Shown here in pieces: positions 1 to 64,000 of a DNA stretch of 64,000 nucleotides (its first letter is position 1; every line of letters begins with the position of its first letter). The stretch spans positions 1 through 64,000 of the forward strand of contig JAFVGH010000082.1 of assembly GCA_017475045.1 (NCBI GenBank), in the 5' to 3' direction. Made by a program: the position numbers and the translations under genes. Below the pieces are notes generated by a model, which searched no databases, was not told the DNA's origin, and saw only the letters and a program-made list of their open reading frames with translations. The stretch is from Fibrobacter sp. GTDB taxonomy: Bacteria; Fibrobacterota; Fibrobacteria; Fibrobacterales; Fibrobacteraceae.

Positions 1-189
1 AATCTTCTTGCCCGCGCCCATGGCGAACTCGTCGATGGAGTTGTCGATAACTTCCTTCGCGAGCACGTAGATGCCGTCGTCGGGGCTCTGTCCGTCGCCC
101 AGCTTGCCGATGTACATACCGGGGCGGAGCCTAATGTGTTCGTACCAATCTAGAGTCTTGATGCTGTCCTTGTCGTACTTTACAGCCAT
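1..189 (-). CDS. Topoisomerase IV / gyrase subunit B (ParE/GyrB-like), 5' part only
   Basis: Type II topoisomerase ATPase subunit, cut by the window edge; only the first 63 residues are present. They contain the GHKL start of the family: an [10 protein letters not shown]-type segment, followed by [10 protein letters not shown], which carries the catalytic Glu and the Asn of the N-box. The 'KLGDG...[18 protein letters not shown]' layout resembles Bacteroidetes-type ParE more than classical GyrB, but this short piece cannot settle ParE versus GyrB. The start is the ATG read from 189 downwards. A TATATTG box lies about 110 nt upstream on the same strand. Confidence 0.85.
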
Positions 190-320
190 TATTTACCTTT
201 TCAAAACTAAAAAAAGTGCCTTTTTTCGCCAATTTTAAGAAATTTCGCGAGAATTCTGGCGGTAATTACCCGGACTCGCGGCTCCGGTTCGCCTGTTGAC
301 CACAATATAGCAAAAATTTT

Positions 321-335
321 TGTCACAGAGTGACA
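321..335. terminator. Short hairpin between lipoprotein and parE-like gene
   Basis: A perfect 6-bp inverted repeat (TGTCAC, three-base loop, GTGACA) is followed on the minus strand by a run of A then T. It lies just downstream of the lipoprotein gene ending at 368 and could end that transcript. The stem is short, so this is tentative. Confidence 0.35.
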
Positions 336-367
336 TTTTGTGCAGTAGTTGGCTAGGCTGATTCAGC

Positions 368-1636
368 TTACTCGTATGACGGGGCGTCAAACGAGTTTGG
401 AATCATCGGTTCATCCGTGTCATGATGAATGAATGAGAATCCGCTAATCTTGCCTGTTTTAAGATCAATAGGCCCGGTCTGTAGCTGTCCGTAAATGCCA
501 GGTGTACAATTGGAGGTAAGGCATGCCTGGTTGACCATCACCATATAGAAACCGTAAATATCCCAGACGCCTGTCTTAATTTCCGCTTTTGTACTCCCTT
601 TGATGGCTTCCAGTTTGTAGGTACCGTTCGCATTTATCGTGAAAGTCCATTCATAACCGTCTTTTGTGGCAACCCATTCGCCGACATAATCCGCTGCCTT
701 TTCGTAGGGATATTCGTTGTCTTGTACAGTACACTCCATAGTGCTACCATCAGCCGCTAAAATGGTGTTGTTGGTTTTTACAGAATAGCTGAACATCGTG
801 TTAGTGGATTTTGCATAGTATTGCGGGAGCATTAATAGGGTGCCGCGCTGAATGTCGTACCGGCCGGCATGCCAGCTTGTTACATTACCATCGGCCGAAT
901 TTTCAACGATGTAGGAGTTGTCGAAAAACTTAAAGGTCTGGGTTGTTTTGTCATTGGTGCATTCATAGATCTTGTCACGGAGTTCTTCAGCTTTGCTAAT
1001 CTTACCAGTAGTGGCGACACTCGCCTTTACTGCTTCGCTGTAGTCACCAGAATTGTTCACCCTATACAGAACTTTTTCGTCTTCGCCAATTACAAATGAA
1101 ATTTTGAAACCATCTTTCAACTTCTCGATAATCTTTTTCGCTGCGTCGGTTTCGCTGTACTGCACACCGGCAGTTCTCTCTTCAAATTTTATTACACCGC
1201 CGGTAAATTCGGTATAGGTAACTATCCACAGTTCATCTGGTATGCAGAGCGCCACTAAACCTTGCTTGCTCCCTGTTGACAGGTAGACCGTTTGGTCGAA
1301 CAACTTGAGTTCTACGTTTTTTTCTAGGTCTTTGAGCGTTGCGGCTGGGTATTTTTCCTCAGATGCAGAAGCGCTGGAAGTGTCGCTGGAGGAGCTTTTT
1401 TTCTTGGAAGAGGATGAAAGCCTGCTAGACGAAGAAGATTCGTCAGATGAAGAGCTTTGTTCTTGTGAACTAGAGGACGATGTTTCTTTAATGGAAGAGG
1501 AATATTTAGGTTCTTCGCTTGAAGAAATAGAATTGATTTCGTCTGGGCTGTTTACGGAGTTTGATGAACTATCGTCGCCACAACCCGCAATAAGAAATGC
1601 GGAAAAAAACAGTAGGAAAAATAATTTGTTATTCAT
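368..1636 (-). CDS. Secreted lipoprotein with poly-Ser linker
   Basis: 422 residues. A hydrophobic signal peptide ends in the lipobox LIAGC, with Cys19 as the acylation site. An acidic GDDSSSNS start and a Ser-rich low-complexity linker (about residues 23-95) follow; this is the typical Fibrobacter surface-lipoprotein layout. The rest is probably a two-part globular region. Its last about 110 residues (GEWVATKDGYEWTFTI..., then GVWDIYGFYMVMV...) read like a lipocalin-type beta-barrel. No catalytic motif was recognised, so the function is unknown. On its strand a TATATTT box lies 6 nt before the ATG, with no clear Shine-Dalgarno (SD) sequence. The divergent neighbour is the HAD phosphatase gene at 1672. 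Confidence 0.8.
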   Translation of the reverse strand: MNNKLFFLLFFSAFLIAGCGDDSSSNSVNSPDEINSISSSEEPKYSSSIKETSSSSSQEQSSSSDESSSSSRLSSSSKKKSSSSDTSSASASEEKYPAATLKDLEKNVELKLFDQTVYLSTGSKQGLVALCIPDELWIVTYTEFTGGVIKFEERTAGVQYSETDAAKKIIEKLKDGFKISFVIGEDEKVLYRVNNSGDYSEAVKASVATTGKISKAEELRDKIYECTNDKTTQTFKFFDNSYIVENSADGNVTSWHAGRYDIQRGTLLMLPQYYAKSTNTMFSYSVKTNNTILAADGSTMECTVQDNEYPYEKAADYVGEWVATKDGYEWTFTINANGTYKLEAIKGSTKAEIKTGVWDIYGFYMVMVNQACLTSNCTPGIYGQLQTGPIDLKTGKISGFSFIHHDTDEPMIPNSFDAPSYE

Positions 1637-1671
1637 GTTTCAAAATATAGAAAATTGCTAAATTTTGACCG

Positions 1672-2349
1672 ATGCTTCGAAATACTCCCGAAAAGATATG
1701 GCTGTTCGACTATGACCTCACCTTGTATGGTGTAGAAGAACGTTGTGTCATCAATTCCCTGGACCATCGTATTTCACTTTTTGTCCAGAAAACGGTAGGT
1801 GGCGACTTTGAGTCGGCACATAAAATTCGAACGGATTACTTGGAACGTTTCGGTACAACCCTTGCGGGCCTTATGGCTATGAATCAGGTGGACCCTGACG
1901 AGTTTTTTGATTTTATCCACGAACCGGAATACTTGACTTATCCCAAGAAATCTCCCGAGAAATTAGCCCTGCTCCAAAGTTTAAAAGGTTCACGGTTCGT
2001 GTTTACTAACGGCCGTCATGACTGGAGTGAGGCCGGCATGGCACACATGGGTATAGACACCGCCATAGAAGGGGTCTTTGACCTTAAGCAGTTGGACTGG
2101 GTAGGCAAGCCTCACGATATCGCCTACGAAAAGGCTGAGGGTTGGCTTCGGCAAAAGCTTCCGACAATGGGGCGCTCGGTGCCTGCAGATTCCCGTGATA
2201 TTGTCTTGTTGGAAGATTCCCTCCGCAATTTGGAGCCTGCCCACAGGCGGGGCTGGACCACGGTCTATGTGAATCCGGATTCTAATGTTCCCGACTGGGT
2301 CGACTATCATATTCCGCACTTCTTGGACCTGAAAATCAAGAACGAATAA
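1672..2349 (+). CDS. HAD-family hydrolase, pyrimidine 5'-nucleotidase-like
   Basis: 225-residue haloacid-dehalogenase phosphatase. Motif I is FDYDLT near residue 14 (nucleophile Asp and acid/base Asp), motif II lies around VFTNGR, and motif III/IV is LLEDSLRNL with the Mg-binding acidic residues. Length and the 'WLFDYDLTLY' opening fit the subgroup that includes SDT1/PHM8-type pyrimidine 5'-nucleotidases, which dephosphorylate UMP/CMP. The exact substrate is inference. No signal peptide, so cytoplasmic. It stands alone, divergent from the lipoprotein at 1636. Confidence 0.8.
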   Translation: MLRNTPEKIWLFDYDLTLYGVEERCVINSLDHRISLFVQKTVGGDFESAHKIRTDYLERFGTTLAGLMAMNQVDPDEFFDFIHEPEYLTYPKKSPEKLALLQSLKGSRFVFTNGRHDWSEAGMAHMGIDTAIEGVFDLKQLDWVGKPHDIAYEKAEGWLRQKLPTMGRSVPADSRDIVLLEDSLRNLEPAHRRGWTTVYVNPDSNVPDWVDYHIPHFLDLKIKNE

Positions 2350-2422
2350 TTAAAGTTTTCGGCATTCTACATTTTTTATTTTGTAATTTTTTATTTAGAT
2401 GTTTCGCATAATTTTTTTTCGT

Positions 2423-3568
2423 ATGAAATCTGCTATTTTATTTTCCTTTGTAATCTGTTTCTTGGTCTCTGTCGCCTGGTCTGCACCAGCGCCCGCGGCT
2501 CGAAATGGCTTTAGCAACATGTCTGTGACTACGGAGTATTCTGAACTCTTAAAGGAGAAAAATGCCCGTAACGATTCCCTTTTGCCGGCCCTGGATGGCG
2601 ACAAGGCTTTTGCTGAGGTTTTGCGCTTAAATCCTAACTTCTGGAGCTTAGGTGGGGCACTGGATAAGGAAGAGTCTCTAGTTACAAGGCTCAATGCAAA
2701 AATCATTTTTATCGACGGTATTCGTGAAGAACCTTTTTGTGAAATAGACAAGAATACCGGCAGTAATGCGGGCGAGTGGAATGTGCGGATTGGCGTGGAC
2801 TTTGTTTCTGGCGGTTCTAATACGGTACACATCCACGTGCAGCAGTGCTTGGACTATGTCCGTGACCAGTTGGGTTATGCCGTCAAGAAGGGCGACAAGG
2901 TGGTGTTTGTGCCGCCAAAAAAGGTTCTCGATAAAATCAAGAAAAGCGAAATCCCGGATGCTATTGATGTGGATTTGCAGCAAACCCTGTTGAAGGCCCA
3001 CGAAGACGTGAATCTGACAGGAAAGTGCCCGGGTGATATCGAAGCCTACGTTATCCTTATGAAGGTCTATGATCAGGTAAAAAGCCAAAAGATGGATTAT
3101 GTGGTCATTAACGACCAGCTGAATAAGACTCGCAATGGGGCTGGTCGTGTGCAGAGTTGTGCCTTTAGCCGCGAGTGGAACAAGCGTTATCAAGAAAGCG
3201 CCAGCTTTGAGTGTGATCTCGATAATGATCGTTGTACCTATCGTCAAGAAAACGATGGAAATTCCGAGTGGCAAATCAATTACGACAACGACCGGTTTGA
3301 GTACATCAACAAGAAATTTTTGTTTTTCAACCTGAATCCCAAGAGCATCCACAAGGGTGGGACAATGCTTGATCTTCGCTTACTTCGTCTTTCCACCAAC
3401 CTCTACTTGGAAGCCTATCTGAATCTGAAGGGAGAACCCGTGACTCTCGGACTGATTATCGTCCCTGGAGATAAGACTATCGAGGATTATGAGGACGAGG
3501 AAGAGGAAGAAGAGGGCGAAAATTCGACAGAAGACGAAAAAATGGAAGAAGGGCAGCCTTTTGACTAG
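2423..3568 (+). CDS. Secreted protein of unknown function with acidic C-terminal tail
   Basis: About 381 residues from the second Met (2423). An upstream in-frame Met at 2399 would add eight residues before the signal peptide, so 2423 is preferred. The signal peptide ends near SVAWSAPAPAA. The mature part has no motif I recognise. It contains several Cys (CEIDKN, QQCLDY, GKCPGD, QSCAFS, FECDLDNDRC) that could form disulphides, and it ends in a very acidic stretch (about residues 350-381) rich in Glu/Asp. AT-rich sequence precedes it and a T-rich stretch without a clear hairpin follows it. The function cannot be assigned. Confidence 0.7.
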   Translation: MKSAILFSFVICFLVSVAWSAPAPAARNGFSNMSVTTEYSELLKEKNARNDSLLPALDGDKAFAEVLRLNPNFWSLGGALDKEESLVTRLNAKIIFIDGIREEPFCEIDKNTGSNAGEWNVRIGVDFVSGGSNTVHIHVQQCLDYVRDQLGYAVKKGDKVVFVPPKKVLDKIKKSEIPDAIDVDLQQTLLKAHEDVNLTGKCPGDIEAYVILMKVYDQVKSQKMDYVVINDQLNKTRNGAGRVQSCAFSREWNKRYQESASFECDLDNDRCTYRQENDGNSEWQINYDNDRFEYINKKFLFFNLNPKSIHKGGTMLDLRLLRLSTNLYLEAYLNLKGEPVTLGLIIVPGDKTIEDYEDEEEEEEGENSTEDEKMEEGQPFD

Positions 3569-3652
3569 GTTTTCGAGGTGTTTTTAGCTTTGTTTTTCGT
3601 TTTTTCTTAATTAATTGTATATTTAGGATATATAATCCACAAGGAGAAACTC

Positions 3653-4465
3653 ATGAACCGCTTTATCAAGATGTCTTTGGTCGCTGCCGTTATGGCTGCC
3701 CCGGCTTTGGCAGATGAACAATTCGGTGGTGTTGGAGTCACCATTTACCAGATTCCTCAAGGGGTTCATGTAGTCCAGGTCATTCCCGGTACTCCGGCTG
3801 CAGAGACCGATCTCCAGGCTGGCGACGATATCGTGGCTGTAGATGGCGTAAGTCTTAAGGGGCTCGATATTGAAGAGTCTAAGGCTATGCTCCGTGGTCA
3901 GGTGAACAAACCGGTAGAAATCACGTTTGTCAGTTCCGGGGATACCCTGAAGACGACGCTTCGCCGTGCCCAGATTACGGTGAAGGATTTTGAAAGCAAG
4001 CAGGTGGAAGCCTGGTATGGGAACAAGAAAGAATTCGATGTCCATGAACTGGAAACCTATGCTAGCGCCAATGGCGGTAACAAACAACTGGTGGCGGTTC
4101 TGAAGCGCGGGTCCCTAGTTGATGGTGACCAAACTGTAAATGCCGAAGACGTGAACGGCATCTATGTAGACAAGGCCGACGGCTTTGCTCCCAAGTCGGG
4201 AAAGACAAATGCTGGTAAGCCTGGTTCTGCCAAGCTCAAGGGCTTTACCCGCAACACGATCAGCTTTAACGCAAAGTCGGCTGGAAAGGCTGTCATCACG
4301 GTGATGAATACCGATGGCGCCGAGGTGGCAACTGTGGTTGTCGAAAATGCACAGCCGGGCTTCAATAGCGTCTCTTGGAAGGGCGAAAAGGTTCCCAGTG
4401 GCCGCTATATGGTGTCCATTGAACACAACGGCTCGGTTAGCGGCAAGAACGCCGTGCTGAAGTAA
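3653..4465 (+). CDS. Exported PDZ-domain protein
   Basis: 270 residues, with a good SD (AAGGAG) and a TATATTT box at 3618. The signal peptide (residues 1-20) ends ALA before DEQF. A PDZ domain covers about residues 22-105: GVTIYQIPQGVHVVQVIPGTPA, AGDDIVAVDGVSL, then MLRGQVNKPVEITF. The last about 60 residues (GKAVITVMNTDG...PSGRYMVSIEHNG) resemble the FlgD-like/secretion-tail Ig fold often found at the C-terminus of exported proteins. There is no protease domain, so it is more likely a binding or scaffold protein than an HtrA/Ctp protease. Confidence 0.75.
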   Translation: MNRFIKMSLVAAVMAAPALADEQFGGVGVTIYQIPQGVHVVQVIPGTPAAETDLQAGDDIVAVDGVSLKGLDIEESKAMLRGQVNKPVEITFVSSGDTLKTTLRRAQITVKDFESKQVEAWYGNKKEFDVHELETYASANGGNKQLVAVLKRGSLVDGDQTVNAEDVNGIYVDKADGFAPKSGKTNAGKPGSAKLKGFTRNTISFNAKSAGKAVITVMNTDGAEVATVVVENAQPGFNSVSWKGEKVPSGRYMVSIEHNGSVSGKNAVLK

Positions 4466-4475
4466 ACCTGCATAC

Positions 4476-4544
4476 AAATGTGTAATGTGTGATGTGGAAT
4501 GTGAAATTTGACATTCCACATTTCTCATTTCACACTTCACATTT
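4476..4544. terminator. Imperfect long inverted repeat between convergent genes
   Basis: A near-palindrome built from variations on AATGTG. The core stem is a perfect 9 bp (4494-4502 with 4511-4519), and the flanks also pair imperfectly out to AAATGTG/CACATTT. It lies between the ends of the PDZ gene (+) and the UreE-like gene (-), so it probably serves as a bidirectional terminator. Confidence 0.6.
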
Positions 4545-4812
4545 ATAGATAATGCTTTATCCGCATCTCGGGGTCAGTGTTTTCTTTTGGCGGCTTGGGG
4601 ACCACAATCTTGATCGCGTAAACGTAGCTTTCTGTTTCGGCGAGAATGTCGCCTTCTTGCATATCCTCGGTTACGTCTATTTCTAGTTCCACTCCGTCGC
4701 GCGCGATTCTTCGAATGGAACGTTCCTTGAGTTCGTGCCGTTCAAAGGGTACGTCGATAACTTTCTTATAGGTGCCGTGGTGAGTGGTGCCGAGAATGTG
4801 GTCGCAAATCAT
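4543..4812 (-). CDS. UreE-like N-terminal domain protein
   Basis: 89 residues if started at the ATG at 4812 (ICDHILGTTHH...). An upstream Met at 4914 would overlap the divergent lptD start and is less likely. The stretch from GTYKKVIDVPFERHELKER through DGVELEIDVTE to EGDILAETESYVYAIK matches the layout of the UreE urease accessory N-terminal domain (basic RR segment, then 'DG...L...LxxGDxL'). The C-terminal Ni-binding domain and His-rich tail are absent. No other urease genes are in the window, so a role in nickel delivery is doubtful. Confidence 0.55.
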   Translation of the reverse strand: MICDHILGTTHHGTYKKVIDVPFERHELKERSIRRIARDGVELEIDVTEDMQEGDILAETESYVYAIKIVVPKPPKENTDPEMRIKHYL

Positions 4813-4902
4813 GGCTTGGAATATAGAATTTCCCCTTACATTTTGAGCGAATAACTCTTTTTCTAAAAGGTGTTTTTCTAAATTGACCGCAACGTGTTTT
4901 TG

Positions 4903-7380
4903 ATGAGAACCCATAGTCTCCTGTGGGCCGTTTTGGTGCTTTCCATGGCGGTCTTGATTCTCCCTGCCTTCGGCCAGGAGATGACGCGTTTTGAATTGGA
5001 AGAACGGGAGCAGGAAGAAGAAAAAGACACGACCGAAGTAAATTGGATGAACGATACGACTGGCGTGGATACCATCGAATATCGTGCTGTAGATTTGGTC
5101 TATGATGTTGAAAAGTCCACCTTTAATCTGAATAACAGCGCCCAGTTGAAGTACCGTACCGCTACTCTAGACGCAGATACCATTTGGTTTGATCAGGAAA
5201 ATAGTGTGTTGGCGGCGAGTGGTGATCCCGTTCTTCGTGAGACCAAGAACCCCTCTCTTTCGGGAATGCGTCTCAAGTACAATATGAAGAGCCGGATAGG
5301 TGAGATATATTATGCTACTACCTATCAGGATAACCAGCAGTTGAATGGTATGGAGGTCCGCAGGCTTCCCGACCAGCGAATCCAGATTGCCCGAGGTGAT
5401 TTTAGTACCTGTAACGATTCTACTCATCAGCATTTTTATTTCTATGGCCGGCGTATGGTGGTAAAACCCAAGGAAACCATTACGGCTCGCCCTGTAGTTC
5501 TGAACATTGCTGATGTTCCTGTGGCGGTTCTCCCAATGATTGTGGCCCCCCTTAAGAGCGGTCGTAAGTCCGGTCTTTTAACGCCTAAGTTTGGTGGCGA
5601 CCAGGTGCAGGGGTACTACATGAGTAACCTGGGCTTCTACTACGCTCCAAACGATTACTGGGATGCAACCGTCAAGGGCGACATCATTGAAGGTGAAGAA
5701 GCCCGGTTTGAACGCTCTACCTTGACGGGGGAGGTGCGGTATAAACTACGGTACGTGCTAGAAGGAAATGTTTCTTATACGAGCTATTTGGAAGAATTTG
5801 ACATGGCCAACAGTGGCTATGATATCCGTTTTTCTCATAACCAGAATTTGACTCCTGATGGCAAGCATACCTTGAGTGGTTCGGGTTCTTTTGTTTCTAG
5901 CCAGAGTGTGCGTAAAGACAATGCCCTAGATGCCGAGACTATTTTGAACCAGCAGGCCAATGCCCAGATGACCTATTCAGGTAAGTTTGGTACCAACAAG
6001 AGTCTGACGGTGAAGGTTCGTCAGGACCATAACCTGGTGACGGACATGATGCAAAGGGAAATTCCCGACATCCAGTACCGCATGAGTGGCCCTCTGTTCA
6101 ATTTTGATGTGGATGAAGATGAGGAAGCCTACGAGGATAATTCCATTGCCAGTTATTTGGAAAAGTTCAACTACAACTTCAATAACAGGTTTAACTTTTA
6201 TACCGTCAGGGCGCAGGATACTGTTAACGAGGTTGATACCACGGCTAAGTACGTAGGCTATACAGGAACCTATTCTCTGGATTATTCGATGAGGGTGCTC
6301 CGGGTGGTTAACCTTACTCCAAGAGCGACCTTTACCGGTTTCTGGACGGGAACATCCTGGCAAAATCCCGAAGATTCGTTGATATATCGTAAACGTTATA
6401 TCAGTTTGGATCCAGAACACGACAGCTACGGTGATGCGGCTTATAACCACGATTACAGTATCACGGCAGACACAAAATTATATGGAATATGGGTTCCCGA
6501 AATAGGGCGGTTTACGGGACTTCGGCATGTGTTGTCGCCAAGTGTTTCCTACACCTATGCCCCAGAAATTGATACGGTGAAAACTTTCGCTCCGCATCCG
6601 CTGTTGGGGCAGACTCCGTACCAGACCGAACAGAAAACGGTGGGCTTTGGTTTGAATAATGACTTCGATATCAAGTATTTGAAGGTGGTGGGGCGTGCTG
6701 CTGATACAACTAGAGAAGACGGCCCCAGTGCCGTTGAAGATCAATATGGAAACCGTCGCGTACTTACGACCCGTCATAACATTTCCTATAACTTTGCGGC
6801 AGATTCTCTCAATTTCTCGGATTTGACCTCCAGCTTTGGTCTGCAAGTCTTGCCGGACTATATGTTTACTGTTAATACTCGCCATAGTGTTTATCACAAA
6901 TTCTCAGATGACCCGAATAAAGTTCAAATGCCGGAACTGATCTATTGGGGTTACGAATTGTCTCGCGTATTTCGTTGGAGTGGTGATTTTAACGGAGGCC
7001 TACCGTCACAAATGGGCAAATACGAAATGCTCAAGTGGTCGTTTGGTTTCGATTATCGTTACACCTTCTCCAGTACCCGTGTGGCCAAGGATTTGTTCCA
7101 GGACAATGTTTCTCATTCTACAAGCATAACGGCAACCTTCCAGCCGACAGTGAACTGGGAGATGAGCTATAGCACGCAATATGACTATAATGAGGGTAAG
7201 TTTGTTACCCATAGGTTTACCTTTAACAGAACGCTCCACTGCTGGCAGTTGGATTTCACCTGGACTCCTACGGGCCCTGCTGCGGGTTGGAGTTTCTCCA
7301 TTTACGTGCGTGACTTGCCGGATATTAAGCTGAATTCGGGCAGCACCGACACCAAGCAGGACAAATCATCTAAGAAATAA
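4903..7380 (+). CDS. lptD: LPS-assembly protein LptD (OstA family)
   Basis: Outer-membrane LPS translocon, about 825 residues. The signal peptide ends near ILPAFGQ. An OstA/LptA-like beta-jellyroll follows (about residues 50-190, e.g. LKYRTATLDADTIWFDQEN and LRLKYN-like strands). A long region of alternating aromatic strands, typical of the LptD beta-barrel, covers the rest (GLLTPKFGGDQVQGYYMSNLGFYYAPND is a recognisable LptD segment). An in-frame GTG at 4894 is an alternative start; ATG 4903 gives the tidier signal peptide. With KdsB at 21 kb it shows that the host makes LPS. Confidence 0.85.
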   Translation: MRTHSLLWAVLVLSMAVLILPAFGQEMTRFELEEREQEEEKDTTEVNWMNDTTGVDTIEYRAVDLVYDVEKSTFNLNNSAQLKYRTATLDADTIWFDQENSVLAASGDPVLRETKNPSLSGMRLKYNMKSRIGEIYYATTYQDNQQLNGMEVRRLPDQRIQIARGDFSTCNDSTHQHFYFYGRRMVVKPKETITARPVVLNIADVPVAVLPMIVAPLKSGRKSGLLTPKFGGDQVQGYYMSNLGFYYAPNDYWDATVKGDIIEGEEARFERSTLTGEVRYKLRYVLEGNVSYTSYLEEFDMANSGYDIRFSHNQNLTPDGKHTLSGSGSFVSSQSVRKDNALDAETILNQQANAQMTYSGKFGTNKSLTVKVRQDHNLVTDMMQREIPDIQYRMSGPLFNFDVDEDEEAYEDNSIASYLEKFNYNFNNRFNFYTVRAQDTVNEVDTTAKYVGYTGTYSLDYSMRVLRVVNLTPRATFTGFWTGTSWQNPEDSLIYRKRYISLDPEHDSYGDAAYNHDYSITADTKLYGIWVPEIGRFTGLRHVLSPSVSYTYAPEIDTVKTFAPHPLLGQTPYQTEQKTVGFGLNNDFDIKYLKVVGRAADTTREDGPSAVEDQYGNRRVLTTRHNISYNFAADSLNFSDLTSSFGLQVLPDYMFTVNTRHSVYHKFSDDPNKVQMPELIYWGYELSRVFRWSGDFNGGLPSQMGKYEMLKWSFGFDYRYTFSSTRVAKDLFQDNVSHSTSITATFQPTVNWEMSYSTQYDYNEGKFVTHRFTFNRTLHCWQLDFTWTPTGPAAGWSFSIYVRDLPDIKLNSGSTDTKQDKSSKK

Positions 7381-7392
7381 GGTTAAAAAGAA

Positions 7393-7418
7393 AAAGACCC
7401 GCATTGAAGCGGGTCTTT
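7393..7418. terminator. Hairpin terminator for tRNA-Ala (and lptD)
   Basis: Perfect 10-bp stem AAAGACCCGC/GCGGGTCTTT with a 6-base loop. On the minus strand it is followed by a T-rich run, so it terminates the tRNA transcript well. On the plus strand the T run is short, so it may also stop lptD. Confidence 0.75.
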
Positions 7419-7422
7419 CAAG

Positions 7423-7495
7423 TGGAGCTAAGGAGAGTCGAACTCCTGACCTCCTGCATGCCATGCAGGCGCTCTACCAACTGAGCTATAACCCC
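7423..7495 (-). tRNA. tRNA-Ala (GGC anticodon)
   Basis: 73-nt cloverleaf read on the minus strand. The acceptor stem GGGGTTA/TAGCTCC includes the G3-U70 wobble that marks alanine tRNAs. The D arm is AGCTCAGTTGGTAGAGC, the anticodon stem is CCTGC/GCAGG with loop ATGGCAT (anticodon GGC), and the T arm contains GTTCGAC. The 3' CCA is not encoded. Confidence 0.95.
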
Positions 7496-7582
7496 AAAGG
7501 GTGAGCCAAATAGAGAAATTTATTTGGCTCTTGTCAAGGGGGCGGAAGACTTTTTTTCAAAAAAGCTTCGCCACCATGAAAA

Positions 7583-8128
7583 TTATGCCTTCTCGATGGT
7601 CACGGATTCAATGATTACGTCATCGTAGGGGGCGTCACGGCGGTCCGTCTTTACGCCTGCGATTTCATCCAGGACGTCAAATCCTTCGTAAAGTTGGCCA
7701 AAAACAGAGTAGCCGTCGGCGGGGCCAGGACCAACCTGGTCGTGGTCCAAGAAGTGAACGTTGTCACCATGGACAATGAAGAACTGGCTGCCAATAGAGT
7801 TGGGCATGGCGGTCTTTGCCCAGCTGAGGGCGCCTCGCATGTGGGTGAGGCAAGGATCGTACTTGTCGCCAATGGTGGTGCCCGGACCCTTGGCGGAGTG
7901 TCCACCGGTGCCGTTCCTGTTGGTGAAGTCGCCACCCTGGATCATGAAGTCCTTGATGATACGGTGGAAGGGGGCTCCGTCATATTTGCCCTGCTTGGCG
8001 AGCTCGATAAAGTTGGTGGCGCATTCGCCCACGCGTTCTTCAAAGAGGCGGAGCTTCATTGTGCCGTGGTTTGTTTTCATGATGGCGATGGTTTCGCCTG
8101 CCTGGGGTTTGTCGAGCTGGTTAAACAT
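7583..8128 (-). CDS. Peptidyl-prolyl cis-trans isomerase, cyclophilin type
   Basis: 181-residue single-domain cyclophilin from the ATG at 8128, which has GGAG upstream. A longer in-frame version to 8197 would add a low-quality hydrophobic leader that reads through repeat-like sequence, so it was not used. The catalytic core is clear: PFHRIIKDFMIQGGDF (active-site Arg), the MRGALSWAK segment, GSQFFIVHG and FGQLYEGFDVLDEI. No signal peptide at this start, so cytoplasmic. Neighbours are tRNA-Ala downstream and pyrR divergent. Confidence 0.9.
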   Translation of the reverse strand: MFNQLDKPQAGETIAIMKTNHGTMKLRLFEERVGECATNFIELAKQGKYDGAPFHRIIKDFMIQGGDFTNRNGTGGHSAKGPGTTIGDKYDPCLTHMRGALSWAKTAMPNSIGSQFFIVHGDNVHFLDHDQVGPGPADGYSVFGQLYEGFDVLDEIAGVKTDRRDAPYDDVIIESVTIEKA

Positions 8129-8137
8129 AGGGTCTCC

Positions 8138-8178
8138 GATGATGAGTAGATAGTAACTAGTAGACAGTAAACAGTTTA
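8138..8178. repeat. Degenerate AGTAGA/AGTAAC short-repeat tract
   Basis: An intergenic low-complexity stretch built from imperfect reiterations of AGTAGA, AGTAAC and AGTAAA, just upstream of the cyclophilin start. It has no coding or hairpin character. The remaining sequence up to pyrR (8179-8316) is A/T-rich, with no SD visible. Confidence 0.5.
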
Positions 8179-8316
8179 CGAAAAACTGCATCTGCATTAT
8201 ATATACAAATATCCAAGACCATTAGAAAAAGAGTATGGTGAAAAAAAACAAAAAAAGCTAGATTCGTTCCAATCGATTATTACTAACCACTTGTCTCTTT
8301 CTACTACCTTCTAAAT

Positions 8317-8877
8317 ATGAAAGACAATTGCAAAAGACTTCAAGAACTTCTCTCGGCCCAGGCTATGGAATTTGCCTTAGATGAAATGGCCGCAAAGATT
8401 GCAAAGATGCATCCCAGTGCCGACAACATGATTGTTCTTGGCATGGCAAGCCGTGGAATTCCCCTGGCTCAGAAATTGAGCAAGCGGCTAAGCGAAAAAT
8501 TTGGAAAGCCCATTGAGACCGGTAGTCTGGATGCTACGTTCTACCGTGATGACTTTCATTATCGCAAAAAACTGGGCTCTACGGAAATGCGTTTTACTGA
8601 AATGCCCGCCTCGGTGGAGGGGAAGGTGGTAATCCTTGTAGATGATGTCCTTTACACAGGACGTTCTGTGCGAGCCGCCTTGCAAGCCATTTTAGACTTT
8701 GGACGTCCGTCGGTGGTCCGGCTTTGTGTATTGGTGGACCGAGGCCATAGGGAATTGCCTATCGCTCCTGATTGCGTTGGCCTCACTGTAGAGACCGCTC
8801 AAAATCAAGAGGTTCGTGTGAATATTGAACCTATCGACAATGAAAATTCTGTCTATCTCGTAGAAGTGGAGGCTTAG
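8317..8877 (+). CDS. pyrR: PyrR bifunctional pyrimidine operon regulator / uracil phosphoribosyltransferase
   Basis: 186 residues of a type I phosphoribosyltransferase fold. The PRPP loop VVILVDDVLYTGRSVRAAL is the PyrR/UPRT signature. The flexible-loop region (TFYRDDFHYRKKL...) and the hinge LVDRGHRELPI are also PyrR-like. It heads pyrB, a pyrC-like gene and a PilZ gene, which are all closely spaced. That position supports a role in pyrimidine control. No obvious attenuator hairpin is present in the 140 nt upstream, so the RNA target may lie elsewhere, or the protein may act only as UPRT. Confidence 0.88.
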   Translation: MKDNCKRLQELLSAQAMEFALDEMAAKIAKMHPSADNMIVLGMASRGIPLAQKLSKRLSEKFGKPIETGSLDATFYRDDFHYRKKLGSTEMRFTEMPASVEGKVVILVDDVLYTGRSVRAALQAILDFGRPSVVRLCVLVDRGHRELPIAPDCVGLTVETAQNQEVRVNIEPIDNENSVYLVEVEA

Positions 8878-8878
8878 C

Positions 8879-9814
8879 TTGAGCGCACTTGAAATTAAGC
8901 ACCTGTTCGGACTGCGTGGTGTATCAAAGCACGATATCCGCTTGATTCTCGACCACGCAAAACAGTTTAGAGAAGTTCTTGAACGCCCTGTGAAGAAGGT
9001 CCCGAGCCTTCGGGGTATGACTGTGGTGAACCTGTTCTTTGAGAACAGTACCCGCACCCGCACCAGTTTTGAACTTGCGGAAAAAAGGCTTTCGGCCGAT
9101 ACGGTGAACTTTGCCAGCAGTAACTCCAGCGTCAAGAAGGGTGAAACTCTGGTCGATACTCTCCGCAATATCGAGGCCATGAAAATCGACATTGTGGTGG
9201 TTCGTCACAAGGGAACAGGGGTTCCGAAGTTTTTGGCCGACAACAGCAAGGCCATTATTGTGAACGCTGGCGACGGTGCCCACGAGCATCCGACCCAGGC
9301 TTTGCTAGACATGCTCACGATAGAAGAAAAGCTTGGAACTTTGGAAGGCAAAAACGTGACTATCGTCGGGGACATCCGTCATAGCCGAGTGGCGCGCAGC
9401 AACCTCTGGGGCATGACCACCATGGGTGCTCACGTGACCTTGTGCGGACCAAGCACCCTGGTTCCCCGTAATACGGAACTGATGTCCAACGTCACATGGG
9501 AAAGCAATGTGAAAAAGGCGGTGAAGAATGCCGATGCAATTATCGCTCTTCGTCTGCAAAAGGAACGTATGGACGATGCTCTTCTACCCAGTATGCGCGA
9601 ATACCGCAATACTTTCGGCATTACCCATGAACTTTTGGAGTGCGCCAAGGACAAGGTTCTGATCATGCATCCAGGCCCCATCAACCGTGGTGTGGAGTTG
9701 GATAGTGAAATTGCCGATGGAGATAATTCAGTCATTCTCAATCAGGTGACAAATGGTGTGGCCGTCCGTATGGCGGTGCTTTACCTTCTGGCAGGAGGTC
9801 GTGGCAATGAATAA
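8879..9814 (+). CDS. pyrB: Aspartate carbamoyltransferase catalytic subunit
   Basis: 311 residues, the usual length. It joins carbamoyl phosphate and aspartate in the first committed step of pyrimidine synthesis. Visible signatures are the carbamoyl-phosphate loop FFENSTRTRTSFE, HEHPTQALLDMLTI, and HPGPINRGVE near the C-terminus. It starts with TTG one base after the pyrR stop. The end overlaps the next gene by 8 nt, so the two are translationally coupled. No pyrI regulatory subunit is nearby. The coupled partner is a dihydroorotase-like protein, as in the class A ATCase arrangement. Confidence 0.93.
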   Translation: MSALEIKHLFGLRGVSKHDIRLILDHAKQFREVLERPVKKVPSLRGMTVVNLFFENSTRTRTSFELAEKRLSADTVNFASSNSSVKKGETLVDTLRNIEAMKIDIVVVRHKGTGVPKFLADNSKAIIVNAGDGAHEHPTQALLDMLTIEEKLGTLEGKNVTIVGDIRHSRVARSNLWGMTTMGAHVTLCGPSTLVPRNTELMSNVTWESNVKKAVKNADAIIALRLQKERMDDALLPSMREYRNTFGITHELLECAKDKVLIMHPGPINRGVELDSEIADGDNSVILNQVTNGVAVRMAVLYLLAGGRGNE

Positions 9815-11054
9815 GATTGTTCTCAAGAATGTTCGTCCTTTTATTAATGGAAAGTTTGAAGCCCCAACGACTATGAACCTTGCCGATGGCAAGTGGGTCA
9901 AGGAATCCCTGACGGATGCTCCCGTCTTTGATGCCGGTGGAGCCATGGCGCTCCCGGCCCTCTTCGGCTTGGGCTTGGATTTCAAGGAACCTCTTCGCGA
10001 TGACATCTACGATTTTAAGGATGGTGTCGAAGCCATGCGTCGGGGTGGATTCTATGGTGGTTTGTATGAAAGTTCTGACAACGCCATTGATGATTCTCGC
10101 AAACTTTCGGCCATCAAGCAGATTAGCAGCTTTGCCGGTTTCTCCTTTGCGTTCTTGGGAGCTTTCAGTATAGGTTACAAGTGCAAGGAATTGACGGAGA
10201 TGATTGAGCTTGCCGAAGAAGGTGCCGTCGGCTTTGGCGATGGCAATCAGGATGCTTCCCGTACCAGATTCCTCCGGCTTGCTATGGAATATGGTTCTAT
10301 GACGGGCAAGCGTTTCTTCTTTATGCCTTTGGATGAGTCCCTGCGCCACCATGGACTTGTCCACGAAGGCCATTACGCTGATACTCTCGGCATGAAGGGA
10401 ATTCCCCGCGTAGCAGAAACCATCGCGGCGTTCCGTATCCTTGAAATGGCCCGTTTCTTGAAGGTCCCAGTCCACTTTAAACAAGTGAGTTGCGGAGAAA
10501 CCTTGAAGCTTGTTGAAATGGCCCGTGAACAGGGTGTAGATGTTACTTGCGATGTGGACATTTATCATCTTCTGTTAGACGACAGTTGCTTGTTCGACTT
10601 GGATTCGCATTGCAATGTGGTGATGCCCTTCCGTTCTGCTGCCGATAAAGATGCTTTGTGGCAGGGGCTTAAGTCTGGAACGGTGAATGCTATCAGCGTA
10701 AACCACGATCCCGTGCTCAGGCAGGATAAAGAAGTGAATTTTGAAGATGCTGTACCTGGTGCAGTTTCTCTAGAAATAGCGCTCTCGGCTCTTTGGAAAC
10801 CTTTGACAGAAAATTTGGGCGAGGCCCGCGCTATTGAATTGCTTTCTTCTGCGCCGGCGAAGATTGCGGGAACTGAACAGGCTAGTCTGGTTCTTGACTC
10901 CAAAGCTAATCTTGTGCTATTTGACGACAAACTTGAGACTTTGGTGACTCCTTCCGTGTTTGCTGGGCAGGTGCGCAACTCGCCTCTTCTTGGCCACACT
11001 CTTTCCGGTAAGATAAGGGGCTCTTATTTGGGCGGTCTCTGGGCCGAGGTCTAG
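9807..11054 (+). CDS. Dihydroorotase-like protein lacking metal ligands (PyrC'/PyrX type)
   Basis: 415 residues from the ATG at 9807, preceded by GGAGGT and overlapping pyrB. The fold and segment order match dihydroorotase: an N-terminal beta-sandwich, LPALFGLGLDFKEPL at the usual metal-site strand, GIPRVAETIAAFR, VHFKQVS, VDVTCDVDIYHLLL and MPFRSAADKDALWQGL. The catalytic residues are eroded. The HxH of PGxIDxHxHxREP reads GLD, the PHH segment reads IYH, and the TDHAPH segment reads VNHDPV. It is therefore probably non-catalytic. In Pseudomonas a comparable inactive PyrC' is needed for ATCase assembly; that role here is inference. An active PyrC must be encoded elsewhere. Confidence 0.85.
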   Translation: MNKIVLKNVRPFINGKFEAPTTMNLADGKWVKESLTDAPVFDAGGAMALPALFGLGLDFKEPLRDDIYDFKDGVEAMRRGGFYGGLYESSDNAIDDSRKLSAIKQISSFAGFSFAFLGAFSIGYKCKELTEMIELAEEGAVGFGDGNQDASRTRFLRLAMEYGSMTGKRFFFMPLDESLRHHGLVHEGHYADTLGMKGIPRVAETIAAFRILEMARFLKVPVHFKQVSCGETLKLVEMAREQGVDVTCDVDIYHLLLDDSCLFDLDSHCNVVMPFRSAADKDALWQGLKSGTVNAISVNHDPVLRQDKEVNFEDAVPGAVSLEIALSALWKPLTENLGEARAIELLSSAPAKIAGTEQASLVLDSKANLVLFDDKLETLVTPSVFAGQVRNSPLLGHTLSGKIRGSYLGGLWAEV

Positions 11055-11059
11055 GCAAG

Positions 11060-12061
11060 ATGATTGAACCGCTGCAGCTGTTTTGGGTTTTTGGTATAGC
11101 GGTCCTGGTGCTTGCACTTGTGGTCCTATGCGAGATACAGCGCAGTTATTTTCGCAGGGAACATGAAGTCATGTTCGGAACGCCCTTGTTCGATGCCCAG
11201 GTCAAGGAACTTGGACTTCTTCCAGAAGAAATCAAGGTGCTAGAAAAGTTGGTTCGCTCTTCCCGGTACGAAAACAAGGACGCCATACTGAATACGGCAG
11301 CGCTTTTTGAGTCGGCAGTGTCCAATTATTATGATTTTAAAGGCGAAGAAAACGTCAAGTCGGATGTTCTTGAAACCATTGGGATCCTTCGCAGGAAGTT
11401 GAATTTCACGGCGGAGAATCCTCTTGCGACAGTGTGTTCTACAAGGCAATACAATAAAACGAACCGAGTAGATGTCCTTTTGGATAGCGGAACCCGGTTG
11501 TTTCACTCGGTGATTCTTGATGTTGACGAACTTGGACTCGTGGTGGAATACGACGAGTCTGTGGGGTCGGGACGCTCTCTTGTGGGGCGAAATGTTCGTT
11601 TGCGTTGGACTCGACCGGAGGATGCCGTCTATACGGCTAAGGTAATGGTAAAATCCTTCGATAAAGGTCGTTTAGTCCTTTCGCATGCGACGACCCTCGA
11701 AAAGAAACAGTTACGCCGTTGGGTTCGTGAACCGGTTGATTTTCCTGTGGAGGCGACTCTTGGTGATGGGTCTATCTGTAGGGGTGTCCTTTTGGATCTT
11801 TCCGCCGGCGGTATTCTTCTGGGGCTCCCCGTGGACTGCTCTTCGGGGCAGCATCTAAAAATAAAGTTTGAGTTGCCTAGTTTTGGCGAAGAAACTGTAG
11901 AAATTGAGATTTTGCGCAATTTGGGCCATAAAAACCCGCAATTTTCGGACTATTACTTCTTGACGGCGTCCTTTGCGGGGGCGTTCGGATGGACCCAAGA
12001 GAGGGTCCTGCAGTACATTTTCGAGGTGCACAAGCAAAAAAAGGCCCCAGAAGAGGCCTAA
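11060..12061 (+). CDS. Membrane-anchored PilZ-domain protein (c-di-GMP receptor)
   Basis: 333 residues. An N-terminal membrane helix (about 8-26) is followed by a cytoplasmic region. The middle (TRLFHSVILDVDELGLVVEYD) resembles the YcgR-type N-terminal domain. The C-terminal PilZ domain has both c-di-GMP motifs: RRWVR (RxxxR) and DLSAGG (D/NxSxxG). It begins 5 nt after the PyrC-like gene, so it may be transcribed with the pyr genes, and it lies just upstream of the pil operon, whose activity it could tune. YcgR-like proteins often act on motility organelles; the link to pili is inference from position. Confidence 0.82.
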   Translation: MIEPLQLFWVFGIAVLVLALVVLCEIQRSYFRREHEVMFGTPLFDAQVKELGLLPEEIKVLEKLVRSSRYENKDAILNTAALFESAVSNYYDFKGEENVKSDVLETIGILRRKLNFTAENPLATVCSTRQYNKTNRVDVLLDSGTRLFHSVILDVDELGLVVEYDESVGSGRSLVGRNVRLRWTRPEDAVYTAKVMVKSFDKGRLVLSHATTLEKKQLRRWVREPVDFPVEATLGDGSICRGVLLDLSAGGILLGLPVDCSSGQHLKIKFELPSFGEETVEIEILRNLGHKNPQFSDYYFLTASFAGAFGWTQERVLQYIFEVHKQKKAPEEA

Positions 12062-12107
12062 AATGTCCTAAGTAGTTCATTTTCAATGACTTAGATGAAT
12101 TTTTTGC

Positions 12108-12136
12108 TTGACATTTGGCTTTTATAAAGGTAGAAT
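12108..12136 (+). promoter_or_regulatory. Sigma70-type promoter of the pil operon
   Basis: TTGACA (12108-12113), a 17-base spacer, then TAGAAT (12131-12136), about 33 nt before the pilM start. This is the most canonical sigma70 promoter I could see in the window. Confidence 0.7.
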
Positions 12137-12168
12137 TAGGGTAGTATAGTTTCCGATTGGAGTTTATT

Positions 12169-13317
12169 TTGGCTTTAAGTCTGATAGCTAAGATTCGCGG
12201 TGAACGCGTGACCGTAGGTATTGATGTTGGTCATTACAGCATCAAGTATGTTAAAGTCTATCATAACAGCCGCGGTGGTAAGGTGGTGGTGGATGCCGAC
12301 CTTGAACCGGTACCCGAGGGCGCCATTGTCAATGGCGAAATCCAGCGTCGAGAAGGCGGGGATGAGTCCCAGGGCTCGGGAGAAAAGAAAGAGAAGGACG
12401 GCTATGACCTCTTGAGCGAGGCCATGACGAAGCTGATGCTCCGCCATCCCTTAGACGAGTCTACCGATCTAGTGGCTTCCGTGAACTGCGGTGCTGGCGC
12501 TGGTGGCGTCCTGGTAGACCGGTTGAGCGTTAAACTCCCTAAAAATGGCGATGAATCTGCCATTATTCTCCAGACCGCCCAGTCCCGTCCGCCCTTTGAT
12601 GACCAGGATAACGTTATCGACTATGAAGTGGCTTCTCGTGAAAATGACGAGGTAAAGGTGAATGTGGTGGCGGCAAAGAACGCCCTGCTGGACTCCTGGG
12701 CTCAGTTCTTTACGGTAAAGGGCATGAAGCTCTCTGCCATAGACGTGGATATTTTTGGCCTCCTTAACGCCTACATGGCGACGGCCAGCGAAGAAGATTT
12801 GAATACCACCTGTGCCATTGTGAACATTGGTGAGAAGAAAATGAGTATCGCCTTTGTGCAAGATGGAGCCTTCCATTCCATGCGTGCCATGACCGGCGGT
12901 TCCTTGGATCTTGTGATTTCCAAACTGGGAACCCACTTGGGAATCGACGCCGCTAAGTGCCACGAGATTTTCGAGAAGGGCGATCTAGGGGTGGTGGATG
13001 GATTTTCTGAAGCCGAAGTAGAAGAAGCGATGAAACTTGCTTTTGAAGACCTGATGGCGCAGATCGAGTTTGGTATCCGTTATTTCGAATCTTCAGAAGA
13101 TTCCAAGACGCTTGGGAAAATTTTCCTGGGTGGCGGCGGTGCCTCTATCCCGGGAATGAGAGCCTACATTGCTGAACGTTCTGGCCTTGAAACCGATACG
13201 GTGAACCCATTCCGGTATGTGGAGTGCGACGCCAAGGTTTTTGGCGCAAATGGCATTTCTCTTGGTCTTTCTAATATCTATGCCCCTGCTTTGGGCCTTG
13301 CGATGAGGAAGTTCTAA
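12169..13317 (+). CDS. pilM: Type IV pilus assembly ATPase-like protein PilM
   Basis: 382 residues, an actin/FtsA-like fold. It opens with VTVGIDVGHYSIKYVKV (phosphate-1-like segment) and has the second phosphate segment near CAIVNIGEKKMSIAFV and the adenosine segment FLGGGGASIPGM. It sits on the cytoplasmic face and binds the PilN N-terminus to form the PilMNO alignment complex. The start was set at the TTG at 12169 because GGAG lies 7 nt upstream; a TTG at 12157 is in frame but lacks a good site. First gene of the operon; its stop overlaps the next start by one base. Confidence 0.88.
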   Translation: MALSLIAKIRGERVTVGIDVGHYSIKYVKVYHNSRGGKVVVDADLEPVPEGAIVNGEIQRREGGDESQGSGEKKEKDGYDLLSEAMTKLMLRHPLDESTDLVASVNCGAGAGGVLVDRLSVKLPKNGDESAIILQTAQSRPPFDDQDNVIDYEVASRENDEVKVNVVAAKNALLDSWAQFFTVKGMKLSAIDVDIFGLLNAYMATASEEDLNTTCAIVNIGEKKMSIAFVQDGAFHSMRAMTGGSLDLVISKLGTHLGIDAAKCHEIFEKGDLGVVDGFSEAEVEEAMKLAFEDLMAQIEFGIRYFESSEDSKTLGKIFLGGGGASIPGMRAYIAERSGLETDTVNPFRYVECDAKVFGANGISLGLSNIYAPALGLAMRKF

Positions 13318-13948
13318 TGGCTACGAAAAAGAAAAAGGAAGAAGCGAAATCTGCCGTGGCTACAAGGAAATCTCTTTGCATTTCCATTAACCTGCTCCCT
13401 AGGGAATACCGTAAGCCCGTTAAGGATTTCTCTTGGATTACGGATCGCCGAATTGTGTGGCCGACCCTTGCTCTCGTTGCGGCGGCAATAAGCGTCGTGA
13501 TGCTGTTTCTTTCATCGAGGAGACGATATCCGAACTTTCTCGTGAGGTAGAACGAGTTGAGACCGAAGTGGAACGGGAACGTCCGCTCCTTACCAAGATT
13601 AGCGATTTGGAACAGAAGCAGGGCGTTATCAATACAAAGATAAACGCGCTCAAATCCATTCAGGTCAGCAAGAAACGTTGGGTTATTTTGTTCGAAAACG
13701 TTTCGTCTGTATTGCCGCCCAATATGTGGATTACCAGCTTGAACCAGCTGAGTAACAACGATTTGGAAATGCGCGGTACTACCTTTGATTTTTCCGAAGT
13801 AGCCGAATACATGGTGAAACTTGAGAAGCAGGTCAGTGTTGAAAAGGTTTCGCTAGTGAATATATCTACTTCGAAAGTTGATGGGGAAGAGGCGTATACC
13901 TTCACCATCAAGGTGCTCCTGAAGCAGGATCTGGGAATGGAGGGGTAG
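13317..13948 (+). pseudogene. pilN: PilN, interrupted by a -1 frameshift
   Basis: Two overlapping frames together make a complete PilN of about 210 residues. The first frame has a basic cytoplasmic start, the conserved PilM-binding ISINLLPREY motif and a membrane helix (LALVAAAISVVMLF). The second frame continues as a periplasmic coiled coil (ETISELSREVERVETEVERER) and a ferredoxin-like domain up to 13948. The switch lies at about 13506-13511. Restoring one T in the TTT run gives a continuous MLFSFIEET reading. All other pil genes are intact, so this may be a recent mutation, phase variation or a sequence error. No classical slippery heptamer is present. Confidence 0.82.
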
Positions 13949-13949
13949 T

Positions 13950-14546
13950 ATGGGTAATATAGACTGGAAAGACAGAAAGAATATATACGCCATTTCCGTT
14001 ATCGTCTTGATTTTGGCTGCTGCCTACTGTGTATATACTTACATGTGGGATCCCTTTGTGCAAGAACGGACTCGTTTGGAAAACCAGTTGCGTGTGGCTC
14101 AGACAGAGTTGGATAAGATTAATGCCCAGAAAAAGCGCATCGCTGAACTGGAAATGCAGTTGGTCCAGGCCGAAAAGGACTTTGAAAGGCTGAAAGAAAT
14201 GTTCCCCGAAGAGGAAAAGGTTCCTCTGCGCTTGCAAGACCTGTATTCCGTGCTTCGCAGTTCTGGCGTACAGATTCAGCGCTTCAATCCCGAGGGAGGA
14301 AGTGAAAAGGAACACTACATAGAAAACCGCTATTCCATCGCAGTGAATTCCGGTTACCATATGTTGGGTTACTTATTTGCTGAAATCGCCAACTTCAATT
14401 ATCCGACATCCATTTCTAATTTGCGTCTTAACCGTTATTCAGGCATTGCTGCAGAATTGCAGAAGGCGGAAACTCATGGATGGACGCCCATTACCATGTC
14501 GGTTACCTTCAACCTGACCACGTATACATCCAAGAAGGTGAGGTAG
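13950..14546 (+). CDS. pilO: Type IV pilus inner-membrane protein PilO
   Basis: 198 residues, bitopic. A short cytoplasmic N-terminus is followed by a membrane helix (ISVIVLILAAAYCVYTYMW). A periplasmic coiled coil (about residues 40-85, LENQLRVAQTELDKI...) and the PilO ferredoxin-like domain follow (LQDLYSVLRSSGVQIQRF, then SGYHMLGYLFAEIANF). It pairs with PilN in the alignment subcomplex that connects PilM to PilP and the secretin. It begins one base after the pilN stop and ends 4 nt before the pilP-fusion gene. Confidence 0.88.
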   Translation: MGNIDWKDRKNIYAISVIVLILAAAYCVYTYMWDPFVQERTRLENQLRVAQTELDKINAQKKRIAELEMQLVQAEKDFERLKEMFPEEEKVPLRLQDLYSVLRSSGVQIQRFNPEGGSEKEHYIENRYSIAVNSGYHMLGYLFAEIANFNYPTSISNLRLNRYSGIAAELQKAETHGWTPITMSVTFNLTTYTSKKVR

Positions 14547-14550
14547 CAAG

Positions 14551-16518
14551 ATGATGAAAAAGATGTTAGTCCTTTTGTTTCTTGCTTTTGCTGTTGTTGC
14601 GGGTGCAGCTCAGATTAAGGATATGAAGTTTGTCTGTGATGCGAAAAAATGTGGAATAGAATTCCAATTTGCATCTGAAGATGATCTGCCTACATTCTTC
14701 CAGAAATATGATGCTTCAGGGAAGAAGCTTACGGTTGGTTTTTCTGGTACTGAGTTTGCCCTGGGTGACGGAAACTACGATATTGATGCAACCTCTGAAT
14801 GGGTGAAGTCCATGAGAGTCTTTAGGGAAAAATACCGTGGTATGGATTTCCTGAAGATTGAAATGGCTGTGGGCCCGTCTTTGGCAAGCGACAAGAATGA
14901 GATTTCTTTGGACAATTCCAACTTCTTATTGAAACTCAAGGGAAATAAGGGCAAGGCCAAGGCCTGGACACTTTCCAAGATTTTTGCTGAAAAGAAGAAG
15001 GCTGCTGATAAGGCTGCCGCCGAAGAAAAGAAGGCCGCAGAAAAGCAGGCTCTTGAAGACAAGAAGGCAGCCGCTAAGGCTGCTGCTGAAGAAAAGAAGC
15101 GCTTGGCCGAAGAAAAGAAGGCCGCAGAAAAGCAGGCTCTTGAAGACAAGAAGGCGGCCGCTAAGGCCGCTGCCGAAGAAAAGAAGCGCCTTGCCGAAGA
15201 GAAGAAGGCTGCAGAAAAGCAGGCTCTTGAAGACAAGAAGGCGGCCGCTAAGGCCGCTGCCGAAGAAAAGAAACGTTTAGCTGAAGAAAAGAAGGCCGCA
15301 GAAAAGGCGGCTCTCGAAGAAAAGAAACGTTTGGCCGAAGAGAAGAAGGCTGCGGAAAAGGCTGCTAAGGAAGAGGCAAAGCGCATGGCCGAAGAGCAGA
15401 AGAACTTGGATAAGGCCATTAAGGAAGGTGGTGCAATCTCGGCACTTCTGCCCAGCGTCAAGGAATTTACGGTGCTTATGGGTTCCGGTATGGAACAGTT
15501 CCGTTTGGTGACCGATGATGCCATCGACATCAAATATGTTTCTGGTCCTGATAAGGCTTCCATCATCACTGTTGGTGTTGCGGGTCCGCAGAAGTCCCCT
15601 GTTTTCAAGATTGGAGCCGGTTCTCTTGTTAAGTCTGTGACTTGGGGTGCGAATGGCTTGAAGCTCCAGCTTCCGGTGGGACTTCGTCCGGTTATGTTGG
15701 TTCAGGATGGCGCTTTGGTCTTGCAGACGACTGAAAGTGCCATCAAGAAAGACGGATTTATTTTCTGGTCGGCTCGGCCCGACGGAATCTTTGTCCGCGA
15801 TTGGATGAAGGCTGCTGATGCAAATCAGAGTTTTGATTCCTTTGTGAATAAGTATGATAAGGACAGCAAGAAGATTGTGTCCGGTGCCCAGGTGTTCCAC
15901 TTGAAGCCTGTCGTTCGCGAACTGATTGTGGTGGAAGACGAAATCGATATGTATGCAGGTCCCAATGACAATTCCCAGGTCATTAACCGTTTGGTATTTG
16001 GCGATCGCCTTGTGAACCTGGATTTGGTTGGGCTATACTACAAGGTCCAGAGTGGTGCTCGTGTGGGTTTTGTAAATCGCAGGTCCGTAAGCTACAAGGA
16101 TGAACTTTCGGCAGTCCAGCAAGAAAGACTCAAACAGGTGGATAAGGAAAGGGGTGAACTTGCCGAAGGCGCGGTCACCATCGCAAGCCAGCTGGATGGT
16201 ATGTATGAAGATCGTGTCACCTATAGTTCCTTTGGACGCCGTGACCCCTTCGTAGAAGTTAAGGGCCTGGTTGAAGAAGGCATTAACATTGACCAGGTGG
16301 AACTGGTGGGTATCATTTGGGAATCCGATGTGCCCATGGCCATTCTGGTGGAATCCAAGAATCCGTCCATATCTTATACCCTCAAGGAAGGGGATAAGAT
16401 CTTGAACGGCAAGGTATTGAAAATTACAGAAACAGATGTGCTCTTCCTGATTCAAGAATTCGGTGTGAGCCGTCGCTACTCCATGGGTCTTCCCGATAAG
16501 TATGGGGGTAAAAAGTGA
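14551..16518 (+). CDS. PilP-type pilus lipoprotein fused to AMIN, Lys/Ala/Glu repeat and SH3 domains
   Basis: 655 residues, far longer than ordinary PilP (about 170). Order: signal peptide; AMIN-like domain (about 20-140); highly charged KKAAEKQALEDKKAAAKAA-type repeats, helical or coiled-coil (about 145-290); second AMIN-like domain (about 295-400); bacterial SH3 domain (about 450-510, IDMYAGPNDNSQVINRL...VGFVNRR); and a C-terminal PilP domain that opens FGRRDPF and ends near LIQEFGVSRRYSMG. No lipobox is seen, so it is likely soluble periplasmic or peptidoglycan-associated. AMIN domains usually sit on PilQ; here PilQ lacks them. Overlaps pilQ by 4 nt. Confidence 0.8.
   Translation: MMKKMLVLLFLAFAVVAGAAQIKDMKFVCDAKKCGIEFQFASEDDLPTFFQKYDASGKKLTVGFSGTEFALGDGNYDIDATSEWVKSMRVFREKYRGMDFLKIEMAVGPSLASDKNEISLDNSNFLLKLKGNKGKAKAWTLSKIFAEKKKAADKAAAEEKKAAEKQALEDKKAAAKAAAEEKKRLAEEKKAAEKQALEDKKAAAKAAAEEKKRLAEEKKAAEKQALEDKKAAAKAAAEEKKRLAEEKKAAEKAALEEKKRLAEEKKAAEKAAKEEAKRMAEEQKNLDKAIKEGGAISALLPSVKEFTVLMGSGMEQFRLVTDDAIDIKYVSGPDKASIITVGVAGPQKSPVFKIGAGSLVKSVTWGANGLKLQLPVGLRPVMLVQDGALVLQTTESAIKKDGFIFWSARPDGIFVRDWMKAADANQSFDSFVNKYDKDSKKIVSGAQVFHLKPVVRELIVVEDEIDMYAGPNDNSQVINRLVFGDRLVNLDLVGLYYKVQSGARVGFVNRRSVSYKDELSAVQQERLKQVDKERGELAEGAVTIASQLDGMYEDRVTYSSFGRRDPFVEVKGLVEEGINIDQVELVGIIWESDVPMAILVESKNPSISYTLKEGDKILNGKVLKITETDVLFLIQEFGVSRRYSMGLPDKYGGKK
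15022..15282 (+). repeat. Three 87-bp in-frame tandem repeats in the PilP fusion gene
   Basis: Units start at 15022, 15109 and 15196, exactly 87 bp (29 codons) apart, and encode near-identical EEKKAAEKQALEDKKAAAKA units ending in KKRLA. Shortened relatives continue to about 15400. Differences are mostly synonymous, so copies have been expanding or converting while the peptide was kept. Confidence 0.92.
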
Positions 16519-18062
16519 AAAAAGTAGCCAAGATCGTTCTCATTCTGCTTCTTGCTGTAGGCTTTGCGGCATCCTTTGCCCAGCAGCCTGCAGAGAGTGG
16601 CCCTTCGGAGCCAAACAAGAAGTTGTATAACTTCACCTTTGTGGATATGGACTTTGATGCCGTATTCCGTTCCCTTTCCGTGACGGCGGGCGTGGACATT
16701 CTCCTTGCTCCCGATGTAAAGGGCAAGATGAGCCTCAAGATCACCAAGAAGACTTGGCAAGAGACCTTGGACATTATCTGCGAGATTAATGACCTGACCT
16801 GGCTTATCCAGGACAAGTACATTGTTATCCAGCGTTCTAGCACTTATCAGGCCAAGCAGAAGAAACTTGCTGATGAAGAGGCGCAGGCTGAACAGAATGC
16901 TCCTTTGGTCCGTAAGAACTTCCAGGTGCACCACGCCAAGGCAGATGAGCTTGTGAAGGTGCTCGAAAGCATGAAGTCCAACCGTGGCCGTATTACGGTG
17001 GTAGAACGTACCAACTCTATCATTGTTTACGATACGGATTCCCGCATTGAGCAGATGGACAATGCCCTGACCGAGCTAGACGTGGAAACCCTCCAGATCA
17101 TGATTACCGCAAAGCTTGTGGTGGTGAACAGCGAACTTGCTCGCGAACTGGGTGTGGACTGGACTGCTACCATGGGAAGTACTTCTCTTACTCCTGGTAC
17201 CGCCGGTACTCCTAACGGAAGTGGCGCTGGCGATACCCGTACAAGTGCGGCTATCCGTTCTTTCCCCAACAAGGGAGTCTCTCCTGCTGTGAGCGGAGCC
17301 TCTACGGCTATTACCACCAGCGTTTTGGATAACCATTTGCAGTTGGCTATTTCCAACCTGATGGGTGACGCTTCTACCGAAGTGCTGGCTAGCCCCCAGG
17401 TTTCTACCTTGGACAACACCGAAGCTCAGGTGTTCATGGGTGACAAGGTCTCTATCCGTGTGATTGATGACAGTGGTGAATCTTCTACTCAGCTGGTGGA
17501 AACAGGTATCAAGCTGACGGTGACGCCCCACGTATCTGGCGACAACCGTATCTTGCTGGACCTGCATCCCGAAAACAACTCCTATGACTATGACTCCAAG
17601 GGTGAAATCGTCATTAGTACCCAGGAAGCCAAGACAAAGGTTGTGGTGGCTGATGGTGAAACCGTGGTTATCGGTGGTCTGACCCGTAATGAAACTCAGG
17701 AATCTGAAAGTGGCATCCCGTTTCTCAAGGATATCCCGCTGTTTGGTAACCTGTTCAAGTTCTCCCGTAAGTCTGTGGTCAAGAAAGACCTCGTGATTTT
17801 TGTGACTCCTCGCATTATCCGCAACTATATTGGTAATGTTGATATTTCCGAAGTCTCTGCTGAAAAGGGTAGCGCTCCTGCCGCTGCTCCTACGGCTCAG
17901 AAGGTGGAACAGAAGCCCGCTGAAAAGCCGGCTCCTGAGGCTGCTCCTGCTAAGCAGCAGGCTCCTGCAGCAGCACCTGCAAAACAAGAGGAAAAGCCGG
18001 CTGCCTCCAAGGCTCCCGCCGCTCCTGCTCCTGCGGCGAAAAGCGATAGCGACTGGGAATAA
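16515..18062 (+). CDS. pilQ: Type IV pilus secretin PilQ
   Basis: 515 residues with a GTG start overlapping the previous gene. The signal peptide ends near SFAQQ. An STN/N0-like domain (about 35-110, NFTFVDMDFDAVFRSLSVTAG) and one N1-type domain (about 130-195) come next. The secretin barrel core follows: LASPQVSTLDNTEAQVFMGDKV, TGIKLTVTPHVS and the hallmark VVIGGLTRN...GIPFLKDIPLFGNLFK. An Ala/Pro/Lys-rich tail of about 70 residues closes the protein. It forms the outer-membrane pore for the pilus. The AMIN peptidoglycan-binding domains typical of PilQ are missing and are found on the upstream PilP fusion. The operon ends here at a strong terminator. Confidence 0.92.
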   Translation: MKKVAKIVLILLLAVGFAASFAQQPAESGPSEPNKKLYNFTFVDMDFDAVFRSLSVTAGVDILLAPDVKGKMSLKITKKTWQETLDIICEINDLTWLIQDKYIVIQRSSTYQAKQKKLADEEAQAEQNAPLVRKNFQVHHAKADELVKVLESMKSNRGRITVVERTNSIIVYDTDSRIEQMDNALTELDVETLQIMITAKLVVVNSELARELGVDWTATMGSTSLTPGTAGTPNGSGAGDTRTSAAIRSFPNKGVSPAVSGASTAITTSVLDNHLQLAISNLMGDASTEVLASPQVSTLDNTEAQVFMGDKVSIRVIDDSGESSTQLVETGIKLTVTPHVSGDNRILLDLHPENNSYDYDSKGEIVISTQEAKTKVVVADGETVVIGGLTRNETQESESGIPFLKDIPLFGNLFKFSRKSVVKKDLVIFVTPRIIRNYIGNVDISEVSAEKGSAPAAAPTAQKVEQKPAEKPAPEAAPAKQQAPAAAPAKQEEKPAASKAPAAPAPAAKSDSDWE

Positions 18063-18086
18063 TCAGTATATCACAGTTTGAAAAAA

Positions 18087-18111
18087 GCCAGGACAATGGT
18101 CCTGGCTTTTT
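18087..18111 (+). terminator. Rho-independent terminator of the pil operon
   Basis: GCCAGGAC/GTCCTGGC 8-bp perfect stem, 4-base loop, flanked by A and T runs (five T directly after), 25 nt after the pilQ stop. Confidence 0.9.
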
Positions 18112-18143
18112 CTATATTGTACATTTGAGCAAGGAGCCTTTTG

Positions 18144-20624
18144 ATGTCCAATGTAGTTGATGATATTGTCTTAAATAGCGAACTGAATCCAGAGCAGGCT
18201 GCGGCTGCCAAAAAAATTGATGGCCCCATGCTGATTTTGGCGGGAGCGGGTTCGGGTAAGACGCGGGCTATCACCTACAAGATTGCTCATCTGGTTTCGT
18301 ACCATCAGGTGGAAGCCGACCGGATTCTGGCGGTGACCTTCACCAACAAGGCTGCACGAGAGATGAAGGAACGTATCCAGAAGCTTTTGCAGACCAGGTT
18401 GTCCTTCAACTGGATGGGAACCTTCCATTCTGTTTGCTTGAAGCTTTTGAGGCTTTGCCTTACTAAGGATTTCGTTATTCATGCTATGGGTGGGTCCTGG
18501 TATGACAGTAATTTCTCCATTTACGACGATGATGACCAAAAGAGGATTCTGAAAGAAATTCTCAAGGAAGAGCTGGGCGACAATTATGATGCCGCTGAAG
18601 TAAAGAAATTGCATGGCGCTATTTCCCGCTACAAGAATACAATCCTGTATACCAATGGCGAAGCGGTTTTGCAGACCCCAGATATTGCCATGGCGCGGGC
18701 GGAGTTTGCCGATGAGGAACGTAAGGCAAGGCTTTATTCGGAATACCAGAAGCGTCTTAAAGAATCTAACGCCATGGATTTCGATGATCTATTGTTCAAC
18801 ACGGTGTTGATGCTCCAGAAGGTACCGCATCTTGCGGAGCAACTGAGTGAACGTTACAGGTATGTGGTGGTAGACGAATACCAGGATACTAACGATGTCC
18901 AGTACGAACTTTTGAAATTGCTCATCAACGAACAGAAGAACGTGACGGTGGTGGGCGACGATGACCAAAGTATTTATGGTTGGCGTGGCGCGAATATCAA
19001 GATTATCCGCAATTTCCATCGGGATTTTGCGCCGGTAACCATTGTCAAATTGGAGCGTAATTACCGTTCCACGTCAAATATTGTGAAGGGGGCTGGTTCT
19101 GTCATTGCCAACAATGTACGCCCTCTAGAAATGCAGAAGGTTGTGTACTCCAAAGAAGAGGCTGGGGACCCTATCCGCGTGCGGCACGTAATGGACGATC
19201 GAAGCGAAGCCCAGCAAATTGCAGATCTTATCGCTGTAGCAGGTGAGGATAATTATTCCAAGACGGCGGTTTTCTACCGCACTAACGCCCAGTCACGTGT
19301 GATAGAAAAGGCTTTGAACGACAACCGCATTCCTTCGGTCATTTTCGGCGGAACCAGGTTTTGGGACCGCAAGGAAGTTAGGGATATTCTTTCGTATTTG
19401 CGCCTGCTTTCTAATGAAAAAGACGATGCGGCTCACTTGCGGGTCATCAATACCCCACCCCGTGCCATTGGAAAGACTTCTGTGGAATCGGTCCTCGCTC
19501 GTGTTCGTAATGGCGAGGGGTCTTTCTGGCAGATGTTGGTGGCAGAAGCTAATGGAAACACTCGTTCGGCACCCAAGCTGAAGGGCTTTGTGGACTTGGT
19601 CGAAACTTGGAAAGCCCTTGTGGCAGCAGGGGAGACGCCACTTCCGCTATTGGCAGAACGCATTGTGAATGACATCGCCTACAAGGAATTCTTGCGGAAG
19701 GATGATGAACTTTCTGCTGATGAACGTATTGGCAACGTGGACGAAATGATTAACGCCATCCGCGAATTTGATGAAGAACATCCGGGTGCAACCCTGGACG
19801 CTTTCCTTCAGGATATTTCCCTTTTGACTGATGGCGACAAGAAGGTGGATGCCTCTAAGGGTCAGGTGACTCTTATGACTATTCATATGGCTAAGGGCCT
19901 AGAATTCCATACTGTGCATATAGCTGGGTGTGATGAAGGCATTTTCCCGTTGATTCGTGAAAGCTCGATGCTGAGTGTTAAAGAGGCTAGTGACCAACTT
20001 GAAGAAGAACGTCGCCTGTTTTATGTGGGCTGTACCCGTGCTGAAAAGAAACTATACCTGTACCATGCGGAACGGAGGTTTTTCCAGGGGTCAATCCGTC
20101 CTTTCTTGCCATCCCGTTTTTTGAAAGAACTGGACCCGTCCGTTGTGGAATTTACGCCCTGCATAGACGAACGTCCTGCCTTTTCGGGTTGGACGCCCGA
20201 GGCATCGGCGACCCCGCGCTATAACCAGGCTCCCGCATTTGCCCGTAACCGAAGTTCGCTTTCCGGCTCTTCTTCTAGCTCCTCGAGCGTGTCTCGGTTC
20301 GGAGGGGCTAGCTTTGGTGGCTCCAGAAGTTCAATCCCGGAATCTGTTCGCAAGAACGATCGGCGGATAGTTTACCGTAATCCGGTCAAGGTAGCCTCTC
20401 CTGCAAAGTCTGTCGATGTATCTGGTCCGCGCATTGTCTATGACGAATACAGCGAGAATCCCTTCCATCCAGGAGCCCGTGTTCGGCACTCTAAGTACGG
20501 AATGGGAGTTATTACCCGCTGCTACGGCACGGGGGACAACGCCCGCGTAGACGTGCGTTTTGGCTCCGACAACGCGGTTCGGACCATTATCCTGAAATAT
20601 GCGGCTCTGGAAGTGGTCGGGTAG
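18144..20624 (+). CDS. pcrA: UvrD/PcrA-type 3'-5' DNA helicase
   Basis: 826 residues, superfamily 1A helicase of repair and replication. Visible motifs: GAGSGKT (Walker A), TFTNKAAREM (Ia), DEYQDTN (II), DDQSIYGWRGA (III), LERNYRS (IV), MTIHMAKGLEF (V) and FYVGCTRA (VI). A Ser-rich linker and a short Tudor-like C-terminal domain (PGARVRHSKYGMGVI..., about 770-825) follow; in PcrA/UvrD that domain contacts RNA polymerase. ATG 18144 has AAGGAG seven bases upstream; the TTG at 18141 is too close to it. A TATATTG box at 18113 overlaps the end of the pil terminator and may be its promoter. Confidence 0.92.
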   Translation: MSNVVDDIVLNSELNPEQAAAAKKIDGPMLILAGAGSGKTRAITYKIAHLVSYHQVEADRILAVTFTNKAAREMKERIQKLLQTRLSFNWMGTFHSVCLKLLRLCLTKDFVIHAMGGSWYDSNFSIYDDDDQKRILKEILKEELGDNYDAAEVKKLHGAISRYKNTILYTNGEAVLQTPDIAMARAEFADEERKARLYSEYQKRLKESNAMDFDDLLFNTVLMLQKVPHLAEQLSERYRYVVVDEYQDTNDVQYELLKLLINEQKNVTVVGDDDQSIYGWRGANIKIIRNFHRDFAPVTIVKLERNYRSTSNIVKGAGSVIANNVRPLEMQKVVYSKEEAGDPIRVRHVMDDRSEAQQIADLIAVAGEDNYSKTAVFYRTNAQSRVIEKALNDNRIPSVIFGGTRFWDRKEVRDILSYLRLLSNEKDDAAHLRVINTPPRAIGKTSVESVLARVRNGEGSFWQMLVAEANGNTRSAPKLKGFVDLVETWKALVAAGETPLPLLAERIVNDIAYKEFLRKDDELSADERIGNVDEMINAIREFDEEHPGATLDAFLQDISLLTDGDKKVDASKGQVTLMTIHMAKGLEFHTVHIAGCDEGIFPLIRESSMLSVKEASDQLEEERRLFYVGCTRAEKKLYLYHAERRFFQGSIRPFLPSRFLKELDPSVVEFTPCIDERPAFSGWTPEASATPRYNQAPAFARNRSSLSGSSSSSSSVSRFGGASFGGSRSSIPESVRKNDRRIVYRNPVKVASPAKSVDVSGPRIVYDEYSENPFHPGARVRHSKYGMGVITRCYGTGDNARVDVRFGSDNAVRTIILKYAALEVVG

Positions 20625-20679
20625 GTTAAAAAATTTTGAATTTGCTATATTGCAGATAGAAAAGAATTGGAGAGTTCCT

Positions 20680-20967
20680 ATGCTTGAAAGTGAAGAAGTC
20701 CTGAAGCTTGCAAAATTGTCCCGCCTGAGCATTTCCGAAGAGGAAATTCCTGCTATCAAGGGTCACCTGGACAAGATGCTTGACCATCTGGATGCCTTGA
20801 AGGCTCTGGACCTTTCTCATGTGGAGCCCATGACTGCCGTTGAAAACGGCGAGACCATTCTCCGCGAAGATGTACCTGTACAGGGCTTTACCTTGGAACA
20901 GGCTTTTGCAAATGCTCCGGCGGTGGAAAACGACCACTTTGCCATTCCCAAGGTTATTGGCGGCTAG
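20680..20967 (+). CDS. gatC: Asp-tRNA(Asn)/Glu-tRNA(Gln) amidotransferase subunit C
   Basis: 95 residues, the normal GatC length, with TTGGAG upstream and a TATATTG box at 20646. Recognisable features are EVLKLAKLSRLSISEEEI, LDKMLDHLDALKALDLSHVEPM and the C-terminal LREDVPVQG. GatC stabilises the GatCAB complex that amidates misacylated tRNAs. GatA and GatB are not in this window. Confidence 0.9.
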   Translation: MLESEEVLKLAKLSRLSISEEEIPAIKGHLDKMLDHLDALKALDLSHVEPMTAVENGETILREDVPVQGFTLEQAFANAPAVENDHFAIPKVIGG

Positions 20968-20987
20968 TAGCCTCCATTGCCTGGTCT

Positions 20988-21728
20988 ATGTCTCCTGTTT
21001 CTTGTATTGTTCCTGCCCGCATGGGGTCTTCCCGGTTTCCTGGGAAGCCGCTTTTTAAGTTGTGCGGCAAGGAGATGATTGTCCGCACGTTGGAACGTGC
21101 GGTCTTGGCGGAATGCTTTGACCGCATTGTCTGTGCCACCGATAGCGATGAAATCGCTGAGGTGGTGTCCCGGGCAGGATTTGAATTCCTGCTGACCGGG
21201 GAGGCGGCCACGGGCTCCGACCGGGTGGCCGCCGCCGCCCGCGCCTTGGACCTTGATTTGGTGGTGAACCTGCAGGGAGACGAACCCCTTGTTGAACCGA
21301 CCCTCTTGTGCGAGGTGGCGCGGGCCCTTGCCGAGCATCCCGACTGCTGGGTGACGGTGGCCTGCCCGCTTAAACCGGAAGATGTTCCCCTGAAGACGGT
21401 GGTGAAGGTTCTGGTAGAGAACGGCTTCGCTGTTGATTTCCGTCGAGAAATCCCCGTAGAAGGTGCTCCCCGTTGGTTCCAGCATCAGGGTATCTACGCC
21501 TATTCGCGAAAGTCTCGCGACGAATTTACTTCTTTGTCCCAGAATAAGCTTGAGTTGGAGCGTTCTTTGGAGCAGATGCGTATTATGGGTATACGCCCAA
21601 TCCGCATAGTCCAGAGCCCCTACGAAAGCATCTCTGTGGATGTGCCTTCTGACGCCAATGCCGTCGAAGCCTTGCTATATGAACATAGAATGCAGAGGCT
21701 TCCCGATGGGCAACCTGAACGCACCTGA
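20988..21728 (+). CDS. kdsB: 3-deoxy-manno-octulosonate cytidylyltransferase (CMP-KDO synthetase)
   Basis: 246 residues. Transfers CMP from CTP to KDO for LPS inner core synthesis. The nucleotidyltransferase motif is CIVPARMGSSRFPGKPL; VVNLQGDEPLVEP is the metal-binding segment, and PVEGAPRWFQHQGIYAYSR and LELERSLEQMRIMG are family signatures. The start is close behind gatC (20 nt). The 3' end overlaps the ComEA-like gene by 23 nt. Confidence 0.93.
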   Translation: MSPVSCIVPARMGSSRFPGKPLFKLCGKEMIVRTLERAVLAECFDRIVCATDSDEIAEVVSRAGFEFLLTGEAATGSDRVAAAARALDLDLVVNLQGDEPLVEPTLLCEVARALAEHPDCWVTVACPLKPEDVPLKTVVKVLVENGFAVDFRREIPVEGAPRWFQHQGIYAYSRKSRDEFTSLSQNKLELERSLEQMRIMGIRPIRIVQSPYESISVDVPSDANAVEALLYEHRMQRLPDGQPERT

Positions 21729-22176
21729 AAAACAAATCCTCCGAACAGCCCTCGTATTTTTAGTCCTGGGACTCCTTTTCCGTTACCTTCCTTGGGGAAT
21801 TCCCGCCATCGGACAGGTAGATAAATACTCCAATTTGGAATATGGAGCTGGTCAGCCTTTAGTCCAAAAAGATTTTGTACCGAGGTCGCCCGTGAATACA
21901 GATAAATTAACAAAAGCAATTGCAGGCGAGTACAAGCCTAAATCTCAGAAAAATAGGAAAAATAAGCAAAAAAAGCCAAATTTGCCTATACACATCAATC
22001 GTGCGGGGCTAGAAGAACTATGTGCCTTAAAGGGGGTAGGCCCCAAGCTGGCGGAGAAAATTTTGGCGTTTCGTATGCAAAAAGGCCCCTTTTCGGGCCC
22101 CCAGGACCTGGAAAAAGTGCCTGGAATTGGCAAGAAAAAATTAGAAGGCCTCCTACAGGGGGTAATTTTTGATTAG
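21706..22176 (+). CDS. ComEA-like helix-hairpin-helix DNA-binding protein
   Basis: 156 residues from ATG 21706, inside the end of kdsB. An N-terminal membrane helix (LRTALVFLVLGLLFRYL) is followed by a basic linker (KSQKNRKNKQKKP). A ComEA-type double helix-hairpin-helix closes the protein: INRAGLEELCALKGVGPKLAEKI then FSGPQDLEKVPGIGKKKLEGL. In competent bacteria ComEA binds incoming DNA in the periplasm. The type IV pilus genes nearby make DNA uptake plausible, but no ComEC/ComF is visible here. Confidence 0.82.
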   Translation: MGNLNAPEKQILRTALVFLVLGLLFRYLPWGIPAIGQVDKYSNLEYGAGQPLVQKDFVPRSPVNTDKLTKAIAGEYKPKSQKNRKNKQKKPNLPIHINRAGLEELCALKGVGPKLAEKILAFRMQKGPFSGPQDLEKVPGIGKKKLEGLLQGVIFD

Positions 22177-22211
22177 TTTTAGGGTGTACATTTTCATAAG
22201 TCGTTGAGTAT

Positions 22212-23126
22212 ATGAGTGATACGAAGATTTATCTAGGTATTGAGGTTGGGGATGCTTCCTTGAAAGTGGCCCTGTTGGACTCCGCCGAAAAGCGTGTTTT
22301 ACGCACGGCAATCCTCCAGACGGGGACCAGTCCTTTGGATGACGTTTACACTTTCGAAACGGTCCTCCAGGCTTGGTTGGAATCCTCTCAGCAGGAATCC
22401 ATAGAGGCGGTGTCCTTGTCTATTCCTGCATTCCGTTCCATTATCAGGCAAGTCTTTGTACCTGCCGAAGCCTGCGCTAACCGGGACGACTACCTGGAAT
22501 GGTACCTTGGACTTATTACCAACGCGGAGAAGGGTGCCTATATCATGGACTACCAGGTCCTGTGCGGTGATGCCTCTGTCGGGGAAACCGTTCTTTTGAT
22601 TGCCGTCCGTCGTGAATGGGTGGATGGTGTTCGTAAAGGCTTTCGTAACAAGGGGTTAGCACCTAAGACCATGGAAGTGGATGTGCTGTCCCTGTTGAAC
22701 TTGATGGATTCTGCAGACCATATTGATGGCCTGGAATGTGTGATTAAGGCAGATTTTGCCGGTGTTACCCTGATGTGGCTTTCTAAGGATCGTCTTCAGG
22801 ATTTGCGTTGTGTTTCTACACTGTCGTTGGTGAACAAGTCTGCCGAAGAGGCTTACGGTTTCTTGGCCAATGGAATACGCGAGCAGATTGATTTGGCCAA
22901 GGAAGACGATGTTTCCTTTGATGTTCGACAGATCCACCTTTGCGGTGAATTGGCCACGGATCCTCTGTTTATGAAAAATTTACAGGGCGCACTTCCGGAT
23001 TACCAGATTGTTTTGATGGATTCTTTCTCTAACCTTAGACTTCCGGTGGAAGAAGAAGATTCTGCTGCCGTTCTTAGCTGTGCTGGTGCTATCGGTGCGG
23101 CCTTGAACCTGATGGAGGAAGCATGA
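22212..23126 (+). CDS. PilM/GspL-like actin-fold protein (second copy)
   Basis: 304 residues. The opening IYLGIEVGDASLKVALLDS resembles the PilM/GspL nucleotide-binding start, and the later VKADFAGVTLMWL and SCAGAIGAALNLM occupy the positions of the second phosphate and adenosine segments. Overall similarity to PilM at 12169 is weak. Its stop overlaps the next start (ATGA), and the next gene looks like a PilN-type bitopic protein. The pair could be the inner-membrane platform of another pilus/secretion-like system, or a divergent competence unit with the preceding ComEA-like gene. The function is not established. Confidence 0.6.
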   Translation: MSDTKIYLGIEVGDASLKVALLDSAEKRVLRTAILQTGTSPLDDVYTFETVLQAWLESSQQESIEAVSLSIPAFRSIIRQVFVPAEACANRDDYLEWYLGLITNAEKGAYIMDYQVLCGDASVGETVLLIAVRREWVDGVRKGFRNKGLAPKTMEVDVLSLLNLMDSADHIDGLECVIKADFAGVTLMWLSKDRLQDLRCVSTLSLVNKSAEEAYGFLANGIREQIDLAKEDDVSFDVRQIHLCGELATDPLFMKNLQGALPDYQIVLMDSFSNLRLPVEEEDSAAVLSCAGAIGAALNLMEEA

Positions 23127-24133
23127 TACATTTGAACCTTATTGAAGCAGCCGAACGTTCTGCTGTGATGGAAACCGTGAACCCGGTTCATGTTACCGAT
23201 GTTCGCGCGGCAAGAAAATCTTCAAAGTCTAAGTTGCTGACCATTGGTCTTGCTGCGGCCTTTGTGGTGGTGGCCTTTAGTTGTTTCCTGAGTGTGTTTG
23301 GGGTCCCCGCTCCGTTACAGGGGGCTTTGCCTGAAGCATACTTGTCTTTGATCGGTGCTGAAGACCCAAGCCAAGCTCTGACCCTGGGTGCTGGACAGAC
23401 CACGACTGCAGGTGGTATTCTGGAAGCAGAAGCTGCTGCCGAACGAGCCGTGCTCAAGATGCGCGAGGGTATGACCGTGAAGCAGGTCGTGGCTGAAATC
23501 AATCCCAAGGCCCTGTATAACAACAGCCGTGTGAATTACGAGAGCTACCTGCCCTTGGAAAAGATCTCTTACCAGAAGGCGGCTAGCGCTCAGTTCCTCA
23601 CGTTCCTTACTACGGCAACACCCGATGATGTGGGCTTCTCGGATTGTATTTTCCAGACTCCCAACTACTACTACATTCGTGGTGTAGCGGCTAAGCCTAC
23701 GTCCCAGCGCAGTTTCTTGGAACGCGTGAAGGCAGTGAGCTCGGACTTCAGGACTCCGCCTATTCCCGAGAATGCTCCTGCTACAGACATTACCGCTTTT
23801 GGTTTGTTTAATGTTTCGACCCCGAATCTTGGTGCTGTTTCCAGTTTCGTCAAGTCGGCCGAAGTGGCTGAAGAAGTAAAGGCCCTGAAGGCACTCGCTA
23901 CCAATGCCAAGCTGAATCTCAAGGGACTAGAGAAGCCTGCAGTAGAAGACTTTGGCGTTTACAAGCGCTACTCCTACACGGTGTCTGCCAATTCGGATTT
24001 CCCGGAACTGCAGAACTTCGCATCGGCTTTGCTGGAATCTCCGGTTCGCGTAGGTGTCACGAAACTGGAAATGGTTTTCGCCAAGCGCGATATCCAGAGT
24101 TCCATGCAGTTCGTGATGTTCGTCGTTCCCTAA
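23123..24133 (+). CDS. PilN-like bitopic membrane protein (second copy)
   Basis: 336 residues. It opens MIHLNLIEAAERS, reminiscent of the PilN 'INLLP' tail that docks on PilM. A membrane helix (about 34-54, LLTIGLAAAFVVVAFSCFLSV) is followed by a periplasmic part. That part has an Ala-rich helix (ILEAEAAAERAVLKM) and two regions that may be ferredoxin-like domains (e.g. SYTVSANSDFPELQNFASALL). Coupled to the PilM-like gene by a 4-nt overlap. I do not recognise a named family; the PilN analogy rests on layout and gene order. Confidence 0.55.
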   Translation: MIHLNLIEAAERSAVMETVNPVHVTDVRAARKSSKSKLLTIGLAAAFVVVAFSCFLSVFGVPAPLQGALPEAYLSLIGAEDPSQALTLGAGQTTTAGGILEAEAAAERAVLKMREGMTVKQVVAEINPKALYNNSRVNYESYLPLEKISYQKAASAQFLTFLTTATPDDVGFSDCIFQTPNYYYIRGVAAKPTSQRSFLERVKAVSSDFRTPPIPENAPATDITAFGLFNVSTPNLGAVSSFVKSAEVAEEVKALKALATNAKLNLKGLEKPAVEDFGVYKRYSYTVSANSDFPELQNFASALLESPVRVGVTKLEMVFAKRDIQSSMQFVMFVVP

Positions 24134-24134
24134 T

Positions 24135-24683
24135 ATGCCTATTCGCATTACGGGTGGTGACCTCCGCGGACGGATGGTCCCTTCTCCTCCGAGTATGAAA
24201 ACCAGGCCTACGGGTTCTAGAACCCGTGAGGCTCTTTTCAATATTCTGCAGTCTGTGGATGGATTCCGTATGCTGGATCTATTTGCGGGCTCTGGTATTA
24301 TGGGTATCGAAGCTTTGAGCCGTGGGGCTTCCCATGTGGTGGCGGTGGAAATGGCGCACTCTCAGGCTCGTCTTTTGTTGCAAGGTTACAAGGCCTTGTC
24401 GCTGGAGTCAAAAGTTACTTTGTTTGAAAAGAACGTTTTGACCTTGGAAAAGGAGGAGCTGTGTGTTGAGGGGGGATTTGACCTCATTTATGCAGATCCG
24501 CCTTTCAAGGATATGGAGTATCCAGACTTGCGCTCTTTCTGGGAATGGCTGAATCCTGGCGGGGTGGCCGTATTCGAGGCTCCAAGTCGAAATCTTCCTG
24601 CTTGGGTAAGGGAATCTTCCGATGCGGGAATGGTGCAGGTCCGCCGCTACGGCGAATCGTCTCTGGTGATTTACAAGGGATAA
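24135..24683 (+). CDS. rsmD: 16S rRNA (guanine966-N2)-methyltransferase RsmD
   Basis: 182 residues, the expected size. The N-terminal RITGGDLRGRMVPSPPSMKTRPTG-type RNA-binding start includes the RPT segment typical of RsmD. The SAM-binding motif is MLDLFAGSGIMGIEALSRGA and the catalytic motif is YADPPF. It starts one base after the PilN-like gene, and coaD follows, as in many genomes (rsmD-coaD). Confidence 0.93.
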   Translation: MPIRITGGDLRGRMVPSPPSMKTRPTGSRTREALFNILQSVDGFRMLDLFAGSGIMGIEALSRGASHVVAVEMAHSQARLLLQGYKALSLESKVTLFEKNVLTLEKEELCVEGGFDLIYADPPFKDMEYPDLRSFWEWLNPGGVAVFEAPSRNLPAWVRESSDAGMVQVRRYGESSLVIYKG

Positions 24684-24699
24684 TTTTTATATTTACAGC

Positions 24700-25203
24700 A
24701 TGGAAAGAATTGCTGTATTTGCAGGGTCCTTTGACCCGTTTACCTTGGGGCATTTGGATATTGCCAAACGAGCCGCATCCCTCTTTGATGAGCTGTGGAT
24801 CGTCCTTGCCGTAAACGCCTCCAAAAAAAATATGTTTTCGGAAGAGGAACGCCTAACCTTCATAAACAAGTCTGTCGCAGGGATTCCCCATGTTAAAGTG
24901 ACTTCCTTTGACGGCTTGACTGTGGATTTTATGAAGAGCGTTGGCTCGAAGTTCTTGGTTCGGGGCGTGCGAGGTGCTATGGATGTAGAGTATGAACAGT
25001 CTATAGCCTGGAACAACCGCATGCTTTATCCTGAATGCGAAACGGTTATTTTGTCTAGCTCTTCAGAGCATCTGTCGTTAAGTAGTTCCGTGGTCCGTGA
25101 ACTTTTGAAGGCCGGGGTTTCGGATACCCTGGATGGACGTGAACTGCTTTCGAACTATGTTCATGTTGAAATTATCCCGATGTTATTAAAAGCCTTTCAC
25201 TAA
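24700..25203 (+). CDS. coaD: Phosphopantetheine adenylyltransferase
   Basis: 167 residues. Converts 4'-phosphopantetheine to dephospho-CoA. AVFAGSFDPFTLGHLDIAKRA carries the TxGH nucleotidyltransferase motif, and VRGVRGAMDVEYE is the conserved substrate loop. No SD is visible; a TATATTT box lies exactly 5 nt before the ATG, so transcription may begin at or near the start codon. Followed after 2 nt by the rhomboid gene. Confidence 0.93.
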   Translation: MERIAVFAGSFDPFTLGHLDIAKRAASLFDELWIVLAVNASKKNMFSEEERLTFINKSVAGIPHVKVTSFDGLTVDFMKSVGSKFLVRGVRGAMDVEYEQSIAWNNRMLYPECETVILSSSSEHLSLSSSVVRELLKAGVSDTLDGRELLSNYVHVEIIPMLLKAFH

Positions 25204-25205
25204 TC

Positions 25206-26114
25206 ATGACGCCTTTCCGTTTTCTACCCAAAGTTATTCGTGTATTGCTGATTTCCAACGCGGTGGTGTTTGGAATTGTTGCCATTGTGGGTGGCTTTAT
25301 GGGGTTGCACCTGAATTTGCCGGGTGTGGGCTACAGGTCACTTCAAGAACATGTCCTTATTTTCGGAGCTTTCTTTCCTGGTGAGCCTTGGGCTGCTTGG
25401 CGCTACGTGACCTACATGTTTATCCATGTAGACTTTATGCATTTCTTTTTCAACATGTTGATGCTCTGGATGTTTGGAGCCGAAGTTGGAGAATGGATGG
25501 GAACCAAACACTTTGCCATCATGTATTTCTTCTGTGGAATCTTTGCGGCTGTTTTCAGCGTTGCCATGAATATTTTGGGCTTGACGGATAATCCTATCAT
25601 TGGAGCCTCCGGTGCCCTGATGGGCGTGTTTGTTGCCTACTACAAGTTCTTCCCGGAACGGCGCATATTGATGTTCTTCTTTATCCCCATGAAAATCAAG
25701 CATGCCATGTGGGTGATGGTGGCCTTTGATATTATGTTTGCCAATTCTGGCGATGCCATTGCTCATTTTGCCCACTTGGGGGGTGTGGTGGCGGGCTTTA
25801 TCTATATGGCCCTGTACCAGAATGTATTTACTAAAAGTTCTAGCATCCTTTACAATTCGCCCCTTTCGGGGTTCTTCCGGCTTTTCTCAAAGCATCCCGG
25901 TCGCTATAAGAAGTGGAATAATCCCTTTGATAACGAAACCCGTGTAGAAGAACCTGAGGTTTTGGAAGGTGAAGTTTTTTACATGGATGAACAGAAGCGG
26001 ATGGATGATATCCTGAAGAAGGTTAGCAGCGAGGGAATTCATTCGTTGACAGAGTCGGAAAGACAGTTTTTATTGAAGGTGAGCGAAAAAATGCGCCGTA
26101 GAAGAGGTTACTGA
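25206..26114 (+). CDS. Rhomboid-family intramembrane serine protease
   Basis: 302 residues with six or more hydrophobic segments. The catalytic Ser is in IIGASGALMGVFVA (GxSG), and the partner His is in IAHFAHLGGVVAGF. The conserved loop-1 segment (FIHVDFMHFFFNMLMLWMFG) is also present. A cytoplasmic C-terminal extension of about 80 charged residues ends in RRRGY. Cleaves transmembrane substrates; the target is unknown. Its stop overlaps the next start by one base. Confidence 0.9.
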   Translation: MTPFRFLPKVIRVLLISNAVVFGIVAIVGGFMGLHLNLPGVGYRSLQEHVLIFGAFFPGEPWAAWRYVTYMFIHVDFMHFFFNMLMLWMFGAEVGEWMGTKHFAIMYFFCGIFAAVFSVAMNILGLTDNPIIGASGALMGVFVAYYKFFPERRILMFFFIPMKIKHAMWVMVAFDIMFANSGDAIAHFAHLGGVVAGFIYMALYQNVFTKSSSILYNSPLSGFFRLFSKHPGRYKKWNNPFDNETRVEEPEVLEGEVFYMDEQKRMDDILKKVSSEGIHSLTESERQFLLKVSEKMRRRRGY

Positions 26115-27076
26115 TGAAAAAAGTTTTAGGTATGGGTGCAGCCCTGGTAGATATTCTTGCCAATGTAGACGATGCCTGGATTGAATCCCAGGGGGTTCAG
26201 AAGGGCGGCATGAACATGGTGGACTGGCCGCAGATGGAAAAGTTCCTGCTGTCTCTGGAAAATCCGGTCCGTGTACCGGGTGGCTCTACCTGCAACACCA
26301 TGGTTGGGCTTTCTAGGCTTGGAGGGTCTGCCGCGTTCATCTCGAAGATTGGCGACGACGACTTGGGAAAACTTTTTCAGAAGCACCTTGAGCGTAACGG
26401 CGTGGAATCTAAACTTGGGATTTCTGATGCGGCTACGGGCTGTGTTTTCTCCGCGGTGACGCCGGATGCTCAGCGTTCCATGTGGACTTACTTGGGCGCT
26501 TCTGACTTTTTGGGAAGTGAAGACTTTGTGCCTGCCCTTTACGACGGTGTGGGCTTGCTTTATGCCGAAGGTTATCGCGCTTTCAATGCAGATTGCTTCA
26601 AGAAGTCCTTTACATTGGCCCGCAGTCTCGGTGTAGAGACGGCTTTGGACTTTAGCAGTTTTGGAGTAGTGGAAGCTTGCCGCAAGACTTTTGATGAACT
26701 TTTTGCTGACAAGATGATTGATATCATCATTGCCAACGAAGATGAGGCTTTTGCCTACGCCGGCGTCAAGGAAGAGGCTGCTCTCGAGGTGCTTGCCAAT
26801 AAGGCGAAGGTGGCCGTTGTGAAAATCGGAAAGCGCGGAGCTCTAATCTCTAAGGACGGCGTGGTGACCCGTGTGCAGGCCGGTTCTGCAAAGGCTATCG
26901 ATACCACAGGTGCTGGTGACTTGTGGGCCTCGGGATTCTTGTACGGCTACATGAACGGCTGGGATATGGAACGCTCCGGCAATCTTGGAAGCATAGTATC
27001 TAACGAGGTTGTGCAGGTTATGGGAGCCCAGATTCCCGAAGAGGGTTGGGCCCGCATCAAGGAAGCGATGGCCTAA
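26114..27076 (+). CDS. PfkB-family sugar/nucleoside kinase
   Basis: 320 residues. The N-terminal ribokinase-fold motif is around VRVPGGSTCNTMVGLSRLGG, and the C-terminal signature with catalytic Asp is DTTGAGDLWASGFLYG. FISKIGDDDLGKLFQKHLERNGV is the usual second conserved block. The closest family flavour is adenosine/inosine-type kinases, but the substrate cannot be fixed by eye. Tightly packed between the rhomboid gene (1-nt overlap) and the flavoprotein gene. Confidence 0.85.
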   Translation: MKKVLGMGAALVDILANVDDAWIESQGVQKGGMNMVDWPQMEKFLLSLENPVRVPGGSTCNTMVGLSRLGGSAAFISKIGDDDLGKLFQKHLERNGVESKLGISDAATGCVFSAVTPDAQRSMWTYLGASDFLGSEDFVPALYDGVGLLYAEGYRAFNADCFKKSFTLARSLGVETALDFSSFGVVEACRKTFDELFADKMIDIIIANEDEAFAYAGVKEEAALEVLANKAKVAVVKIGKRGALISKDGVVTRVQAGSAKAIDTTGAGDLWASGFLYGYMNGWDMERSGNLGSIVSNEVVQVMGAQIPEEGWARIKEAMA

Positions 27077-27096
27077 TTTTGTTGGAGGAAAATAAG

Positions 27097-27963
27097 ATGG
27101 CGGATATTTTGATTCTCGGGTATGGCCCTGCAGGAATTTCGGCGGCCTTGTACGGACTCCGTGCGGGATTAGATGTACAGATTGTGGGTAAGGATGGTGG
27201 CGCCCTGATGAAGGCCCACCTGATTCAGAATTACTATGGTCTTGAAAAGCCCCTCACGGGTGAAGAGCTTTTGAAGGTGGGCAAGAAGCAGGCTCTGGAA
27301 CTGGGTGCAAACATTGCCGACGACGAGGTGATGGACCTGATGTTCGACGGCAAGGATTTTGTGGCCAAGGGGCTTGTGGGGGATTACCACGGGCGTGTTT
27401 GCATCATGGCTACCGGTGCTGCCCGCAAAAAGCATCCGCTGCCGGGCATGGCTGAGATGGAAGGCCACGGGGTCAGTTACTGCGCTGTTTGTGATTCTTT
27501 CTTTTATCGCGGCAAGAACGTGGCCGTGCTTGGCAGTGGGGAATATGCGCTCCACGAGACAGAGGAACTTTTGCAGGTGGTGTCTTCTGTGACATTACTG
27601 ACTAATGGTGCGGAACCTACGGCGGCTTTCCCCGACAAGGTCCGCGTCGATAAGCGTCATTTGCAGGGCCTGGTAGGTGAAGGCGCTTTCCAGGGTGTGC
27701 ACTACGAAGATGGTACCGAAGAAAAATTTGACGGCTTGTTTGTGGCCCTGGGTAGCGCCAACGCCACGGATTTGGCCCTGAAAGCTGGTGCAGCCTTTGA
27801 CCAGGGAAAACTGGTGTTGGACGAAAACTTGCAGACGACTCTCCCCGGTCTTTATGCGGCGGGAGACTGCACTGGCGGCATTTTGCAGGTGTCCATTGCC
27901 GTGGGCGAAGGTGCCCGCGCTGCTCTTGCAGCTATAAAGTACTTGAGAGAGAATAGGGGCTAG
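27097..27963 (+). CDS. Thioredoxin reductase-like flavoprotein
   Basis: 288 residues from ATG 27097, with GGAGG upstream. FAD-binding GYGPAGISAALYG at the N-terminus, the redox pair in SYCAVCDSFFYRG (CxxC), the second dinucleotide fold VAVLGSGEYALHE, and the C-terminal LYAAGDCTGGILQVSIA. The HRRxxxR-type NADPH-selecting motif that follows the second GxGxxA in classical TrxB is replaced by LLTNGAEPTAAF. It may therefore use NADH, ferredoxin or another donor, as in some TrxB-like proteins; that is inference. Directly followed by a radical SAM gene. Confidence 0.83.
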   Translation: MADILILGYGPAGISAALYGLRAGLDVQIVGKDGGALMKAHLIQNYYGLEKPLTGEELLKVGKKQALELGANIADDEVMDLMFDGKDFVAKGLVGDYHGRVCIMATGAARKKHPLPGMAEMEGHGVSYCAVCDSFFYRGKNVAVLGSGEYALHETEELLQVVSSVTLLTNGAEPTAAFPDKVRVDKRHLQGLVGEGAFQGVHYEDGTEEKFDGLFVALGSANATDLALKAGAAFDQGKLVLDENLQTTLPGLYAAGDCTGGILQVSIAVGEGARAALAAIKYLRENRG

Positions 27964-27965
27964 GG

Positions 27966-28766
27966 TTGAAACGCCTGACCCTGCTGACAAATCCGGATAT
28001 TTGCAATTTACATTGTCCGTTGTGCTTTTTAAAACAGCGGGGAGAGCCTGCAGGCTTTGGCGAAATGCCCATAGAGACAGCTCGGCGGGCTGTTGAAAAG
28101 TATTCCGAAGTGCGGGAACTGATTCCCTCGACCATGGGGGAACCATTGCTGTATTCCTGTTTTAACGAACTTCTGGATATCTGTGGTGAATTTGGAATAC
28201 CCATGAACCTGACTACCAACGGAACTTTCCCTGGAAAGTGGGGAAGTGATGAGGGAATGAAACGTCTTCTGTCGGCTTGCAGCGATATCAAGGTGAGTAC
28301 CCTTTCCTATGAGACGGGTGGGCTTGATGAGTTGACTTGGCGAAAGAATGTGGAAAAAATGCTAGAGCATCGTGTCGCGACGGTTTCGTTGCAGGTGACT
28401 TTGCACCGGGAAAACTTTGAGCATGCAGAACAGCTCTTGCATTGGGCGGAACAGGTCGGGGTTAACCGCATCAAATGGAACCCGGTTGTGTTCCTGGATT
28501 GTGCGTCTCAAGAGTTACGTAACCGCTTTGCCTTGCCCGAAGGTGCGGTTGAGCGTTTGCGGGGAGCTTTGCATTCAGACAAGATACGTTGTGAGGGAAG
28601 CCTTTATTTTGAAAATTCCATGGGATCCTGTGCCGTGACAGGCGGTAATTGTACAGGGTCTTCTTCGGATTGCCCCTTTGCAGGCGAAGTATGGGTCTGG
28701 CCCGACGGCCACGAAGACCATTGCCCAAATCCCGTCCGGCGTTGGTCGAGTTCTTGTTATATTTAA
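27966..28766 (+). CDS. Radical SAM protein with Cys-rich C-terminus
   Basis: 266 residues, TTG start two bases after the flavoprotein stop. The cluster motif is CNLHCPLC (CxxxCxxC) at residues 13-20, followed by a GE motif (STMGEPLL) and a partial TIM barrel. The C-terminus holds six Cys in about 60 residues, including CPFAGEVWVWPDGHEDHCP, which reads like a SPASM/twitch auxiliary cluster region. Such proteins modify peptides or small molecules. No precursor peptide gene is visible next to it. The adjacent reductase could supply electrons. Confidence 0.83.
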   Translation: MKRLTLLTNPDICNLHCPLCFLKQRGEPAGFGEMPIETARRAVEKYSEVRELIPSTMGEPLLYSCFNELLDICGEFGIPMNLTTNGTFPGKWGSDEGMKRLLSACSDIKVSTLSYETGGLDELTWRKNVEKMLEHRVATVSLQVTLHRENFEHAEQLLHWAEQVGVNRIKWNPVVFLDCASQELRNRFALPEGAVERLRGALHSDKIRCEGSLYFENSMGSCAVTGGNCTGSSSDCPFAGEVWVWPDGHEDHCPNPVRRWSSSCYI

Positions 28767-28769
28767 AAC

Positions 28770-29678
28770 ATGATAGATAAACTTCTGAATGCTCTTGATT
28801 CCGTGTTGCTTGGCAAGCGGGATTCCGTGGAAATGCTGGTCATGGCTCTTTTGGCCGATGGCCATGTGCTGGTGGAAGATGTTCCCGGCACTGGAAAGAC
28901 CACTTTGGCAAAGGCCCTTGCGGTAGCCATCGGGGCCGACTTTGCCCGAATCCAGTTCACGCCAGACCTGCTGCCTGCCGATGTGACTGGGGGAGCCGTG
29001 TTCCGTATGAATACGGGAGACTTTGAAATTCGGAAGGGGCCTGTTTTTACCCAGATCTTGCTGGCCGATGAAATCAACAGGGCCTCGCCCCGTACCCAAA
29101 GCTCCCTGCTGGAGGCCATGGAGGAGCGGCAGGTTTCCTTGGAAGGTGAACGACACATACTCCCTAAGCTGTTCATGGTACTTGCGACAGAAAATCCGGT
29201 GGAATTCCACGGGGTGTTCCCCTTGCCCGAGGCCCAGATGGACCGCTTTCTTATCAGGCTTTCTTTGGGTTATCCGTCGGTGGAGACGGAACTCCAGATT
29301 TTGCGTAGCCACCGGGATGGTCGTCCCTTAGATGCGTTAACCCCTGTCACCACGCCTGAAGAAATTTTGAAGGCTCGAGAGACTGTTCGTAAAATTCATG
29401 TAGATGAGAGCCTTGAAAGATACGTGGTGTCGCTGGTTCAGGCTACACGTGAAAATCCGGCGGTACGCCTGGCTGCAAGCCCCCGCGCTGGAATAAATCT
29501 TATCAAGATGGCCCAGGCCTCTGCCTATATTCAGGGCAGGGACTTTGTCAACCCGGATGACATCCAGTGGGTGTATTTCCCTGTGATGGAGCATCGCGTC
29601 TTTGCAAAAGACGGCAACGCTTCTACGGTCAAGAACATTCTGGAATCTATCCGCACCCAGGTGAAGATTCCCAAGTAG
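28770..29678 (+). CDS. MoxR-family AAA+ ATPase
   Basis: 302 residues. Walker A is EDVPGTGKTTLAKAL, and Walker B/II lies near LLADEINRASPRTQSSLLEAMEE with the MoxR pattern. Sensor 1 is ATENPVEFHGVFPLPEAQMDRF, and the C-terminal lid has ASPRAGINL. MoxR ATPases act as chaperones for neighbouring membrane or vWA/DUF58 proteins. A TATATTT box sits exactly 5 nt before the ATG with no SD. It heads a three-gene unit with DUF58 and transglutaminase genes. Confidence 0.92.
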   Translation: MIDKLLNALDSVLLGKRDSVEMLVMALLADGHVLVEDVPGTGKTTLAKALAVAIGADFARIQFTPDLLPADVTGGAVFRMNTGDFEIRKGPVFTQILLADEINRASPRTQSSLLEAMEERQVSLEGERHILPKLFMVLATENPVEFHGVFPLPEAQMDRFLIRLSLGYPSVETELQILRSHRDGRPLDALTPVTTPEEILKARETVRKIHVDESLERYVVSLVQATRENPAVRLAASPRAGINLIKMAQASAYIQGRDFVNPDDIQWVYFPVMEHRVFAKDGNASTVKNILESIRTQVKIPK

Positions 29679-29686
29679 TAGGGAAC

Positions 29687-30919
29687 ATGGCGAGGCTCCC
29701 TTCCATAAAGTGGCTGCTGGAAGCTTACCCCCGGACTCCCAAGAGGACGGGGCTTCTTATGCGGTTGTACTATATCTGGCAAGAAGGCTTTTTACCTGCA
29801 GGGCGTAGTGCTTTTGCGCTGTTGTTCTTGTCTATGGTGGCGGGGCTTGTGCCTGGCTTTTGGGTGGCCTGGATTTTTTGTGGATTAGATTTTCTTTTGT
29901 TCCTTGCGCTTGCACCGGCCCTTTTTATGACTTGCCGAAAGACCCGATTTGAGGCGGGCCCCATCGAGGTGGCTCCGGTTTTTGAAGGTGAATCAACTAC
30001 GGTGCAGGTACAGGTGACGGCCAGAGCTCGGATAGATGCGGTTTCCCTTTCCTGTTTTCGTATGGACCAGAGCTTGGTTGCTGAGGAACCTCCCTACACG
30101 CTTGTGAATAAAGGTGAATCTTCCATGTTGCTATGCAAGGTTCAAACCAAAAAGCGAGGGGCCTACACTGTCGGCAAGGTGTCGCTCTTGATTCCCGAAA
30201 TTATGGGGATGCTGCGCTATAGTGCGAAAGTGGGTTCTACCGAGATACTTGTCTACCCTAAGCCGGTTGGCATATCCGCTTTTGATTTTTTGACATGGGG
30301 GAGCAGTGGCCTTGTCTTTGCCCCTATACTTACTTCTGGTTTTGCACGGGGTTTGGATTTTTCCGGCGTGCGAGAATACCAGGAGGGCGATTCCTTACGG
30401 GACCTGCACCACAAGGCCTTTGCCCGGTACGGAAAGCCTTTCACTAAGGAATTCGAGGCGGAACGTGGGGCGGGAATCGTTTTTGTCCTGGATGTGCAGG
30501 GTGACACTTTGTTGGAACGCTCGCTACAAGAGCCTCTTATCCGTTTAGCGGCCGGTATAGGGGCCTGGTTTATGGAAAGGGGAATTCTTGGGCGATTCTT
30601 TATCGGTGACGAAGAGATCCCGCTGAATGCAGGAGACGGCGGGGATAGTTTCTTTGCCGCTCTCGCCCGAATTCCCGCTGCAAGTCCTTTCAAGAAACGT
30701 GCCAATGGGACCTCTCACGTCTGGGCTCCGGCCGCAAGACCCATGGGGCCTGTTTTACGCTTGGGGCTTCATCGGGAGGAAAACCCTCTTGTCCATAAGC
30801 AGGTCATTGTTTACGATGGAAAAGTTGCGGAAAGCTCACTCGACGATATGCTTATGGTACACCATTCCCTGCTGAAGGGAAGTGTTTCCCTGAACCGTCA
30901 GGAGGATTTACTCTTATGA
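29687..30919 (+). CDS. DUF58-domain membrane protein
   Basis: 410 residues from ATG 29687, nine bases after moxR. Two hydrophobic segments near the N-terminus (about 38-85) are followed by a beta-rich domain. The DUF58 signature SGVREYQEGDSLRDLHHKAFARYGKPF then comes before a vWA-like segment (IVFVLDVQGDTL). DUF58 proteins are regularly encoded between MoxR and a transglutaminase; the trio is thought to act at the cell envelope, but the exact role is not known. Its stop overlaps the next ATG by 4 nt. Confidence 0.85.
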   Translation: MARLPSIKWLLEAYPRTPKRTGLLMRLYYIWQEGFLPAGRSAFALLFLSMVAGLVPGFWVAWIFCGLDFLLFLALAPALFMTCRKTRFEAGPIEVAPVFEGESTTVQVQVTARARIDAVSLSCFRMDQSLVAEEPPYTLVNKGESSMLLCKVQTKKRGAYTVGKVSLLIPEIMGMLRYSAKVGSTEILVYPKPVGISAFDFLTWGSSGLVFAPILTSGFARGLDFSGVREYQEGDSLRDLHHKAFARYGKPFTKEFEAERGAGIVFVLDVQGDTLLERSLQEPLIRLAAGIGAWFMERGILGRFFIGDEEIPLNAGDGGDSFFAALARIPAASPFKKRANGTSHVWAPAARPMGPVLRLGLHREENPLVHKQVIVYDGKVAESSLDDMLMVHHSLLKGSVSLNRQEDLLL

Positions 30920-32841
30920 GAAAATCCTTGAGAGAAATCTTCAAGACCCTTTTCCTGGTTCTTGCGGCGGTAAATCTGGGAATTAGCAGCGATGTGATTC
31001 CCTTGGGAATCTTGTTTGCCTTGGGCTTTGTGTACCTCCACTGGACCTTGGATAAGCCTGTTCCCTTGTATAAGAAACGCTACGCCTATGGGGCTATTAT
31101 TCCGTTTGCCTTATGGTGGGTGGTCACTCCTGAGGTGGAAAACGGGATCTCTCCATATGTGGTTTTTATTCCGGCCTGGTATCTGCTGTTTTTGGCGTGG
31201 CTTCAGAAGCGCAGCCTTGGCCGAGGAGGCTTTGAAACCTTTGTCATTTTCGATGGGGTTGCCTCCTTACTTTTGGGAATGTTTCAGGCAGGTCGCGAAG
31301 GAACGGCCGTGGGTGTGGTGGGCCTTTTGCTTGCGATATTTGCCTATAGGCGATTACACACGGCTTGGTACAAGTACCTGCTCTTTATATTGTTGGTCGC
31401 TTTCTTTGGTTTGACTTCTTTTGGTGGGTGGCAGTACTGGAAAAGTCATCGCCATTATGATGGTGGGTGGGCCAGGGATTATATGGAACGGACCCGAGTG
31501 ATGGGTTTTGACCCTGTGGTTTCTCTGGGTTCCTTTTCAAATAACTACAGCTCTAAATACAGTAGCCAGGTGATTTTGCGGGTGTGGGACAATGGAGCCC
31601 CCGAATATTTGCGAGCCGCGGTTTACGAAAAGTATGTGGGCCATATCTGGAAACTCCCGGCTAAGCAGGAGCGGAAGCTATATCCGGCTTATTACCGTAT
31701 AGATTACCCGGTTTTTGAAAAGGCTGATTCCATAACTAGACGGAGCACTGCCCGTTTTGTGTGGGTCCAAGCTGCCTTGAATAACTTTGGATTTTTGTTT
31801 GCTCCCTATGACGCGATAGGGGTGGCGGCTAAGAATACGGATTCGCTAGATTTTTATGGAACGGATGTTTTTGCCAGTGCCGACGGAAAGCATGGAGATT
31901 GGTATTATGTCGTGGACGATTCTGCGAATGGTTCCGCTTGGCAAATGGGCCCCTATTTTAGCGATTCCGCCTATCTTCAAATAGGCAAGTCACACCAGGA
32001 ATTTGTTGATTCTGTTGCTGATATTATGGGCCTGCCGCAAAGGGATTCTCTGCAAGATTCCTTGTCGAGCGGAACTTACGAAAGAACGGTTCTTTCGTTG
32101 ATAAAAGATTACTTTGTGCATAATTTTAATTATTCTTTGGTTGTTCCCGGTGTAACAAAGGATAACCGGGATCTTTTGGGAACGTTTTGGAGGGCTAGGG
32201 AAGGTTTCTGCGAATATTATGCGACGCTTTCAGTGCTGCTTCTGCGTCATAGGGGGATCCCGGCTCGTTATGTGACGGGCTTTGCTCATCCAGAACGTGT
32301 AGAAGGTAGAGATTATGTGGTCTTTCGTAGATACCATAGTCATGCATGGGTTGAGGTCTTGTGGAATGGTCGCTGGTATTCTTTTGATCCCACGCCACCG
32401 ATACGTAAGGGCCTTTTCCGGCAAACTTCATACTTGCAGATCAAGTGGGAAGGAATCAAGGGACGTTTTGCCCGTATATTCCATTTGTTGAAGGAAGGGG
32501 AGTGGCGCCGTGTAGTAGATGGCTGGCAAGTCACGATGCAGGATTTGTTGGACAGTCCCTGGATTTATGGATTGCCTCTTTTACTTCTGCTGATAATTCT
32601 TGCTCGCGTCCTGTTTAGGCAGTTTAATAGACGTGTTTCGGTCAAGCCGGACAGACGTGTGATGGAATGGGTCCGCTCTCTTGACTATGCTGAAAAAAAA
32701 CTGAAACGGGAAGGTCTTGTGCGCAGGCCAGGGGAGACCGTCGGCTCTTTTTTAGCCAGAATTGAAAACTCTGCAAATAGCCGGGAGGCTGTCAACGCAG
32801 TAAATGCCCTTCGGGAATACGAAAAGCACCGCTGGTGTTAA
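30916..32841 (+). CDS. Membrane transglutaminase-like protein (TgpA type)
   Basis: 641 residues. Several membrane helices occupy the first about 180 residues, followed by a large extracytoplasmic domain. Its papain-like transglutaminase core carries the triad: Cys in GFCEYYATLSVLLLRHRGIPARYV, His in YHSHAWVEV, and Asp in YSFDPTPP. One more membrane helix (about 545-565) precedes a cytoplasmic DUF4129-like tail. Last gene of the MoxR-DUF58-transglutaminase unit; followed by a strong terminator. Confidence 0.88.
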   Translation: MRKSLREIFKTLFLVLAAVNLGISSDVIPLGILFALGFVYLHWTLDKPVPLYKKRYAYGAIIPFALWWVVTPEVENGISPYVVFIPAWYLLFLAWLQKRSLGRGGFETFVIFDGVASLLLGMFQAGREGTAVGVVGLLLAIFAYRRLHTAWYKYLLFILLVAFFGLTSFGGWQYWKSHRHYDGGWARDYMERTRVMGFDPVVSLGSFSNNYSSKYSSQVILRVWDNGAPEYLRAAVYEKYVGHIWKLPAKQERKLYPAYYRIDYPVFEKADSITRRSTARFVWVQAALNNFGFLFAPYDAIGVAAKNTDSLDFYGTDVFASADGKHGDWYYVVDDSANGSAWQMGPYFSDSAYLQIGKSHQEFVDSVADIMGLPQRDSLQDSLSSGTYERTVLSLIKDYFVHNFNYSLVVPGVTKDNRDLLGTFWRAREGFCEYYATLSVLLLRHRGIPARYVTGFAHPERVEGRDYVVFRRYHSHAWVEVLWNGRWYSFDPTPPIRKGLFRQTSYLQIKWEGIKGRFARIFHLLKEGEWRRVVDGWQVTMQDLLDSPWIYGLPLLLLLIILARVLFRQFNRRVSVKPDRRVMEWVRSLDYAEKKLKREGLVRRPGETVGSFLARIENSANSREAVNAVNALREYEKHRWC

Positions 32842-32850
32842 ATCTGCAAA

Positions 32851-32880
32851 AAAAGCCCTGCAATACCGCAGGGCTTTTTT
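32851..32880 (+). terminator. Rho-independent terminator after the transglutaminase gene
   Basis: Perfect stem AAAAGCCCTGC/GCAGGGCTTTT with a 6-base loop and a T run. The A run on the other side lets it also serve the convergent lipoprotein gene. Confidence 0.9.
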
Positions 32881-32898
32881 GTTAAAAAACAAACGGGA

Positions 32899-33393
32899 TT
32901 ATTCCGTACGGACGAACACTTCGGTGTCGTTGCCGGTGAACATACCGTCACTTTCGTTTTGCTGGAATATAACCTTGTTCAGGTACATTGTAATGGTATC
33001 GCCATTAACTTCAATGGTGGGCGTTACACTATACTTTTTACCGAATTCAATGCAGTCCCCTTTTCTGTCTTCTTTGAAGGTGAGTGTCTGACCTTCAACG
33101 GTCCAGTGACCTTCATCGGGATCGGGACAGTCGCCATAGGAAGATCTGGCGTAGTGGTAAATGCCATCTTCACGGAATTCCATTTTGCCGCCCTTAGAGC
33201 TAGAAAAGTCGGTGATGACGTTCTTGTTGCTAATCTGGCTGATGGATTTCAGGGTCCAGTTGCCAACCAGGCAGTCTTCCGACAGACCGTTGGCGCAAAT
33301 TTCGGCAATAGACTTGCTTCCGCTGTCGTCGCTACAGGCCGAGAAAAAGGCTAGAGTGGATACAGCCAGAAATGTCAAGATTTTTGTTTTCAT
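32899..33393 (-). CDS. Small secreted lipoprotein, lipocalin-like
   Basis: 164 residues from ATG 33393, with AGAGGA upstream and a TATATT box around 33421. Met further upstream would extend through the promoter and was not used. Signal peptide with lipobox FFSAC, then SDDSGSKS. The mature part (GNWTLKSISQI, KMEFREDGIYHYA, GHWTVEGQTLTFKE, then TPTIEVNGDTITMYL) looks like a lipocalin-type small barrel as in many Bacteroidetes/Fibrobacter lipoproteins. The ligand is unknown. Confidence 0.75.
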   Translation of the reverse strand: MKTKILTFLAVSTLAFFSACSDDSGSKSIAEICANGLSEDCLVGNWTLKSISQISNKNVITDFSSSKGGKMEFREDGIYHYARSSYGDCPDPDEGHWTVEGQTLTFKEDRKGDCIEFGKKYSVTPTIEVNGDTITMYLNKVIFQQNESDGMFTGNDTEVFVRTE

Positions 33394-33454
33394 AGTAATC
33401 CTCTTATGTTTGAATATCTGTAATATAAATAAAATAGGGACTATGGGTAATATT

Positions 33455-35236
33455 TTAGGTGCTTGTGGCCGTGTACATCCCTTCGATTTTGTCGGCATAG
33501 CGTTCTTCTGCTGCTTTTCGACGGATTTTAAGGGTGGGGGTCAATAGTCCAGATTCGATAGAAAGCTCATCTCCGATGAGAGTCCATCTGCAGATTTTTT
33601 CCCAGTGACTCAATTTTCGATTGATTCGGGTAATGTGACGGAGGATAGATTCCCTGACCCGGAGGGATTGCAGAGCCAAGTCCATGCGGAAGTCTTCTTT
33701 AGAAATCCGGAGCAGGCGGCGGGCGCCTTCGGGATTGATCCATATTAGTGCGGAGGCGAACTTGCGGTCATTGGCAATGACTAGGGCCTGTTCAACCAGG
33801 GGATGTCTGCTGATTTCTAGTTCAATGGGGTTGGGGCTTACGTATTTTCCCGTGCTGGTTTTTAAAAGTTCCTTGATGCGTCCCGTAAGGGAGAGAAATC
33901 CGTTTTCGTCGATGCTTCCTTGGTCTCCAGTCTTGAAGAAACCGTCCGCGGTAAAGATTTCGGCATTCAGTTCCGGCATGTTGTGGTAACCCGCAAAGAC
34001 GCTGTCGCCTTTTACTAGGACCTCGTTATTTTCCCCGATTCTTACCTGTAGGTGCTTTAAAGGCTTACCAACGCTGCCGACGCATAGATCGTGATCGCAG
34101 TTGGTGCTGACCACAGGAGAGCATTCGGTGAGTCCGTAGCCTTCATATACGGGAAGCCCTATGTTCATAAAAAAGCGGAGAATGGATTTGTTCAACGCAC
34201 TACTTCCAGAGACGATAAGCTTGAAGTTTCCCCCGATGGCATTTCGCATCTTGGAATAGACCAGCTTGTCGTAAAACTTCATGGCGTGATTGCGCTTTTT
34301 TAGAGGGTCGTTTAGCTTGGCAAGCTTAATGGCGTTTTTGATGAGGAGCCTTTTGGGGCCCCTGGCTTTTTCTGCAGCGGCGGTTATGCTTTCGAACAGT
34401 CGTTCGAGAATTCTCGGGACCACAACCATAATAGAAGGCTTGATTTCGGTCATGATCTTTGCGACGTTCTTTGGGGAGTCGGCAAAGTACACGGTGGTTC
34501 CGCACAGGGTATAGAAATAGACCGCCATACGCTCAAATACGTGAGCTACAGGCAAAATGGTGAGGCATGAGTCTTTTTCGGGATCCACCGTGTAGAGGTC
34601 GAAAAGGCTCTGGATCTGGACAATCATGTTCCTGTGGGAGAGTTCCGCTCCTTTGGGCCTGCCGGTAGAGCCGCTGGTATAGATAATGCTGAAAAGGTCG
34701 TCTGGCCGGATGCTCTCAATCTGGCTCTGTATCCATTGGGCTTTCTCCTGCTGTTGTAGCAGGGCGTAGCCTTCGGACAGAAGGTCGTTCCAGTAGGCGC
34801 CTCTGTCAGGGAGTTCAGATGAGGGGTCAATACAGATAATGGTCGAGAATCTAGAAAGGCTGTCTTTTAAGGACGAGTCTAGGTCAGCTATGTTGTTTAT
34901 AACCAGCAAGCGTACGGTGGAGTCGTCGCACTGGAAGTTGAAATTTTCGGAGGAAATATTTGGGAAAAGGGGTACTACGCGGGCGTGGTTTATTTGGGTG
35001 GCGATGTCGGCCATAATCCAGTATGGAGAACTGCCTGCGATAATTCCGATGCTTTCTCCCTCTTGTACACCCCGACTATGGAGTGCAAGAGCCAAGGCCT
35101 GGGTGTCTCTTGCCAGGGTTTCTCTTGAAAAATGAGTCCATTCCCTATTCCGTCTCTGGTACCAACCGCCAAAATTCTCTCGATGGCAGGTGGCAAAGAA
35201 CAGCTCGGGGAGTGAGTTGTATTTTAGGGACTCCAT
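33455..35236 (-). CDS. Long-chain acyl-CoA synthetase (AMP-forming)
   Basis: 593 residues. Activates fatty acids through an acyl-adenylate. The AMP-binding P-loop is IIYTSGSTGRPKGAELSHRN, the A5 motif is YEGYGLTECSPVVS, FFKTGDQGSIDENGFL is the A7 motif, and GRIKELLKTSTGKYVSPNPIE is the A8 hinge. Layout and length fit the FadD/long-chain family. No signal peptide, so cytosolic or membrane-associated. It is 61 nt upstream of the lipoprotein on the same strand; whether the two are linked is unclear. Confidence 0.9.
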   Translation of the reverse strand: MESLKYNSLPELFFATCHRENFGGWYQRRNREWTHFSRETLARDTQALALALHSRGVQEGESIGIIAGSSPYWIMADIATQINHARVVPLFPNISSENFNFQCDDSTVRLLVINNIADLDSSLKDSLSRFSTIICIDPSSELPDRGAYWNDLLSEGYALLQQQEKAQWIQSQIESIRPDDLFSIIYTSGSTGRPKGAELSHRNMIVQIQSLFDLYTVDPEKDSCLTILPVAHVFERMAVYFYTLCGTTVYFADSPKNVAKIMTEIKPSIMVVVPRILERLFESITAAAEKARGPKRLLIKNAIKLAKLNDPLKKRNHAMKFYDKLVYSKMRNAIGGNFKLIVSGSSALNKSILRFFMNIGLPVYEGYGLTECSPVVSTNCDHDLCVGSVGKPLKHLQVRIGENNEVLVKGDSVFAGYHNMPELNAEIFTADGFFKTGDQGSIDENGFLSLTGRIKELLKTSTGKYVSPNPIELEISRHPLVEQALVIANDRKFASALIWINPEGARRLLRISKEDFRMDLALQSLRVRESILRHITRINRKLSHWEKICRWTLIGDELSIESGLLTPTLKIRRKAAEERYADKIEGMYTATST

Positions 35237-35305
35237 ATCCTGAAAATAACATTCTTATAGGCTGAAAGTTCATTTTTTCTCAAAAAAATCTATATATTGG
35301 GTATC

Positions 35306-35632
35306 ATGCTAAAGAAACTGGAAGATTACATCCGTTATTTAGAAGATCGGGCCAACCAAGGTGGGCCACTTTCGTCCGAAGAGCTGCTCTCGATTCGGAC
35401 CCATATCGAATTTTTTCAGCATGAACGGTTGGTTCATGAACTGGTTATGATTTTGTTTGCAATACTTACGGTAGGTGGGTTTCTTTTCTTTGTGGCCCTG
35501 CCCGAGTACCTGGTGTTGGCGTTGGACGTTCTTTTTTTAGGCTTACTTATTCCTTACATCAGACATTATTATGGCCTCGAAAATGGGGTCCAAAAGCTCT
35601 ACGAGCTTTATTCTAGGCAGGAAAGGCTCTAG
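35306..35632 (+). CDS. Small membrane protein, unknown
   Basis: 108 residues from ATG 35306. The first half is amphipathic (YIRYLEDRANQGG...FFQHERLVHELV), followed by two adjacent membrane helices (MILFAILTVGGFLFFVA and YLVLALDVLFLGLLIPYI) and a short basic/acidic tail. A TATATTG box ends 6 nt before the ATG. Not recognised. It stands between the divergent acyl-CoA synthetase and the EAL gene. Confidence 0.65.
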   Translation: MLKKLEDYIRYLEDRANQGGPLSSEELLSIRTHIEFFQHERLVHELVMILFAILTVGGFLFFVALPEYLVLALDVLFLGLLIPYIRHYYGLENGVQKLYELYSRQERL

Positions 35633-35722
35633 ATAGTCCAACTTGGAATAGTTCGGATTGGACTGGGTGAGAGTCTCTAAAAGCAAGTACATTAAACTAT
35701 ATTGCCCCGCAATAGGGATAAT

Positions 35723-37702
35723 ATGAGATTGTTTGACGAACATTCTGTTCTGCGTTTTGCGCTTTTGTTTGCGTGCTTCCTCTTTGCGGCGTTCATTCCA
35801 GATATCTGGCACTTGACTGACAAGCCCATGGGATTTATTCCCTATTTTTCGGCTATTATCTTCATCGCCTACGTTGCTCTATTCTACAAGTTTCCGATTC
35901 AGGGGAACCGCAAGAAAATCCGGAATGACGTAGAAATTCCGGAAAGGGTGGAGCAGGCTCCTGCTCGTGATTACCAGAAGGACCTTTCGGAAAAAGACGA
36001 GCTTTTCCAGATGCTGGTAGATGTTTCCTCTGAAGGTTTTTGGACTTTCGATGTGCCTACGGGGAAGGTTTACTGGTCCAGTAGGGTCGCAAAATATTTG
36101 AATATTAGCCCGTCTAGCATTGTAGACTCTTTTGACACGCTCAAGAATAGCGTTTTAGAAAGCGATTGGACTGCCTTTAGGGAAAAGTTTTCCAGTTCCC
36201 TGGAAGATAGTACCCCATTTGTGGCGAGGCTCCGCCTTTTGAATACGCCAAAGGATGGTAATTCTGAAATTATTGTTTCGGGAAGATCTCAGTGCAACGA
36301 AGAGGGTAGGCCCATTCGCGTCATCGGTTCTGTTACATGTGCGACTGAGCAGTCCGAAAGCAACCGCCAGTTCTATGCCTATCGAGACGCACTTACGGGT
36401 GTGTACAACCGTAAGTTCTTCTTGGAAAAACTGAAGGTAGACGTAGATATGGCCGCTCAGCGTCCAGACTACACCTTCGCCGTGGTGCTTATAGATATTG
36501 ACAGCTTTGGCGCCATTAACGAATCTTACTCCATGAATTTTGGCGACAATGTCTTGAAAATTGTTTCTGACCGTATCCGCTCCACCTGCAGGAACAATGA
36601 TTGCGTGGCCCGCATAGGCCCTGACGTGTTTGCTGTTGTGCTCCATGATATTCAGGGCAAGGACTCTGATGATGACCTGATGCCCATGGTGAAGCGGCTC
36701 CACAATAAGGTGAAAAGCCCTATCCAGTTGGATGGCCGTGAACTGTACATCAGCGTTTCCATGGCAGTGGTGGTGAACAAGGACGTGGATTGCGTGGAGG
36801 ACTTGCTTTCCAATGCTACGGCAGTGCTTAGAGACTTGAAGAAGGGTGGCAATCATGGCGGCATTCAGTTCTTTGCGGGTGGTATCCGCGAGAAGGCCAT
36901 GAAGCTATACAAGTTGGAGTACGAAATCCGCCGAGCTATTCAGGCTCAGGAATTTGTGTTGGTTTACCAGCCCATCATTGATATTGAGCAAGGAAATAGG
37001 GTGTCTGGTTTTGAGGCCCTTGTCCGCTGGAATAATTCCGAACATGGCGTGGTTTCGCCTGCAGAATTTATTCCCCTTGCCGAAGAGACTGGCTTGATTG
37101 TACCTATGGGAGCCCAGATTTTGCGGATGGCTTGCGAACAGACCAAGAAATGGGTGGATATGGGCTATAGCGATATCCGTGTTGCAGTGAACTTCTCGGC
37201 AAGACAGTTTACCTTGGACAATATGGTGGACGATGTAAAGCAGGTGCTGGCCGAAACTCATTTGAATCCTAAGAACTTGAAGCTGGAAATTACGGAATAC
37301 ACGGCCATGTGCGAGGTGGAGAAGGCTATAGACATTATGCGGGCTCTTTCCAACATGGGTCTCCAGATTTCCATCGACGATTTCGGTACGGGCTACAGTT
37401 CGCTGTCTTATCTGAAGCGGTATCCGGTTCATACCTTGAAGATGGACAAGTCCTTCATCGATCACATCGCAGACGACGAAGAAGACGCCACCTTTGCAAG
37501 GATGGTGATTGGTATAGCAAGTACCCTAAATCTGGACTTGATTGCCGAAGGGGTGGAAACGGAAGAACAGCTGAAGTTCTTGAGGCGTGAGGGTTGCCGC
37601 TATATTCAGGGCTATTACTTCAGCAAACCCCTGGCACCAGACAAGGCCTTGGCCTATATGCAAGAGCATTATGCCGTAGAGACTTGTAAAGTGTCATCCT
37701 GA
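35723..37702 (+). CDS. PAS-GGDEF-EAL protein with degenerate GGDEF; probable c-di-GMP phosphodiesterase
   Basis: 659 residues from ATG 35723. Two N-terminal membrane helices, a PAS-like domain (about 85-200, DVSSEGFWTFDVPTGKVYW), a GGDEF domain (about 225-385) and an EAL domain (about 395-650). The cyclase signature is altered: where RxGGDEF is expected the sequence reads RIGPDVF, so c-di-GMP synthesis is unlikely. The EAL domain keeps GFEALVRW, LEITEY, IDDFGTGYSS, DKSFI and AEGVETEEQ, so hydrolysis is expected. The last codons and the stop lie inside a dispersed repeat (37691-37728). Confidence 0.88.
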   Translation: MRLFDEHSVLRFALLFACFLFAAFIPDIWHLTDKPMGFIPYFSAIIFIAYVALFYKFPIQGNRKKIRNDVEIPERVEQAPARDYQKDLSEKDELFQMLVDVSSEGFWTFDVPTGKVYWSSRVAKYLNISPSSIVDSFDTLKNSVLESDWTAFREKFSSSLEDSTPFVARLRLLNTPKDGNSEIIVSGRSQCNEEGRPIRVIGSVTCATEQSESNRQFYAYRDALTGVYNRKFFLEKLKVDVDMAAQRPDYTFAVVLIDIDSFGAINESYSMNFGDNVLKIVSDRIRSTCRNNDCVARIGPDVFAVVLHDIQGKDSDDDLMPMVKRLHNKVKSPIQLDGRELYISVSMAVVVNKDVDCVEDLLSNATAVLRDLKKGGNHGGIQFFAGGIREKAMKLYKLEYEIRRAIQAQEFVLVYQPIIDIEQGNRVSGFEALVRWNNSEHGVVSPAEFIPLAEETGLIVPMGAQILRMACEQTKKWVDMGYSDIRVAVNFSARQFTLDNMVDDVKQVLAETHLNPKNLKLEITEYTAMCEVEKAIDIMRALSNMGLQISIDDFGTGYSSLSYLKRYPVHTLKMDKSFIDHIADDEEDATFARMVIGIASTLNLDLIAEGVETEEQLKFLRREGCRYIQGYYFSKPLAPDKALAYMQEHYAVETCKVSS

Positions 37703-37728
37703 GTGCGAATGCGCGAAGGATCTAGGCC
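37691..37728. repeat. Dispersed palindrome-like repeat overlapping the EAL gene stop
   Basis: Sequence of the GTCATCCTGAG...GCGAAGGATC type, widespread as intergenic repeats in several bacterial phyla. Here it supplies the final residues (VSS) and the TGA of the preceding gene. Confidence 0.5.
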
Positions 37729-37760
37729 ATAGGTTCCATCCTTTTTTATCTTTCGTATTG

Positions 37761-39269
37761 ATGTCTGGAAAGGTTTATCTGATTGGAGCCGGTCCCGGTG
37801 ATCCGGGACTTTTGACTTTGCGCGGGAAAGAGATTCTTGAGCGTGCTGACGTGGTGGTCTATGACCGTCTGGTGTCGCCAGCCATACTCGGCATGTGCAA
37901 TGCAAAGGCAAAGATGGTGGATGTGGGCAAGATGCCGCAGCACCACAAGGTCAAGCAGTCTGAAATCAATAAGCTTTTGGTCCAGTTTGCAGGTGAATAC
38001 CCTGCGGGCATTGTGGCTCGCCTTAAGGGGGGTGACCCCTTTGTGTTTGGGCGAGGTGGCGAAGAAGCCCTGGAACTTGTGGCAGCGGGTGTTGAATTTG
38101 AGGTTGTTCCGGGGATTACTTCGGCCATTTCTGTGCCGGCCTATGCGGGCATACCTGTGAGCCACCGTGGGATTGCAACGAGTTTTCATATCATCACGGG
38201 ACATGAGCGAGATGTCATTGCGAGTGAGCAAGGCGAACGTGGCAATCTCTCTCTGGACTTCGAGACTCTCGCGCATTGCCCCGGCACGCTTATCTTTTTG
38301 ATGGGCATTGCCAACATGGACTTTATTGCCAAGCGGCTGATGGAATGCGGCAAGGATCCGAAAACGCCGCTGGCCTTTATTGAGAAGGGGACGACGCCGC
38401 ATCAGCGGACGGTCATGGCAACGCTTGAGACGGCGGGGAAGACTATTGTGCGAGAAAACGTGACGGCTCCTGCCATTACCATTATGGGTGGTGTGGTAGA
38501 GCTGGGTAAGAGTCTCGCCTGGAAAAAGAATTTGCCTCTTTCGGGTAAGCGGCTTGTGGTGACCCGCGCCGCCAAGCAGGCCAGCGGGATTACGGCCCGG
38601 TTGACTGCTCTAGGTGCCGAAGTTATCGAGACACCGATGATTGAGACTCGGACACTAGAATGCTCTTCGAATTTTGCAGATCTCGCAAACTTCGACATTC
38701 TCGCCTTTACCAGTACAAATGGCGTGGAAAGTTTCTTTAGTCAATTGTTCGCTGCTGGTTACGATGTGCGTGTTCTCGCCGGAAAGAAAATTGCCAGCGT
38801 TGGTAAGATTACCGAAAAGAAGCTGCTGGAATACGGAATTCGCTGTGACTATGTACCTGAAGACCATACCGGCAAAGGTCTCGGAAAATTGCTTGCATCG
38901 CTAGACGTGGATGATGCACGTGTCCTTCTCCTTCAGGGCAACCTGGCAGATGACACTTTGCTCAGGCTTTTACCTAGGGCGACTCGTTGGGTGGTGTACG
39001 AGACTCTCCCTGTGTCGGAATTGCCGGAATGGAAGCGGGAAGCGGTTGCTTCGGCCGATGCCGTGGTTTTTGCCAGCACCAGTGCCGTGGAAAACTTCGT
39101 TAAGGTCATGCCTCAAAGCACCGAGGGGGCGACTGAGCCTCGAATCTCTTTCTGTATTGGTAGCATGACTAAATCAGCTGCTTGTAGGTGTGGCTTTGAA
39201 ACTGTCACCTCTGATGAAACCACCATGGATTCCCTGGTGAAGAAAATTGTAGAGTATTATAGCCGATGA
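37761..39269 (+). CDS. Fused uroporphyrinogen-III C-methyltransferase and uroporphyrinogen-III synthase (CobA-HemD)
   Basis: 502 residues from ATG 37761. Residues 1-250 are SUMT: YLIGAGPGDPGLLTLRG, VARLKGGDPFVFGRGGEE and VVPGITSAISVPAYAGIPVSHRG. Residues about 262-502 are HemD (LVVTRAAKQASGITARL..., VFASTSAVENF, CIGSMTKSAA). Together they close the linear tetrapyrrole to uroporphyrinogen III and methylate it to precorrin-2. A 12-codon in-frame insertion at about residues 152-163 coincides with a dispersed palindromic repeat. Overlaps the CbiX-SirC gene by 4 nt, so the pair covers the route to siroheme. Confidence 0.92.
   Translation: MSGKVYLIGAGPGDPGLLTLRGKEILERADVVVYDRLVSPAILGMCNAKAKMVDVGKMPQHHKVKQSEINKLLVQFAGEYPAGIVARLKGGDPFVFGRGGEEALELVAAGVEFEVVPGITSAISVPAYAGIPVSHRGIATSFHIITGHERDVIASEQGERGNLSLDFETLAHCPGTLIFLMGIANMDFIAKRLMECGKDPKTPLAFIEKGTTPHQRTVMATLETAGKTIVRENVTAPAITIMGGVVELGKSLAWKKNLPLSGKRLVVTRAAKQASGITARLTALGAEVIETPMIETRTLECSSNFADLANFDILAFTSTNGVESFFSQLFAAGYDVRVLAGKKIASVGKITEKKLLEYGIRCDYVPEDHTGKGLGKLLASLDVDDARVLLLQGNLADDTLLRLLPRATRWVVYETLPVSELPEWKREAVASADAVVFASTSAVENFVKVMPQSTEGATEPRISFCIGSMTKSAACRCGFETVTSDETTMDSLVKKIVEYYSR
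38214..38249 (-). repeat. Dispersed palindromic element inside cobA-hemD
   Basis: 36 bp, inverted relative to the copies at 39633 and 41203: shared ends are GAGATTGC...CG and ...CTCGCAATGAC. It adds exactly 12 codons (reading VIASEQGERGNL) to the SUMT domain between the TGH and SLDFETLA segments. Confidence 0.75.
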
Positions 39270-40168
39270 AAGCCATCTTGATTATTGCTCACCACTGCAT
39301 ATTGCCTGGAGCCTACAAGGGTTTCGAGGAAATTTTGGACAAGTTGCACCATGACTTGCCCGGTACCCGTGTGGCGAGTACCAGCCTTTTGGATCTGGAA
39401 AATGATTTGCGAACCTTGCTTCGTGAGGATGTAGAGTCGGTAACGCTTTTACCGTACTTGCTGTTGAATGGCCAGCATTCCAAGAATGACGTTCCCAAGG
39501 TGGTGGCCCATTTGCAGGCGGAATTTCCCCAGATTCCTATAACACTTTTGCCTTGTCTTGGCGACTGGAAGGAATTTGCTGACATGGTGGTTTCTGGTGT
39601 TCGCAATGCACAGCAAGAAATAAGCCTTCAAAGAGATTGCTTCGTCGAACAGGGTTCTCCTCGCAATGACAAATCGCGATCGTCCTCCCTTTTCTCCATT
39701 GAGCTTAATCTTGAAGGACGAAATGTGCTTGTGGTGGGTGGGGGTCGTATAGCGCTGCGCAAGGTGAAAACGCTTCTGCCTACGGGTGCCCGAATTACGG
39801 TAGTTGCCCCGCAGTTCGACCCAGAATTTGAAATGCTGGATAAGAATGTCGTTATCCTAAAGAATCGTCCTTACGAACCCTTAGACCTTCGTAGCGTATT
39901 CATGGTGTTTATCTGTACCGACCAGCCAGCAGTAAACGCTCAGGTGAGCAATGATGCCCGGGCCCGCCGCATTCTGGTGAATAATGCCTGTGACTACCTG
40001 GATGGGGACTTTATTGTGCCGGCTCGTATGGACTTTGGCGAAAATATTGCGGTAACCGTCTCTACTCAGGGACGCGCGCCCTCCTTGGCCAAGAAGCTCA
40101 AACAAAAAATCCTCGCCGAATGGGGCGAGGATCTTGCTCGGATAGAGCGGGAATCTTCTGCAAAATAG
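39266..40168 (+). CDS. Fused CbiX-like chelatase and SirC precorrin-2 dehydrogenase
   Basis: 300 residues. Residues 1-118 resemble CbiX/SirB: ILIIAHHCILPGAYKGF, then LPYLLLNGQHSKNDVPK with the metal-site His. Residues about 145-300 are SirC/CysG-N: LEGRNVLVVGGGRIALRKVKTLL (NAD-binding), VFICTDQPAVNAQVS, VNNACDYLDGDFIVPA and STQGRAPSLAKKLKQKI. They oxidise precorrin-2 to sirohydrochlorin and insert Fe (or Co). The linker (about 122-136) is made of a dispersed palindromic repeat. Coupled to cobA-hemD. The product could feed the AhbAB-like gene at 45950. Confidence 0.88.
   Translation: MKAILIIAHHCILPGAYKGFEEILDKLHHDLPGTRVASTSLLDLENDLRTLLREDVESVTLLPYLLLNGQHSKNDVPKVVAHLQAEFPQIPITLLPCLGDWKEFADMVVSGVRNAQQEISLQRDCFVEQGSPRNDKSRSSSLFSIELNLEGRNVLVVGGGRIALRKVKTLLPTGARITVVAPQFDPEFEMLDKNVVILKNRPYEPLDLRSVFMVFICTDQPAVNAQVSNDARARRILVNNACDYLDGDFIVPARMDFGENIAVTVSTQGRAPSLAKKLKQKILAEWGEDLARIERESSAK
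39633..39672 (+). repeat. Dispersed palindromic element inside the cbiX-sirC linker
   Basis: 40 bp with GAGATTGCTTCGTCG at the left and CTCCTCGCAATGACAA at the right, nearly the same as the intergenic copy at 41203-41238. It is read in frame and forms part of the inter-domain linker. Confidence 0.85.
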
Positions 40169-40178
40169 ATAGAAAATA

Positions 40179-40206
40179 GGAAAGGATCCCCTGGGGGACC
40201 CTTTCC
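40179..40206. terminator. Hairpin between convergent cbiX-sirC and lipoprotein genes
   Basis: GGAAAGG..TCCCC pairs with GGGGA..CCTTTCC around a small loop, 10 nt after the cbiX-sirC stop and 23 nt beyond the lipoprotein stop. A T-rich stretch follows on the minus strand. Confidence 0.65.
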
Positions 40207-40229
40207 ATGTCTATGGAGTACAGAAAGAA

Positions 40230-40988
40230 TTAATTCTTCTTTGTCAATTCTTCACAGCTCTTGCCTGCGGCATCTGCGTCAAAGTAGTAGACGGCGGCAT
40301 CGTTGCTGACAACGCACTTCTTGACGTAACCCGTTTCGGCGCTGCAACCAGTACCTTCGGTAGAGGTTATTTTCATTCCTTCGACATCAACAGAGGTGCA
40401 TGTGGCCTTAAGCTCTGTTGCGGTGGTAGAATTTGCTGTTGTTTCAGTGCAAATCTTTGTCTTCATCGACTCGCCAAACATTTCAATTTCAGAATCCTGG
40501 AGGCAGGAGTAAAGTTCGCCGGTGGGGCCGGTGAGCTCGGAACCGCTATTGCTAGAGTTTTCGTTGCTGTCGGCAGAATCAGCACTGCTATCGGTAGATG
40601 CAGCACCGCTTTCGCTGGAGGCTACGCCGCTATTGGTGGAAGCGGGCGTGCTTGCAGAAGATTCGGGAGTCTTGTCGCCTTCGCTTTCGCCCTTTTCTTC
40701 ACCTTCGGCCTTGTTTTCTTCGGCGGGGCAGACCTTGGAGGGCATGCTGTTAATCAGCATATTCCACTGCCCTTCTCCGTTGCATTCGTAGGTGTCGGGA
40801 CCATCTTCCACGATGATGGTTTCGCACTTGCGGTCGGCGTTGCATTCCACATCGGCTAGGTCAAAGAAGGTGGGAACGCTCTTGGGAAGTTCACCAGAGT
40901 CGGAGTTGGAGGAACTGTCGTCACCGCAGGCCACAAGACCGGCCATGGAGATGAGAGCAGAGGAAAGAAGAATCTTTTTGGAAAGCAT
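40230..40988 (-). CDS. Secreted lipoprotein with Ser/Ala/Glu-rich linker
   Basis: 252 residues; good SD (AAGGAG) and a TATATTT box around 41021. Signal peptide with lipobox GLVAC (Cys21), then GDDSSSNSDSG. Two Cys-containing segments (VECNADRKCETIIVEDGPDTYECNGEGQW and YSCLQDSEIEMF...) flank a low-complexity linker of Ser, Ala, Glu and Thr (about 93-150). The eight or more Cys in the mature chain suggest disulphides. Same general design as the lipoprotein at 368. Function unknown. Confidence 0.78.
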   Translation of the reverse strand: MLSKKILLSSALISMAGLVACGDDSSSNSDSGELPKSVPTFFDLADVECNADRKCETIIVEDGPDTYECNGEGQWNMLINSMPSKVCPAEENKAEGEEKGESEGDKTPESSASTPASTNSGVASSESGAASTDSSADSADSNENSSNSGSELTGPTGELYSCLQDSEIEMFGESMKTKICTETTANSTTATELKATCTSVDVEGMKITSTEGTGCSAETGYVKKCVVSNDAAVYYFDADAAGKSCEELTKKN

Positions 40989-41357
40989 TTTTGCTCCTTT
41001 TTGATGTTAAAGAGTACGTTCCAAATATAATATAAGGGTGCTGTTGTTCGTTGTTTTTTTTGTTACAATTTTCTTACAATGGTAATAAAGTGTTCACGGC
41101 GTGTTCTTTGGGTCCGCAGCCGGGGCGTTGCCCCGGAACAAGTCCGGGGCAGGCTCTAGGTGTCCCCGCTAGTGATGAAAGCCCCGGCAAAGAATCGGGA
41201 ATGAGATTGCTTCGTCGTTTCACTCCTCGCAATGACAAACGCTGGGCGGGGCTGCAATCAGGGGGAGACTTCCCCCTACCCATCCACAAAAAATTAAATT
41301 TCTAGTACCAAACATTTCTTATCTCTAGCCCCTAGATCCTAACCCCTAATTCCTCAC
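40989..41357. repeat. Gene-free repeat cluster with nested hairpins
   Basis: 369 bp without a convincing gene. It holds the lipoprotein promoter; two overlapping perfect GC hairpins that share one arm (CCGGGGC/GCCCCGG at 41120-41136 and CCCCGGA/TCCGGGG at 41131-41149); the dispersed palindromic element at 41203-41238; a GGGGGA/TCCCCC hairpin (41261-41276); and a degenerate CCCCTA-type tract (about 41325-41355) just before pth. Short ORFs through it are translations of the repeats. Confidence 0.7.
41203..41238 (+). repeat. Dispersed palindromic element, intergenic copy
   Basis: 36 bp, GAGATTGCTTCGTCG ... CTCCTCGCAATGACAA. It shares both ends with the copies inside the cobA-hemD and cbiX-sirC genes. 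The outer ATTGC/GCAAT forms the palindrome. Confidence 0.85.
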
Positions 41358-41912
41358 ATGCACATTATCGTCGGTCTCGGAAATCCTGGTACGCAATACT
41401 CCAACACCCACCACAACGCGGGCTTTATGGCTGTCGAAAAGCTGGCCGATCCGAACAAAGACTGGAAATCGGAGCACAAGGCGCTTACCATGAAGGTGAA
41501 CATCGCGGGGGAGGAATGCCTGCTGGCAAAGCCCCAGACTTATATGAACCTTTCCGGCGAGTCGGTGCAGGCCCTGATGACCTGGTACAAGGTGAAGGCC
41601 GACCACCTGCTGGTATTTAGCGACGACATCAACCTAGATGTGGGGCGTATTCGTTGCCGTAAGGATGGAAGCCATGGCGGGCAGAATGGGCTCAGGAACA
41701 TCATCGAGCATATCGGTGACAAGTTCCCCCGGGTTCGCTTTGGGGTAGGCAAGTGCCCTCCGAAATTTGACATGAGCAATTGGGTGCTGGCGAAGTTCCC
41801 GCCGGAGGACCGCCCTGCTTTTGAAGAGGCCATCGCCAAGGTCCCGGCTTTGGTGGAATGTTATTTCAAGCTTGGCATGGAAAAGTGCATGGAACGCTAC
41901 AACGGCAAGTAG
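41358..41912 (+). CDS. pth: Peptidyl-tRNA hydrolase
   Basis: 184 residues. Releases peptides from prematurely dropped peptidyl-tRNA. IVGLGNPGTQYSNTHHNAGFMAV contains the conserved Asn and catalytic His, KPQTYMNLSGESV the second conserved block, and FSDDINLDVGRIR the conserved Asp. GSHGGQNGLRNIIEH and RFGVGKCP complete the family pattern. Heads a short run with the DUF4416 and asparaginase genes. Confidence 0.95.
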   Translation: MHIIVGLGNPGTQYSNTHHNAGFMAVEKLADPNKDWKSEHKALTMKVNIAGEECLLAKPQTYMNLSGESVQALMTWYKVKADHLLVFSDDINLDVGRIRCRKDGSHGGQNGLRNIIEHIGDKFPRVRFGVGKCPPKFDMSNWVLAKFPPEDRPAFEEAIAKVPALVECYFKLGMEKCMERYNGK

Positions 41913-41925
41913 CCTTGGGGTCCTG

Positions 41926-42495
41926 ATGAAAGCGTCGCAATTTTCAGAGAATGCACAGCTGATAGCCTTTGTGCTGCAGCAGGGGGCCGAATGGGGGCCC
42001 GAGGTTCTGGAGGCACTGGAACGCACCTGGGGGAAAATCCGCCACAAGGGAAAGCTGTTCGCCTTTGACCGCACGCCCTATTACGCTCCCGAGATGGGGG
42101 AGGGCCTTTACCGCGGGGTAGTGTCTTTCGAAAAGGAAATCCCGCCTGAGACTATCGCCTTGGAGAAGGAACGGAGCAACGCCTTGGAGCTGTCCATGGC
42201 GGCTGCGGAAAATCCTGAGATGCGGCGGGTGAATATCGACATCGGCTACATGGACCTGGATAAGGTGGTACTCCCTAGTTACAAGCGGGGACCGTTCAAA
42301 CTTTATGCCGGAGGTGGCGTGTGGCTGGACATGCTTTTGACGTACGCCAAGGGACAGTTTCACCCCACGGCGTGGGCCTTCGAGGACTTTAAGCGGAACC
42401 CGTACCAGCACGACTTGCAGCTGATCCGCGAACGTTTCAAGAAGGCTGGCGGCGGAAAGTCTAACTCGGGCGACGTTTCGTCGCCGGACCTATAG
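41926..42495 (+). CDS. DUF4416-family protein
   Basis: 189 residues from ATG 41926, 13 nt after pth. The family pattern is visible: RTPYYAPEMGEGLYRGVVSFE, ALEKERSNALE, VNIDIGYMDLDKVVLPSYKRGPFKLYAGGGVWLDMLLTYAKGQFHPTAWAFEDF. The biochemical function of DUF4416 is unknown. No signal peptide. Next to a tRNA-recycling gene and asparaginase, with no obvious common pathway. Confidence 0.8.
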   Translation: MKASQFSENAQLIAFVLQQGAEWGPEVLEALERTWGKIRHKGKLFAFDRTPYYAPEMGEGLYRGVVSFEKEIPPETIALEKERSNALELSMAAAENPEMRRVNIDIGYMDLDKVVLPSYKRGPFKLYAGGGVWLDMLLTYAKGQFHPTAWAFEDFKRNPYQHDLQLIRERFKKAGGGKSNSGDVSSPDL

Positions 42496-42511
42496 GCGGA
42501 GGGCGCAAGGA

Positions 42512-44963
<2,452 letters not shown>

Positions 44964-44989
44964 TTTTTGGAGTGACCGATTGATGTTTG

Positions 44990-45024
44990 AAAACGTCTGC
45001 GGGCAGGACCTGTAGGCGTTTTTT
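44990..45024 (+). terminator. Imperfect terminator after guaB
   Basis: AAAACG...CGTTTTTT ends with a GC-rich, partly mismatched stem between and a T run, 27 nt after the guaB stop. Confidence 0.5.
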
Positions 45025-45062
45025 ATTTGGCCCTTATTATAGCGTACCCGATAGAGGCGAAT

Positions 45063-45962
45063 TTGGAAAACGAGAAGCTGAACGTTTTGATTCTTGCGGC
45101 AGGCCTGGGCACAAGGCTTAGACCCTTGACCGAAGATATGCCCAAGCCCCTGGTGCCCGTAGTGGACAAGAGCATTTTGGAAATTCAGGCCATGCGTGCC
45201 CGTGAGCTGGGGAACGTGCGTCTCCATGCCAACGCCCATTACCTCGCAGAACAGGTGATTGCCGAAGGGAATCGTCTCGGATTCGAAAAGGTCTGGGAAG
45301 AACCGGAAATCCTCGGGACCGCAGGCCCCCTGAAACGCATATACAACGAAGGTTACCGCGGCGGGCTCCTGGTGATGAACGGCGACGCTTACTGCCGTTT
45401 TGACCTGAACGGCTTTATGGAACATGCTCGAAATTCCGGTTGCGATGTGGCCCTTTTGGCGGTGGAATTCCCCCAGGTAAACACCTTCCGTGTAGATGTC
45501 AATGGCCATTTGGCCGGTGTGGCGGGGCGCTTCGGTTCAGAAGAAGGGAAACCCGCCACCTTCTCGGGTGTCTCCTGGTACAGCGACGCCGCCCTTGCCC
45601 GCATAAAAGACGGTGAGTTCGACATTCGTGAATTCTGGAAACAGGAACTTGCGGCAGGTCATCCGATTCTTGTGGACTGCAGCCAGATGGACGCCACCTG
45701 GATTGACATGGGAAGCCCGGCGGGGCTGAAGGCTGCCTGCGACGCGCGCCTGGAAGAACTGGGACTTTGCAACTGGTGCGGCGGGCAAGTCGCAGGCGAA
45801 GTCCGCGCCCTCGTCTCCGGCCGTTCGGTTGTCCAGGATGGCGTGGAAATTCCTGCGTCGGCCCGTATTGAGAAATCCATCTTGTTCGAGGGCGCGGCCG
45901 TAGAGGCGGGTGAGACTGTGAAGGATGAAATCCGGGGTAGGGGATTCTCGTGGAAACTCTAG
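45063..45962 (+). CDS. Sugar-1-phosphate nucleotidyltransferase (MurU/RfbA-like)
   Basis: 299 residues from TTG 45063, which has AGAGGCGA upstream; a TTG at 45027 inside the guaB terminator is less likely. The nucleotide-binding signature is LNVLILAAGLGTRLRPLTEDMPKPLVPV. GTAGPLKRIYN and LLVMNGDAYCRFDL (metal-binding GDA) follow. The C-terminus (VLVSGRSVVQDGVEIPASARIEKSILFEGA type) is a short left-handed beta-helix. Closest flavour is N-acetylmuramate-1-P uridylyltransferase or mannose-1-P guanylyltransferase; the substrate is not decided. Overlaps the next gene by 13 nt. Confidence 0.82.
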   Translation: MENEKLNVLILAAGLGTRLRPLTEDMPKPLVPVVDKSILEIQAMRARELGNVRLHANAHYLAEQVIAEGNRLGFEKVWEEPEILGTAGPLKRIYNEGYRGGLLVMNGDAYCRFDLNGFMEHARNSGCDVALLAVEFPQVNTFRVDVNGHLAGVAGRFGSEEGKPATFSGVSWYSDAALARIKDGEFDIREFWKQELAAGHPILVDCSQMDATWIDMGSPAGLKAACDARLEELGLCNWCGGQVAGEVRALVSGRSVVQDGVEIPASARIEKSILFEGAAVEAGETVKDEIRGRGFSWKL

Positions 45963-46915
45963 ACCGAAAGATTCTGGAAATTATACAGGACGGTTTCCCG
46001 CTGGAGGAGCGTCCCTACGCCGCCCTGGGGCGACGGCTAGGCGTTTCGGAAGAAGATGCGTTTGAGTATGTGGAAAACTTGCGGAAGTCGGGAGTCATCC
46101 GTCGCCTGGGCGGCATCTACGATTCCCGCAGGCTAGGCTACATCTCCAGGCTTTGTGCGGGAGTGGTGCCCGAAGGTAATCTGGACGGCTTTGCTGCAGC
46201 GGCCGATAAGATTACCGCCATTACCCATAACTACATCCGCAGTCACGCCTATAACGTCTGGTTCACCGTCATCGCCCGATCGGAGGCTGAAATTCAGGAG
46301 ACGGTTCGTGGGCTGGAAGCGGAAACAGCTCTGCACGATGCCCATGTGCTTTCGGCCAGCCGGCTGTTCAAGATCAATACGGTGATGGGGAAGGCTGTGG
46401 CGTCAGCGAAGGTGGTGGATCAGGCCGTGGATAAGTTGGTTTCGAATAAGCAGGTTTTGAAAAGCGCCGAGCCCTTTGTCCCTAGCGCCAAGGACCGCCA
46501 CCGAATCAACTCGCTCTCCAAGGACATTCCCCACACGCTGACCCCGTTCTCCGATTTGGGAATAGACATCTCCGAAATTTGGGGTGACCTGGACCGGGAA
46601 ATTATGCGCAGGTTCGGGGCTGTCCTCAGGCACCAGCAGGCGGGTTTTGACGCCAACGCCATGGTGTGCTTTTCTGTGAAAGATGCGGACACGGCGGGGA
46701 AGGTGCTAGCCGAAAACCCTCACGTTTCCCACTGCTACGAGCGCAGCCCTTTCGAAGGTTTCCCCTATAATGTTTACGCCATGTTCCACGGGCAAAGTGA
46801 AGCCGAACTGGAGCAAAGCATCTGTTCTGCGGTGTCTGCCCTGAACGGCCCGGAACATGCGGTGTTGACTTCCCTGAAGGAACTGAAAAAGACCAGTTTC
46901 GTCTATTTTGCCTAG
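45950..46915 (+). CDS. Fused AhbA/AhbB-like siroheme decarboxylase
   Basis: 321 residues made of two Lrp/AsnC-like halves. The first (1-155) starts LDRKILEIIQDGFPLEERPYAALGRRLGVSEEDA with winged-helix and GVIRRLGGIYDSRRLGY, then THNYIRSHAYNVWFTVIA. The second (about 190-321) has DREIMRRFGAVLRHQQAGFDANAMVCF and FPYNVYAMFHG. Both are AhbA/AhbB (NirD/L/G/H) hallmarks; those proteins decarboxylate siroheme to didecarboxysiroheme in the alternative haem pathway. Usually A and B are separate genes of about 150-170 residues. The CobA-HemD and CbiX-SirC genes at 37.8-40.2 kb would supply the substrate. Confidence 0.83.
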   Translation: METLDRKILEIIQDGFPLEERPYAALGRRLGVSEEDAFEYVENLRKSGVIRRLGGIYDSRRLGYISRLCAGVVPEGNLDGFAAAADKITAITHNYIRSHAYNVWFTVIARSEAEIQETVRGLEAETALHDAHVLSASRLFKINTVMGKAVASAKVVDQAVDKLVSNKQVLKSAEPFVPSAKDRHRINSLSKDIPHTLTPFSDLGIDISEIWGDLDREIMRRFGAVLRHQQAGFDANAMVCFSVKDADTAGKVLAENPHVSHCYERSPFEGFPYNVYAMFHGQSEAELEQSICSAVSALNGPEHAVLTSLKELKKTSFVYFA

Positions 46916-46948
46916 GTGCGGTTTGATTACCGGGCAAAACTCAAAAAC

Positions 46949-46975
46949 AAAAGGCCGGCAAAGTGCCAGCCTTTT
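46949..46975 (-). terminator. Terminator of tRNA-Ala(CGC)
   Basis: AAAAGGC..GGCA/TGCC..CCTTTT stem with a small loop; on the minus strand it is followed by a T-rich run four bases beyond the tRNA 3' end. Confidence 0.8.
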
Positions 46976-46978
46976 GAG

Positions 46979-47051
46979 TGGAGATAGTGGGAGTCGAACC
47001 CATGACCTACAGATTGCGAACCTGTCGCTCTACCAACTGAGCTATATCCCC
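46979..47051 (-). tRNA. tRNA-Ala (CGC anticodon)
   Basis: 73-nt cloverleaf on the minus strand. Acceptor stem GGGGATA/TATCTCC with the G3-U70 alanine identity pair. D arm AGCTCAGTTGGTAGAGC, anticodon stem ACAGG/TCTGT with loop TTCGCAA (anticodon CGC, reading GCG), T arm with GTTCGAC. CCA not encoded. It borders the accessory region. Confidence 0.93.
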
Positions 47052-47112
47052 GTTAGGTGTGCCAAATATATCTATTCTAAAGCTTTTCGTCAAGCAATGG
47101 TTGGAAAAAACT

Positions 47113-47871
47113 TTATTTGGTTTTGACGTAATGCTCCACAAGAGAATCGATGCAGTCCGTATTCAAATTAAAGGACTTGAATGCCTCGTAAAGACCTGAA
47201 ATAAAGGTGGAATTGGTCATCATTTGTTTTTTGTAGGCGTTGAAGTCTTCCTCGAATTTTTTTGCCTCCTTTTTTTTACGAGGCCAATAAGAATAATTTG
47301 TCGATATTTTACAGTTTGAATGAATCTGCTTATCTATTCGTGGTAGATTGCAATTGGCATAGTAACTTTCCGTGATATCTCCATAAATGTCGTAACCCAC
47401 CTCTATACGTAGTGGGAAACGTTTTTCTTTGGGGTTTACTACATAGACGGCTGTTGTCGGCGGAGGACTTTTTTTGGTAGAGTCGATAAGGACTGCGATA
47501 TTGGGTGTTGCCGCCATATAGGAAAATCCATTTCGTTCAATGGTCTCCATGCATGAAATTTTGTCTGGACTAGGGCTAACATAGCGATTGTAGTAGTAAG
47601 AATCATGCAAAATACTGTAATCAGATTCATCAAGGAATCTGTACCATATTCGAATTTCGTAATTGTCGTCATATTGGAGAAATCTTAGACTAGGTTTGTC
47701 TATGAATTCCGCAAATTCCACGTTGCCTGCAACAGCCGTTTTTACGTGGTCTGAAAAAAGAAATTTTGTGAATATATTTCCCTTTACAAGATGCCCAATG
47801 GCGAAAAAAAGGATGGTTGCCACAGCAACGGCGACAACCACGAATAACATTTTAATCCAAACCGATTTCAT
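47113..47871 (-). CDS. Membrane-anchored orphan protein (candidate partner of the upstream gene)
   Basis: 252 residues. One N-terminal membrane helix (about 9-28, FVVVAVAVATILFFAIGHLV) with the rest outside the cytoplasm or in the periplasm. The mature part has Cys at ISCMETIERNGF, YANCNLPRI, HSNCKIS and TDCIDSL, and a basic patch WPRKKKEAKKFEEDF. No family recognised. It overlaps the end of the upstream gene by 20 nt, so the two are translated together. AT-rich compared with neighbouring housekeeping genes, consistent with acquisition. Confidence 0.65.
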   Translation of the reverse strand: MKSVWIKMLFVVVAVAVATILFFAIGHLVKGNIFTKFLFSDHVKTAVAGNVEFAEFIDKPSLRFLQYDDNYEIRIWYRFLDESDYSILHDSYYYNRYVSPSPDKISCMETIERNGFSYMAATPNIAVLIDSTKKSPPPTTAVYVVNPKEKRFPLRIEVGYDIYGDITESYYANCNLPRIDKQIHSNCKISTNYSYWPRKKKEAKKFEEDFNAYKKQMMTNSTFISGLYEAFKSFNLNTDCIDSLVEHYVKTK

Positions 47872-48799
47872 TCAAAAGCCCTTTAAGCACCTTGTTCATG
47901 AACGCTCTTTTGGAAATTTCCAAAAGATAAGGATTCAATTTTACAGTCAATGGGAAAAAATAATGCTTGTTTACTTTTTCGGCAAATTTTTTCCAACCTC
48001 CGTAAGAATTTACAAATGTTATGAACCTGCCAAATTCTTTTTGCTTGTAATAGCGGTCAATTGCATCGTAAAGGGATAAGTTTTTGTTGTTTATTAACGA
48101 GGCTATATTGCGGGCGTCGATGTCTGCGTAAAAATCTCCTGTACCAAAGAATTTACTGTATTGCGAATCGTTGCCTCCAATGTGTTTTTTTGCTGAATCG
48201 AGAACTGCAGCGTAACTCAAGCTGTTCTTTGTTCGTAAAGAGTCAAGATGTGCCGCGTAAGTGAACATGTCTCCGGCCCAACTGGCCCATTCTGTAGGCA
48301 GGGCACAATCATCACTATAGCAATCCAGATACCGGCTAAGAGAGGCGTTGAAATGGGGTAGGTCGACGACTATGCTGGAATCTGAAAATTCAAGGGATTT
48401 GAACTGACCGCTTGGGGAGAAATTGTTTTGGTAGCTTGGGTACTTCCATTGGGTCATGAATTTCATATATGGATTGGCAACACCTGAAGTTGCGTCCCAT
48501 ACTAAACCGTTATATTTCCCATAATCCCTCAAGACTTGAGAAACCTCCAACGCTCTTTTCATTTTCCAATCTGCACGCCATTTGGGAACAAGGCTCAAGT
48601 CGTCTATGTTTTGGATGGACTGTAAGAGGGAGTCGATTTTTGTTTCTTGCTTTGGCAGGCTGAGCAATCGGTTGTATGCAGAAGGCGGCACTACTCGCGT
48701 GCTGCTTGCGGGTGCGGTTTGCTGTGGTACAAGAAGACTTGCAAGAAGTCCGGTAGAAGAACTGGTCGAGTTTGTGTACGGGATGTACGGTTCTGTCAT
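47852..48799 (-). CDS. Orphan soluble protein behind a structured leader
   Basis: 315 residues from ATG 48799 (SD AAAGGA). No signal peptide. The N-terminal about 45 residues are Ser/Thr/Pro/Gln-rich and look disordered. The rest is helical, with conserved-looking acidic patterns: WASWAGDMFTYAAHLDSL and SKFFGTGDFYADIDARNIASLI, then AIDRYYKQKEFGRFITF. I do not recognise the family. A cytosolic-type protein followed by an overlapping single-pass membrane protein resembles secreted-effector/immunity pairs, but there is no direct evidence. The leader 48800-48929 holds several perfect stem-loops. Confidence 0.65.
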   Translation of the reverse strand: MTEPYIPYTNSTSSSTGLLASLLVPQQTAPASSTRVVPPSAYNRLLSLPKQETKIDSLLQSIQNIDDLSLVPKWRADWKMKRALEVSQVLRDYGKYNGLVWDATSGVANPYMKFMTQWKYPSYQNNFSPSGQFKSLEFSDSSIVVDLPHFNASLSRYLDCYSDDCALPTEWASWAGDMFTYAAHLDSLRTKNSLSYAAVLDSAKKHIGGNDSQYSKFFGTGDFYADIDARNIASLINNKNLSLYDAIDRYYKQKEFGRFITFVNSYGGWKKFAEKVNKHYFFPLTVKLNPYLLEISKRAFMNKVLKGLLNEIGLD

Positions 48800-48806
48800 G
48801 AGTTTT

Positions 48807-48929
48807 CCTTTGCCCCGGAGGGGCGGTTGAATGTTGGCCGAAGGCAAAGGAATTTGGTATCTTTATTCTGCCGTTGAGTTACCAAAAACTCTTCGCCGAA
48901 GGACCTCTGACTGCAATTGGAGGTCCTTC
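48807..48929 (-). promoter_or_regulatory. Structured 5' leader with alternative pairings at the SD
   Basis: On the minus strand, 5' to 3': a perfect 10-bp hairpin (48920-48929 with 48898-48907), a 7-bp hairpin TTTGGTA/TACCAAA (48880-48886 with 48853-48859), then CCTTTGCC (48850-48843) able to pair with GGCAAAGG (48814-48807). The latter includes the SD of the gene at 48799. A nested GCCCC/GGGGC hairpin (48824-48812) competes for the same bases and would free the SD. On the plus strand the first hairpin is followed by five T and could alternatively be a terminator. Confidence 0.5.
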
Positions 48930-49143
48930 CTTTTTGGGACCGGACATTCTGTTTCACAACATAAATATACTCTAAATTTTGAATAAAAACAAGTGATTTT
49001 TGCTGTTTAATAAACAAAATAAAGTAAAAATGTTTCTTATTTGTTGCCTGCCAAAGAGTTAGATATTGAAAAAAAATTCAATGCAACTGTACCCTTAACA
49101 ATAATAATCTATATTCAACTTGAAAAATAGAGAGTTTCTCTTA

Positions 49144-49453
49144 TTCTCGATATGAAATCTCGACAATTTCAACCCAAGAGGATAAGACGGACGCTCACGT
49201 CTGTCGGCATGCAAGTGCCGGCAACGGTTCGCTATGCTGGCCGCATTCATGCGGTCCGTTTGTGCGTATCGGCCTTTACGGGGCGTGGGTTGTTTGTCCT
49301 TATTTGGGTAGGCTGTCGAGAGCCTCATATCGTAGGGACATTCAACCTCACGCCTTTTTTTGTGCGGTAAAATGCTAGAACAAGAGAAATTCTCATGAGT
49401 CGGCTCTTGTTCTCGATATGGAATCTCGACAATTTCAACTCAAAAGAATAAGA
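49144..49453 (+). repeat. 44-bp direct repeat pair with short ORFs
   Basis: Copies at 49144-49187 and 49410-49453 differ at only four of 44 positions, and a shorter CTCTT-rich similarity extends upstream. Each contains an ATG opening a short frame that starts M(K/E)SRQFQ(P/L)KRIR: 49152-49370 (72 codons) and 49418-49540 (40 codons). Two differences are silent and two change residues. After the repeat the frames diverge. They may be dispersed repeat debris, leader peptides or truncated gene starts. The rest of 48930-49608 shows no gene. Confidence 0.6.
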
Positions 49454-49608
49454 GGGTACTCAGAAATCCGGACGCATGCGCGCCCCGTTTTTGCGTGGGC
49501 GTATTGTATGCCTAGGGCGTCGTGTATTCTCTTTTTGTGAAATCGCCGTAATCCAGTCCCCGAACGGGAGCGAAACAGAACGTTGCGCTTGAAGTTCGGG
49601 AGAATGGA

Positions 49609-50550
49609 ATGAAAAACATTGCGGCTGACATGCCTGTCCGGCAAATCTTTGACGTGTATCGAGGTGCCGTACTCCCCATATTGCTAAAGGATAAGACCAC
49701 GGGCAAGAATATCCTGTGGGCCACGGACGAATACGACGCCATTTCCCCGAAAAGCGAAATAGAATTCAAGGACATTACCGGCGGGAGCCTGATGCTTGTG
49801 CGTCCGCGAATCGCCAAGACCCTTGATGCCCAAAGGGACCGCACCAAGAAGCGAGCCGAAGTCTTTACGCCGTCGTGGATTTGCAACCAAATGAACAACG
49901 CCCTGGACGATGACTACCTGGGCTATACGGGAGCATTCAATACCGAAGGCGATAAGGCTTGGACTAGGAACCGTAAAAAAATCCAATTTAGCGACGGAAA
50001 AACCTGGCAAGAATACGTTGACCAGACAAGGCTTGAAATCACCTGCGGCGAAGCGCCTTTCGTGACGAGCCGTTACAACCCTACAGATGGAAATTTTATC
50101 GAGGTCAAGGACCGCATTGGTTTCTTGGATCGTAAACTTCGCGTGGTCGAAGAGAATGCGGATGGTGACGAATACAAGAAATGGTCCATGCGTTCCCTGG
50201 AAAGTTGTTACGGGTACGAGTACCAGGGGGACAACCTCTTGATTGCCCGCATCAACGTGTTCTTGTCTTGGACGGAACATTGGGAAAAGAAATTAGGCGA
50301 AAAACCGGACAGAACGACGGCGCGGAGTGCCGCTAACGTAATCGCGTGGAACTTTTGGCAGATGGATGGCCTTACGGGCAGGACTCCGCAAATCAAGGAA
50401 AAGAATTGCGGACAAATGACTCTACCCGGATTCGAAGTGGAAAAAGAAACTGGCGAATCTGGGGTCACCGAGGAATGCTTGATTTTTGACTGGCGAAGAC
50501 GCTTCAGCCGGACCTACAACTCTTTAAAATCAAAGGAGAATGGAAAATGA
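49609..50550 (+). CDS. R-M locus protein 1: N-terminal-type part of a split DNA adenine methyltransferase
   Basis: 313 residues. RAEVFTPSWICNQMNN at about residue 84 matches the motif-X region of gamma/Eco57I-type adenine methyltransferases. LEITCGEAPFVTSRYNP at about 143 occupies the place of SAM motif I, but lacks the usual DxxxGxG. GFLDRKLRVV, YEYQGDNLLIARINVFLS and AWNFWQMDGL continue the family pattern. The catalytic NPPY motif is absent and lies at the start of the next gene, which overlaps by 4 nt. The two proteins probably act as one enzyme. Confidence 0.72.
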   Translation: MKNIAADMPVRQIFDVYRGAVLPILLKDKTTGKNILWATDEYDAISPKSEIEFKDITGGSLMLVRPRIAKTLDAQRDRTKKRAEVFTPSWICNQMNNALDDDYLGYTGAFNTEGDKAWTRNRKKIQFSDGKTWQEYVDQTRLEITCGEAPFVTSRYNPTDGNFIEVKDRIGFLDRKLRVVEENADGDEYKKWSMRSLESCYGYEYQGDNLLIARINVFLSWTEHWEKKLGEKPDRTTARSAANVIAWNFWQMDGLTGRTPQIKEKNCGQMTLPGFEVEKETGESGVTEECLIFDWRRRFSRTYNSLKSKENGK

Positions 50551-51554
50551 AAAAATTCTTTGCCGTAATCGGAAACCCTCCGTATCAAGAAACGACTGAA
50601 AGTGATAGCACTCGTATGCCTCCGATTTACAATTATTTTATGGATGAATCCTATAAAATTGCTGAGAAAATTGAACTTATCACTCCAGCAAGATTTCTGT
50701 TTAATGCAGGATATACTCCCAAAGAATGGAATGAAAAAATGCTGAATGATGAACATCTTAAAGTTCAGTTATATGAAGCAGATTGTACAAAGATTTTCCC
50801 AAATACGGAAATAAAGGGAGGAATCGCCATAACTTATAGAGATGCGGAAAAGATTATTGGTCCAATTGGAATTTTTACAAAATTTAAAGAGCTAAATACA
50901 ATTCTTGAAAAAGTAAAGACATGTGATTCTTTTTTAGATACAATTATCTATTCCCCCTTAAGCTATCAACTTTCTGATGTTATGAAAAAAGAACACCCTG
51001 AGTTGATTTCTCGTCTAAGAACAAGTGCCTTTAGCACATTGTCTTCCATTTTTTTTGAAAACGTACCGAAAGATAAATATGAGTATGTTGGAATGGATGG
51101 CTTAGAAAGTGGAAAGAGAAAAAGAAAGTTTATTCGAAAAGACTACATAAAGGATTCATCAGGAACATTAAAAAAGTGGAAATTACTTGTTTCTAAAGCG
51201 AATGGATCGGGTGTTTTTGGCGAAACTCTGTCAAAATCAATAGTCTCTGAACCTGAAAATGGTTATACGCAGACGTTTATTGCGATAGGAACATTTAACA
51301 CCAAAAAAGAAGCTGAACATGTTGGTCAGTATATAAAAACCAAGTTTGTGAGAGCTTTACTTGGCGTACTGAAAATAACACAGGATAATCCTGGCCCAAA
51401 ATGGAAATACGTCCCTCTCCAAGACTTTACCTCTAAATCCGATATCGACTGGACCAAGTCCGTCCACGAAATAGACTTGCAACTCTACAAGAAATATGGC
51501 CTCTCCAAAGAAGAAAAAGACTTCATTGAAACTCACGTCAAGGAGATGGTCTAA
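50547..51554 (+). CDS. R-M locus protein 2: NPPY-bearing (Eco57I-type) methyltransferase part
   Basis: 335 residues. VIGNPPYQ at residues 7-14 is the catalytic motif IV of N6-adenine methyltransferases, right at the N-terminus. IELITPARFLFNAG (motif V/VI region) and EIKGGIAITYRDAEK follow. The remainder is a probable target-recognition region with lower conservation (e.g. DGLESGKRKRKFIRKDYI). SAM motif I is missing and must come from another chain. The base composition is clearly more AT-rich than gene 1 and gene 3, as target-recognition parts often are after exchange. Overlaps the helicase gene by one base. Confidence 0.78.
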   Translation: MKKFFAVIGNPPYQETTESDSTRMPPIYNYFMDESYKIAEKIELITPARFLFNAGYTPKEWNEKMLNDEHLKVQLYEADCTKIFPNTEIKGGIAITYRDAEKIIGPIGIFTKFKELNTILEKVKTCDSFLDTIIYSPLSYQLSDVMKKEHPELISRLRTSAFSTLSSIFFENVPKDKYEYVGMDGLESGKRKRKFIRKDYIKDSSGTLKKWKLLVSKANGSGVFGETLSKSIVSEPENGYTQTFIAIGTFNTKKEAEHVGQYIKTKFVRALLGVLKITQDNPGPKWKYVPLQDFTSKSDIDWTKSVHEIDLQLYKKYGLSKEEKDFIETHVKEMV

Positions 51555-54500
51555 TGTCAAACGTTACCCAAATCAAGACGATGCGGCCGGTTAACCGCGC
51601 CATATACGCATACACCACTCCAAATGACCGCACCCATGACGGGTGGATAAAAATCGGTGATACCGAAGTCAATTTTGGCGAAAACTTGAAGGATGCCGTA
51701 AAGGAACGCGTCCATCAGCAAACTCACACCTCCGATACCGATGCCCCTATTGCGTGGAGCGGTAGGGCTGTTTTTGAAGATGACTTGACGCCTTTCCGTG
51801 ATTACGATTTCCATAAATACTTGACAAACAAGGTGGATGTCGAACGGAAACCGAAAACGGAATGGTTCAAGACTGACGCAAAAACTTCTAAAAATCATTT
51901 TAATGACTTTAAGGAAAATCACGGAATCCTTACCGAAATGGAAGGCGTCGAAATCTACGAACTCCGTGATGAACAGGAAGAAGCCGCCAGAAAGACCGCC
52001 GATTATTTCGATAACCACAAGCTGGTGAAAATCCTGAAAAAGGACAAGGCTCCCGAATTCCTGTGGAATGCAAAGCCCCGCTTCGGAAAGACGCTCACCG
52101 CATACGACTTTTGTAAGCGTGTTGGTGCAAAGAATGTGCTTATCTTGACAAACCGCCCGGCCATTGCCGATAGCTGGTACAATGATTACGCTCGTTTCGT
52201 CGGGACAGAAGGCGGCTACTATTTTGTAAGCCAGGTGGATGTTTTCAAAAAAAATCCGCAAAAATACAAGCATGTTTTAACAAGGGATGAGTTTACTCGC
52301 GCTGTAAGCAAGAACAGGCTCGGCTGCATAGAGTTTATTTCTCTGCAAGACCTTAAAGGTGCAAAGGCTTTTGGTGGCGATTACGAGAAACTCCGCGAAG
52401 TTTCTGAACTTGATTGGGATGTGCTGATTCTTGACGAGGCGCACGAGGGCGTAGAAACCGATAAAACGGATGTTGCCCTGGAGCGCATCAAGCGACGCTT
52501 TACGCTTAACCTTTCGGGCACTCCGTTCAAGATGCTTGCTTCCGACAAGTTCCCCGAAGAAGCTATATTCAACTGGACATACGCTGACGAACAGGAACGC
52601 AAAAGGGAATTTGCCGAAAAGGGTGTTGAAAATCCTTACGAAGACTTGCCGAAGCTCAATCTTTTCACCTACCAGATGTCCGATATGATGGGCGCGAAGG
52701 CGGATGCCGGAACTCTCATTGATGACGAAGAAACGCAATATTACTTTGACTTGAACGAGTTCTTCAAGACGAATGCTTCGGGTTATTTTGAACATCTCGA
52801 AGATGTAAAGAAGTTTCTGGACGCTCTCACGGAGCAGAAAAAGTATCCGTTCTCTACGGAAGAACTTAGGAATCAACTCAAACATACGTTCTGGTTGCTG
52901 AATCGCGTAGATTCTGCAGTTGCCTTGAAAAAGCTATTGACACAGCATCCTGTATTCAAGGAATATACGGTTGTCCTTGCTGTTGGTAATGGCGACGAGG
53001 AACTGGAAAACCAGAAAGCGATTACCGCTGTTCGCGAAGCTATCAAGAAAAACGAAAAGACTATCACACTTTCGGTGGGGCAACTCACGACGGGCGTCAC
53101 CATTCCCGAATGGACTGCAGTCTTGATGCTTTGCTCCATGCGTTCTCCGGCGCTGTATATGCAGGCCGCATTCCGTGCTCAAAATCCGTGCCTTTTCTTG
53201 GATAAGGATGGCAAAACATATCGCAAAGATAATGCGTATGTGTTCGATTTTGATCCGGCACGCACGCTGACTATCGTGGAAACCATTGCCAACGACCAGT
53301 ACAAGGATACTGCCGGTGGTGCAGGCGATAGCGAAAAACGCAAAAAGCATGTTCTGGAGCTCTTGAACTTCTTCCCTGTGGTGGGCGAAGACGACAATGG
53401 CGAAATGATTGAACTGGATGCCGAAAAGGTGCTGACGATCCCGAGGCATATCCACGCCAAGGAGGTTGTTAATCATGGTTTCATGAGCAATTTCTTGTTC
53501 CAGAACATTAGCGGAATTTTTGCTGCACCTTCGATTGTAAACGACATCCTCAAGAAGGTGAATCCTGTCACCAAGGCAGAAGCGGACAAGAATATTGTCA
53601 CCCCGGAACAGGCTAATGAACTTCCTCTTGATGGAAATGGAAATGTCGATGTTCCCTCGGAACAGGTGGTCGGGACTGCCGCAGATAAGTTCGGTGATCC
53701 GGTTTTTTCCCAGCAATCTAATGATTACGAAAAAGACGTGAATAGGTTACTGCGAGATCACAAGCCGTCGAAAATTGAAAATATCATTAAGGATTTGACC
53801 ACTGTTTACGATGTATCTGTAAAGAAAGTAGCCGAAGAAGCCAAGGTCAAGTTTGGCCAAGAGATGACAAAGTCCCAGTCCAAGGAATTTGAACGCAAAC
53901 TGCATGATTACGGGCAAAAGAAAATCAGTTCTGCCGCCGCCGATTTCAAGATAGAAGCCGGTACAGCGGAACATAAGCGCGACGAGGCGTTGAAAAACTG
54001 CAATTCTAAAGCCGAAGAAAAGCAGATTCAGCAAGTATTCAAGAAGGAAATGGATGTTGCTGAGAAAAAATTCAAAGAAACCGTTTCGGATACATCGGAC
54101 ATTTGGAAAAAGGCGACGGAGGAAACCGTCAAGGCTGTAGAAGAAAGCAAGATTGAAAAGAAGAAAAATGATATTGAGGAAAAGGTTCGCGACCACCTGC
54201 GTGGATTTGCACGAACGATTCCCTCTTTCTTGATGGCCTACGGAAATGACAATACGACTCTCGAAACATTTGAACGCGACATTCCGGGCAACGTATTCCT
54301 TGAAGTAACGAGTATCACCGTTGACGAATTCAAATTCCTTCGCGATGGTGGTGATTACACTGACGAAAACGACGGAAAGAAAAAGCACTATGACGGTCAT
54401 CTCTTTGATTCGGTCGTATTCAACGACTCCGTGAAGGAATTTATGCGCAAACGCTCCGAGCTTGCCGATTATTTCGAGGATGACGTGAATGGCGATATTT

Positions 54501-54940
54501 TCGACTATATTCCGCCGCAGAAGACGAACCAAATCTTTACACCGAAAAAAGTCGTAAAGGACATGGTGGATATGCTCGAAAAGGAAACTCCGGGCTGTTT
54601 TGATGACCCGGAGCACACCTTCGCAGACTTGTACATGAAATCGGGACTCTATATCACCGAAATTATCAAGCGCCTTTATCGTTCAAAGAAGATGAAGAAA
54701 ATCTTCCCCGACGATGCAAAGAGGCTGGAGCATATCGTCAAGAATCAAGTCTGTGGTGCTGCTCCTACCGAAATCATCTACATGATTGCTATGCACTACA
54801 TTCTCGGCTTCAACAACGAAATCGAAGGCAAAACAGCATCGCAAATTCAAGCGCTTTATCCGAATTTCAAGATGAAGGATACCGCCGAACTCGCTAAAAA
54901 CGGAAAACTAGCAGAATGGGTCGAGAAGGCGTATAAGTAG
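51554..54940 (+). CDS. R-M locus protein 3: GIY-YIG nuclease-SF2 helicase-methyltransferase motif fusion
   Basis: 1128 residues. About 12-60: T5orf172/GIY-YIG-like nuclease (AIYAYTTPNDRTHDGWIKIGDT...). About 145-640: SF2 helicase with NAKPRFGKTLTAYDF (Walker A, about 175), LILDEAHEG (DEAH, about 293), LNLSGTPF (III) and a C-terminal RecA lobe (VGQLTTGVTIPEW, MQAAFRAQNP). About 730-920: long charged coiled coil. About 985-1128: a methyltransferase-like end with NQIFTPKKVVKDMVDML (motif X) and HTFADLYMKSGLYITEIIKRL (motif I-like), stopping before any NPPY. This is a probable restriction/translocation subunit; the tail may complete the methyltransferase of gene 2. Confidence 0.8.
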   Translation: MSNVTQIKTMRPVNRAIYAYTTPNDRTHDGWIKIGDTEVNFGENLKDAVKERVHQQTHTSDTDAPIAWSGRAVFEDDLTPFRDYDFHKYLTNKVDVERKPKTEWFKTDAKTSKNHFNDFKENHGILTEMEGVEIYELRDEQEEAARKTADYFDNHKLVKILKKDKAPEFLWNAKPRFGKTLTAYDFCKRVGAKNVLILTNRPAIADSWYNDYARFVGTEGGYYFVSQVDVFKKNPQKYKHVLTRDEFTRAVSKNRLGCIEFISLQDLKGAKAFGGDYEKLREVSELDWDVLILDEAHEGVETDKTDVALERIKRRFTLNLSGTPFKMLASDKFPEEAIFNWTYADEQERKREFAEKGVENPYEDLPKLNLFTYQMSDMMGAKADAGTLIDDEETQYYFDLNEFFKTNASGYFEHLEDVKKFLDALTEQKKYPFSTEELRNQLKHTFWLLNRVDSAVALKKLLTQHPVFKEYTVVLAVGNGDEELENQKAITAVREAIKKNEKTITLSVGQLTTGVTIPEWTAVLMLCSMRSPALYMQAAFRAQNPCLFLDKDGKTYRKDNAYVFDFDPARTLTIVETIANDQYKDTAGGAGDSEKRKKHVLELLNFFPVVGEDDNGEMIELDAEKVLTIPRHIHAKEVVNHGFMSNFLFQNISGIFAAPSIVNDILKKVNPVTKAEADKNIVTPEQANELPLDGNGNVDVPSEQVVGTAADKFGDPVFSQQSNDYEKDVNRLLRDHKPSKIENIIKDLTTVYDVSVKKVAEEAKVKFGQEMTKSQSKEFERKLHDYGQKKISSAAADFKIEAGTAEHKRDEALKNCNSKAEEKQIQQVFKKEMDVAEKKFKETVSDTSDIWKKATEETVKAVEESKIEKKKNDIEEKVRDHLRGFARTIPSFLMAYGNDNTTLETFERDIPGNVFLEVTSITVDEFKFLRDGGDYTDENDGKKKHYDGHLFDSVVFNDSVKEFMRKRSELADYFEDDVNGDIFDYIPPQKTNQIFTPKKVVKDMVDMLEKETPGCFDDPEHTFADLYMKSGLYITEIIKRLYRSKKMKKIFPDDAKRLEHIVKNQVCGAAPTEIIYMIAMHYILGFNNEIEGKTASQIQALYPNFKMKDTAELAKNGKLAEWVEKAYK

Positions 54941-54950
54941 GGCCTACTAA

Positions 54951-56033
54951 TTATAGTAATTCAATCAGATCATAGAAATAGTACAGGTTGCCACGTTTTT
55001 TTTCATCTGCGAAAACGATATTGCCAGCCGTGAGTTTGTCCAACATTCGGTTGACTGTGGTGTTGGATAGTCCCGTTTCTCGTTCTATGGAACGACTGTT
55101 TTGAATCGGGTTTTTGAAGAAACAGACGAAAACCTGTTTTAGCAATCGTGATGAAGAAATGTTGGTCACCTTTTTTAGGCTGGTGCTATATAATTCTTCA
55201 ATCTTTTGGACGTTTCCTTCATATTTGATACATTGCCTATCCACGATTCCAAGGAAAAATTTAATCCATTCGTTCCACATGCAACCTGTTCGCACGTCAT
55301 TCAGCATTTTGTAGTAGCGGAATTTTTCTTTTTCGATAGCCTCGCTCAAGAAAAGCCACGGCATCTCGATTTCTCGCTCTTTAAACAGAAATAACGGAAT
55401 GAGCATACGGCCCAATCGTCCATTGCCATCGGCGAAGGGGTGGATGGTTTCGAATTGTTCGTGTATAACGGCTGCATTTATCAGGTTTCTTTCTCCAGAT
55501 TCCGGGTTATTCATGAATTGGATCAGGTTGTCCATCAAGGGTTTTACGTATTTTACCGCTGGTGGGACAAAAGTAATTTCTTTTGATTTCTCGTTTTGAA
55601 TAAAATTCTGTTCAGTGCGGTAGCAACCAATGGAATTTGTGGTTCTATGGACATTTCCGCTCAAAAGAATCCTGTGCATTTCAAGAAGCATTTCTTCTGT
55701 AAAAATCCCGGTGCGCATCAGGTATTCTCGTCCGTATCGAGTTGCGGCGGAATAATTCCTGACTTCGTTAACATCCTTGTCGGAGTTGTCTTCAAGAACA
55801 GTCTTTTCCAGGGAATTTTGTAACGATGTTCTGGTTGTTTCCATGCGACTAGAGTGCAGACTCTCCTTCATGTACATCGAGGTCAAGCAGGATTCTCGCG
55901 CAATAGACCTTTTGAGTACCGCTGAATAAACTTTGAGACGCGAAACAGAATCGACTAATTCGTCTATAAAGAGCGCTTTGTTGATATGCTCAAAAGCGGC
56001 TTCAATGTTTTCAGCTTTGTAAGGATTCATCAT
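54951..56033 (-). CDS. Fic-family protein (probable AMP transferase) with winged-helix tail
   Basis: 360 residues. The Fic active site is HPFADGNGRLGRML (HPFxxGNGRxxR) at about residues 198-211. Upstream, LHSSRMETTRTSL resembles the N-terminal inhibitory (S/T)xxxE(G/N) helix, with Thr instead of Gly/Asn after the Glu. The C-terminal about 60 residues (NSRSIERETGLSNTTVNRMLDKL...) form a winged helix, as in DNA-binding Fic/DOC-like regulators. It is convergent with the R-M operon, 10 nt apart, which suggests membership in the same defence island. The partner or target is unknown. Confidence 0.85.
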   Translation of the reverse strand: MMNPYKAENIEAAFEHINKALFIDELVDSVSRLKVYSAVLKRSIARESCLTSMYMKESLHSSRMETTRTSLQNSLEKTVLEDNSDKDVNEVRNYSAATRYGREYLMRTGIFTEEMLLEMHRILLSGNVHRTTNSIGCYRTEQNFIQNEKSKEITFVPPAVKYVKPLMDNLIQFMNNPESGERNLINAAVIHEQFETIHPFADGNGRLGRMLIPLFLFKEREIEMPWLFLSEAIEKEKFRYYKMLNDVRTGCMWNEWIKFFLGIVDRQCIKYEGNVQKIEELYSTSLKKVTNISSSRLLKQVFVCFFKNPIQNSRSIERETGLSNTTVNRMLDKLTAGNIVFADEKKRGNLYYFYDLIELL

Positions 56034-56179
56034 CTTGGAAACAAATATACAATAAAATGTTTGTAAAAAATGATTTTTACGCTCTTTTCTTTCGTACTTA
56101 GTTTAACAGGCATGTGCCTTTTTGAACATTTGTTCACTAATTTTGAGACAGTTTGGCAGCTGTTTCCTATATTTGTGAC

Positions 56180-59100
56180 ATGACCAAGTTTATCGATATC
56201 CGCGACGCCCATGAACACAACCTGCAACATGTGGATTTGAAAATTCCTCGCGATTCTATCGTGGTGGTAACCGGCGTTTCGGGTTCGGGCAAGTCCAGCC
56301 TTGCCTTTGATACGGTGTTTCAGGAGGGCCAGCGCCGTTTTGTTGAATCGCTGTCGGCCTACGCCCGTCAGTTCATCGGCCGCATGAAACACCCCGAGGT
56401 GGAGAGCGTTCGCGGCATTTCGCCCACGATTTCCATCGACCAGAAAACGGTGAACCGCAACCCCCGCAGTACCGTGGGTACGGTGGTGGAGATTCTGGAC
56501 CATTACCGCCTGCTTTTTGCCCGACTGGGCGTGCCCCACTGCCCCAAGTGCGGCCGGGTCATCAAGGCCCAGACCGTGGACCAGATTGTAGATAATTTGT
56601 ATGTAGGCGACGAGGGCAAGCAGATTACGGTGATGGCCCCCATCGTGCAGGAGCGCAAGGGCGAATACCGCAAGGAACTCTCTGAGCTTAAAGAAGATGG
56701 TTTTGTCCGTGCCCGTGTGGACGGCGTGATTTACCGCTTGGAAGATGTTCCTGCCCTGGTGCGTTACGAGAAGCACACCATTGAGGCGGTCATCGACCGC
56801 CTGACGTTGGAACGCAAGAACATGAGCCGCCTGCGGGAGGCCCTGGAAGGGGCTCTAAAACTGACCGACGGGAAACTCGTGAGTTTCTTGCTGTCGGCGG
56901 GCGGTTCGGGCAAGGACGGTGCGGCGGATGCGAAAGAGGAATATCGCCTGCAGGGTACGGAACTGGCCTGCCCCAAGTGCGGCGTTTCCATCCCGGAATT
57001 GGAACCTCGGTTCTTCAGTTTCAACGATCCCAAGGGCCGCTGCCCGGTGTGTAAGGGCATGGGCGAAAGTTGCGAGTTCGACTTGAACCTGGTGGTGCCC
57101 GACCCGAACCTCTCCATAAAGCAGGGCTGTTTTGCTTGCCAGAAGAAGGATACGGGAACCATTATCTTTTCCGATTTCGGTTGGCGTAATTTGCGGACCA
57201 TAGCCAACGAGATGCACTGTTCCCTGGACACGCCCTGGAAAAAGCTCACCGAAAAGCAGCGTCATGCCTTCTTGTACGGCCCTCCCAGCGGCAACGAAAG
57301 TGGCGTGGTCTCCGTAATGCAGGAACTGTGGGACATGTGGCACATTTTCCACTTCCGCAAGTTCATGAAGATCGGCGTCTGCCCCGAATGTGGAGGAACC
57401 CGCATTAACCGTACGGCAAATGCGGTTGAATTTCACGGTCATAACCTTACCGAACTTACGGAATGGTCTGTGGACAAGTCTGCCGACTTTTTCAACGGCC
57501 TGAAACTCTCCGAGAAGGAACTGCGGATAGGCAAGGAAATCTTCCGCGAAATTCGTGGCCGTCTGAATTTCTTGAAGACGGTGGGGCTCGGGTACCTGAA
57601 CATCAGCCGCAAGGCTTCTACCTTAAGCGGCGGCGAGGCCCAGCGTATCCGCCTGGCCAGTGCCGTGGGGGCTGGGCTTCAGGGGGTACTTTATATTCTG
57701 GATGAACCCAGTATTGGTTTGCACCCTCGCGATAATGACAAGCTTTTGGAAATGCTGGAACACCTGCGTGCCCAGGGCAACAGCCTGGTCATTGTGGAGC
57801 ACGACGAAGACACCATGCGTCATGCGGACTGCGTCATTGACGTAGGGCCCGGCGCCGGCGTAGAGGGCGGTCGAATTTTGGCGGCGGGCACGGTGGAGGA
57901 GCTGGAAAAGAACAAGTCCTCCTTGACTGGGGCGTATCTGAGCGGTCGCAAGGCCATCGAGATTCCCGAGAAGCGCAAGAAGATTGACAAGGATACGCCT
58001 AGGCTTAAGATTTGCGGCGCCACCGAGAACAACCTGAAGAATATCGATGTAGAAATTCCTCTGGGTGGCGCCTTCACCGTCGTCACCGGTGTCTCGGGCT
58101 CCGGCAAGAGCACGCTCATCAATCAGATTCTCCGTCGGGAACTGGCCCGGGTGTTCTACAATTCCGAAGAACCGGTGGGCAAGTTCGATCACCTGGAAGG
58201 TCTTGAGAACATCGACAAGGTCATAGAAATCGACCAGACGCCTATCGGCCGCACGCCCCGTAGCAATCCGGCGACCTACACGAAGATTTGGGACGATATC
58301 CGCGACCTGTTCGGTAGCCTGCCCGAAAGCAAGGTCCGTGGCTACACCAAGAGCCGTTTCAGCTTTAATGTGAAGGGCGGTCGCTGTGACGCTTGCGAAG
58401 GGGCGGGCGTAAAAGTGGTGGACATGCACATTTTGCCCAGCGTGCAGGTGACCTGCGATGTGTGCGACGGCAAGCGTTTTAACGATGCCACCCGCGAAAT
58501 CTATTTCAAGGGCAAGAATATTTCCGAAATTCTGGAAATGAGCATTGCCGATGCGGCGGAATTTTTCAAGGACCTGCCAAAAATTGCAGAACCCTTGAAC
58601 TTGTTAGTGGAAGTGGGCCTTGGCTACCTTACGCTTGGTCAGCCATCCACAACTTTGAGCGGTGGCGAGGCGCAGCGTATCAAGATTGCCTCGGAACTGA
58701 GGCGCCCGGGTACGGGCAAGACTCTTTATTTGCTGGATGAGCCTACCACGGGGCTTCATTTCGAGGATATTCGCAGGCTTCTGGAATGCCTGAACCGCTT
58801 GCGTGGTCTTGGCAACAGCGTGGTGGTCATTGAGCACAACCTGGATGTTATCAAATGCGCCGACTGGATTATCGATTTAGGGCCTGAGGCTGGCGTGGGC
58901 GGTGGGCGTATTGTAGCCGTAGGCACTCCGGAACAGATTGCGAAAAATAAGAAAAGCCAGACCGGTAAATATTTGGCACCCGTTCTTTCCCGAAAGCACG
59001 GTGAGAACAAACAGTTTGATAGATCCCTAAAGGCAGGGGAGGCCTATTCCCTGGATATAGAAGTCCATGGGGCCCGCAAGCACAACCTGAAAAACATTGA

Positions 59101-61456
59101 CGTCACAATCCCGCGGCACAAGCTCACGGTGGTCACGGGCGTTTCCGGCTCCGGAAAGTCCAGTCTTGCGTTCCATACCCTGTTCAGTGAAGGCCAGCGC
59201 CGTTTTGTGGAAACCCTGAGCACCTATGCCCGGCGATTCCTGGGCCGCCCCGACCACGGGAGCATCGATTCCATCACGGGGCTTGCCCCGGCCATCGCCA
59301 TCGATCAGAAGAGCGCCAGCAAGAGTCCGCGGAGTACTGTGGCGACCCTCACCGAGATTTACGACTATTTCCGCATATTGTGGGCGAGGGTCGGCACGCC
59401 GCACTGCCTGCATTGCGGCAATCCCGTGGATTCGTACTCCGCGGGCGACCTGACGAAACGGGCTTTCGATAACAACCTGAATAAAATGGTGACGGTCCTT
59501 GCTCCTTTCGAGATCAAGGATGAAGTTAAGTTGTCTAAAATCCTGACGGAAAAGGGCTACCGTAAGGTTTACCTGGGAAAAAAACTGGTGGAGCTTCCGC
59601 TGCCGAAGGTTCCCACAAGAGAAAAGCAGGTACTTGCCGTTGTAGATTCCGTTGTGGTGAAGGAATCTAACCGTGCCCGCCTGGTAGAGGCCTTTGAACG
59701 GGGCTACCGGGACGGCAATGGTATTTTGTACGTTGAAAATGAGAAAGGTGAACGCCTTGCCTGTTCCGAAAAGCCGGGATGCCCCAAGTGCGGCTGGTTC
59801 ATGGACTCTGCCCTCAACCCCAAGCATTTCAGTTTCAATACCCATTGGGGCGCCTGCGATACTTGCCTAGGGCTTGGGCATTTCAAGGATGGCGACGTCT
59901 GCCCGGACTGCCATGGCGAAAGGCTGAAGCCGGAATACCTGGCGGTCCGCATCGCGGGCAAGAACATCATGGATGTGCACCGCATGAGCATTGCCGAGGC
60001 CCTGGATTGGTTCACCCATGTGGACTTCAAGGGCGAAAAGGATGGCGAAAGCAAGAAGACGGTAGCGGAACCCCTGTTCAGGGAAATCATCGGTCGTCTA
60101 GAATTTTTGATAAGCGTAGGTCTTGGTTACATCGGTCTTGACCGTGCGGGCGACACCCTTAGCGGCGGCGAGTCCCAGCGTATCCGCCTGGCAAGCCAGA
60201 TTGGCAGTGGCCTGGAAGGCGTGCTATATGTTTTAGATGAACCTACGGTTGGCCTTCACGAAAGCGATACCGCCAAGTTGCTGGACTCCCTTTACCGCTT
60301 GCGTGACTTAGGGAATACCCTAGTGGTGGTGGAGCACGACATGAAGATGATGAAGGCGGCAGACCACATCATCGACATGGGCCCTGCGGCAGGTGAATTC
60401 GGTGGCGAGGTGGTGGCAGAGGGTTCTCCAAACCAGCTTTCCAAGCCCTATGCCCTGCAACAGTTCCCCCGGAGCGAGACCGTTAAGTACCTGACGGGTT
60501 CCATACCCGTAACAAACCAGATCGGAGTTCGCCCCGTAACGGATGATTCCGAATTCTACGAATTCAAGGGCCTCAAGAAGAACAACTTGAAGAACCTTTC
60601 TGTTCGATTCCCGAAGGGCGCCATCAGCGTGGTCTGCGGTGTTTCGGGTTCCGGCAAGAGTTCCATGGTGGTGGACGAAATCTACCCGGCCCTGAAAAAG
60701 AAGTTCCAGGCCCGAGGCCGCAAAAAGCAGAGCGGCGAGGTGCTCTTGGTAGACCAGAGCCCCATCTCGGGAACGCCTCGCAGCACGCCCGCCAGTTACA
60801 CGGGCGTGTTTGACGACATCCGCAAGCTCTTCGCCAAACTGCCACAGGCAAAGGCCAAGGGTTTCGATTACGGTCGTTTCAGTTACAACTTGGCCCGTGG
60901 CCGCTGCGAGGCCTGCGAGGGTCGTGGCGCCATATCGGTGGAAATGCATTTCCTTTCGGACATCTGGGAAGTCTGCGACGTGTGCGGTGGCAAGCGTTAC
61001 AATCAAGAGACCCTTACCGTCGCTTTCAAGGGCAAGAACATCGCCGATGTTCTGGATATGCGCATCGACGAGGCCTGCGAGTTCTTTAAGGACCAGCCGA
61101 AAATTTTGCCCAAGCTGGAGTGCCTGCGGGACGTGGGCCTTGGGTACCTGAGGCTTGGCCAGCCCGTTACCACCCTTTCGGGTGGCGAGTCCCAGCGGCT
61201 TAAGCTTGCGGCGGAACTTTCACGTAAATCGGCGGGGGAGATGGTCTACCTGCTGGACGAGCCCACCACGGGTCTCCACCTGAAGGATATCCAGATTCTC
61301 TGGAACCTGCTCCGCCGTCTGTCGGCCCGTGGAGATACCCTGATAGTCATCGAACACCACCCGGACATTATCCGCATGGCGGACTGGACTGTGGAACTTG
61401 GCCCCACAGGTGGTAGCCAGGGCGGTTATTTGCTGAAAATGGGCTCAAATAGTTGA
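56180..61456 (+). CDS. uvrA: Double-length excinuclease subunit UvrA (four ABC modules)
   Basis: 1758 residues, about twice the usual 940, formed by two UvrA-type halves. Four Walker A motifs (GVSGSGKS, near residues 32, 638, 986, 1487) and four LSGGE(A/S)QR signatures (near 482, 827, 1327, 1667) are intact. Zinc-finger pairs occur in both halves, e.g. [29 protein letters not shown] and [15 protein letters not shown]. Chlamydia has a comparable fused UvrA. It recognises DNA damage for UvrB/C. ATG 56180 is exactly 5 nt after a TATATTT box and has no SD; the upstream GTG/TTG-type extension to 56153 would run through the box. Confidence 0.93.
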
Positions 61457-61566
61457 TTTTTGGGCTTTAGAGAGGCTCTCTCGCTTACGGGAAAACAAAA
61501 CAAGAAATTATCTTTATGAAAAGGACTGCTGTAAGGCGGTGTTTAGGAGTATTTATAGGAGCGATT

Positions 61567-63960
61567 ATGCATTTTTTGCGCATTCTGCCTATCCTGGTTT
61601 TATTGCCGGTATTGGCCCTTGCCGATAGCGACAAAATGTTTAGGGTGTCCATGGAACAGTATAAGGTCGGTGATCTTTTTGAACCGTTCCCCGAAATGGC
61701 CATCAAGGTTCCCAATTCCGCAGCGACGATTGCTCCGGTTTTGCCCTTAAAAGAGAATATGCTCTTTTTACGCCATAAGAAGACTCCTAAGGAATATCAC
61801 TGGGTTCAGGGCAAGGTTAATCCTGCGGCTTTTAGCAAGCTTCATGCCTTTAGCTTAGAAAAGAACCAGCTTACCGTTTTTGATGTGATCCGGATGCGTT
61901 TGTACCCCACCAAGAATTCCAAGGCTTTCCAGGACGAAACGGATATCTATTTTGATAGGGAGTACATCTATTCTCCTAGAGTGCCCAAACTCTTCTTTAT
62001 GAAAAACGGGCGCTGGCAGTTGCTTAAGGAAGATCCTCTTCCGGGCATTGTCAAGGTGGAAAGTTCTATCAAGGATTTGAAGATTTCTTCTCTTGATACA
62101 AGGCTCCGTAATGCATCCAAGACGATTTCTCCTGTGGCACCCGGACCTTATTCCTTTGTTTTTTCTGCTGATGGCTATATGCCCTTTGCCGATATCGGTG
62201 TTGTACAAAGTGGCAAAACTCTGTTGTTTAAGCCCAATCTTGTTCTGCTTCAGCCTACGTCTCTTGCCCAGAGTCCGCTTTCTGTAACTGTTGAACAGGT
62301 GGTCGCGACCCCGAATCTTGAATATACGGAAGTTCTTTACGACAAGTATGTAGGGGAATTGATTAGTGCACTGAGTGCTGTGGATACCAATGATTTTGCT
62401 CGGGTGTATCCTGCCAAAAAGCAGGCCGTCTCTGTTGGTCTGGAGATGAGTGATCCGACATACCAGGCATACTCGACGCGGTACGATGTGGTTCATACCG
62501 AGGCTCTGGATTTGTGGCGTAAGTCGAAAATGCCGGGCGTTTCTGTTCTGGATCAGGCCTTTAAGCAGAAGTTCGACAGCCTGCACGCTCTTCCGGCCAG
62601 GTTCTATCTCGTTCCCGATTCCATCTTCTATGATACGGTTCCCGATTCGGCGGGGACCTCAGAAATGATTCTTGTTGCTCCTGTCCCGGCTCCTTCGCCG
62701 GCGCCTGTGGATTCGGCTGCTCCTGTTGACTCTACCGCTCCTGCGGATTCCTCTGCCCCTGTGGATTCTGTCGCAGGTGTAGTTGCCCAGAATTCTTCGA
62801 GCTTGTCTGTTGCCGCACCGGTTGCGACAGTTCAACAGAAGCCCAATGCGAATTTCTTGATTCTCAAGTTTAGCCAGCCCGTCAATCGCTACGATGTGAC
62901 CTGGAAGGGCCAGGTTCCTGGCTATGCCTCGGATTCTTTGGCTGCCATGCTTGCGTCTCCGGATGGCAGTGCCCGAATCATCGTCTCCTTGCAGAACAAC
63001 AAGCCTGTGTGGATCTACGGAATGGAAGGCGGTGTTACGAGGCATCACTACCGCTATGTCAAGCTTGAGGTGCAGGTTGCCGATCAGATAATCGAAGCTC
63101 AGGGTAGCTTTATCCTGCCTCAATATATTTTTGAACAACAAGAAGTCCAGGATTGGTTGAATCCGCCTCCTCCGGCACCTGTGGAAAGCTCGTCTTCGTT
63201 TGTGCCAGAACAGGTTTCGTCTTCTTCTGTAGAGTCTTCGTCTAGTCAGGTTGAACCCAGGAAGAACATCGTGAATGATCCTCTTCGTGGACAGTTGGCG
63301 ATTGTTGATTCTGGATCGTTCCGCTATTATGGAAACGTGGTGGAAATGTCTCCCTTTGCCATCATGACCACGGAAATGACGCAGGAACTTATGGAAAAGG
63401 CCATGCTCCGCATAGATTCCGCGGCGCGGATCAAGGACAAGTCTACGTTCTTCCATCCGCAGAAACCGGTCCACAACATCAACTGGGATGATGCTCGGAA
63501 GGTCTGCCAGGTGAATGGGGGAGACCTGCCTACGGAAGCCCAGTGGGAGTTTGCCGGCCGTGCAGGTGGCATTGAAGGTGCCCCTTGGGTTTTGGACAGC
63601 ATTCCAGATCCATCCGTTTATGCGGTCTACATAGAGAACTCTTACAAGATGCGCAAGGAAGATGAAGCCTATGGCCCTCAGCAGGTAGCCACCAAGAAGC
63701 CTAACGCTTGGGGAATCTACGACATGTCCGGTAATGTGGCTGAATGGACTCGTGATAAGTACTTCATGCTTTCGTTCTATGTGGAATCCTCGAACCCTAC
63801 AGGGGCACTGTTTGGTTCTTCGAGAGTCTATAAGGGCGGTTCTTGGAAAGACAAGGAAAAGATGCTCAATATGTCTGTTAGGGACGATGAAGACCCTAGG
63901 TATTGGTCCGAGACGTTGGGCTTCCGTTGTGTGTATCCCCTGGATGTGATAGGTAAGTAA
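61567..63960 (+). CDS. Secreted protein with C-terminal FGE/sulfatase-modifying-like domain
   Basis: 797 residues from ATG 61567, which has AGGAG upstream; an ATG at 61516 is possible but less well placed. Signal peptide ends ALA. The middle contains a repeated SAAPVDSTAPADSSAPVD-type linker (about 385-415), and a second Ser-rich linker (ESSSSFV...SSSSVESSSS) sits near 555-575. The last about 220 residues are an FGE/SUMF1 fold: DLPTEAQWEFAGRAGG, WGIYDMSGNVAEWTRD, RVYKGGSWKD and TLGFRCVYP. The Cys pair needed for formylglycine generation is not seen, so a binding or structural role is more likely. Design typical of Fibrobacter paralogous exported proteins. Confidence 0.82.
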   Translation: MHFLRILPILVLLPVLALADSDKMFRVSMEQYKVGDLFEPFPEMAIKVPNSAATIAPVLPLKENMLFLRHKKTPKEYHWVQGKVNPAAFSKLHAFSLEKNQLTVFDVIRMRLYPTKNSKAFQDETDIYFDREYIYSPRVPKLFFMKNGRWQLLKEDPLPGIVKVESSIKDLKISSLDTRLRNASKTISPVAPGPYSFVFSADGYMPFADIGVVQSGKTLLFKPNLVLLQPTSLAQSPLSVTVEQVVATPNLEYTEVLYDKYVGELISALSAVDTNDFARVYPAKKQAVSVGLEMSDPTYQAYSTRYDVVHTEALDLWRKSKMPGVSVLDQAFKQKFDSLHALPARFYLVPDSIFYDTVPDSAGTSEMILVAPVPAPSPAPVDSAAPVDSTAPADSSAPVDSVAGVVAQNSSSLSVAAPVATVQQKPNANFLILKFSQPVNRYDVTWKGQVPGYASDSLAAMLASPDGSARIIVSLQNNKPVWIYGMEGGVTRHHYRYVKLEVQVADQIIEAQGSFILPQYIFEQQEVQDWLNPPPPAPVESSSSFVPEQVSSSSVESSSSQVEPRKNIVNDPLRGQLAIVDSGSFRYYGNVVEMSPFAIMTTEMTQELMEKAMLRIDSAARIKDKSTFFHPQKPVHNINWDDARKVCQVNGGDLPTEAQWEFAGRAGGIEGAPWVLDSIPDPSVYAVYIENSYKMRKEDEAYGPQQVATKKPNAWGIYDMSGNVAEWTRDKYFMLSFYVESSNPTGALFGSSRVYKGGSWKDKEKMLNMSVRDDEDPRYWSETLGFRCVYPLDVIGK

Positions 63961-64000
63961 TGCCCGATAAACGATTCCGGTTTTTTCAGAAACTGGTGGG
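63960..64000 (+). CDS. Start of a further gene, cut by the window edge
   Basis: The ATG at 63960 overlaps the preceding TAA by one base, and an open frame (MPDKRFRFFQKLVG) continues to the edge. One-base stop/start overlaps are common here, so translational coupling to the FGE-like gene is likely. Too short to identify. Confidence 0.45.
   Translation, partial: MPDKRFRFFQKLV

What the first reader, a model, noticed from the sequence alone, without database searches (positions are those of the whole stretch)
49609..54940. Three-gene restriction-modification-like locus with methyltransferase motifs dispersed over separate chains
Gene 1 has a motif-X-like FTPSW segment and an atypical motif-I position but no NPPY. 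Gene 2 begins with the catalytic NPPY but has no SAM motif I. Gene 3 is a GIY-YIG/SF2 helicase/coiled-coil protein whose C-terminus carries another FTP plus motif-I-like block and then stops. A working adenine methyltransferase would have to be assembled in trans, perhaps with the helicase tail giving the SAM site. Helicase and GIY-YIG nuclease in the same chain as methyltransferase motifs suggests coupled translocation and cleavage. The frames overlap by 4 and 1 nt, so stoichiometric expression is expected.
Basis: partly seen in the sequence, partly recalled or inferred. Interest (0 to 1): 0.8.

Follow-up and report, generated by a model that had tools for sequence, protein, structure and literature searches.

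The report
Restriction system sharing one enzyme half
A widespread but apparently undescribed bacterial DNA-defence system in which the DNA-reading half of a methyltransferase seems to be shared between a self-marking enzyme (paired with a cofactor-binding half) and an attacking helicase-nuclease (paired with a look-alike half whose cofactor site is dead), so that both would read the same DNA site.

Summary
In detail: three overlapping genes with dispersed methyltransferase (MTase) motifs. MTase assembly in trans is well supported, but the helicase tail as SAM donor is not. Across about 230 related loci, gene 1 (g1) keeps SAM motifs I and II and never has its own NPPY. The helicase tail is a homologous N-half with a conserved ruined SAM site (K[ST]G for motif I, motif II acid lost). 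Gene 2 (g2) carries NPPY and the target-recognition domain. In nature g2 is fused to g1 in some lineages and to the tail in others, and the other N-half stays in the operon. AlphaFold models of both fusions are complete gamma-class MTase folds (pLDDT 92 and 94). In 85 of 88 non-redundant fused genes an in-frame start codon survives at the g2 start, usually with a Shine-Dalgarno sequence. A phage fusion lacking helicase and tail has lost it. I infer that free g2 pairs with g1 to modify and with the tail to restrict, both reading one site. The recognition part of g2 is exchanged between close relatives, and phages carry lone g1 genes. Best reading: a new variant of R-M system, architecture well supported, biochemistry untested.

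The parts
49609..50550 (+). Gene 1 (g1): SAM-competent N-half of a gamma-class DNA MTase (motifs X, I, II, III), no catalytic motif
   Evidence: PADLOC MTase_II 2e-85; relatives hit N6_Mtase / MmeI_Mtase
49858..49878 (+). g1 motif X EVFTPSW
   Evidence: EVFTP in 123 of 163 distinct g1 sequences
50032..50061 (+). g1 motif I LEITCGEAPF; distant g1 relatives carry the canonical form LEPACGSGNF
50209..50220 (+). g1 motif II YGYE with the acid that usually holds the SAM ribose
   Evidence: YGx[ED] in 161 of 163
50547..51554 (+). Gene 2 (g2): catalytic C-half of the MTase (NPPY) plus target-recognition domain; interchangeable specificity module
50574..50585 (+). g2 motif IV NPPY
   Evidence: present in nearly all g2 rows
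50834..51327 (+). Approximate replaced stretch of g2 (target-recognition region): no DNA similarity to close relatives although flanks are 74-94% identical
   Evidence: GC about 0.33 against 0.50 in g1 and 0.46 in g3
51554..54940 (+). Gene 3 (g3): GIY-YIG nuclease + SF2 helicase + coiled-coil + pseudo N-half tail
51602..51895 (+). T5orf172 / GIY-YIG nuclease domain
   Evidence: 30 of 32 members, best 1.1e-10; invariant Y18, K33, G35, E103
51956..53473 (+). SF2 helicase / translocase (RFGKT, DEAH, SGTP)
54194..54937 (+). Tail: pseudo N-half of an MTase, homologous to g1
   Evidence: profile match to g1: Prob 92.5, E=4.7e-7; tail subfamilies to each other E=1.9e-23; g1 to second tail subfamily E=3e-12
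54626..54652 (+). Tail pseudo-motif I DLYMKSGLY (Lys in place of the first Gly of GxG)
54752..54775 (+). Tail pseudo-motif II CGAAPTEI (acid replaced by Ala)

Best explanation
This is an ATP-dependent restriction-modification locus built around a shared half-enzyme. Gene 2 is the C-half of a gamma-class DNA MTase (catalytic NPPY plus target-recognition domain). It can be completed by either of two homologous N-halves. With gene 1, whose SAM site is intact, it forms the modification MTase. With the tail of gene 3, whose SAM site is dead, it forms a pseudo-MTase that serves only as the site reader of the GIY-YIG/helicase restriction protein. Because both complexes use the same gene 2 chain they read the same sequence, and exchanging gene 2 re-targets both at once. 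Where gene 2 is fused to one N-half, a conserved internal translation start supplies free gene 2 for the other. Shown here by sequence or model: module content, motif states, two alternative natural fusions, a complete predicted fold for each, conserved internal start codons with ribosome-binding sites, exchange of the recognition stretch. Inferred: that g1:g2 methylates (N6-adenine, from NPPY), that tail:g2 senses unmodified sites and licenses translocation and cleavage, and that both complexes exist in the cell.
For: (1) Module HMMs on 227 loci show g1-g2 fusions with the tail kept on the helicase chain where that chain is complete, and tail-g2 fusions with a separate g1. (2) g1 and tail are homologous N-halves with opposite SAM-site status: g1 motif II acid 161/163; tail K[ST]G 116/122 and 43/43. 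(3) AlphaFold2 models of the natural fusions g1-g2 (L051, pLDDT 91.7, pTM 0.89) and tail-g2 (L117, pLDDT 93.9, pTM 0.89) each align along the same template, CamA (Z 19.3 and 20.6; model 64-646 and 76-535 onto CamA 11-577 and 6-577), so both N-halves take the same place on g2. (4) In fused ORFs a start codon lies at the g2 start in 85/88 non-redundant cases; Shine-Dalgarno match of 4+ nt in 73/88 against 218/1211 other in-frame ATGs, of 5+ nt in 47/88 against 62/1211; Gly codons in that stretch are biased to GGA (41/67 against 1066/3495, p=3e-7). Two of the three exceptions fit the model: phage FNU4 (L040; fusion with no helicase or tail in the record) and L092 (has a separate second g2). Most g1-g2 cases without a Shine-Dalgarno are Prevotella/Bacteroidales, which rely little on it (own knowledge). 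(5) The recognition stretch of g2 alone is replaced between close relatives, and in L238 a second g2 sits inverted with a 160-nt inverted repeat spanning the g2 start and a tyrosine recombinase next to it.
Against: No biochemistry or methylome. Complexes were not modelled as multimers; both models are single natural fusions, and neither is the window's own protein set. Internal starts could be relics of gene fusion, though they persist across divergent sequences. Some junctions lack a recognisable Shine-Dalgarno (15 of 88). Four actinobacterial tails (L046, L120, L130, L170) have STAG instead of KSG. One tail-g2 fusion (L218) lacks a start codon without explanation. The group of g1 to which the window belongs has a non-canonical motif I (CGEAPF), so SAM binding by g1 is not certain. 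In fused systems free g2 would have to find its partner in the presence of the fusion protein.
Confidence: 0.55

Rival explanations
1. g1:g2 is the only MTase; the g3 tail is a dead paralogue that docks on the whole g1:g2 complex (through a dimer-like surface), making one ternary R-M complex as in Type I enzymes. It does not replace g1.
For: g1-g2 fusions are very common and keep the tail on g3 where g3 is complete. Dead MTase domains as partners of live ones are known elsewhere (own knowledge, METTL3-METTL14); Type I enzymes with two different modification subunits M1 and M2 are described in PMC9613975 (abstract).
Against: tail-g2 is itself a frequent covalent fusion and folds as a complete MTase with the tail in the N-half position. 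A separate free g2 start in fusions has no role in this model.
Confidence: 0.25
2. One reading: the g3 tail supplies the SAM site to g2, making a helicase-tethered MTase.
For: tail-g2 fusions exist and fold as one MTase.
Against: Tail SAM motifs I and II are degenerate in a conserved way, whereas g1 has the SAM motifs; g1-g2 fusions and phage g1+g2 pairs without helicase exist.
Confidence: 0.06
3. The internal starts are leftovers of fusions of overlapping genes and have no function; fused and unfused forms work identically.
For: The unfused genes overlap by 1-4 nt and carry their own Shine-Dalgarno, so a fusion would inherit it.
Against: Start and Shine-Dalgarno persist in the divergent tail-g2 subfamily where the surrounding peptide differs (FGGD against PEEI), with GGA codon bias; the helicase-less phage fusion has lost both.
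Confidence: 0.14

Closest known systems
DnmA-YeeB-YeeC of Bacillus subtilis (PMC9973331)
   Same: Gamma-class (MmeI-like) adenine MTase next to an SF2 helicase and a T5orf172/GIY-YIG protein in one cluster; distant g1 members hit MmeI_Mtase.
   Different: DnmA is described there as an MTase encoded by one gene, with helicase and nuclease as separate genes; no pseudo N-half or split is mentioned in the passages read. The proteins were not compared directly here.
Type ISP enzymes LlaGI / LlaBIII
   Same: Helicase and Eco57I-like MTase with recognition domain; in the Lactobacillales-type fusion they lie in one chain; structural matches 5ffj and 4xqk.
   Different: Here the nuclease is GIY-YIG at the N-terminus, the SAM site of the helicase-linked MTase is dead, and a separate g1 gene supplies the live N-half.
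Type I R-M (HsdMSR, including non-canonical M1M2S)
   Same: Translocating restriction chain and modification chains share one specificity element; cassettes of that element are exchanged and can be inverted (own knowledge).
   Different: The shared element here also carries the catalytic NPPY and half of the MTase fold; no HsdS-type protein.
Eco57I / Type IIG
   Same: g2 belongs to Pfam Eco57I; PADLOC calls g2 and g3 pieces of REase_MTase_IIG.
   Different: Type IIG is a single chain with a live MTase and no helicase.
McrBL/McrBS (internal start in a restriction gene, noted in PMC12602166)
   Same: A shorter protein made from an internal start within a restriction gene.
   Different: McrBS is described as a regulator; here the short product would be a functional half of another enzyme.

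Membership tests
Gamma-class N6-adenine DNA MTase (g1:g2) | Motif order X-I-II-III-NPPY-recognition domain in one fold | tested here: met
   Natural g1-g2 fusion L051: motifs in order, pLDDT 91.7, aligns to CamA Z 19.3, MmeI, M.BseCI, M.TaqI
Gamma-class N6-adenine DNA MTase (g1:g2) | Canonical motif I GxG | tested here: inconclusive
   Window g1 has CGEAPF, resembling the M.TaqI form (own knowledge); distant g1 relatives have LEPACGSGNF
Gamma-class N6-adenine DNA MTase (tail:g2) | Intact SAM motifs I and II | tested here: not met
   K[ST]G in place of GxG in 116/122 and 43/43; motif II acid replaced by A or G
Type ISP | One chain with Mrr-like nuclease, helicase, MTase, recognition domain | tested here: not met
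   Nuclease domain is T5orf172/GIY-YIG; three chains in the window, g1 always separate or fused only to g2
Type IIG | Single polypeptide restriction-modification enzyme, no helicase | tested here: not met
Type I R-M | HsdS specificity subunit with two recognition domains, HsdM, HsdR | tested here: not met
   No Pfam or NCBIfam match of that kind for the three proteins
DnmA-YeeB-YeeC | MTase, SF2 helicase and T5orf172 protein in one cluster | tested here: inconclusive
   Same three activities, but fused and split differently; B. subtilis sequences were not compared directly
Functional R-M system | DNA methylation and restriction activity | not testable with these tools
   needs methylome and plaque or transformation assays

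The most novel reading that the evidence does not exclude
A class of R-M systems in which one polypeptide (catalytic half plus target-recognition domain) is exchanged between a live SAM half and a dead pseudo-SAM half on the helicase-nuclease, with a conserved internal start guaranteeing free copies of the shared half. Phages exploit it by carrying only the constant live half (lone g1), which would draw the host's g2 into methylation of phage DNA whatever the recognition sequence. Lone g1 genes without g2 or helicase were found on 14 of 18 searched phage-type records of 5-57 kb, one beside terminase and portal genes.
Probability: 0.3. Interest if true: 0.9.

Novelty: new variant of a known kind. 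Interest (0 to 1): 0.72.

Why it matters
R-M systems must keep modification and restriction specificity matched. Sharing half an enzyme would solve this in a way different from the known solutions (shared HsdS, shared Mod, single-chain enzymes), and swapping one gene would re-target both activities. It gives a function to a conserved dead MTase domain, predicts an unannotated protein from many fused genes, and suggests a specificity-independent phage counter-measure. The systems lie on plasmids of Enterococcus, Lactococcus and Pediococcus and in gut and rumen bacteria, so they could be tested in laboratory strains.

Tried and rejected
Tail as SAM donor: rejected on motif status and on g1-g2 fusions. 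Chance or frameshifted ORFs: rejected, conserved in many phyla with intact frames. g2 start Met as an ordinary conserved residue: the next most common Met position near NPPY in fused chains (+55) occurs in 46 of 88 against 69 of 88 at -8. NCBIfam gave nothing significant for the three genes; the solved-structure sequence search gave no true match. A viral scan with the 84-row alignment failed for lack of a conserved stretch and was repeated with fewer sequences. Literature searches found no description of the split or the shared half; the library holds open-licence papers only and REBASE could not be searched, so earlier description there is possible. M.DraR1 of Deinococcus was checked as a possible relative and dropped (alpha class, SPPY).

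Full report
WHAT IS THERE. The three ORFs and their overlaps are as described. g1 (313 aa) has motif X EVFTPSW, motif I LEITCGEAPF, motif II YGYE and motif III-like QMDG, and no NPPY. g2 (335 aa) starts nine residues before NPPY. g3 (1128 aa) has a T5orf172/GIY-YIG domain, an SF2 helicase, a long coiled-coil-like stretch and a tail with IFTP and DLYMKSGLY. Pfam sees Eco57I in g2 and ResIII in g3. T5orf172 is found in 30 of 32 members of the g3 N-domain alignment. PADLOC files the pieces under generic MTase_II and REase_MTase_IIG. The genome is a Fibrobacter-like assembly: near-identical loci occur in the same genus and in Fibrobacter intestinalis. It holds a single g2.

NATURAL ARCHITECTURES. 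I fetched loci from relatives, plasmids, phages, genomes and viral contigs, built HMMs for the modules and mapped them. Found: separate g1, g2, g3 as in the window; g1-g2 fused plus g3 with tail (for example F. intestinalis L051, Enterococcus moraviensis L114, Prevotella amnii L106); g1 plus one chain GIY-helicase-tail-g2 (Pediococcus L034, Enterococcus L035 and L043, Lactococcus L044); g1 plus a tail-g2 MTase plus a GIY-helicase (Rhizobium L048, Sphingopyxis L050, Variovorax L047); phage g1-g2 or g2/g1 without helicase (L040, L039). So g2 is fused sometimes to g1 and sometimes to the tail, and the N-half it is not fused to stays in the operon. The sample is biased toward relatives of the window and gives no prevalence.

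MOTIF STATUS. g1 never has its own NPPY (the single regex hit of 163 comes from a stretch that runs on into a fused g2) and keeps the motif II acid in 161/163. The motif I consensus is LEITCGEAP[FY] in the window's group and LEPACGSGNF in the other. The tail has K[ST]G in place of GxG in 116/122, and 43/43 in the second subfamily, and A or G where the motif II acid should be. Profile comparison shows that g1 and tail are homologous N-halves (E=3e-12 for the second tail subfamily, 4.7e-7 for the window's). The dead site in the tail is therefore conserved rather than merely decayed.

STRUCTURE. AlphaFold2 of the natural g1-g2 fusion (L051; pLDDT 91.7, pTM 0.89) and of the natural tail-g2 fusion (L117; pLDDT 93.9, pTM 0.89) both give complete MTase folds. 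Both match CamA over nearly its whole length (Z 19.3 with 412 aligned at 6.7 A; Z 20.6 with 394 aligned at 6.7 A), and also MmeI, DrdV, BrxX/PglX, LlaGI, LlaBIII and Type I HsdM. So either N-half is predicted to complete the same C-half in the same way.

INTERNAL START. If g2 must serve two partners, a fusion should still release free g2. In fused ORFs a start codon lies at the g2 start (usually 8 codons before NPPY) in 85 of 88 non-redundant cases. A Shine-Dalgarno match of at least 4 nt precedes it in 73/88 (control in-frame ATGs 218/1211), and of at least 5 nt in 47/88 (62/1211). Gly codons there are biased to GGA (41/67 against 1066/3495, p=3e-7). The exceptions are instructive: phage FNU4 has the fusion but no helicase in its record and has lost start and Shine-Dalgarno; L092 has a second, separate g2; L218 is unexplained. 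Several g1-g2 junctions with ATG but no Shine-Dalgarno are from Prevotella and relatives.

SPECIFICITY MODULE. Against close relatives the locus is 74-94% identical in DNA up to about 50.6-50.88 kb and again from about 51.28-51.54 kb, with no detectable similarity between. The replaced middle has GC 0.33 against 0.50 in g1 and 0.46 in g3. In L238 a second g2 lies inverted with a 160-nt, 76% inverted repeat spanning the g2 start and a tyrosine recombinase beside it: a probable invertible specificity cassette. Both point to g2 as the interchangeable reader.

PHAGES. Many phage-type contigs carry g1 alone, with intact motifs. On 14 of 18 searched records (two of the 18 being the L039 and L040 controls) neither g2 nor the helicase was found. 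L147's contig has a g2-like ORF elsewhere, and L234's has a helicase-g2 fusion. L141's g1 lies 1.5 kb from terminase, portal and minor head genes. The records may be fragments. A lone g1 could pair with the host's g2 and methylate phage DNA with the host's own specificity; this is inference.

MECHANISM. g1:g2 = modification. g3-tail:g2 = reader for the GIY-YIG/helicase, which on unmodified sites would translocate and cut. The shared reader keeps the two in register. Shown: architecture, motif states, predicted folds, internal start conservation. Inferred: the activities and the in vivo complexes.

KNOWN SYSTEMS. Nearest in content is DnmA-YeeB-YeeC (PMC9973331); nearest in the fused form is Type ISP. 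Defining features of Type ISP, IIG and I were tested and not met. I found no description of a shared half-MTase in the searchable papers, but REBASE and closed literature were not available.

Noticed in passing
L238:8200-15210 (same contig as L137 and L189): A second g2 downstream and a third in inverted orientation, a 160-nt inverted repeat across the g2 start, and a tyrosine recombinase gene (Phage_integrase E=4e-28): probable DNA-inversion switching of specificity.
   Followed up: partly
L041, L042, L133, L141, L144, L146, L148, L149, L150, L152, L244-L246, L251: Phage-type contigs carry a lone g1 (SAM half) with intact motifs and no g2 or helicase in the searched record; candidate specificity-independent anti-restriction gene.
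   Followed up: partly
window 56153-61456: UvrA-like ORF of 1767 aa that appears to hold two UvrA units in tandem in one chain.
   Followed up: no
window 54951-56033 (- strand): Fic/DOC family protein with Fic_N and a probable winged-helix C-terminus, convergent with the locus and about 10 nt from its end.
   Followed up: no
window 49141-49190 and 49380-49456: Two imperfect direct copies of a TCTCGATATGRAATCTCGACAATTTCAAC stretch in the non-coding region upstream of gene 1.
   Followed up: no
window 46978-48847: tRNA-Ala gene followed by two ORFs without family matches just before the locus and a drop in GC: possible genomic island edge.
   Followed up: no
L046, L120, L130, L170 (actinobacterial relatives): Tail pseudo-motif I is FSTAGLF instead of KSG: an alternative way of losing the SAM site.
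   Followed up: no
L035 (NZ_CP075560.1): A fused version of the system lies next to optrA and fexA on a conjugative Enterococcus plasmid.
   Followed up: no
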